Assembly (NCBI GenBank): GCA_904374795.1
Contig: CAJFEV010000007.1
Location: forward strand, 1-34,100
Length of the DNA stretch: 34,100 nucleotides
Source of the DNA: an uncultured Bacilli bacterium
GTDB lineage: Bacteria; Bacillota_I; Bacilli_A; RF39; UBA660
Reading direction: 5' to 3'
The notes below the pieces were generated by a model. That model ran no database searches. It saw nothing but the letters and a program-made list of their open reading frames with translations, and had not been told where the DNA came from. Below are positions 1 through 34,100 of this stretch, in pieces. The number at the start of each line of letters is the position of its first letter. Positions within the stretch are counted from its first letter, which is position 1. The position numbers and the translations under genes are program-made.

Positions 1-26
1 GGTTCTATAATAAATAGTGTTGGTGA
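1..26 (+). repeat. Left terminal inverted repeat of the IS
   Basis: It matches the reverse complement of 1459-1484 at 22 of 26 positions; the mismatches are confined to positions 6-11. Confidence 0.85.
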
Positions 27-123
27 GTAAAATCCTGACACTATTTTTAGATAATAAAAATGAGTCACATCAGAAACTTATGATACAATGAATTTGCAAA
101 TAACATTGAAAGGTTCTGATTAA

Positions 124-1400
124 ATGACTCATACTGATTATACTAAAGATATTCTAAATATTAAAGATGATAATATCTATTTTTATGAAAATTGTTTAAA
201 AAATATTAAAATTAACAATATCACTACTAAAGTTTTTCATGGTTATCTTACTTATATTCCTAAATCTTGTCCTAAATGTGGAAGTATTAACGAAGGCTTT
301 GATGATATTATCAAGTGGAATTGGAAGAAAGGGTGTAAAATTAAATTACCTAAAGTTTCTAATTTTAATACTTTGCTTATTTTAGATAAACAACGTTTTT
401 ATTGTAAACATTGTCATTCTACTTTTACTGCTTCCACTAATATTGTTGATTTTCACAAACAGGTATCTAATCATTCAAAAACTAGTATTATCTTAGAGCT
501 TATGGGTAAAAGTAGTGAATTAGATATTTCTAAACGTAACAATGTTTCTACAAATACTGTAAACCGAATTTTACATGAAATATCTAAAGATAAGGAAGTT
601 AAAAATAATGGACATCTTCCTACTTCTTTTGGCATTGATGAATTCTCTGCTACTAATGATACCATTAGTAAGATGGCCTTTATTATTGTTAGTCATCTTT
701 CTAAAAATATCTTTGATATTAATAATAGTAGAAAGTCCTTGGATATTGAAAAGTATTTTAGAAAATATCCTAGGTACGAAAGAGATAAAGTTGAATTTAT
801 TACTATGGACCTGTATAAACCTTATTATAAATTCTCTTTAAAAAGGCTATTTTAATTCCAGATCGTTTCCATATTGTAATTCAATTTAGAAATGCTTTAG
901 ACAAAACCAGGATTAAATTATGTAAAAAATCAAACAAAGACTATAACAAATTTAAGAAATATTGGAAACTTATTTTAAAAAATAAAGATGATTTGAATAG
1001 AAAGACTACATTTTATTCTCCTCATTTTAGAAAAGAAGTTACTGAAGAATATATTGTTACTTATCTTATCAACACAAACGGCGAATTAAAAGTTACTTAT
1101 AATTATTATCAAGGTCTTCTTAAATCCCTTAAAAACCGTGACAAAAAGAAATTCTTCTCCATTATTCATAATCTTCCTGCTAATATCTCTCTTTATGCAA
1201 AAAAATGTAATACTACTTTATTAAACATGGAACATTATTTAGTGAATGCTTTTGATTATGATCTTTCTAATGGTTTAATTGAAGGAACAAATAACGTGAT
1301 TAAACAAATTAAACACACTGCTTATGGATACAGAAAATTTTCTCATCTTAAAGCAAGAGTCATGCTTATTAAAGGGTTATACAATCCTTTTACTGCATGA
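124..1400 (+). pseudogene. ISL3-family transposase, split by a -1 frame change
   Basis: The first part (124-855) carries a four-Cys zinc-binding pair (CPKCG and CKHC), a helix-turn-helix-like stretch (SKRNNVSTNTVNRIL), the first catalytic Asp in FGIDEFSAT and the second in MDLYKPYY. It stops at 853-855. Reading continues in the -1 frame from about 843 (KAILIPDRFHIV...) to the stop at 1398-1400. The catalytic Glu is in NGLIEGTNNVIK, followed by the conserved YGYRKFSHLKAR tail. All three DDE residues therefore survive across the two frames. The frame change falls on a T-TTA-AAA heptamer (837-843), which has the form of a -1 slippery site. Programmed frameshifting is possible, but the joint also looks a few residues short for the family, so simple decay is at least as likely. 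An AAAGG ribosome site precedes the ATG at 124. Confidence 0.8.
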
Positions 1401-1425
1401 AAAAAGGAAGATTTATCTCTTCCTT
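1401..1425 (-). terminator. Intrinsic terminator inside the IS, facing leftward
   Basis: A perfect 8-bp stem (1404-1411 with 1418-1425) and a 6-base loop. On the minus strand it is followed by a T run (A run 1401-1405 on the plus strand). It would end transcripts of the metG-tatD-3D operon that enter the IS. In the plus direction it lacks a T run. Confidence 0.65.
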
Positions 1426-1458
1426 GACATATAATTCATTTATCACTAGTTTTGGGTT

Positions 1459-1484
1459 TCACCAACACTATTTGACATTGAACC
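1459..1484 (-). repeat. Right terminal inverted repeat of the IS
   Basis: Reverse complement of the left end with four mismatches. It defines the right boundary of the element at 1484. Confidence 0.85.
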
Positions 1485-1494
1485 AAGATAAGAC

Positions 1495-2034
1495 TTATTC
1501 ATTCCAACCAATACGAAGCACATCATAACTTTTTGTTCTACGACCAACATACTGAACAGCAGCTTCTTCACTAGGCATTAACAAATCTAAATCATTTCCT
1601 AAAACACCACGATCTAAAACAATGGCAATAATAGGTTCAGAAGAAACACTTGGAAGTTCAAACCGAACTACTGATCCACAAGGTAAATTACTTGAAGATG
1701 CAACAATTCGTACTGTACCATATTCTTCATCAGGATATGTTGTAGTACCATCTTTAACATAATATCTAGAACAAGCTAAATTTCCACTACACAAAGGACA
1801 ATTTGCACCATATCCAGTTATATCTCCGGTAAATGTATCTTTTGCACTATATAAATCATTTTGCAAATCTTCTTCTAATTTTAAAGCCATTGTTGATAAA
1901 TTTATCACACGATTACTCGCATTATTTGAAACTGTAGTCATTTCTTTAGAAGTACTTACATTTGCTAAAAAGACAAATAAAATCAATAAAATTAGTTGTA
2001 CACTAAGACAGATATTTCTTTTTAATTTTATCAT
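1495..2034 (-). CDS. 3D-domain secreted/membrane-anchored cell-wall protein
   Basis: 179 aa. One hydrophobic segment (residues 9-25) after a Lys-rich start suggests a signal peptide or N-terminal anchor. Residues 70-179 form a 3D (Asp-Asp-Asp) domain: DITGYGANCPLC near the start, the central LPCGSVV, and VLDRGVLGNDLDLLMPS with Asp141, Asp148 and Asp150. Cys79, Cys82, Cys88 and Cys119 may form disulfides. 3D domains are related to the MltA/RlpA double-psi barrel and occur in peptidoglycan-acting proteins such as B. subtilis YabE, whose gene also follows metS-tatD. That shared position supports the call. There is no G5 or LysM domain, so it is a minimal form. A GAGGTG ribosome site precedes the ATG. 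The IS begins just past its stop and may have displaced the usual next genes (rnmV, ksgA). Confidence 0.8.
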   Translation of the reverse strand: MIKLKRNICLSVQLILLILFVFLANVSTSKEMTTVSNNASNRVINLSTMALKLEEDLQNDLYSAKDTFTGDITGYGANCPLCSGNLACSRYYVKDGTTTYPDEEYGTVRIVASSSNLPCGSVVRFELPSVSSEPIIAIVLDRGVLGNDLDLLMPSEEAAVQYVGRRTKSYDVLRIGWNE

Positions 2035-2070
2035 TTCTACACCTCGTCTTATATAGACATGATATCATAC

Positions 2071-2826
2071 CTATATAGAAATGTCAAAAATAGCTTTTAT
2101 ATTTTGATTAGTAATTCCTACCAATTCATTCATAGAAATTCCTAAATAATCACATATAAATTCGGCAATAATCTTTATATTTTTTGGAGAATTCTTTGTT
2201 CCTCTAAAAGGATGAGGAGTTAAATAAGGACTATCCGTTTCCAAAACAATAGAATCTTTGATAGTAGGTAAAAGTTCTTTCAAATGGCTATTTTTAAAAG
2301 TAACCACTCCATTAATTCCCAACTTATACCCCATTTTAATATATATCTGAGCAACCTCTAAACTTCCTGAAAAAGAATGGATAACTCCCTTTAATTCAGG
2401 AAATTTCTTTAAAATAGTAATAGTATCTTCTATTGCATCTCTCGAATGAATAACTACAGGCAAAGAATATTTAGAAGCAAGCATTAGCTGTTTTTCAAAC
2501 AACTCTTTCTGAAGCTCTTTATTCTCTTTGCTATAATGATAATCTAAACCTATTTCTCCAATTGCTACAACCTTAGATTCACATAAACAAGATTCTAAAA
2601 AGCGCAAATCTTCATTTGTGTAAGAATCTACATATTCAGGATGAATACCTAAAGAACAATACACATTAGGATATTTCTTCACAATTTCCAATGCTTCTTG
2701 ATTACTCTTCGTATCACAACCGGATACAATAAACGAAGAAACTTCATTTTTTTGCGATTCTAAAAGAACATCTTCTATAGAATCATAATATTCTTTATAT
2801 AAATGACAATGAGTATCAATAAGCAT
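2071..2826 (-). CDS. tatD: TatD-family metal-dependent deoxyribonuclease
   Basis: 251 aa, the usual length for TatD/YabD. Metal-binding residues of the amidohydrolase-like TIM barrel are all visible: His6 and His8 in DTHCHL, Glu91 in GEIGLDYH, His127 in VIHSRDA, His150 in HSFSG, and Asp198 in LETDSPYLTPHPFRG. The family is a cytoplasmic 3'-5' DNA exonuclease/hydrolase linked to repair. The gene starts one base after the metG stop, with its ribosome site (GGGAGAG) inside the end of metG, so the two are translationally coupled. metG-tatD-3D protein is the same order as in B. subtilis (metS-yabD-yabE). Confidence 0.93.
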   Translation of the reverse strand: MLIDTHCHLYKEYYDSIEDVLLESQKNEVSSFIVSGCDTKSNQEALEIVKKYPNVYCSLGIHPEYVDSYTNEDLRFLESCLCESKVVAIGEIGLDYHYSKENKELQKELFEKQLMLASKYSLPVVIHSRDAIEDTITILKKFPELKGVIHSFSGSLEVAQIYIKMGYKLGINGVVTFKNSHLKELLPTIKDSIVLETDSPYLTPHPFRGTKNSPKNIKIIAEFICDYLGISMNELVGITNQNIKAIFDISI

Positions 2827-2827
2827 G

Positions 2828-4378
2828 TTACTCTCCCTTACTCTTAGCTATTTCTTCTAATTTCTTAGCAATATCAATTCTCATAAAAATTGGAGTTGGA
2901 TCATTTACTTGATAAATAGCCGTACCATCAAAACCGAAAACTTTATTATCTATACCAATTTGTCTTAAGATTTCGTCAGCAGTTTCAGGTAAGAAAGGAC
3001 TTAAGAAAAGAGCACAATTACGAATTCCTTCTAATAAATGAAATAATACAGTTTCTAAACGGTCTTTTTTAGTTTCATCTTTTGCTAAACTCCAAGGCAT
3101 CGTATCATCAATATACTTATTACTAGCACGTAAAGTATCAAAAATTTCATCAAGAGCTAAACCAATTTCCAACTTAGACATTCTTTTTTCAACTCGTTCT
3201 TCTAAGCTATTTATTAATTCAATATATGCATCATCAAGACTTTCCATTATTTTTTTATTTTCAACATAACCATCAAAATACTTTTTAGCCATAGAAATCG
3301 TTCGATTGACTAAATTTCCTAAAACATTAGCTAAATCACTATTAATTCGCTCCATAATAAGTTCATAAGAAATCGTGCCATCACTTGCAAAAGGAATCTC
3401 GTGAAGCAAATAATAACGAATCGCATCCACACCAAATAATTCTACCAAATCATCTGCATATAATATATTTCCTTTACTTTTACTCATTTTATCATTATTC
3501 ATTAAAAGCCAAGGATGTCCAAAAATTTGCTTAGGTAAAGGTAAATCAAGAGCCATTAACAAAATTGGCCAATAAATTGTATGAAAACGAATAATATCTT
3601 TTCCAACTAAATGTAAATCAGCTGGCCACCACTTTTTAAAAGTTTCATTTCCACCATCAATATCATAACCAATATTGGTAATATAATTAGATAAAGCATC
3701 AATCCACACATAAACAATATGTTTGTCATTAAAAGGAACACGAATTCCCCAATCAAAAGAAGTTCGAGAAACGCATAAATCTTGCAAGCCTGGTTTCAAA
3801 AAATTATTCATCATTTCATTTTTACGTGCTTCAGGTTGGATAAATTCTGGATGACTTTCAATATACTCAATTAATCTATCTTGATATTTTGACATTCTAA
3901 AAAAGTAAGACTCTTCGCTTTTCTTTTGAACTTCCCTACCACAATCAGGACATTTTCCATCCACAAGTTGAGTATCTGTCCAAAAAGATTCACAAGGTGT
4001 ACAATACCATCCTTCATATTTATCTAAATAAATATCTCCTTGATCATATAATTTTTGAAAAATATGAGCAACGATTTCTTTATGATGTGAATCTGTTGTC
4101 CGAACAAATTTATCATAACTAGTATTCATAATATCCCAAATTCTTTGAATTTCTTTTGAAATATCATCTACATACTCTTGAGGAGTTTTTAAAGCATCTT
4201 TGGCTTTTTGTTCAATCTTTTCACCATGTTCATCCGTACCTGTTTGAAAATAAACATCAAATCCTTTTAATCTTTTATAACGAGCAATTGCATCAGCTAA
4301 AACAATTTCATAAGTATTGCCTATATGTGGTTTAGCAGAAGCATAGGCAATAGCTGTCGTAATATAATATTTTTCCAT
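2828..4378 (-). CDS. metG: Methionine-tRNA ligase
   Basis: 516 aa. Charges tRNA-Met with methionine in the cytoplasm. The class I signatures are HIGN (residues 18-21) and KMSKS (297-301). A four-Cys zinc knuckle lies in the connective peptide (Cys126, Cys129, Cys143, Cys146: CTPC...CPDC). The C-terminal tRNA-binding/dimerisation domain found in the B. subtilis enzyme (about 660 aa) is absent, so this is the short form. It is preceded by a T-box leader with a terminator hairpin. A Noc-type palindrome sits between that hairpin and the start codon. An AAGGAAGGAATTC ribosome-site region lies just before the ATG. Confidence 0.97.
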   Translation of the reverse strand: MEKYYITTAIAYASAKPHIGNTYEIVLADAIARYKRLKGFDVYFQTGTDEHGEKIEQKAKDALKTPQEYVDDISKEIQRIWDIMNTSYDKFVRTTDSHHKEIVAHIFQKLYDQGDIYLDKYEGWYCTPCESFWTDTQLVDGKCPDCGREVQKKSEESYFFRMSKYQDRLIEYIESHPEFIQPEARKNEMMNNFLKPGLQDLCVSRTSFDWGIRVPFNDKHIVYVWIDALSNYITNIGYDIDGGNETFKKWWPADLHLVGKDIIRFHTIYWPILLMALDLPLPKQIFGHPWLLMNNDKMSKSKGNILYADDLVELFGVDAIRYYLLHEIPFASDGTISYELIMERINSDLANVLGNLVNRTISMAKKYFDGYVENKKIMESLDDAYIELINSLEERVEKRMSKLEIGLALDEIFDTLRASNKYIDDTMPWSLAKDETKKDRLETVLFHLLEGIRNCALFLSPFLPETADEILRQIGIDNKVFGFDGTAIYQVNDPTPIFMRIDIAKKLEEIAKSKGE

Positions 4379-4400
4379 ATGAATTCCTTCCTTTCAAAAT

Positions 4401-4416
4401 TATTTCCCGGGAAATA
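4401..4416. promoter_or_regulatory. Noc-binding site (NBS), perfect TATTTCCCGGGAAATA
   Basis: Perfect 16-bp match to the Noc-binding sequence known from B. subtilis, inside a 20-bp palindrome (4399-4418). It lies in the metG 5' UTR between the T-box terminator and the ribosome site, so it is both a DNA site and transcribed leader. Confidence 0.85.
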
Positions 4417-4424
4417 ATCCAAAT

Positions 4425-4481
4425 AAAAAAATCATGAACATAAGGACGAGGAAAACCCGTGGTACCACCTTATTTCATGAT
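4425..4481 (-). terminator. T-box-controlled terminator before metG
   Basis: A long stem pairs 4431-4445 with 4468-4481 (ATCATGAA-type arms), with a run of T residues on the minus strand at the left edge. The right arm overlaps the T-box sequence, as required for antitermination. Confidence 0.85.
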
Positions 4482-4621
4482 TATCTCATGCACTTTCCCT
4501 TATAACGCTTTAGAAGCGATTCAACTCCAGAGCCATCTTCTATAAAAATTCCATATTTATTTTCACCAACCATAAACTCTCTAAAAAGAATTTTTATATA
4601 CTCTTTCCTTCAACATTGATT
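4425..4621 (-). promoter_or_regulatory. T-box leader of metG
   Basis: On the minus strand the leader contains the conserved T-box element AAGGTGGTACCACGG (plus-strand 4457-4471), which pairs with the tRNA acceptor end. Upstream lie stem-I elements: an AGAGAG start, a GGTTGGTGAAAA loop, and a candidate AUG specifier just before GCTCTGGAG. The T-box overlaps the left arm of a terminator, so uncharged tRNA-Met should allow read-through into metG-tatD-3D. The specifier assignment is inferred. Confidence 0.9.
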
Positions 4622-4627
4622 ATCCTT

Positions 4628-4655
4628 ATTTTAACATAGATTCAAAAAAAGTCAA
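4628..4655 (-). promoter_or_regulatory. Promoter of the metG T-box operon
   Basis: On the minus strand TTGACT (4650-4655), a 16-bp spacer, then TAAAAT (4628-4633). Transcription would start near 4621, just upstream of T-box stem I. Confidence 0.65.
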
Positions 4656-4669
4656 TTAAGGAAAAACAA

Positions 4670-5182
4670 CTAAAGCACATCAATTTTATTAACCAATAAT
4701 TTAGATAAAAATTTCAAAAATTTCTTTTGTTCAGCAGAAAATGTAGAATCAGCTAGAAAAACCATTAATCCTACAACATCAGTCGATATAATCAAAGGAT
4801 TTATATAATAATAACTAGGTTCCACTTCATCTAAAATTTTTTCTTTACTTAATGATTCATAACTTTCTCGATTTTCTAAAAGCTTACTCAATTTAGTATT
4901 AATAGAAATATGTTTATACTCGTTTTGAAAAGATGCGATCACTTCTTCACGATCAAAAATCAATATTTTATAATTCATAACTTCATAAGAATAAGTACAT
5001 AATTGATTGGCTAATTCCTGATAATTTAACAATCTTGAATGTTTTTGCAAACATATACCTTTTTCTGAAACAAAAATTTCTAAATTTTCGCCATCTCGAA
5101 TACCTAAACTTCTCCGAATTTCTTTTGGAATAACAATTCTCCCTAGCTCGTCAATTTTTCTGATTACACCTGTATCTTTCAC
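4670..5182 (-). CDS. spoVT: SpoVT-like AbrB-family transcriptional regulator
   Basis: 170 aa, close to B. subtilis SpoVT (178 aa). Residues 1-50 are a swapped-hairpin AbrB DNA-binding domain (DTGVIRKIDELGRIVIPKEIRRSLGIRDGENLEIF). The rest fits the GAF-like C-terminal domain of SpoVT. The start is GTG at 5182: it gives the family's usual N-terminus, and a GGAG lies about a dozen bases upstream, a rather long spacing. It follows mfd by 50 bp in the same direction, the same neighbour as in B. subtilis. In spore formers SpoVT tunes forespore genes. Whether this organism sporulates cannot be told, so the role here is inferred. Confidence 0.85.
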   Translation of the reverse strand: MKDTGVIRKIDELGRIVIPKEIRRSLGIRDGENLEIFVSEKGICLQKHSRLLNYQELANQLCTYSYEVMNYKILIFDREEVIASFQNEYKHISINTKLSKLLENRESYESLSKEKILDEVEPSYYYINPLIISTDVVGLMVFLADSTFSAEQKKFLKFLSKLLVNKIDVL

Positions 5183-5232
5183 TTCTTAAATTCACTCCAA
5201 TCTAAGAAATATTTTGGAAAATTTTTCAAAAA

Positions 5233-8200
5233 TTATACTTCTAAATCAAAAACAATTTTTTGAAGTAAAGCTACAACGTCATAAATAAAATGTTTCTTTA
5301 AATTAAATATATTCAAAGAAATAGAAATCTTTCTATTCTCGTACTTTAATTGAAATTTAGGATTAATATTGTATACTTCCAAAAAAAGTTTATCCCCTTT
5401 AATTTTTGAGGAAATTTCTTCGGGTAAATAAATTGTAAGCAATCGTTCTGTTTGACGAACATCTTTAATTTGTAATTTCTCAGCCAATTTTTCAAACCAT
5501 TCTTCATACATATAAATTTCCATTTGTTCAGTAATCGTTCCAAAGCGATCAGTAAGTTGCTTTTTAATCGTTTCAAACTTTTCTTCAGAATCTACTTCAT
5601 TAATCATTTGATGAATTTCTATACGTACAGATTCATCTTCAACATAATTTTTATCGATATGGGTTTCAACGTTAATAAGCGATTCCTTACTATCTTCTTC
5701 ATCAACAACTTCCTCACCTTTTAATCTTTTCATTTCTTCTTCAATCATTTTCATGTATAAACTAATCCCAACTGAATCAACAAATCCTGCTTGTTCACTG
5801 CCCAAAATATCTCCTGCACCTCGGATAGATAAGTCACGCATAGCAATTTTATATCCACTACCTAATTCTGTAAAATCACGAATAGCTTGTAATCTTTTTA
5901 CAGCAATATCATTGAGGGTTTTTTGTTTTTGATAAAGAAAATATGCATAAGCAATTCGATTACTACGACCAACTCTTCCTCTTAACTGATAAAGTTGACT
6001 TAAACCAAAATAATCCGCATTATAAATAATTAATGTATTTGCATTTGGAATATCAATACCTGTTTCAATAATAGTCGTACTTAATAAAATATCAAATTGA
6101 TGAGCAACAAAATCTTCCATAATTGTATCAAGTTCTTGTTTATTCATTCTTCCATGAGCATATCGAATTCGTGCTTCTGGAACTAGTCTTTGTAATTTAT
6201 AAAGAATATCCTCTATTGTTTCAATTCGATTATACAAAATAAATATTTGACCATCACGCGCTAATTCCTTATAAATTGCATCTTTAACAAGCATTTCATT
6301 TTCAGCAATAACATAAGTTTGAACTGGATAACGGTTTACCGGAGGTGTATCAATAATTGATAAATCTCGGAGTCCTGATAAAGCCATTTTTAAAGTTCTA
6401 GGAATAGGTGTTGCCGATAAAGTTAAAACATTAACATCATTTTTATATTTTTTGATTTTTTCTTTATGTGTTACCCCAAAACGTTGTTCTTCATCAACAA
6501 TTAATAAACCAAGTCTTTTAAACTCAACATCACTACTTAATAACCTATGTGTTCCAAAAACCATATCAATTTTACCAGATTTCAAATCTTCCAATATTCT
6601 TTTAGTTTCTTTAGGTGTAGTAAAACGATTTAATAAGGCGATTTCAACCGGATAATCTTGAAATCTAGCTAAAGCTGATTCATATTGCTGTTTAGATAAG
6701 ATTGTAGTAGGACACAAATAAAGAACTTGATAATTATTACATACAGTTTTAAACATCGCGCGAAAAGCCACTTCGGTTTTTCCAAAACCAACGTCTCCAC
6801 ATAACAACCGATCCATTGGAACCGGACTATCCAAATCCTTTAAAACATCTTGAATTGCTCGCTTCTGATCTCTTGTTTCTTCATAAGGAAAACTCTCGGC
6901 AAATACTTCTTCCTCTGGATAATCAATATACGCAACTCCTTGAACTTGATTTCTTTTCGCATAAAGTTCGATAAGTTCCTTAGAAATATCATGGATTCTT
7001 TTTTGAATTGATTGTTTTTTCTTCTGCCAAGCAGTGGAACCTAATTTATTAATTTGAGGCTTCATTCCATCTTTATCACTATATTTATAAATCGTCGAAA
7101 TTTTCTCGACTGGAATATAAACTTTATCATTTCCTAAATAAGAAATTTGAACATAATCTTTTTTCACACCATGATTAGATAAGGTAACTACACCATTATA
7201 AACTCCTATCCCATGTGTTCTATGAACAACATAATCTCCTAAAGACAAAGAATCTATTCCATGAATCTTTTTTCCAATCCGAATAGGATTTTTATAAATA
7301 ATCTCTTTTTTGATTTCCTCAATATCAAATTCACTAATAACAACGAAATCATCCCAAATAAAACCTTTATTTATTTTACTTTGAAAAATTTGAATCTTAT
7401 TGGGAACAACCTTTAATTCCTTTAAAAGGATTACATCATCAAAAAGTTCTTGAATAGTTTTAATTTGCTGACTTTTAGATAAAATAAATAGAACCGTTTT
7501 CTTCTCACGTATATAATGCAATACCATAGATTGCAGTTTCGTAAAATCACTATGAAAATTTTCAATTTCCTTCGTAGAAAATCTCAATATCTTTTCTTTA
7601 GAAAAAGAATTAGTTATTTGATTTAAATAAATCTTTTTACTAGGCTTTAGTTCATCATAAAACCAAAAATGTTTTTTTGAAGGGGTATTTTCTTCTTCAT
7701 TAAAATGAGTCATTTCTTCTAAAAGTTTTTGATAACTGCTTTGAATTTGTTCTTCATCATAAGTAATTAAAGTAGTTTCCCCTAAATAATCATATAAAGA
7801 ACTAGGTTGTACAGAAATAATTTCCTCATTAGCTTGACATTTTATAGAAGAGATACTTTCTAAAGATAACTGAGATTCTTCATCAAAAAAACGAATGGAT
7901 TCAATAGTTTCTCCAAAAAATTCAATACGTACTGGATGTTCCGCTTGATGAAAAAATACATCAACTATAAACCCACGAACAGCATATTCCCCAGTTGAAG
8001 TTACCATAGAATCCCTTTGATAACCTAAAGAATCTAAAATTTCTACAACTCTATCCCGGGAAATTTCCATATTAACTTGTAAAGAAACCTCTAAATTTTC
8101 TTGTTCTTTTTGATTTGGTAAAAATTTTAAATATCCCATTAAATTTGTTACTACTATATGATTTCCTTGTTTTAATTTTTCCAAAGTTTCCAATCTATTT

Positions 8201-8451
8201 AACTTTAATTCTGGAGAAACAGCTATGGCAGCAGAAGTAAAAAAATCATCCATAGGAAATAACAATACTTGATCCGTATACGTTTCCAAAGATCGAAAAA
8301 TTTGATTAGCAAAATAAAGATTACTAGTTAAAACCAAAATATTTTGCTTTTCTCTTTTAAAAGCTTCTAACACGTAAAAAACGGATAACTCATTAGTTAA
8401 TCCTTCAATAATAATTCCGTTTTCATAGGAAAATTTTTCAAAAAGTTCCAT
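5233..8451 (-). CDS. mfd: Transcription-repair coupling factor
   Basis: 1072 aa, somewhat shorter than the B. subtilis protein. Mfd removes stalled RNA polymerase and recruits UvrA. Visible parts: a UvrB-like N-terminal module (about 1-210, with GEYAVRGFIVDVF near 154-166); a CarD-like RNA-polymerase interaction domain (about 402-500, starting LGDYVVHRTHGIGVY); Walker A GDVGFGKT (552-559); DEEQRFG (653-659); the second RecA lobe with STTIIETGIDIPNANT and QLRGRVGRS; and a C-terminal TRCF domain. The start has a GAAGGGGG ribosome site. The gene lies 13 bp downstream of pth. Confidence 0.97.
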   Translation of the reverse strand: MELFEKFSYENGIIIEGLTNELSVFYVLEAFKREKQNILVLTSNLYFANQIFRSLETYTDQVLLFPMDDFFTSAAIAVSPELKLNRLETLEKLKQGNHIVVTNLMGYLKFLPNQKEQENLEVSLQVNMEISRDRVVEILDSLGYQRDSMVTSTGEYAVRGFIVDVFFHQAEHPVRIEFFGETIESIRFFDEESQLSLESISSIKCQANEEIISVQPSSLYDYLGETTLITYDEEQIQSSYQKLLEEMTHFNEEENTPSKKHFWFYDELKPSKKIYLNQITNSFSKEKILRFSTKEIENFHSDFTKLQSMVLHYIREKKTVLFILSKSQQIKTIQELFDDVILLKELKVVPNKIQIFQSKINKGFIWDDFVVISEFDIEEIKKEIIYKNPIRIGKKIHGIDSLSLGDYVVHRTHGIGVYNGVVTLSNHGVKKDYVQISYLGNDKVYIPVEKISTIYKYSDKDGMKPQINKLGSTAWQKKKQSIQKRIHDISKELIELYAKRNQVQGVAYIDYPEEEVFAESFPYEETRDQKRAIQDVLKDLDSPVPMDRLLCGDVGFGKTEVAFRAMFKTVCNNYQVLYLCPTTILSKQQYESALARFQDYPVEIALLNRFTTPKETKRILEDLKSGKIDMVFGTHRLLSSDVEFKRLGLLIVDEEQRFGVTHKEKIKKYKNDVNVLTLSATPIPRTLKMALSGLRDLSIIDTPPVNRYPVQTYVIAENEMLVKDAIYKELARDGQIFILYNRIETIEDILYKLQRLVPEARIRYAHGRMNKQELDTIMEDFVAHQFDILLSTTIIETGIDIPNANTLIIYNADYFGLSQLYQLRGRVGRSNRIAYAYFLYQKQKTLNDIAVKRLQAIRDFTELGSGYKIAMRDLSIRGAGDILGSEQAGFVDSVGISLYMKMIEEEMKRLKGEEVVDEEDSKESLINVETHIDKNYVEDESVRIEIHQMINEVDSEEKFETIKKQLTDRFGTITEQMEIYMYEEWFEKLAEKLQIKDVRQTERLLTIYLPEEISSKIKGDKLFLEVYNINPKFQLKYENRKISISLNIFNLKKHFIYDVVALLQKIVFDLEV

Positions 8452-8464
8452 AAAAATTCCCCCT

Positions 8465-9010
8465 TCAATTAAATTGATTCATTGTTTTATCAATGCCATT
8501 CAAAACAAAAGATTTTATAATTTCATGATAAGTTGCATAACTATTTTCAAATTCTTGAAGATCTTTTTTAGAAAACTTTCCTAATACATAATCAATTACG
8601 GCCCCACGTTCATCATGGGCTATTCCTATTTTTAAACGACAAAATCCTTCAGTATGCAAAGAAGAAATAATTGATTTAATCCCATTATGGCCACCAGAAG
8701 AACTATGAATTTTTAATTTGTAAGATCCAAATGGTAAATCTAAATCATCTTGAATAACTAAAATATCTTCAGGAACAATTTTATAATAACTAGCAATTTT
8801 AGAAACAGCTATACCACTTAAATTCATAAAAGTTAAAGGTTTAACAAAAAAAACATCTTCTCCATCAATATTTTTTTTAGAAATCATTGCTTGAAAGTTA
8901 TTTTCTTTTACAAAATCATCAACAAATGAATCTAAAACCATAAACCCAACATTATGTCGTGTATTTTCATATTCTTTTCCAGGATTTCCTAATCCAACAA
9001 TCATTTTCAT
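8465..9010 (-). CDS. pth: Peptidyl-tRNA hydrolase
   Basis: 181 aa. Recycles peptidyl-tRNA released from ribosomes. Family signatures are GLGNPGKEYENTRHNVGF (catalytic His19, Asn9) and QDDLDLPFG. The start chosen is ATG at 9010 (MKMIVGLGNPG), with GAGGG nine bases upstream. An in-frame TTG at 9025 would add five residues but overlaps trmN6 and lacks a ribosome site. pth-mfd adjacency is conserved in Firmicutes (spoVC-mfd). Confidence 0.96.
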   Translation of the reverse strand: MKMIVGLGNPGKEYENTRHNVGFMVLDSFVDDFVKENNFQAMISKKNIDGEDVFFVKPLTFMNLSGIAVSKIASYYKIVPEDILVIQDDLDLPFGSYKLKIHSSSGGHNGIKSIISSLHTEGFCRLKIGIAHDERGAVIDYVLGKFSKKDLQEFENSYATYHEIIKSFVLNGIDKTMNQFN

Positions 9011-9021
9011 AAAAACAACCC

Positions 9022-9732
9022 TCAATTCTTAAACAAATTTTGATAGGATTCTACTCCTTCTATAGAAATAGGTAGCAATATCTTACAACCAAACTTTCCA
9101 TTTTTTACTAAAGCAACCAAAACAATGATTGGTGTCTCTGTTAATTTAGAATGTACAAATTGAATCTTTTTAATTCCAAAACCATACTTATTTGCAAAAA
9201 CAATAATTTCATCTAAACGTTCTGGAATATGTACTAAATAAAATCTACCCTTATTTTTTAGCAAACTACCAGCTATTTTAATAAGCTCTTCCAAACGAAT
9301 AGCAATTTCGTGACGCGCAATACTTTTTAAAGAATTATGATTTACAAAATTAGGATGATGATACTTAAAATAAGGTGGATTTGACAGAATTACATCAAAA
9401 TTATTTCCCGGGAAATAATTTTCCAACTCTAAAACATTATCTTCAATAATAGAAATAGCTTGTTCCATTCCATTTTCCTTTATGGATTCTCGAGCTAAAT
9501 TAGCAATTTCTTTCTGAAGCTCTACTCCAACAACCTTCTTTTTATATTTAAAATGAAGTAATATTGGAATAACGCCATTTCCCGTACATAAATCAAGAAT
9601 ATTTTCATCCGATTTCCGAATCGTTGCAAACTCTGCAAGCAAAATAGAATCCAAAGAAAACTTAAATCCTTCTTCGTATTGATAAATCTTTAAATTAGGA
9701 TAATCAAACAACCAATTAAGTTGTTTCTTCAT
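9022..9732 (-). CDS. tRNA1(Val) adenine-N6 methyltransferase-like protein (TrmN6/YabB)
   Basis: 236 aa. SAM-dependent methyltransferase with a motif I-like ILDLCTGNGVIPILL near residues 45-60 and the N6-adenine catalytic motif NPPYF. Family members methylate adenine in tRNA. Its position between ricT and pth matches yabB. Its start overlaps the end of ricT by 17 bp. It ends with TGA, showing that TGA is a stop in this genome. A perfect Noc-binding palindrome (9402-9417) lies inside the coding sequence and encodes the YFPGN stretch just before the NPPY motif region. Confidence 0.85.
   Translation of the reverse strand: MKKQLNWLFDYPNLKIYQYEEGFKFSLDSILLAEFATIRKSDENILDLCTGNGVIPILLHFKYKKKVVGVELQKEIANLARESIKENGMEQAISIIEDNVLELENYFPGNNFDVILSNPPYFKYHHPNFVNHNSLKSIARHEIAIRLEELIKIAGSLLKNKGRFYLVHIPERLDEIIVFANKYGFGIKKIQFVHSKLTETPIIVLVALVKNGKFGCKILLPISIEGVESYQNLFKN
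9402..9417. promoter_or_regulatory. Noc-binding site (NBS) inside trmN6
   Basis: Perfect TATTTCCCGGGAAATA, extended to a 26-bp palindrome (9397-9422). It lies within coding sequence, so it is a protein-binding DNA site constrained by codons. Confidence 0.85.
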
Positions 9733-10507
9733 TATCTAAACCAATCTCCTTTAATTCATCATTAATTAAAACCTTATATTTTCGATTCAAAATATCAACA
9801 CTCTTTACTTTACCTTCTCCATATGGAGTTACAACATCATCTCCAACACTAGGCATTCCTTTAGAAGCTTCAACATATTGCTCATCTTCATATGCCAAAC
9901 AACAAAGAAGTCTACCACATGCTCCATTAATTTTTGAAGGATTTAAAGCCAAATTTTGATTTTTGGCCATATTCATAGTCACGGATTCTAAATGTGTTAA
10001 ATAATTAGCACAACATAAACCTCGACCACAAATACCTATCCCACCGACATGAAAAGCTTTATCACGAGCCCCAACCTGTCTTAATTCAATTCTTGTATGA
10101 TACACACCAGCTAATTTTTTAGCAAGTTCACGAAAATCTACTCGATCATCAGCAAAAAAATTAAAAAGTAATTGCTTTCGATCAAAAGTAAAACTAGCAT
10201 CAATAAAATTCATACTCAAATTTAAATCTTTACTAAATTCACGCGCCTTCTTTAAAGCTTCATCAGCATCTTTCAAATTCTTTAAATATTGCTCATAATC
10301 TTTCTTGGTTGCTATTCGTATAATATTTTTTAAATCATTTTTATATTTAAAAGCTTTTTCTTTATCTAATTTACTAACAACTCTTCCAAATTGCTCTCCT
10401 TTTTCAGTTTCTACAATAACCGTAACTCGATTTGGAATTCGTAAATGTTGCCCATTAAAATAATAAACTTTACCACGATCTTGAAAAACTACACCATATA
10501 CATTCAT
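9716..10507 (-). CDS. ricT: PSP1-domain regulatory protein RicT (YaaT)
   Basis: 263 aa, close to B. subtilis RicT/YaaT (about 275 aa). Residues 60-150 form the PSP1 region. Two Cys clusters, CGRGLCC (Cys160, Cys165, Cys166) and CGRLLCC (Cys197, Cys202, Cys203), match the Fe-S ligands of the RicAFT (Y) complex, which acts on RNase Y-dependent mRNA maturation and on competence, biofilm and sporulation phosphorelay control. It lies directly after holB as in B. subtilis. The yabA gene that normally follows is missing; ricT and trmN6 overlap instead. Confidence 0.93.
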   Translation of the reverse strand: MNVYGVVFQDRGKVYYFNGQHLRIPNRVTVIVETEKGEQFGRVVSKLDKEKAFKYKNDLKNIIRIATKKDYEQYLKNLKDADEALKKAREFSKDLNLSMNFIDASFTFDRKQLLFNFFADDRVDFRELAKKLAGVYHTRIELRQVGARDKAFHVGGIGICGRGLCCANYLTHLESVTMNMAKNQNLALNPSKINGACGRLLCCLAYEDEQYVEASKGMPSVGDDVVTPYGEGKVKSVDILNRKYKVLINDELKEIGLDNEETT

Positions 10508-10509
10508 TT

Positions 10510-11355
10510 CTAATCACCTTCTTCTAAAACAAAACGGTCTAAAACCAAAGAAATATTTAAATTATAATTTAATTCATCTAAAATTTCTAGAATTAATTGA
10601 ATTTTTCGAAAAAAATACTCCGAATTTTTCTTTAATAAAAAGCGAAATTTTTCATTTTCTTCCTGTAATTCAGAAATTTTTAAAGACGAATAATACAAAT
10701 TTTCATAAAGTTTCAATAAAGACTTAAATAACCAAAATGCACATTTTTTATCTTTAATTATAGGAAGAAGAATATCTTTATTATAAAGTAATGCATCATC
10801 ATGAGTCGTTTCTACTTCTAAAGCATAATCCAAGGCTATTTTTTGATATTCACTTGGAATTTCACTCATATCATCCACATCATAATAATCTAAAAGAATT
10901 TGGCAACGACTTTTAATTGTGTCAATGACATTTTCTTTATTATTTGTAACAAAAAAGCCTATAATATGCTCTTCAGGTTCTTCCAAAAATTTTAACATAG
11001 TATTTGCACTAGAAGAATTCAAATTCTCTGCACCCATAATGATATACATATTATATTTAGAAAAAACTGGTTTTGTTTGAAAAGCTTTTTTTAATTCCAA
11101 AATTTGTTCTTTCTTTATATTTTGACCATCAGGATAAATGGTTATTAAACTAGGCAAAGAATTTGTATCAAACAAGTGACATAAATTACAAGTAATACAA
11201 TTTTCTTGAAATTCTTTTGGACAATTTAATACTTTTAAAAAATGAAGAATTGTTTGATAACACTTTTCTTTATCATTTGTTTCAAGCAAAAAAGCATGAG
11301 CTAATTTATTCTCATGATATGCATGAACAAGTTCTTGAAAAATTTTGTTATCCAC
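10510..11355 (-). CDS. holB: DNA polymerase III delta-prime subunit
   Basis: 281 aa clamp-loader subunit. The AAA+ fold has a degenerate P-loop (LLETNDKEKCYQT, no GKT), as expected for delta-prime. There is a four-Cys zinc module (Cys45, Cys53, Cys56, Cys59: ENCITCNLC), an SRC motif (IKSRCQI) and the sensor region EEPEEH. It starts with GTG at 11355 behind GGGTGAGA. It works with DnaX and DnaN, both also in this window. The usual upstream genes tmk, darA and yaaR are absent. Confidence 0.9.
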   Translation of the reverse strand: MDNKIFQELVHAYHENKLAHAFLLETNDKEKCYQTILHFLKVLNCPKEFQENCITCNLCHLFDTNSLPSLITIYPDGQNIKKEQILELKKAFQTKPVFSKYNMYIIMGAENLNSSSANTMLKFLEEPEEHIIGFFVTNNKENVIDTIKSRCQILLDYYDVDDMSEIPSEYQKIALDYALEVETTHDDALLYNKDILLPIIKDKKCAFWLFKSLLKLYENLYYSSLKISELQEENEKFRFLLKKNSEYFFRKIQLILEILDELNYNLNISLVLDRFVLEEGD

Positions 11356-11371
11356 AATCTCTCACCCAAGA

Positions 11372-11566
11372 TTATTTTACTATAAAATACAAAATAATTA
11401 AAGAAGAAAGCCCGGGAACTCCTAATAAACTAACTACTCCAACCGTAATAAGATTAATAGGAATATAAATTTGTAAGGAAGAAATAAAATAATTTAATCC
11501 ATAAAGCATTAAAAAAGCAAATACAATTTTCTTTATTACAGCATAAATTTTCTTTAACATAGGCAT
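11372..11566 (-). CDS. bofA: BofA-family small membrane protein
   Basis: 64 aa with two hydrophobic segments (about residues 12-30 and 36-62). The C-terminal half IPINLITVGVVSLLGVPGL matches the BofA hallmark (IPxNxxT...GxxGxPG). In B. subtilis BofA (87 aa) inhibits SpoIVFB in pro-sigma-K processing and lies just after recR, as here. The protein is shorter at the N-terminus. A GGAG site five bases before the ATG supports the start. It is separated from recR by a terminator. Function here is unproven. Confidence 0.75.
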   Translation of the reverse strand: MPMLKKIYAVIKKIVFAFLMLYGLNYFISSLQIYIPINLITVGVVSLLGVPGLSSLIILYFIVK

Positions 11567-11588
11567 TTATCTCCTAATAAAAGATATG

Positions 11589-11613
11589 AAAAAAATCGGA
11601 TTTTTATTCCGAT
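11589..11613 (-). terminator. Terminator at the end of recR
   Basis: The 6-bp stem ATCGGA/TCCGAT (11608-11613 with 11595-11600) is followed on the minus strand by six T residues. The recR stop codon (11604-11606) lies in the loop. It ends the dnaX-ybaB-recR unit, with possible read-through to bofA. Confidence 0.75.
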
Positions 11614-12209
11614 ATAATTTTTCGATCAAACAATGCTTTATCCAAAGTCATCATATCTAAGTATTCAATCTCAGCTCCCATAGGAATTCCGTGAGAAAGA
11701 CGACTTATTGTAACATCTTTAGATTTAAAAATTTCTTTAATATATAAAATAGTAGTTTCAGCCTCAAGAGAACTTCCTAAAGCTAAAATAAGTTCAGGAT
11801 GATCTAAATTCTCAATTCGACGACTCAAAGAAGATAAATTGATATCTTCTGCGCCCATATTCAGCATAGGAGAAATTAGTCCATTTAAAATATGATAAAC
11901 GCCCTTAAAATTTCCCACTTTTTCAAAAGCAAAAGCACTTTTATAATCTTCTACAACACAAATTAAATTTTTATCTCTTGCTTCATCAGAACAAATTGGA
12001 CAAATCTCTTGATCAGTTAAATATCCACAAATAGAACAAGGATGTAAATTTTTCTTACAATATGAAAGAGAATCTCTTATCAATTCGATATCTTCTAAAG
12101 ACATATCCAATGTAGATAAGGCCATTCTTTCTGCACTTTTTTCACCTATCCCAGGAAATTTCTTAAAAGATTCTACTAACGCTTCAAAATTTTTTGGATA
12201 AACTCCCAT
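11604..12209 (-). CDS. recR: Recombination mediator RecR
   Basis: 201 aa, standard length. A helix-hairpin-helix at the N-terminus (FPGIGEKSAERMA, 18-30), a four-Cys zinc finger (Cys58, Cys61, Cys70, Cys73: CSICG...CPIC) and a Toprim domain starting ICVVEDY. RecR acts with RecF and RecO to load RecA at gaps; recF is also in this window. The start is two bases from the ybaB stop, so they are coupled. Confidence 0.96.
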   Translation of the reverse strand: MGVYPKNFEALVESFKKFPGIGEKSAERMALSTLDMSLEDIELIRDSLSYCKKNLHPCSICGYLTDQEICPICSDEARDKNLICVVEDYKSAFAFEKVGNFKGVYHILNGLISPMLNMGAEDINLSSLSRRIENLDHPELILALGSSLEAETTILYIKEIFKSKDVTISRLSHGIPMGAEIEYLDMMTLDKALFDRKIISE

Positions 12210-12210
12210 T

Positions 12211-12507
12211 TTACATCAAACCATCTAACATTCCAGCATATTGACCCATTTTGGACTGAAATTCTTTATCAATTTTTTGAATTGCATCCTTAGTAGCCAA
12301 TACAATAAAATCTTCTAAAAGTTCAATATCTGAAGCATCTAATCGTTCTTTTTCTATTTTACATCTTACCATTTCTTTTTTACCATTTAACGTAACTTCA
12401 ACAAACTCATATTTCCCGGGAAATAATTGAGCATTAATTTCTTCCTTCTTTTTTTGTAAATCTCTTTGCATTTTTTGAGCTTGTTGCATAATACTTTGCA
12501 TATTCAT
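12211..12507 (-). CDS. YbaB/EbfC nucleoid-associated protein
   Basis: 98 aa, typical length. The N-terminal helix is rich in Met/Gln/Lys (MQSIMQQAQKMQRDLQKKKEE), followed by a beta sheet and DLEL-like ASDIELLEDFIVLATKDA. YbaB dimers bind DNA. dnaX-ybaB-recR is a conserved operon. A perfect Noc site is embedded at 12410-12425 and encodes LFPGKY at the turn after the first helix. The start is supported by GGAGAG. Confidence 0.92.
   Translation of the reverse strand: MNMQSIMQQAQKMQRDLQKKKEEINAQLFPGKYEFVEVTLNGKKEMVRCKIEKERLDASDIELLEDFIVLATKDAIQKIDKEFQSKMGQYAGMLDGLM
12410..12425. promoter_or_regulatory. Noc-binding site (NBS) inside ybaB
   Basis: Perfect TATTTCCCGGGAAATA within coding sequence (reads as LFPGKY on the minus strand). 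Confidence 0.83.
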
Positions 12508-12528
12508 AACAATTTCTCTCCTTTTCTG

Positions 12529-14163
12529 TTAAACCATCTCTATTTTATCACGATTAAATACATTTGTGGCAATTTCTTCAAGTTCTGAATGAACTTTAGG
12601 CTTTAATTCCTCAAGTTCTGCTTCAGAAATAATTTGATATTTTCCACCATTTTTAATTGTTTTAGCGTATTCTTGCTTTTCTTGTTTCCATTCACTTTCA
12701 CTTAAAGAAACAAAATAAACAGGATGATCAAAATAAGATTGTAATTCTAAAGAAAGCTTATCAACGTTTTTATTAATCAAATAAACCGTACTTTCCAACT
12801 TTGAAGATAATATACAATATTTATCAGAAGCAGCAACTACAGATGAATCCAAAACAAAAGACTTAATATTAGGAGAAACATCCTCATCATCAAGTACTTT
12901 TTCCCATACAGATTGAAATAATTTTAAAGATTCCTTTTTGGCTTCAGCAAAACAGTTATTCACACGAATTTTAACCATTTTTTTGATATATTCCTCTTCT
13001 TTTGCTTTATCTTCATTAGATGATGAGTCACTTTCATCCTTAATTGGCATATCTTTTTGAATATTTTCCTCAGAAGAAGCACTTTTTTCTAATATCTTAT
13101 GCACATTTTCTGCATAGTTATCCACATTTTTCACATTTTTATCTTCATATGAACCTACCAAGATCATTTCTATTAAAACAAAAGGATTAATATTAATATT
13201 AATTTTATTTAAACAATCATTTAATTCAAATATAATTTTTTTAATTTGTGAATAACTAAAATTTCCTGTATAAGTATCTGTTGCTATAGAAACGGCTATT
13301 TCAGATAACTGCTGGATAATTTTCTTAATAAAAACCTTATAATCAGATGAGGTATTGGCTAATTCTTGTAATGACTCATGAATTGAAGAAATGTTATGAT
13401 TAGCAACATTTTCTAATAAATCACGAATAAATTTCATAGAAATAGACCCATAATTCGTTAAAATACTATCAATAGTAATTTCTTCCCCTAAAGAAGATAG
13501 CTGATCAAGTAAACTTAAGGCATCTCTCATGCCACCTTCAGATAAATAGGCTATTTCAGTAATTGCTTCATCAGTTATAGCAATATTTTCTTGCTCACAA
13601 ACATAGCGAATTTGCTTAATTAAATCTTCAAGAGAAAATTTCTTAAAATTAAAGCGCTGACAACGAGATAAAATAGTTATCGGAACACTTTCGACATTTG
13701 TAGTAGCCATGATAAAAATAGCATGAGCTGGAGGTTCCTCCAACGTGAGTAATAATGCATTAAAAGCACTAGTTGTCATCATATGAACCTCATCAATAAT
13801 ATAAATTTTATATTTTCCTTCTGTTGGAGCAACTTTTACATTATTAATAAGCTCACGAATGTCATCTACCCCATTATTTGAAGCCGCATCAATTTCAATA
13901 ATATCAGGACTTTGTTCAAAAGATAAACAAGCATTACATTTTCCACAAGCTTCTCCATCTACCAAATGTTCACAATTAATTGTTTTAGCAAAAACTTTAG
14001 CAGTACTTGTTTTACCAGTACCACGTGGCCCCGTAAATAGGTAAGAATGAGCAATTTTATTGTGGATAATCGCGTTTTGAAGCATTTTAACAGTATATTC
14101 TTGACCAACAATATTTTTAAAACAAGTTGGACGATATTTACGATATAAAACTTTATATTCCAT
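12529..14163 (-). CDS. dnaX: DNA polymerase III gamma/tau subunit
   Basis: 544 aa, near the B. subtilis length (563). AAA+ clamp loader: Walker A GPRGTGKT (45-52), zinc module Cys64, Cys73, Cys76, Cys79, Walker B IIDEVHMM (122-129), and sensor SRCQRFNFKKF. A central acidic/lysine-rich linker (about 370-400) leads to the tau C-terminal region. It is followed by ybaB after 21 bp. No internal frameshift signal was noticed. Confidence 0.97.
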   Translation of the reverse strand: MEYKVLYRKYRPTCFKNIVGQEYTVKMLQNAIIHNKIAHSYLFTGPRGTGKTSTAKVFAKTINCEHLVDGEACGKCNACLSFEQSPDIIEIDAASNNGVDDIRELINNVKVAPTEGKYKIYIIDEVHMMTTSAFNALLLTLEEPPAHAIFIMATTNVESVPITILSRCQRFNFKKFSLEDLIKQIRYVCEQENIAITDEAITEIAYLSEGGMRDALSLLDQLSSLGEEITIDSILTNYGSISMKFIRDLLENVANHNISSIHESLQELANTSSDYKVFIKKIIQQLSEIAVSIATDTYTGNFSYSQIKKIIFELNDCLNKINININPFVLIEMILVGSYEDKNVKNVDNYAENVHKILEKSASSEENIQKDMPIKDESDSSSNEDKAKEEEYIKKMVKIRVNNCFAEAKKESLKLFQSVWEKVLDDEDVSPNIKSFVLDSSVVAASDKYCILSSKLESTVYLINKNVDKLSLELQSYFDHPVYFVSLSESEWKQEKQEYAKTIKNGGKYQIISEAELEELKPKVHSELEEIATNVFNRDKIEMV

Positions 14164-14202
14164 AAAAACCCCACTTTCTTATAAAAGAAATCCTTAACTA
14201 TT

Positions 14203-14211
14203 ATTATAGCA
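14203..14211 (-). promoter_or_regulatory. Candidate extended -10 promoter for dnaX
   Basis: TGC followed by TATAAT on the minus strand in the 53-bp tadA-dnaX gap. There is no clear -35, so an extended -10 promoter is proposed. Confidence 0.4.
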
Positions 14212-14216
14212 TAAAA

Positions 14217-14633
14217 CTATCTTTTATCTTTAAAAAAATCACTAAGAATTTTAGAGTACATTTGTTCGTTTTCTTTGCTTTCAAACTTCAAAAATTTACT
14301 CTTAGAAAACTCTTTCTTATAATCCAATTTATCAAGTAAATAATAAACCTTTAAAATGCGTGATTGTTTAATAATTTCAGAACACATAGAACAGGGTTTT
14401 AAAGTAACATATAGTTCACAATCGGACAAATTCCATCTTTCTAAAATTTTAGAAGCTTCTTTTATCACATTAATCTCAGCATGTCCCAAAATGTCATGAT
14501 TATTCTCGCGAGTATTATGCCCTTTTGCTATAATTCTCCCATTTTGAACGATAACAGCTCCAATTGGAACATCTCCTTGTTGATAACTTATTTTAGCCTC
14601 TTCGATGCATATATCTATATAATGATTATTCAT
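14217..14633 (-). CDS. tadA: tRNA-specific adenosine deaminase
   Basis: 138 aa. Converts A34 to inosine in tRNA-Arg(ACG). Zinc and catalytic residues: His51 and Glu53 in HAEINVI, Cys81 and Cys84 in PCSMC. The start is ATG at 14633, with GGAGG seven bases upstream. The longer open frame to 14759 runs through the SRP RNA gene and is not coding. The order SRP RNA-tadA-dnaX keeps the genes of the B. subtilis tadA-scr-dnaX block but with the RNA before tadA. Confidence 0.93.
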   Translation of the reverse strand: MNNHYIDICIEEAKISYQQGDVPIGAVIVQNGRIIAKGHNTRENNHDILGHAEINVIKEASKILERWNLSDCELYVTLKPCSMCSEIIKQSRILKVYYLLDKLDYKKEFSKSKFLKFESKENEQMYSKILSDFFKDKR

Positions 14634-14649
14634 AAATTTCCTCCATAAA

Positions 14650-14724
14650 AAAAGTGCACACAAATAGGGATTGACGTGGCTGCTATCTTCCGATCCTGAC
14701 CAGATTACAATATATTTGTTGCAC
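14650..14724 (-). ncRNA. ffs: Small bacterial SRP RNA (4.5S type)
   Basis: The minus strand holds the domain IV core GTCAGGATCGGAAGATAGCA followed by GCC, with the GGAA tetraloop and the symmetric internal loop bound by Ffh. The flanks pair as a long helix (GTGCAACAAATA with TATTTGTGTGCAC), followed by a T run at 14647-14653 that serves as terminator. At about 75 nt it is the short form without an Alu domain. Together with Ffh it targets membrane proteins. Its 3' T run lies just upstream of the tadA ribosome site, so tadA may be expressed by read-through. Confidence 0.93.
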
Positions 14725-14730
14725 AAGATA

Positions 14731-14759
14731 ATTTTAGCAAAAAAAATATCTACTTTCAA
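14731..14759 (-). promoter_or_regulatory. Promoter of the SRP RNA
   Basis: TTGAAA (14754-14759), a 17-bp spacer and TAAAAT (14731-14736) on the minus strand put the start at G14724, exactly the 5' base of the SRP helix. The promoter ends about 5 bp from the first parS palindrome. Confidence 0.75.
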
Positions 14760-14771
14760 TACATTTTACAA

Positions 14772-14787
14772 TGTTTCACGTGAAACA
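14772..14787. other. parS site 1 (perfect)
   Basis: TGTTTCACGTGAAACA at the centre of a 32-bp perfect palindrome (14764-14795). It has no DnaA-box-like companion and lies next to the SRP RNA promoter. Confidence 0.92.
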
Positions 14788-14842
14788 TTGTAAAAAAGTA
14801 TATATAAAATATAAATATAATAAAAAAAGAGAGTATTTATGA

Positions 14843-14858
14843 TGTTTCACGTGAAACA
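14843..14858. other. parS site 2 (perfect) with TTATAAACA at 14863-14871
   Basis: Perfect 16-mer in a 22-bp palindrome. The DnaA-box-like 9-mer follows after 4 bp. Confidence 0.92.
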
Positions 14859-14875
14859 TCACTTATAAACAAAAT

Positions 14876-14891
14876 TATTTCCCGGGAAATA
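14876..14891. promoter_or_regulatory. Noc-binding site (NBS) inside the parS cluster
   Basis: Perfect TATTTCCCGGGAAATA 17 bp after parS site 2. It differs from parS at the two positions per half-site that separate Noc from ParB binding. Confidence 0.87.
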
Positions 14892-14962
14892 ATTTAAAAT
14901 AAAAATGCAAAACTTATTAATTAACAGTATATAACATTTGTTATATTTTATAAAATATCCTA

Positions 14963-14978
14963 TGTTTCACGTGGAACA
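14963..14978. other. parS site 3 (one mismatch) with TTATTCACA at 14985-14993
   Basis: TGTTTCACGTGGAACA; the 9-mer follows after 6 bp and fits the DnaA-box consensus TTATNCACA. Confidence 0.88.
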
Positions 14979-15065
14979 TTTAGGTTATTCACACAAAATT
15001 CTTAAATAATAATAAAAATAGATCAATAATATATAATAAATAAATTATTAAGTTAAAACATACAA

Positions 15066-15081
15066 TGTTTCACGTGAAACG
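15066..15081. other. parS site 4 (one mismatch) with TTATCCACT at 15085-15093
   Basis: TGTTTCACGTGAAACG; the 9-mer follows after 3 bp. Confidence 0.86.
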
Positions 15082-15222
15082 TTGTTATCCACTAATACTT
15101 TTTACAAAGCATTTTTAAAAATTAAATAAACATAAATATATTCAAGTACATTTTTTTATTTTAAATATATAAAAAAATTAATATTTTATTATAATAACTG
15201 AAATAAAAAGAATATTATGTTA

Positions 15223-15238
15223 TGTTCCACGTGAAACA
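15223..15238. other. parS site 5 (one mismatch) with TTATTCACA at 15245-15253
   Basis: TGTTCCACGTGAAACA; the 9-mer follows after 6 bp. Confidence 0.88.
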
Positions 15239-15336
15239 TAGTAGTTATTCACAAAAAAGTATTATAAAAATAAGTAAAATAAATAATTTTATCAAAATTC
15301 ATTTTCTATTATTTTGAAATTTTAAAAAATTAATAA

Positions 15337-15352
15337 TGTTTCACGTGGAACA
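15337..15352. other. parS site 6 (one mismatch) with TTATAAACA at 15356-15364
   Basis: TGTTTCACGTGGAACA; the 9-mer follows after 3 bp. Confidence 0.88.
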
Positions 15353-15499
15353 TTGTTATAAACAAATATATTTCAAAGAAATAAAATTCAATATAGTTTA
15401 AAGAATAAACATAATTTAAAAATAATAATAGATATCTATGATTAATTATATTTTATCTTAAATAAAATATATAAAAACTATAATAAATTAATCTAATAT

Positions 15500-15515
15500 A
15501 GTTTCACGTGAAACA
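15500..15515. other. parS site 7 (one mismatch) with TTATAAACA at 15520-15528
   Basis: AGTTTCACGTGAAACA (first base changed); the 9-mer follows after 4 bp. Confidence 0.86.
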
Positions 15516-15541
15516 TTGGTTATAAACATTTCTATTTATTA

Positions 15542-15557
15542 TGTTTCACGTGAAACA
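15542..15557. other. parS site 8 (perfect), next to the gyrA terminator
   Basis: Perfect 16-mer. No DnaA-box-like companion; the gyrA terminator T run begins five bases away. Confidence 0.92.
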
Positions 15558-15561
15558 TAAT

Positions 15562-15584
15562 AAAAAAAGAATCATTAAGATTCT
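15562..15584 (-). terminator. gyrA terminator
   Basis: The stem AGAATC/GATTCT (15579-15584 with 15568-15573) encloses the gyrA stop codon in its loop and is followed on the minus strand by a T run. It shields the parS cluster from gyrase transcription. Confidence 0.8.
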
Positions 15585-18022
15585 GATTCTTCTTCTACTA
15601 AATTTTCTTTTTCTTCATGATCAACAATACTAATCGTCGCAACATTTTGATTTTCTTTTAAATGAATCAAACGAACACCTTGAGTTACTCGGCCTAAAGT
15701 TGAAACTTGATCCAATGGCAATCGTATCAACATTCCAGTATTGGTAATAATAACTACGTCATTATTTTCTCCAACTAACTTAAATGCAGCAATCGAGCCA
15801 TTTTTCTCAGTAATATTTAACGCCTTAACCCCTTTACTACCACGACTTGTTTGTCTGTATTCACGAACATACGTTTGCTTTCCGTATCCCTTTTCAGTAA
15901 CAATTAATATCTTGTCATCATCTGTTGCTATTTCAGCTCCAATACAAACATTACCATCTAAATTAATTCCTCGCACACCACTCGCAGTTCTTCCCATTAC
16001 ACGTATTTCATTTTCATTAAATTTAACCATTCTACCAGAGCTAGAACCTAATAAAATCATATCATTTCCATTAGTTTTTCGAACACTAATTAATTCATCA
16101 TTTTCACGTAAAGTAATACAAATTTTACCATTAGTTCTAATATTTTCAAATTCTTCTAAAGCTGTCTTTTTCACTATTCCCTTACGAGTTGCAAATAGTA
16201 AGAACTTAGCTTCATCATCCTTCGTTATTTTAATCATAGAATTAATAGATTCATCTTTATCGATTTGTAATAAGTTGATAACTGGAATTCCCTTAGATTG
16301 ACGACTGAATTCTGGTATTTCATAACCTTTCAATCGATACACTTTACCTTTATTTGTAAAGAACAATACATAATCATGAGTGGATAAGTTGAGTAAATGT
16401 TCTACAAAATCCTCTTCATTTGTAGCCATTCCTTTAACTCCTACACCACCCCTATTCTGTGATTTAAAAGTATCTGTAGTTGTTCTCTTAATATATCCCT
16501 TGTTTGTTAAAGCAATCATAATATTTTCCTCAGGAATTAAAGACTCATCCTCAATATACTCAATTGCTGTCATATCAATATTTGTACGACGTTCATCTGC
16601 ATATTTTTCTTTTATTTCTAACAATTCCTCTCGAATAATAGCTAAAACCTTTTCATCACTAGCCAAAATTGCTTTATATTCATCTATTTTCTTTAATAAT
16701 TCGGCTAATTCTGCTTCAATCTTTTCTCGCTCTAAACCTGTTAAACGGCGTAATCTCATCTCTAAAATAGCTTCAGCTTGAATTTCATCTAAACCAAACC
16801 TATTAATTAATTTTTCTTTTGCTTCTTCATCAGTTGAAGATTCTCTAATTGTCTTTATTACCTCATCTAAATGATCCAAAGCAATTTTTATACCTTCTAA
16901 AATATGCACACGAGCCTCAGCCTTTTTTAAATCAAATCGAGTTCGTCGAATGATAATTTCACGTTGATAATCAATATACTTAGCTATAATATCTTTTAAA
17001 GGCAACACAACAGGTGATTTTTGATCTAACATTAAGAAATTTATTCCATATGTTGTCTGTAATTGAGTATGTTTATACAAATTATTTAAAACAACATTTG
17101 CATTAGCATCTCTCTTTAAATAAATAACTACCCTAACTGGATTCTCCAAATTTGATTCTTCATGTAAATCACTAATACCATCCAAAATTTTATCTCGAAC
17201 TAATTCACCAATTCTTGATTGAAATTCTGCTTTATTTACTTGATAAGGAAGTTCAGTAACTATAATTCTAGACTTACCATTTATTTCTTCAATTTCTACC
17301 TTACCACGAATAGTAATAGTCCCTCTACCTGTTTCATATGCTTTTTTTATTCCACTATTTCCTAAAATAGTAGCACCTGTTGGAAAATCTGGACCTTTAA
17401 TATATTGCATTAAGCCATCGGTATCTATATCTGGATTATCAATATAAGCAACACAGCCATCAATAACTTCTCCTAAATTATGCGGAGGAATATTCGTAGC
17501 CATACCAACAGCAATACCCATTGTTCCATTTACCAAAATATTTGGAAATCTACTTGGAAGGATTTCTGGCTCCTTTTCAGTTTCATCAAAGTTTGGTGCA
17601 AAATCAACAGTTTCCTTATTAATATCCCTAACCATTTCCAAAGATAATTTTGAAAGTCTAGCCTCAGTATAACGCATTGCTGCTGCACCATCACCATCTA
17701 AATTTCCAAAGTTTCCATGGCCATCAACAAGCATATGCCTAAAACTAAATGGTTGAGCCATACGAACCATTGCATCATATATAGAGGAATCTCCATGAGG
17801 ATGATATTTACCCATAACATCTCCGACAATACGTGCACTTTTACGGTGAGGCTTATCAGGTGTATAACCCGATTCATACATAGAATATAAAATACGACGA
17901 TGAACAGGTTTTAAACCGTCTCTAAGATCAGGAAGAGCACGCGCCATAATAACACTCATAGAATAACGAATAAAAGAATTTTCTACTTCATTAACAACAT
18001 TATTTTCTATAATTTTATCCAT
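15575..18022 (-). CDS. gyrA: DNA gyrase subunit A
   Basis: 815 aa. The breakage-reunion domain has catalytic Tyr118 in [13 protein letters not shown]. The quinolone-determining region reads [10 protein letters not shown] with Ser79 and Asp83, the positions and residues of sensitive enzymes. The C-terminal beta-pinwheel carries a GyrA-box-like QNRGGVG (after FKS), which argues for gyrase rather than ParC. With GyrB it introduces negative supercoils. It lies 13 bp after gyrB; a GAGGTG site precedes the ATG. Its terminator overlaps the stop codon. Confidence 0.97.
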
Positions 18023-18035
18023 CTAACACACCTCA

Positions 18036-21051
<3,016 letters not shown>

Positions 21052-21079
21052 ATATTTGCCCCTTAATTTTTATTTACAG

Positions 21080-21113
21080 AAAAAATATAGGTATATTAAT
21101 ACTCCTATACCTA
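21080..21113 (-). terminator. Hairpin and T run between the comK-like gene and recF
   Basis: The 8-bp stem TAGGTATA/TATACCTA (21106-21113 with 21088-21095) is followed on the minus strand, after two bases, by six T residues. It can end the comK-like transcript. It also begins almost exactly at the predicted recF start point, so it could act as an attenuator of recF-gyrB-gyrA. Confidence 0.65.
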
Positions 21114-21118
21114 AGTAC

Positions 21119-21127
21119 ATTATATCA
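21119..21127 (-). promoter_or_regulatory. Extended -10 promoter of recF-gyrB-gyrA
   Basis: TGA followed by TATAAT on the minus strand (TATAAT at 21119-21124). The -35 is poor. Start expected near 21112. Confidence 0.55.
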
Positions 21128-21137
21128 CAAAATAAGC

Positions 21138-21599
21138 CTACATAACAGTTTTTTTTGAAGTTTTTCGCCCTCTTAAAGCGCTTTCTAACCGCGTCGCACG
21201 CAGAACTTGATTATCAATAATACCATAAGACGTTTTGATAGCTATTTTTGTACCATTTTCAAAAACAATAAAGATAACATCTCCATCCCGATAATAAGAT
21301 TTAATATATTTTAAACGAATCCAATTACTATTCTCTCGCGTATTAGAAGTAGGAAAAAAAATAATTTCCTTTGTTTCTTCTACAATAATCGGTGCTTTAT
21401 AATTTATCCCGATCATATATTCCGTACCTTTTCTTCTTCCTTCTAATGAACTTCCAAAATAACGACAACTATCTTCCATAATTTGATTTGAAGCTTGTTC
21501 AACAATATAATGATCATTCATTTCATAAACCTCTGAATAATTTTTATCAATAGATAAAATAGCCATGGTTTCATCATTAATTTCATATTGTGTTTTCAT
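21138..21599 (-). CDS. ComK-family competence transcription factor homologue
   Basis: 153 aa from the ATG at 21599, seven bases after GGGGG; an in-frame GTG at 21617 is less likely. The core lines up with B. subtilis ComK from memory: SCRYFGSSLEGRRKGT against SCRFFGSSYAGRKAGT; KAPIIVEETKEIIFFPT against KPPIMVDPSNQIFLFPT; FENGTKIAIKTSYGIIDNQVLRA against FSNGKTMELPISYNSFENQVYRT. ComK (192 aa) activates DNA-uptake and recombination genes. This copy ends soon after RLESALRGRK, so it lacks the ComK C-terminal tail. It stands alone between dnaN and recF, with a terminator on each side, where yaaA (S4 domain) usually is. Family membership is fairly sure, a competence role is inferred. Confidence 0.8.
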   Translation of the reverse strand: MKTQYEINDETMAILSIDKNYSEVYEMNDHYIVEQASNQIMEDSCRYFGSSLEGRRKGTEYMIGINYKAPIIVEETKEIIFFPTSNTRENSNWIRLKYIKSYYRDGDVIFIVFENGTKIAIKTSYGIIDNQVLRATRLESALRGRKTSKKTVM

Positions 21600-21637
21600 A
21601 TATTTTCCCCCATTCACAATAAAATTGGTCTTACCCT

Positions 21638-21665
21638 ACCATATAAAAAAAGAAAAAATTGTCGA
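21638..21665 (-). promoter_or_regulatory. Candidate promoter of the comK-like gene
   Basis: On the minus strand TCGACA (21660-21665), a 16-bp spacer and TATGGT (21638-21643), 38 bp before the start codon. Confidence 0.4.
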
Positions 21666-21703
21666 AATAAAAGAAATTAGAAAAAAGTTTAATTTATACA
21701 AAC

Positions 21704-21727
21704 AAAAAAACTGCCATTTGACAGTTT
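21704..21727 (-). terminator. dnaN terminator
   Basis: The stem AAACTG/CAGTTT (21722-21727 with 21708-21713), with inner G-U and C-G pairs, is followed on the minus strand by a T run. It overlaps the dnaN stop codon. Confidence 0.8.
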
Positions 21728-22844
21728 AATATGTTTTAATTGGTAAAATTAATTGAATTAAGCTTTCATCCGTTAAAGACTTAATAACAATTGGTTTAAC
21801 ATCATTGTTTAAAAGAATTAATATATCTTCATCTTTAATTGTTTTTAAAGCATCCATCATATAACGAGCACTAAATGAAATATCAATTGCTGATTTTTCA
21901 TCCGTGTCAATAACTACTCTCTCCTCAGTTTTTCCAATTTCAGAAGCATAAGAATTAATAATCATTTCTTTATTTTCAATCTTCATTTTAATAATATTTT
22001 TATCTTTACCTTGAGTTAACAAAGCAGCACGATCAACAGCTCCCATAAATTCGCTTTTCTTTGTTTGTACAATAATTTCGAATTCTGTTGGAATTAAATT
22101 AGAAGTATTAGGATAACTACCAGATAAAATATTTGTTTGAAATTTAATATTTTTATATTGAAATAATACACGATTATTAAAAACATTCATATAAACATCT
22201 TCGTCATCTACCAAAATATGTTCTAATTCTGTAATATTTTTACCTGGAATAACAATATTTACATCTGTATCTACAGGAGTATCTAATTTAATGTTCTTTT
22301 TAGCTAAACGATATGAATCCGTCGCAATTACTTCAAAAAGATCGCCATTAATTTTCATATTTAAACCGGTTAAAATTGGACGTAACTCTTGTGTAGATAT
22401 AGCAAAAGAAGTTTGATTAATTAATTCTTTTAAAACATCTGCCTTAATAACAATTGGATCTTTATGAGTTATCAACTTAATTGCTGGATATTCAGTTGGA
22501 TCCAAACAATTTAAATTATATTGATTAAAATCCGAATAAATCTTAATTTTTAAACTATCCATCATTTCAAAGTTAATAACATCACTAGGCATTTTACGAA
22601 TAATATCTAAAATATACTTACTACTAATAATAATAGTACCTGTACTTTCAATATTACGAATTAACTTGCTTTCAATAAAAGATTCAATAGTTAATTCACT
22701 ATCACTAGCAGTTAAAGTTAATCCGTCCTCTTTTAATTCAAACTTAATACCGTTTAATACTGGAATAACATTTTTAGTAGATATTCCTCTAACAACATTA
22801 TTTAAATTTTCTAATAATATGTTTTTATCAATTGCAAATTTCAT
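21726..22844 (-). CDS. dnaN: DNA polymerase III beta sliding clamp
   Basis: 372 aa, the usual size of the three-domain beta clamp. Recognised by overall pattern: start MKFAIDKNILLENLNNVVRGIS, the middle FAISTQELRPILTGLNMKI and ATDSYRLAKK, and the C-terminal VKPIVIKS...LIQLILPIKTY that forms the partner-binding pocket. It follows dnaA after a gap that carries DnaA boxes. A GAGGG ribosome site precedes the ATG. Confidence 0.97.
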   Translation of the reverse strand: MKFAIDKNILLENLNNVVRGISTKNVIPVLNGIKFELKEDGLTLTASDSELTIESFIESKLIRNIESTGTIIISSKYILDIIRKMPSDVINFEMMDSLKIKIYSDFNQYNLNCLDPTEYPAIKLITHKDPIVIKADVLKELINQTSFAISTQELRPILTGLNMKINGDLFEVIATDSYRLAKKNIKLDTPVDTDVNIVIPGKNITELEHILVDDEDVYMNVFNNRVLFQYKNIKFQTNILSGSYPNTSNLIPTEFEIIVQTKKSEFMGAVDRAALLTQGKDKNIIKMKIENKEMIINSYASEIGKTEERVVIDTDEKSAIDISFSARYMMDALKTIKDEDILILLNNDVKPIVIKSLTDESLIQLILPIKTY

Positions 22845-22856
22845 TTTTCTTCCCTC

Positions 22857-22993
22857 TTTCTTATTTTATATTTATATATTCATATTATTAATGGTGTGGA
22901 TAATGTGCATAACTCTTAAATTCATTATAAAGATTGAAGAATTTGTCGAATTTTCATGTGCATACTTATTCACATCAATAAAATTTATCCACA
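22857..22993. other. oriC sub-region between dnaA and dnaN: DnaA boxes and AT-rich unwinding candidate
   Basis: TTATCCACA at 22985-22993 and TTATTCACA at 22966-22974 on the plus strand; TTATCCACA (22895-22903) and TTATGCACA (22904-22912) directly in tandem on the minus strand; GTATGCACA at 22957-22965 on the minus strand. The tandem pair abuts a roughly 35-bp nearly pure A/T tract (22857-22892), a candidate duplex unwinding element. In B. subtilis unwinding occurs in this same gap. Confidence 0.8.
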
Positions 22994-24382
22994 TTACATC
23001 TTATTTTGAATCTCCTTAAGTTGTTGTTCTAATGCAGGATTTTTCTTTAAATCACTTGTTATTTTATCACAAGCGTGGATAACTGTCGAATGATCTCTTC
23101 CCCCAAATTCTAAACCAATGCGATTTAAGTTTTCTTCGGTAAGAGTTCTAGATAAATACATAGCTATTTGTCTAGGATAAGCGATATTTGCACTCCTTTT
23201 CTTGCCTTTTAAATCATCCACCGTAATTTTATAGTAATCGGCCACTGCTTTTTGAATTCCTTCGATGCTACTTCGACTATAAATATTATGATTAACAAAG
23301 TCAGCTAAAGCTTCAATTGCAAAATTTAAATCAACCACCTCAGGAACAATCATAGCCGTATAAGCGAGTAATCTGTTTACCGCGCCTTCTAGGAATCGCA
23401 CATCATTTTGACAATTATTCGCGATATATTCAATAACATTTTCATCTATCTTATTCACAATAGAAGTATTTTTCAATTTGGAACGAATAATTTTACATCG
23501 TAGTTCAAAATCAGGTGGATAAATATCTACAGGTAAACCCCACATAAATCGACTACGCAATCGCTCTTCTAAGAGTTTTAAGTCATCCGGGCTACGATCA
23601 GAACTAATAATTATTTGTTTATTAGCCTGATGTAAAGCATTAAAAGTATGGAAAAATTCTTGTTGGGTCTTCTCTGCACCAACTAAATATTGGATATCAT
23701 CAATAATGAGTACATCTACTTCTCGATATTTTTTCTTAAAATCCGCCGCTACTTGAATGTTATTTCCTTTATTTTCATTACTTATAATATTAATATAATC
23801 ATCTTTAAACATTTCACTAGTTGTGTATAAAACCTTTTTATTAGAATGGGTTGCAATATAATTACCGATTGCATGCATTAAATGAGTCTTCCCTAACCCA
23901 CTTTTCCCATAAATAAATAAAGGGTTATGCACTTTTCCAGGTTGTTCAGCTACAATCATTCCAGCTGTTTTAGCTAATCTATTAGAATCCCCTACTATAT
24001 AATTATCAAAATTTAGATCGGGAATTAAATTAGATTCCCACTCTTTTTCCACAGAAACAGGAGGAGAATTCACAAAGTTTATTAAGTTATCCACATTATC
24101 CACATTAGAAGGTTTTTTTTCTTCTTCAGTTTCGATTTCTTCTTTTAATAAAAATTCAAATTCATAATTATGATTCGTAATTTTATAAAATGCATCATCT
24201 AATAATGTATAATAATTCTGAGTTAAAATACGCTTGTGTATTTCCATAGGCACTTGAATAAAAACCTTATTATTTTGAATTTTAATCAACTTTAAATCGT
24301 TGAACCAAGCATGAAAAGAAGCGGTATTAACTTCTGGATATATCTCATCCAATACAGATTGCCAAAGATCTTTTTCGCCCAT
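22994..24382 (-). CDS. dnaA: Chromosomal replication initiator DnaA
   Basis: 462 aa from the ATG at 24382, five bases after GGGGTGG; an in-frame ATG at 24403 has no ribosome site. Domain I (1-80), a variable linker, AAA+ domain III with Walker A GKSGLGKTH and Walker B LIIDDIQ, and domain IV with the DNA-recognition helix GRDHSTVIHACDKI. It binds TTATCCACA boxes found on both sides of the gene. Its predicted promoter overlaps two such boxes, in line with autoregulation. Confidence 0.98.
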   Translation of the reverse strand: MGEKDLWQSVLDEIYPEVNTASFHAWFNDLKLIKIQNNKVFIQVPMEIHKRILTQNYYTLLDDAFYKITNHNYEFEFLLKEEIETEEEKKPSNVDNVDNLINFVNSPPVSVEKEWESNLIPDLNFDNYIVGDSNRLAKTAGMIVAEQPGKVHNPLFIYGKSGLGKTHLMHAIGNYIATHSNKKVLYTTSEMFKDDYINIISNENKGNNIQVAADFKKKYREVDVLIIDDIQYLVGAEKTQQEFFHTFNALHQANKQIIISSDRSPDDLKLLEERLRSRFMWGLPVDIYPPDFELRCKIIRSKLKNTSIVNKIDENVIEYIANNCQNDVRFLEGAVNRLLAYTAMIVPEVVDLNFAIEALADFVNHNIYSRSSIEGIQKAVADYYKITVDDLKGKKRSANIAYPRQIAMYLSRTLTEENLNRIGLEFGGRDHSTVIHACDKITSDLKKNPALEQQLKEIQNKM

Positions 24383-24454
24383 GAAACCACCCCGCTTTAA
24401 CATTTGTCAACAATATTCTACACTTTTTTTTTTCAATTTAAAAGACTAAAATGT

Positions 24455-24483
24455 ATACTAACACACTATTCACAACTTATCAA
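24455..24483 (-). promoter_or_regulatory. dnaA promoter overlapped by DnaA boxes
   Basis: TTGATA (24478-24483), a 17-bp spacer and TAGTAT (24455-24460) on the minus strand. Box TTATCAACA (24477-24485) covers the -35, and CTATTCACA (24466-24474) lies in the spacer. Confidence 0.6.
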
Positions 24484-24676
24484 CAAAATAAAGTTCGATA
24501 GATACAGAAAAAAATACACTTATCCACATTATCAACATATTCAAAAAATTTTAATTGTGCATTAGTGGATAATGTGAAAATAAATTATCCACATGATGTG
24601 AATATGTGTATAAGTAGAGAAAATGATCAATAAATAAAGGAAAAAATAAAAAGTACTATGTGCATAATTGTTCACA
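24466..24676. other. oriC sub-region upstream of dnaA: DnaA-box cluster
   Basis: Plus-strand boxes: CTATTCACA 24466, TTATCAACA 24477, TTATCCACA 24520, TTATCAACA 24529 (directly adjoining the last), TTATCCACA 24585, TTGTTCACA 24668. Minus-strand boxes: TAATGCACA 24556-24564, TTATCCACT 24564-24572, ATATTCACA 24597-24605, TTATACACA 24605-24613, TTATGCACA 24659-24667. Gene directions diverge here (dnaA left, rpmH right). The 380-bp gap between dnaA and rpmH holds nothing else but the two promoters. Confidence 0.88.
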
Positions 24677-24700
24677 ATGACTAGGAAAATACAGTAATTG

Positions 24701-24730
24701 TTGACTTTTATTAGATTTTAATATTATAAT
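24701..24730 (+). promoter_or_regulatory. rpmH promoter
   Basis: TTGACT (24701-24706), an 18-bp spacer and TATAAT (24725-24730), followed by AGGAGGG just before the rpmH ATG. Confidence 0.8.
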
Positions 24731-24762
24731 AAGGGAGCTTTAGGAAAAAGGAGGGAAGAACT

Positions 24763-24885
24763 ATGGTAGGAACTTATCAACCAAATAAACGTAAAAAAGC
24801 TAAAAAACATGGATTTTTTGCTCGTAAAGAAACAAACATTTTAAAAAGAAGAAGAAAAAAAGGACGTAAAAAACTATGTAAGTAA
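24763..24885 (+). CDS. rpmH: Ribosomal protein L34 (shortened)
   Basis: 40 aa: MVGTYQPNKRKKAKKHGFFA, then RKETNILKRRRKKGRKKLCK. The TYQPxxRKxxxxHGFxAR start and the RRRxKGRKxL end are those of L34. About four residues of the conserved middle loop (normally a GRKV-like stretch between the ATK/N and the RRR block) are missing, and the usual MKRT start is MVGT. It has a strong AGGAGGG site and promoter and sits in its universal place between dnaA and rnpA, so it is clearly the working gene. Part of the 50S subunit. Confidence 0.93.
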   Translation: MVGTYQPNKRKKAKKHGFFARKETNILKRRRKKGRKKLCK

Positions 24886-24914
24886 AAAACCACAACTTTT
24901 ATGTGGCTTTTTTT
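24886..24914 (+). terminator. Terminator/attenuator between rpmH and rnpA
   Basis: The stem CCACA/TGTGG (24890-24894 with 24902-24906), flanked by A and T runs, has a 7-base loop and is followed by CTTTTTTT. Confidence 0.75.
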
Positions 24915-24936
24915 ATATAAGGAAAGGAGCATTTTT

Positions 24937-25281
24937 TTGAAGAAAATAGAAATGATTAAATCTCATCAAGAATTTACGGAAATAATTAAAAATGAAAGAT
25001 ATATAAAGAATAAAAACTTTTCTATATATATAAGGAAAGGAAAATATGCTTTTCCACATTATGGAATAGCTGTTTCAAAAAAATTAGGGAATGCAGTAAC
25101 TAGAAATAAGCTAAAACGAAGAATGAGATTTATCTTAGATGAATGGAAAAAAGATTTGAAGTACAATGAAGATTATATTATAATAATGAAAGAAAGTGTT
25201 CGTGATTTAAGCTTTAAAGAAATGCAAGATAGCTTTCTAAATTTAATGAAACAAAGGAGCAAACATGAAAAAACAAAATAA
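24937..25281 (+). CDS. rnpA: Ribonuclease P protein component
   Basis: 114 aa. Protein partner of the RNase P RNA in tRNA 5' maturation. The RNR-type motif is NAVTRNKLKRRMR, preceded by GIAVSKKLG. The start is the TTG at 24937, eight bases after AAAGGAG. The ATG at 24952 has no site, and the open frame upstream runs through the rpmH terminator. The 3' end overlaps yidC by 17 bp. Confidence 0.94.
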   Translation: MKKIEMIKSHQEFTEIIKNERYIKNKNFSIYIRKGKYAFPHYGIAVSKKLGNAVTRNKLKRRMRFILDEWKKDLKYNEDYIIIMKESVRDLSFKEMQDSFLNLMKQRSKHEKTK

Positions 25282-26293
25282 GATTTTAGCCTTAATTTTA
25301 ATTGGTATCATATTTCTAGCAAGTGGATGTGGTTCAGATGATTATTTAAAAGATGAAAATGGAAATATTTTAGTCAATGAAGTTACAGGACAAAGTGTAC
25401 AAAAAAATATTTTATGTCAACCAGAAAAAGATTCAGAACTGTATAAAATCTATGAGAGTCATGCAGACCAAATGGAGACACCAGTTAATGAGTTACCAAC
25501 CTGTGAAGAATTTACTTTAACTTCAAATAAATATGATGGACTATGGGAAGCTATTTTAGTTAGACCACTCGCATTTATTATTTTACAAGTTGGATTTTTA
25601 TTTAACAATTTTGGTATTTCCGTAATGGTTGTTGGACTTTTAATTCGTTTGGTATTGATGCCATTATCAATTAAAAGTATGAGACAATCAACAAATTTAC
25701 AAAAAGCTCAACCTGAAATAGCGAGAATTGAAAAAAAATATGCTGGAAGAACCGATAGTGATTCAATGATGGCAAAAAGTCAAGAAACGATGATGGTTTA
25801 CCAAAAATACAAAATTAATCCAGTTTCTGGATGTTTAGTAGCATTAATTCAAATTCCTTTATTCTTTGCATTTTTAGCAGCAATTAATGAAGTGCCAGCA
25901 ATATTTGAAGGAGAATTATTTGGTATGCATCTTGGTATGACACCATGGAAAGGATTAGCAGAAGGGCAATACATTTATATTGTATTAATTTTCTTAATTG
26001 TTGCAACAACATATCTTTCATTTAGAAATACAATGAAAAATAATCAAAATAACGAAATGATAAAACAAATGAATTTTATGGTAATGTTTATGATTATAAG
26101 TATTTCCATAGCATCATTTAGTTTACCAACTGCAATTGCATTTTACTGGATTATAATTAATGGATTCTCAGTAGTTCAAAATTATGTTATAAAAAAGATC
26201 TTAGCAAAAGAACAAAAAGATCCAAAAGTTATTGATGTGAAACATAAAGAAAAAAAGGATAACACAAAAAAGAAAAAGAAAGAAGTGAAGTAA
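25265..26293 (+). CDS. yidC: Membrane protein insertase YidC (lipoprotein type)
   Basis: 342 aa. A lipoprotein signal peptide ends in the lipobox LASGC (Cys22), followed by about 70 extracellular residues. The five-helix insertase core follows: PLAFIILQVGFLFNN, ISVMVVGLLIRLVLMPLS (with the conserved Arg of the hydrophilic groove), VSGCLVALIQIPLFFAFLAA, IYIVLIFLIVATTYLSF and MVMFMIISISIASFSLPTAIAFYW. It ends with a very Lys-rich cytoplasmic tail that can touch the ribosome. It inserts membrane proteins alone or with Sec. The ribosome site AAAGGAG is within rnpA. Confidence 0.96.
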   Translation: MKKQNKILALILIGIIFLASGCGSDDYLKDENGNILVNEVTGQSVQKNILCQPEKDSELYKIYESHADQMETPVNELPTCEEFTLTSNKYDGLWEAILVRPLAFIILQVGFLFNNFGISVMVVGLLIRLVLMPLSIKSMRQSTNLQKAQPEIARIEKKYAGRTDSDSMMAKSQETMMVYQKYKINPVSGCLVALIQIPLFFAFLAAINEVPAIFEGELFGMHLGMTPWKGLAEGQYIYIVLIFLIVATTYLSFRNTMKNNQNNEMIKQMNFMVMFMIISISIASFSLPTAIAFYWIIINGFSVVQNYVIKKILAKEQKDPKVIDVKHKEKKDNTKKKKKEVK

Positions 26294-26294
26294 A

Positions 26295-26891
26295 ATGCCA
26301 ACGGTAGTAGAAGCTAAAACATTAATTGAAGCAGTAGAAGAAGCAAAAAATCTTCTTCATACAGACAAAATTTATTATACAACTGAAGAAAAAAAGGGCG
26401 GATTATTTAAAGGAAAACTATATCAAGTGTCTGCAATTTCTTATCCAGAGATTTTAGAAGAAATAAAAAATTATTTAAAAGAAATCATCGAAGGATTAGG
26501 ATTAGAAGTAAAGTTTGAAACGAGTATTAATGAAGAAATATTTAATATTACTATGTACTCAGATAATAATCCAATTTTAATTGGAAAAAATGGACAAACT
26601 TTAAAAGCTTTAGAAACTTTAGTAAAAGCAAAAATAAATATGGATTGGCATGTTCATCCTAAAATAGTGTTAGATGTTGAAAATTATAAAGAAAAAAGAA
26701 TTGCAAACTTAGAAAGACTAGCAATTAAAATGGCTAAAGAAGTAAGACAAACAAAGAATGATGTGATTTTAGAAGATATGAACTCATACGAGAGAAGAAT
26801 AATTCATAATAAATTAGCAAATTTTAAAGGAGTTTCAACAGTAAGTGAAGGAGAAGAACCACATCGTCATATAGTAATAAAAGCAGAGTAA
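26295..26891 (+). CDS. jag: RNA-binding protein Jag/KhpB
   Basis: 198 aa. The Jag_N domain (1-50) has the KKGGLFKGKLYQV turn, then a type II KH domain with IGKNGQTLKALE, then a C-terminal R3H domain (MNSYERRIIHNKLAN...GEEPHRHIVIK). It binds RNA, with KhpA as usual partner, and affects cell elongation in other Firmicutes. It begins one base after the yidC stop, in the conserved rpmH-rnpA-yidC-jag order. Confidence 0.95.
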   Translation: MPTVVEAKTLIEAVEEAKNLLHTDKIYYTTEEKKGGLFKGKLYQVSAISYPEILEEIKNYLKEIIEGLGLEVKFETSINEEIFNITMYSDNNPILIGKNGQTLKALETLVKAKINMDWHVHPKIVLDVENYKEKRIANLERLAIKMAKEVRQTKNDVILEDMNSYERRIIHNKLANFKGVSTVSEGEEPHRHIVIKAE

Positions 26892-26901
26892 TCTGTTTTT
26901 T

Positions 26902-26930
26902 TTGACTAAAAAAAGAAAAAATGCTAAGAT
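26902..26930 (+). promoter_or_regulatory. Promoter of the HExxH-protein gene
   Basis: TTGACT (26902-26907), a 17-bp spacer and TAAGAT (26925-26930), with AGAGGTG before the ATG. Confidence 0.65.
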
Positions 26931-26949
26931 ACTTTCCCAGAGGTGAAAA

Positions 26950-27834
26950 ATGATGGAAGAAAAAATTATAAAATTAATTATGGATAGTATATCAAACGGT
27001 CAGTTTTCTGAAAAAGAATTTATTAATAAATTAGTTGAAATAGAAGTTACATATTATAATTTGAATAAATATATAAGAAATATTAAATTTGAACAAAAGC
27101 CAAATGTCACTGGAAAAACAGATATGGCATATGATTTGCAAACTAAAAGTATAATTATTTATTTAGTAAATTATCATAAAATGCTTATAGAAAAGCTAAA
27201 AAATATCTCTCTTATTAATAAAAGTATGTTTCCTTTTGTCATGCCAATAGCCACTTTCAAATCAGTATCTCATGAAATAAATCATGCAAATCAAATCCAA
27301 CTTCTTTCAAAAAATCGAAAAAGTATTGAAGCTGAAGTACTTAAAATTGCTTTTTTACCATATATAATGACGTCGAAAGAAATACTATTCAAAGTATTAT
27401 TTAATAAATCAGCATCTCCAGATAGAATCAAAGAAACTGAAGAAATATATCAAAAAAGTTACATTATCAATCCTTTTGAAAGAATGGCAGATATTAAATC
27501 ATTAGAAATCACCAAAAATATCTTATCTTTAATGAAAGGTTGTTTATCTTTACAAGAATATTATGAAGTAGAAATGTTATCTAAAGAATTAAGCGCATAT
27601 GTCAATTTTCCTGAACAATTTCCATTATTAACTTATATCCAGCAATGTCATCTAGAAGAGAAGATAAAAGACTCATCATTATTTGATTCCTTTCCAACAA
27701 TACTTACACAACAATGTTTAGACTTACCTTTGAAAGAAAGAATTAATTTTGGTTTTCCAATAACAAAAGATGAACAAGAAAATCTAAAAATAAGATTAGA
27801 TGTTCAGACAAGAAGATTATTTCCCGGGAAATAA
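26950..27834 (+). CDS. Unknown protein with a zinc-metalloprotease-like HEINH motif
   Basis: 294 aa, soluble: no signal peptide or membrane segment seen. The family was not recognised. Residues 104-116 read KSVSHEINHANQI, an HExxH motif (His108, Glu109, His112). Further on NPFERMADIKSLE offers Glu177 as a possible third zinc ligand, as in gluzincins. The rest is helical and Lys/Ile-rich. It has its own promoter and sits between jag and mnmE, a junction that usually holds no gene. Its last codons (LFPGK and stop) are made by a perfect Noc-binding site. Peptidase activity is inference from the motif only. Confidence 0.7.
   Translation: MMEEKIIKLIMDSISNGQFSEKEFINKLVEIEVTYYNLNKYIRNIKFEQKPNVTGKTDMAYDLQTKSIIIYLVNYHKMLIEKLKNISLINKSMFPFVMPIATFKSVSHEINHANQIQLLSKNRKSIEAEVLKIAFLPYIMTSKEILFKVLFNKSASPDRIKETEEIYQKSYIINPFERMADIKSLEITKNILSLMKGCLSLQEYYEVEMLSKELSAYVNFPEQFPLLTYIQQCHLEEKIKDSSLFDSFPTILTQQCLDLPLKERINFGFPITKDEQENLKIRLDVQTRRLFPGK
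27818..27833. promoter_or_regulatory. Noc-binding site (NBS) over the stop codon before mnmE
   Basis: Perfect TATTTCCCGGGAAATA covering the last codons and stop of the HEINH gene, seven bases before the mnmE -35. Confidence 0.87.
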
Positions 27835-27839
27835 TTTTT

Positions 27840-27868
27840 TTTACATATAAACAAAATAATGATATAAT
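27840..27868 (+). promoter_or_regulatory. mnmE promoter
   Basis: TTTACA (27840-27845), a 17-bp spacer and TATAAT (27863-27868) with TGA just upstream (extended -10). Confidence 0.75.
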
Positions 27869-27890
27869 ACCCGCGAGTGGAAGTGATATT

Positions 27891-29246
27891 ATGGATACAA
27901 CAATTGCCGCAATTTCAACCAATAGTATTGGAATAGGAGCTATCAATATAGTTAGAGTAAGCGGACCAGAAGCAGTAGAAATTGTTAGTAAAATTTTTAA
28001 AAATAAAAAATTCAAAAATGCAGAATCTCATACAATTCATTACGGATTTATTAAAGACGGTGATAATGTAATAGATGAAGTATTAGTAATGCTCATGCGT
28101 GCTCCAAAAACCTATACAAAAGAGGATGTAGTAGAAATAAATTGTCATGGAGGAAATATAACAGCTAATAAAATACTAGAATTATTGTATGTAAATGGAG
28201 CAGTACCAGCAGAACCTGGTGAGTTTACAAAAAGAGCTTTTTTAAATGGGCGGATTAATTTATTAGAAGCAGAGAGTATTGAAGATTTACTAGAAGCTAA
28301 AAATGAAAATGCAAGAAAAATGGCAATTAATGGTGTAAGTGGCAAAACAACAAAACTAATACAAGACTTGCGAGAAAAAATGGTTTCCTTACTTGCAAAT
28401 ATTGAGGTAAATATTGATTATCCAGAATATATTGATGAATTACAAATTACCAAAGAAAATATTACTCCAGTTTTAACCGAGATAAAAAATGAATTACAAA
28501 AAATAGTTGAAGAATCTGAAAATAGCAAAAAAATAAAAAATGGAATAAATATTGCAATCATAGGAAGACCCAATGTAGGAAAATCATCTTTGTTAAACGC
28601 ATTATTAGAAGAAGATAAAGCAATAGTAACAGATATATCCGGTACAACTAGAGATGTTGTGGAAGGAACTATTGAATACAAAGGAATCGATTTAAATTTT
28701 ATCGATACCGCTGGAATTCGAGATACAGAAGATACTGTTGAAAAAATAGGTGTAGAAAAAAGCAAAAAAATTCTAGAACAAGCAGATATCACCATTTTAG
28801 TTTTAAACAACAATGAAAAATTAACAAAAGATGATAAAAAATTGTTAGAAAAAATAGAAAAACAAAAAGCAATTATTTTTATTAACAAAGTAGATTTAGA
28901 TTCAAAAATAGAAGATTTAGAAACTTCGAAAAAAATTCTTTATGGAAGTACGAAAACAAATAGAGGATTAGATGATTTAAAAGAAGAAATTTTAAAAAGT
29001 TTTTCTTTAGAAGATATGAGTTATAAAGATTTAAGCTTTTTATTTAATACTCGTCAAATTTCTCTAGCGAAGCAAGCTTTAAAAAGTATCAATCATGTAA
29101 TGGAAGAAAATCAAAAAGATATCCCCGTAGACATGCTTGCTATAGATATTAAAGATGCTTGGGAAAACTTAGGAAAAATCATAGGCGAAGCTTATGAAGA
29201 AGAACTAGTAGATAATATATTTAAAAGATTTTGTTTAGGAAAGTAG
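27891..29246 (+). CDS. mnmE: tRNA modification GTPase MnmE
   Basis: 451 aa. The N-terminal tetrahydrofolate-binding domain (1-118) and helical domain enclose a Ras-like G domain with GRPNVGKSSLLNALL (P-loop), DISGTTRDV, DTAGIRDTED and NKVD. It ends in FCLGK, the conserved C-terminal CxGK with the catalytic Cys. With MnmG it makes the cmnm5U34 wobble modification of tRNA. The start has a weak site (GTGGAAG). Confidence 0.97.
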   Translation: MDTTIAAISTNSIGIGAINIVRVSGPEAVEIVSKIFKNKKFKNAESHTIHYGFIKDGDNVIDEVLVMLMRAPKTYTKEDVVEINCHGGNITANKILELLYVNGAVPAEPGEFTKRAFLNGRINLLEAESIEDLLEAKNENARKMAINGVSGKTTKLIQDLREKMVSLLANIEVNIDYPEYIDELQITKENITPVLTEIKNELQKIVEESENSKKIKNGINIAIIGRPNVGKSSLLNALLEEDKAIVTDISGTTRDVVEGTIEYKGIDLNFIDTAGIRDTEDTVEKIGVEKSKKILEQADITILVLNNNEKLTKDDKKLLEKIEKQKAIIFINKVDLDSKIEDLETSKKILYGSTKTNRGLDDLKEEILKSFSLEDMSYKDLSFLFNTRQISLAKQALKSINHVMEENQKDIPVDMLAIDIKDAWENLGKIIGEAYEEELVDNIFKRFCLGK

Positions 29247-29254
29247 GTGAGCAC

Positions 29255-31120
29255 ATGAAATATGAAGTAATAGTTGTTGGTGGCGGACATGCCGGTATCG
29301 AAGCAAGTCATATCGCTGCATTTAAAGGACATAAAACTCTTTTAATTACAATGAACAAAAAAAATATTGGAGACATGCCATGCAATCCATCAATTGGCGG
29401 TACAGCTAAAGGAATTATTGTAAGAGAAATTGATGCTCTAGGTGGAATAATGGGACGAATAGCCGATATTTCACATTTTCAAATTAAAATGCTAAACAAT
29501 TCAAAAGGACCAGCTGTTCGTTCTCTAAGAGCTCAAGCAGATAAAATCACTTATCCACAAAATATGCAAAAAGAACTTGAAAATACTCCAAATTTATCTA
29601 TTTTAGAAGGAACAGTAGAAGATTTAATAGTGGAAAAGAATAGTGTAAAAGGAGTAGTTCTAGCAGATGGGACAAAAATCGAATCATCTATGGTTATTTT
29701 AACAACCGGAACATACTTAAAAGCAAATATTTTAATAGGCTCAGAAAGTACGCCATCAGGACCACATGGCGAACCAAGAAGTAATCATTTAAGCGATAAC
29801 TTAAAAAAATATGGCTTTACAATCCAACGCCTAAAAACGGGAACACCACAAAGAATAAAAGCATCATCTATTGACTTTTCAAAAATGCAACCAGAATATG
29901 GAGATAATACCTACTGGACATTTTCTTTTGATAACCCTCCAGCATATAAAATCAATGAACAACAAAAATGTTTTCTAATTTATACTAATGAAAACACTCA
30001 TAAAGTTATTTTAGATAACCTAGATAAATCGGCAATGTACGGTGGATTTGTAACAGGAGTAGGACCAAGATATTGTCCAAGTATTGAAGATAAACTTGTT
30101 CGTTTTAAAGATAAAGAAAGACATCAATTATTTTTAGAGCCAGAAAGTCTTTATTATGATGAATGGTATTTACAAGGTTTTTCAACATCAATGCCTAGAG
30201 ATATTCAAGAGCGTATGGTCCATAGTTTAAGTGGACTAGAAAACGCAGTGATTTCAAAATATGCTTATGCAATTGAATATGATGCAATAGACCCTCTTCA
30301 AATAACTCCATCATTAGAGTCAAAAATCATCCATAATTTATTTACTGCAGGCCAAATAAATGGTACAAGCGGTTATGAAGAAGCAGCCGGACAAGGTTTA
30401 ATTGCTGGAATAAATGCTAGTTTAAAACTAGAAAAAAAAGAGCCTCTTATATTAAAGAGAAATGATGCATATATTGGAGTTTTAATAGATGATTTAGTAA
30501 CCAAAGGAACGGCTGAACCTTATCGTATGTTAACATCACGAGCTGAATTTCGATTAATCCTTCGCCATGATAATGCCGACTTAAGATTAAGAGAATATGC
30601 TCATCAAGTAGGAAGTATAACTGAAAGACAGTATCAAAATTATCAAAAACGGTTACAAAAAATCCAAGAAGGGGAAAAATATCTCCAAGAAACAAAATTA
30701 AAAATCACTCCAGAAATTAAGGAAATATTTGAAGAAAACCAAAAAGAAATCCCAAATATAACAGATAGTCTATACAATTTATTAAAAAGACCCGAAATTA
30801 CCATGGAATTTTTAGAAAAAATTTTAGAAATTCCTATGGATAATCAAACAAAAGAAGAATTAGAGATTCAAATAAAATATGAAGGATACATAAAAAAGAC
30901 CTATAAAGAAGTTGAAAAAATGAAAAAATTAGAAGAAAAAATGATTCCGAAAGATATAGATTATCAAAAAGTCAAAAACTTGGCTTCAGAAGCTCGTCAA
31001 AAATTAGAAAAAGTAAGACCAATTTCAGTCGGTCAGGCGGCAAGAATTAGTGGAGTAAATCCTTCTGATATAGCTATTTTAAGTGTGTATTTAAAGAAAG
31101 AGTATAGTAAAGATGAATAA
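29255..31120 (+). CDS. mnmG: tRNA uridine 5-carboxymethylaminomethyl modification enzyme MnmG
   Basis: 621 aa from the ATG at 29255, behind AGGTGAG; an in-frame TTG at 29231 overlaps mnmE and is unlikely. FAD-binding GGGHAGIEA near the start, the MnmG signature GDMPCNPSIGGTAKG, a central GEPRSNHLSDN, and a C-terminal helical domain with PISVGQAARISGVNPSDIAIL for MnmE contact. Partner of MnmE in the same operon. Confidence 0.97.
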   Translation: MKYEVIVVGGGHAGIEASHIAAFKGHKTLLITMNKKNIGDMPCNPSIGGTAKGIIVREIDALGGIMGRIADISHFQIKMLNNSKGPAVRSLRAQADKITYPQNMQKELENTPNLSILEGTVEDLIVEKNSVKGVVLADGTKIESSMVILTTGTYLKANILIGSESTPSGPHGEPRSNHLSDNLKKYGFTIQRLKTGTPQRIKASSIDFSKMQPEYGDNTYWTFSFDNPPAYKINEQQKCFLIYTNENTHKVILDNLDKSAMYGGFVTGVGPRYCPSIEDKLVRFKDKERHQLFLEPESLYYDEWYLQGFSTSMPRDIQERMVHSLSGLENAVISKYAYAIEYDAIDPLQITPSLESKIIHNLFTAGQINGTSGYEEAAGQGLIAGINASLKLEKKEPLILKRNDAYIGVLIDDLVTKGTAEPYRMLTSRAEFRLILRHDNADLRLREYAHQVGSITERQYQNYQKRLQKIQEGEKYLQETKLKITPEIKEIFEENQKEIPNITDSLYNLLKRPEITMEFLEKILEIPMDNQTKEELEIQIKYEGYIKKTYKEVEKMKKLEEKMIPKDIDYQKVKNLASEARQKLEKVRPISVGQAARISGVNPSDIAILSVYLKKEYSKDE

Positions 31121-31817
31121 AGAAGAGTTTTTAAAAGAAATCAAAAAATTAAATATAAAACTTACAGATACAATGCTTCATCAACTAGAAGAATATGCTG
31201 ATTTCCTTTTAGCGTATAATGAACATACAAATTTGACAGCAATAAAAACAAAAGAAGAAGTATATCTAAAACATTTCTATGATTCTTTAACCTTAGTTAA
31301 AATTGCAAATTTCCAAAATGGTAAACTTTTAGATGTTGGAACAGGAGCAGGTTTTCCAGGACTTGTATTAGCCATTGTATTTCCAAACCTAAAAGTTACA
31401 TTACTTGATAGCAATAATAAAAAAATAACTTTTTTGAATGAATGTATTGAAAGATTACACCTTCAAAATGTTCAAACAGTTTATAGTAGGGCAGAAAATT
31501 ATACGAGAGCTCATCGTGAATACTATGATTTTGTAACTTCTAGAGCTGTTGCTGAACTACGAATTTTACTAGAACTTAATATTCCAGCTTTAAAAGTAAA
31601 TGGAAATTTTCTAGTAATGAAAGGTAATCTTGAAGAAGAATTAGAAAAAGCATTAAATACAATGAAGATATTAAATTGCAAAATACTAACACAAGAAAAA
31701 TTTAACTTACCGAATAATGGCGGAACAAGAACCTTAATGTCCATTATAAAAGAAAAAGAAACAGATAAGAAATATCCTAGAACATATGATAAAATAAAAA
31801 AGAAATCAATAAATTAA
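31113..31817 (+). CDS. rsmG: 16S rRNA (guanine-527-N7) methyltransferase RsmG
   Basis: 234 aa. SAM-binding LLDVGTGAGFPGLVLAI and the RsmG signature VTSRAVAELRILLEL. Overlaps the end of mnmG by 8 bp. In B. subtilis the next genes are noc-soj-spo0J; here the HD/RelA-type fusion gene follows after 10 bp. Confidence 0.95.
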   Translation: MNKEEFLKEIKKLNIKLTDTMLHQLEEYADFLLAYNEHTNLTAIKTKEEVYLKHFYDSLTLVKIANFQNGKLLDVGTGAGFPGLVLAIVFPNLKVTLLDSNNKKITFLNECIERLHLQNVQTVYSRAENYTRAHREYYDFVTSRAVAELRILLELNIPALKVNGNFLVMKGNLEEELEKALNTMKILNCKILTQEKFNLPNNGGTRTLMSIIKEKETDKKYPRTYDKIKKKSIN

Positions 31818-31827
31818 AGGAGTAGAA

Positions 31828-33681
31828 ATGAATAATATTAATCCAAAATTAAAAAAATATATAGAAAATGAAATATTTCCCTTGTATGCAAAAAATGATG
31901 AGGGACACGGAATAGAGCACATTAAATATGTAATAAGAAGATGCATGGAATTCTCAAGTCAATTTCAAAATATAAACATAGATATGCTTTATACAATCGC
32001 TTCTTTTCATGATCTTGCTCATCATATTGACAAAGATCAACATGAAATACTTTCAGCAAAAATTTTTTATGAAGATGGAAAACTAAAAGAATTTTTTAAC
32101 GAAGAACAAAGAAAAATAATGAAAGATGCAATTGAAGATCATCGTGCAAGTTTAGAATATACACCAAGAAATGATTATGGAAAGATTCTATCTTCAGCAG
32201 ATAGAACGACAAATTTAAATAAATCTATTGAACGAACACATTTATATTCAAGTAAAAATTATCCGGAATTGACATTAGAGCAAAAAATTGAAAGAGCATA
32301 TAATTATATTAAGAAAAAATATGGAAAAATGGGATATGCTCCTACATATTGTAAAGATCCAGATTATGAAAAAATGAACGCAGAAGTTGAAGCATTACTT
32401 AGCAGTAAAGCTAAATTTGTTTTAAAATACTTACAAGTTAATAATATACAGGATATAAAAATAAAAGCAAAATATTTTGCAATTGAAGCTCATAAAGATC
32501 AAAAAAGAAAAAGTGAACCTGATAAACCAATGATAATTCATCCTATCAGTGTAGCTATGATTTTAGAACAATATGGCTTTGATGATCATGTCATCGCGGC
32601 AGGTTATTTACATGATGTAGTAGAAGACACAAAATATACTATAGAAGATATTGAAAAGGAATTTGGTAGGGATATTGCCTCTTTAGTTATGGGAGCATCT
32701 GAACCAGACAAATCTTTATCGTGGGAAGAAAGAAAACAACATACAATCGAAGAAACAAAAAAACTTCCTTTACGAAACAAATTAGTTATATGTGCTGATA
32801 AAATTAATAATGTCGAAGATTTATATTTAAAATTTGAAAAAAATGGTCAAAAAGATTTTTCTTCATTTAAAAGAGGAGAAGAAAAACAAAAATGGTATTA
32901 TACAAATATTTATAAAAGTTTGATTTTTAATGAAAATAAAGATCTACCTATTTTTAACCGTTTAAAAGCAGCATTAGAACTTGTATTTGGTAAAAAAGAA
33001 GATCTTTTTTTAAGAGATAAAGTGTTTTTTGGAAAAGAAAAATATTATCAAGAGTTAAAAAAGATAAACGCTCAAAGACAAGAGTTACTCCAACTAAAAA
33101 AATTATGCTCGTCAAATCCATCTTTTGTTATCGATTTTAGTGGAGCTCCAAAATATGATAATTCAAGAATCATAGAAAGTTTATATGACTTTTTTCAAAT
33201 AGCAAATTTCGATATAAAACTAATTGAAAATACTTCTAACTTAGAAAATATTTCTCAAATAAAAGGAATAGTATTTACAAGGGGTTTATTAAATGAATTA
33301 ATTCACTGTTATATTCAGTTTTTAAATAAAGAAATCTCAAAAAATACTTATTTGGAAATTCAAAGAAAATATTTAGCTTTATTCAAACAATCAATTGATT
33401 TTCACATTATAAATTACATGGATCCTTTAGTTTTATTGCAAAAAGAATATTTATCTAGAATAGGTTTTGGATTAAATAGTATTGCAGATTTTAATAAAAT
33501 TAATAAATTTAATGATACATTAACCTTTTTTTATCACCAATTTTTAGAGAAAGAAAAAAAATGTAGTTTTATAGATACTACATTTAAAAGTACCTTAGAT
33601 ACTACTATAGAATTAACTGAACAAGTTTTACCATTAATAAGAAAAAAATATATAAAAAAATTTCAAAAAGAAATTGAATAA
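31828..33681 (+). CDS. Three-domain protein: HD phosphohydrolase + RelA/SpoT-type HD + degenerate P-loop kinase-like domain
   Basis: 617 aa. Domain 1 (about 1-190) is an HD fold: HGIEH (His31), FHDLAHH (His61-Asp62) and SSADRTTNL (Asp125). Domain 2 (about 210-340) is a (p)ppGpp-hydrolase-type HD: AHKDQKRKSEPDKPMIIHP (His222, His238), LHDVVEDT (His262-Asp263, Glu266-Asp267) and ADKINN (Asp324, Asn328). No synthetase domain follows. Domain 3 (about 430-617) begins FVIDFSGAPKYDNSRIIESL, the layout of a nucleoside-kinase P-loop in which the GK[ST] is replaced by DNS, so ATP binding is probably lost. It is in the mnmE-mnmG-rsmG operon (AAGGAG site). A role in alarmone or nucleotide turnover is inferred; the ligand is unknown. 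Confidence 0.75.
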   Translation: MNNINPKLKKYIENEIFPLYAKNDEGHGIEHIKYVIRRCMEFSSQFQNINIDMLYTIASFHDLAHHIDKDQHEILSAKIFYEDGKLKEFFNEEQRKIMKDAIEDHRASLEYTPRNDYGKILSSADRTTNLNKSIERTHLYSSKNYPELTLEQKIERAYNYIKKKYGKMGYAPTYCKDPDYEKMNAEVEALLSSKAKFVLKYLQVNNIQDIKIKAKYFAIEAHKDQKRKSEPDKPMIIHPISVAMILEQYGFDDHVIAAGYLHDVVEDTKYTIEDIEKEFGRDIASLVMGASEPDKSLSWEERKQHTIEETKKLPLRNKLVICADKINNVEDLYLKFEKNGQKDFSSFKRGEEKQKWYYTNIYKSLIFNENKDLPIFNRLKAALELVFGKKEDLFLRDKVFFGKEKYYQELKKINAQRQELLQLKKLCSSNPSFVIDFSGAPKYDNSRIIESLYDFFQIANFDIKLIENTSNLENISQIKGIVFTRGLLNELIHCYIQFLNKEISKNTYLEIQRKYLALFKQSIDFHIINYMDPLVLLQKEYLSRIGFGLNSIADFNKINKFNDTLTFFYHQFLEKEKKCSFIDTTFKSTLDTTIELTEQVLPLIRKKYIKKFQKEIE

Positions 33682-33684
33682 AAT

Positions 33685-34089
33685 TTATCTTAAATGATAG
33701 CCAGAAGAATTAAATTGATATTTTTTTAAGGAACGAGCTAGTTCCTTATTTCCATTTCCTGTTTCAGCATATTTATGACCAGCTCTTAAAATATTATCTA
33801 TTATTGCATCACCATTTTTTAAAGTGCCTAAATTTTCACTTTTACATTGTAAAGGTAAGAAGCCTTGTTCTTCATAAATAGACCATAAATAGTCATTATC
33901 GTTTTTAGGAATAAAAAGACAATAAAGTTCCATACCATTATAAATAAAATAGTAATCATCAAATAATAAATTTTGATTAATTATTCTATTTTTATTATTA
34001 AGGATGAAACTTAAAGCATCTTGAATAGAAAGACCTTTATCTAAAAAAGTTTGAAAAATTGGAAGAAAATCATTAAATTCGTTTCTCAT
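33685..34089 (-). CDS. Unknown protein
   Basis: 134 aa, not recognised. Soluble-looking, acidic N-terminal half with aromatic residues (DDYYFIYNGMELYCLFIPKN), Gly/Asn-rich C-terminal part (GHKYAETGNGNKELARSL). It converges on the HD-fusion gene with only three bases between stop codons. The ATG at 34089 is eleven bases from the window edge; no clear ribosome site is visible, so the gene may begin further out. Confidence 0.5.
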   Translation of the reverse strand: MRNEFNDFLPIFQTFLDKGLSIQDALSFILNNKNRIINQNLLFDDYYFIYNGMELYCLFIPKNDNDYLWSIYEEQGFLPLQCKSENLGTLKNGDAIIDNILRAGHKYAETGNGNKELARSLKKYQFNSSGYHLR

Positions 34090-34100
34090 TTTGGGTACTC

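Follow-up and report, generated by a model that had tools for sequence, protein, structure and literature searches.

In an uncultured gut member of the Bacilli, each of the six inner sites of the chromosomal parS cluster is followed closely by a DnaA-box-like 9-mer, and this pairing is conserved in other genomes of the genus. The same genome encodes DnaA, Soj, ParB and a Noc-like protein. These features argue that the cluster is probably a composite ParB/DnaA centromere, which would couple initiator activity to ParB loading.

Gene order, origin and parS cluster

The DNA analysed, a 34,100-nucleotide part of contig C7 (the window), belongs to a 1.3 Mb assembly of 96 contigs. The minus-strand order around the parS cluster is dnaX, tadA, the small SRP RNA, the cluster, gyrA, gyrB, recF, dnaN and dnaA, with genes on the plus strand from rpmH onward, beyond dnaA (Table 1); recF, dnaN and rpmH are presumed identities, assigned by eye. 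Both GC skew and gene direction flip at dnaA-rpmH, which places oriC there, 7-10 kb from the parS cluster. The cluster was also considered as a second oriC, a reading rejected because both switches occur at dnaA-rpmH instead. Elsewhere in the window, two ORFs at 124-1400 look like fragments of a single broken transposase (judged by eye to be zinc-ribbon and ISL3-like), and a 294 aa protein with a HEINH motif, possibly a metallopeptidase, is encoded at 26950-27834 between jag-like and mnmE genes, where it is unexpected.

All eight parS sites lie in one long, AT-rich gap of 0.8 kb between tadA/SRP RNA and gyrA and, as 16-bp TGTTNCACGTGAAACA-type palindromes at this distance from oriC, have the character of a chromosomal centromere. 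The rest of the assembly holds no further parS, the single extra match having 2 mismatches. The original prediction, that parS 2-7 are each followed by a 9-mer on the same side and on the plus strand at gaps of 4, 6, 3, 6, 3 and 4 bp, was confirmed position by position. It had also proposed shuffling the spacers as a check against chance: with parS fixed and the spacers dinucleotide-shuffled, right-side, same-strand TTATN(A/C)AC within 6 bp occurred on average 0.036 times and at most twice in 20,000 shuffles, against the 6 pairs observed, and the pairing is thus not due to chance. The box after parS 7 stands 13 bp before parS 8, so that parS 8 is near a box after all.

Table 1. Coordinates of the parS cluster, its borders and the origin region in the window
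Feature	Position	Strand	Remarks
Small SRP RNA	14645..14730	-	RF00169; left border of cluster
parS 1	14772..14787		TGTTTCACGTGAAACA; without box
parS 2	14843..14858
DnaA-box-like 9-mer	14863..14871	+	TTATAAACA; gap 4 after parS 2
Noc-binding-site palindrome	14876..14891		TATTTCCCGGGAAATA; within cluster
parS 3	14963..14978		TGTTTCACGTGGAACA; one mismatch
DnaA-box-like 9-mer	14985..14993	+	TTATTCACA; gap 6 after parS 3
parS 4	15066..15081
DnaA-box-like 9-mer	15085..15093	+	TTATCCACT; gap 3 after parS 4
parS 5	15223..15238
DnaA-box-like 9-mer	15245..15253	+	TTATTCACA; gap 6 after parS 5
parS 6	15337..15352
DnaA-box-like 9-mer	15356..15364	+	TTATAAACA; gap 3 after parS 6
parS 7	15500..15515
DnaA-box-like 9-mer	15520..15528	+	TTATAAACA; gap 4 after parS 7
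parS 8	15542..15557		Without box to its right
gyrA	15575..18022	-	Right border of cluster; 3' end towards cluster
DnaA-box group, dnaA-dnaN intergenic	22845..22993		Part of oriC
dnaA	22994..24403	-	Standard DnaA; domain IV (DNA-binding) conserved
DnaA-box group, rpmH-dnaA intergenic	24404..24760		Part of oriC; marks the flip in GC skew and gene direction

Proteins and Noc sites

The DnaA of this genome is ordinary, and its domain IV resembles the B. subtilis one (GGRDHSTVIHA here, GGRDHTTVIHA there). Adjacent genes on contig C15 (C15:17527) encode a Soj-ParB system made up of a 272 aa Soj and a 296 aa ParB, the latter of the Spo0J type with B. subtilis Spo0J as its best PDB match (6sdk, E 2e-61). 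A Noc-like ParB paralogue, which scores under the NCBIfam noc cut-off and has Noc as its best PDB match, is encoded just beyond the window (genome G000, C7:35307), about 11 kb from dnaA on the far side from the cluster. All five perfect Noc-binding palindromes in the genome are on the origin contig, four of them at 4401, 9402, 12410 and 27818 and the fifth between parS 2 and parS 3. A Noc palindrome is found inside the parS cluster in 9 genomes of the genus, and by sequence match the cluster may gather ParB, DnaA and Noc sites together. In a genome of another genus (G056, loci L105 and L225), a Noc palindrome, a DnaA-like box and parS directly abut in about four repeats, forming a three-part site.

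Conservation of the pairing within the genus

The genus sample comprised 37 genomes including that of the window, and parS was found in 32 of them; the other five (G005, G016, G017, G034 and G035) are without an exact parS, and they were excluded as a test of loss, their assemblies either lacking the gap beside gyrA or interrupting it where contigs end. Every cluster that could be placed sits in the tadA-gyrA gap. A box of the form (S)TTATN(C/A)AC(A/T) within 7 bp accompanies 129 of the 208 parS sites, with a strong dependence on rank: 115 of 144 inner sites carry one, vs only 9 of the 32 first sites and 5 of the 32 at the far end, so the absence of the 9-mer from the outer two parS sites, noted in the window, holds across the genus. 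Same-direction pairs within 7 bp number 92 on the right and 37 on the left, against about 1 expected in each; another count gave 91 and 36, with 2 and 0 boxes in the opposite direction. In all, 129 boxes beside parS point one way and 2 the other. Gaps on the right are 2-6 bp (one of 7) and never 0-1, and those on the left are mostly 0-3.

An unbiased count of all words of the form XXXXnnXX gave GTTAnnCA and TTATnnAC as the most enriched beside parS. The spacers change in length and sequence between members of the genus, in which DnaA identities between box-carrying species fall to about 76%, and the box-parS pairs stay. The original prediction would have failed had the 9-mer not been conserved beside parS in relatives, and such a lack of conservation did not turn up. 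In two relatives the clusters are enlarged, to 11 parS in G010 (L044) and 16 in G023 (L055), apparently by tandem duplication of units with at least two parS.

The boxes might instead serve near oriC as a reservoir that titrates DnaA, and lie beside parS simply because intergenic space is free there. Six boxes in a long, AT-rich gap at this distance from oriC could bind some DnaA, and a one-direction excess of TTATnnAC also exists away from parS in the clusters (66 '>' vs 13 '<'). A reservoir, however, would not require most inner parS sites to have a box within 7 bp, and the boxes are spread unevenly, bunching beside parS (131 TTATnnAC observed vs 13 expected, counted as words in the genus clusters), which makes titration quite unlikely as the explanation.

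Side and strand across the family

The parS cluster is far more widespread than the boxes. It was found in 30 of 30 sampled genomes from 28 other genera of the family, adjoining gyrA or tadA/dnaX in nearly all loci inspected, and in most of these genera the cluster is kept and the boxes are absent, so the pairing is not essential to a working centromere. Within the family, 52 of 385 genomes, from 17 of 117 genera, carry pairs with the ACA end towards parS, and a reversed control pattern gave 0 matches. These ACA-facing pairs divide 65 to 40 between the two strands (the set was selected by that pattern and its geometry counts are biased accordingly), so that strand is lineage-specific. A strict pattern of the window's type gave 0 matches in 341 genomes from other families of the class. 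In a scan of 84,980 species, contigs with several modules were almost only in bins of uncultured Bacilli or Ca. Ventrenecus, together with one two-hit Kapaibacterium contig, and the remaining single matches were at about chance level, by a rough estimate of that level.

Fixed side and orientation had been predicted as a defining property of the module, which the wider comparison does not support: other species of the window's genus carry the box on the opposite side of parS, and other genera use the other strand. A universal chromosome polarity was likewise rejected, for the genus is almost entirely one way (129 vs 2) yet other genera are on the opposite strand. On the DnaA tree, the arrangements (either side, either strand) require about 10 switches; that of the window corresponds to a single, well-supported clade of 17 species, whose sister group within the genus has the box on the other side. 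Because the geometry is lineage-specific, the fixed orientation in the window is partly inheritance and no universal rule. In one genome (G137, locus L261) all box-parS pairs are strand-flipped relative to congeners, as if the cluster had been inverted whole.

Inheritance might be taken further, with an ancestral parS-box unit duplicated and passed on without function, which would explain the shared orientation. The tandem duplications in G010 and G023 and the clade-specific geometry agree with this, but the box was kept while spacers diverged in length and sequence over DnaA identities down to about 76%, and the pairing was kept or regained through some 10 changes of arrangement, making a functionless origin highly improbable.

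Resemblance of the box to DnaA sites of oriC

The module boxes fit the TTATNCACA-type profile of the organism's own oriC, with position 5 less C-rich. At position 6, C or A is found in 99% of module boxes (n=129) and in 95% of oriC boxes from the same genomes (n=391), whereas T is found there in 25% of TTATnnAC words elsewhere in the cluster; position 9 of the module boxes is A or T in 96%. They differ from oriC boxes in the base at -1, which is G or C in 99% vs 58%. This preference is present on whichever side of parS the box stands, and therefore belongs to the reader of the box and not to the parS neighbourhood. The full TTATCCACA is rarer among module boxes than oriC boxes, and they often read TTATAAACA or TTATTAACA, both outside the classical DnaA consensus. 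The predicted likeness to DnaA boxes thus stands as to profile, with the qualification that the module boxes are weaker by sequence than those of oriC and carry G/C at -1; each is best regarded as a putative DnaA site of reduced strength, and such sub-consensus boxes would be the opposite of a good sink for titration. Module boxes covary only weakly with the oriC boxes of their genomes: taking each genome as an independent point, a Spearman correlation of 0.48 looked significant before correction but fell to 0.33 (p=0.05) with GC content removed.

The 9-mer could alternatively be an accessory element read by ParB or another segregation factor and not a DnaA box. Plasmid parS of the P1 type, with its A and B boxes, is the two-motif case for comparison, and the tight spacing to parS and the G/C at -1, which oriC boxes do not demand, are in line with such an element. 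It is nevertheless rather unlikely, since one ParB dimer could hardly read a box that turns either its TTAT or its ACA end to parS, on either strand, since the ParB is an ordinary Spo0J-type protein, and since the position-wise profile tracks the DnaA boxes of oriC. Among titration, a ParB specificity element and coupling of DnaA to ParB, coupling appears to fit these sequences best.

A putative composite centromere

We infer that DnaA reads the box and acts on ParB/Soj. Under coupling, the centromere region of the chromosome would be a cluster of composite sites 7-10 kb from oriC, at each of which ParB of the Soj-ParB system would load at parS and DnaA would take the adjacent box. As module boxes are weaker than the TTATCCACA boxes of oriC, their occupancy would be set by the level or ATP state of DnaA. 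Earlier studies describe ParB as loading at parS and then sliding off as a CTP clamp (PMC7053999, PMC8299390), and as bypassing roadblocks (PMC9242446). DnaA bound 0-7 bp from parS might contact or recruit ParB, compete with its loading, or block one exit and so make release one-sided. Since the side of the box varies between clades, the shared function cannot lie in releasing ParB in one fixed direction, and local contact or competition is more likely. Centromere activity would thus track initiator activity and, with regulation of DnaA by Soj, respond to the initiator level.

It is possible, if doubtful, that these clusters constitute a composite centromere of a separate class. Each site for loading ParB would be paired with a DnaA site of its own, through which the initiator would gate or polarise ParB clamp loading at every parS, and the architecture would have arisen, or been rearranged, on several occasions within one family of Bacilli.

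Comparison with known systems

The original prediction knew of no described element of this form, which reviews covering Caulobacter crescentus correct: DnaA is reported to bind boxes in the parS region there (Mera et al. 2014, via PMC6399470, PMC4468827), and this binding is required for the DnaA-dependent movement of the unreplicated centromere (PMC6399470, PMC4468827). Caulobacter likewise has an initiator site inside the centromere, with DnaA boxes in a parS region that lies about 8 kb away from the origin, the counterpart here being identified by sequence match; DnaA binding and a segregation phenotype were shown there, whereas the Bacilli have one box per inner parS, repeated, seen by comparative genomics. 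On chromosome II of V. cholerae, RctB sites lie in the rctA/parS2 locus (PMC6399470, PMC4468827), so that initiator and ParB sites also adjoin and both proteins influence each other, but the initiator is RctB, not DnaA, and parS2 is within a regulatory locus with a titration role. In Deinococcus radiodurans cisII/cisMP, DnaA-box-like motifs are similarly interleaved with ParB-binding repeats (PMC7671480), but these elements are of iteron type, belong to secondary replicons, double as origins and have no canonical parS. B. subtilis shares the Soj-Spo0J protein set and parS near oriC, but its control is exerted via the Soj protein, and box-parS pairing is not described for it in the literature examined; ParA (Soj) control of DnaA is independent of parS position there (PMC7614844), which counts against coupling at parS.

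Given the precedents in Caulobacter, V. cholerae and Deinococcus, the element in the Bacilli is a variant. DnaA boxes inside a centromere were known already; what is new is the repeated, one-to-one pairing, in Bacilli, with evolutionary depth. To our knowledge, direct action of DnaA at a centromere has been described chiefly for the single Caulobacter locus. The present clusters bear on how the start of replication is coupled to origin segregation in bacteria: one genome shows the same idea in six copies, the genus has retained it, and the lineages lacking boxes serve as natural controls, so that a role of DnaA at parS can be tested comparatively and in simple in vitro experiments. The arrangement suggests that, in these Bacilli, replication start and chromosome separation may be wired together at each site.
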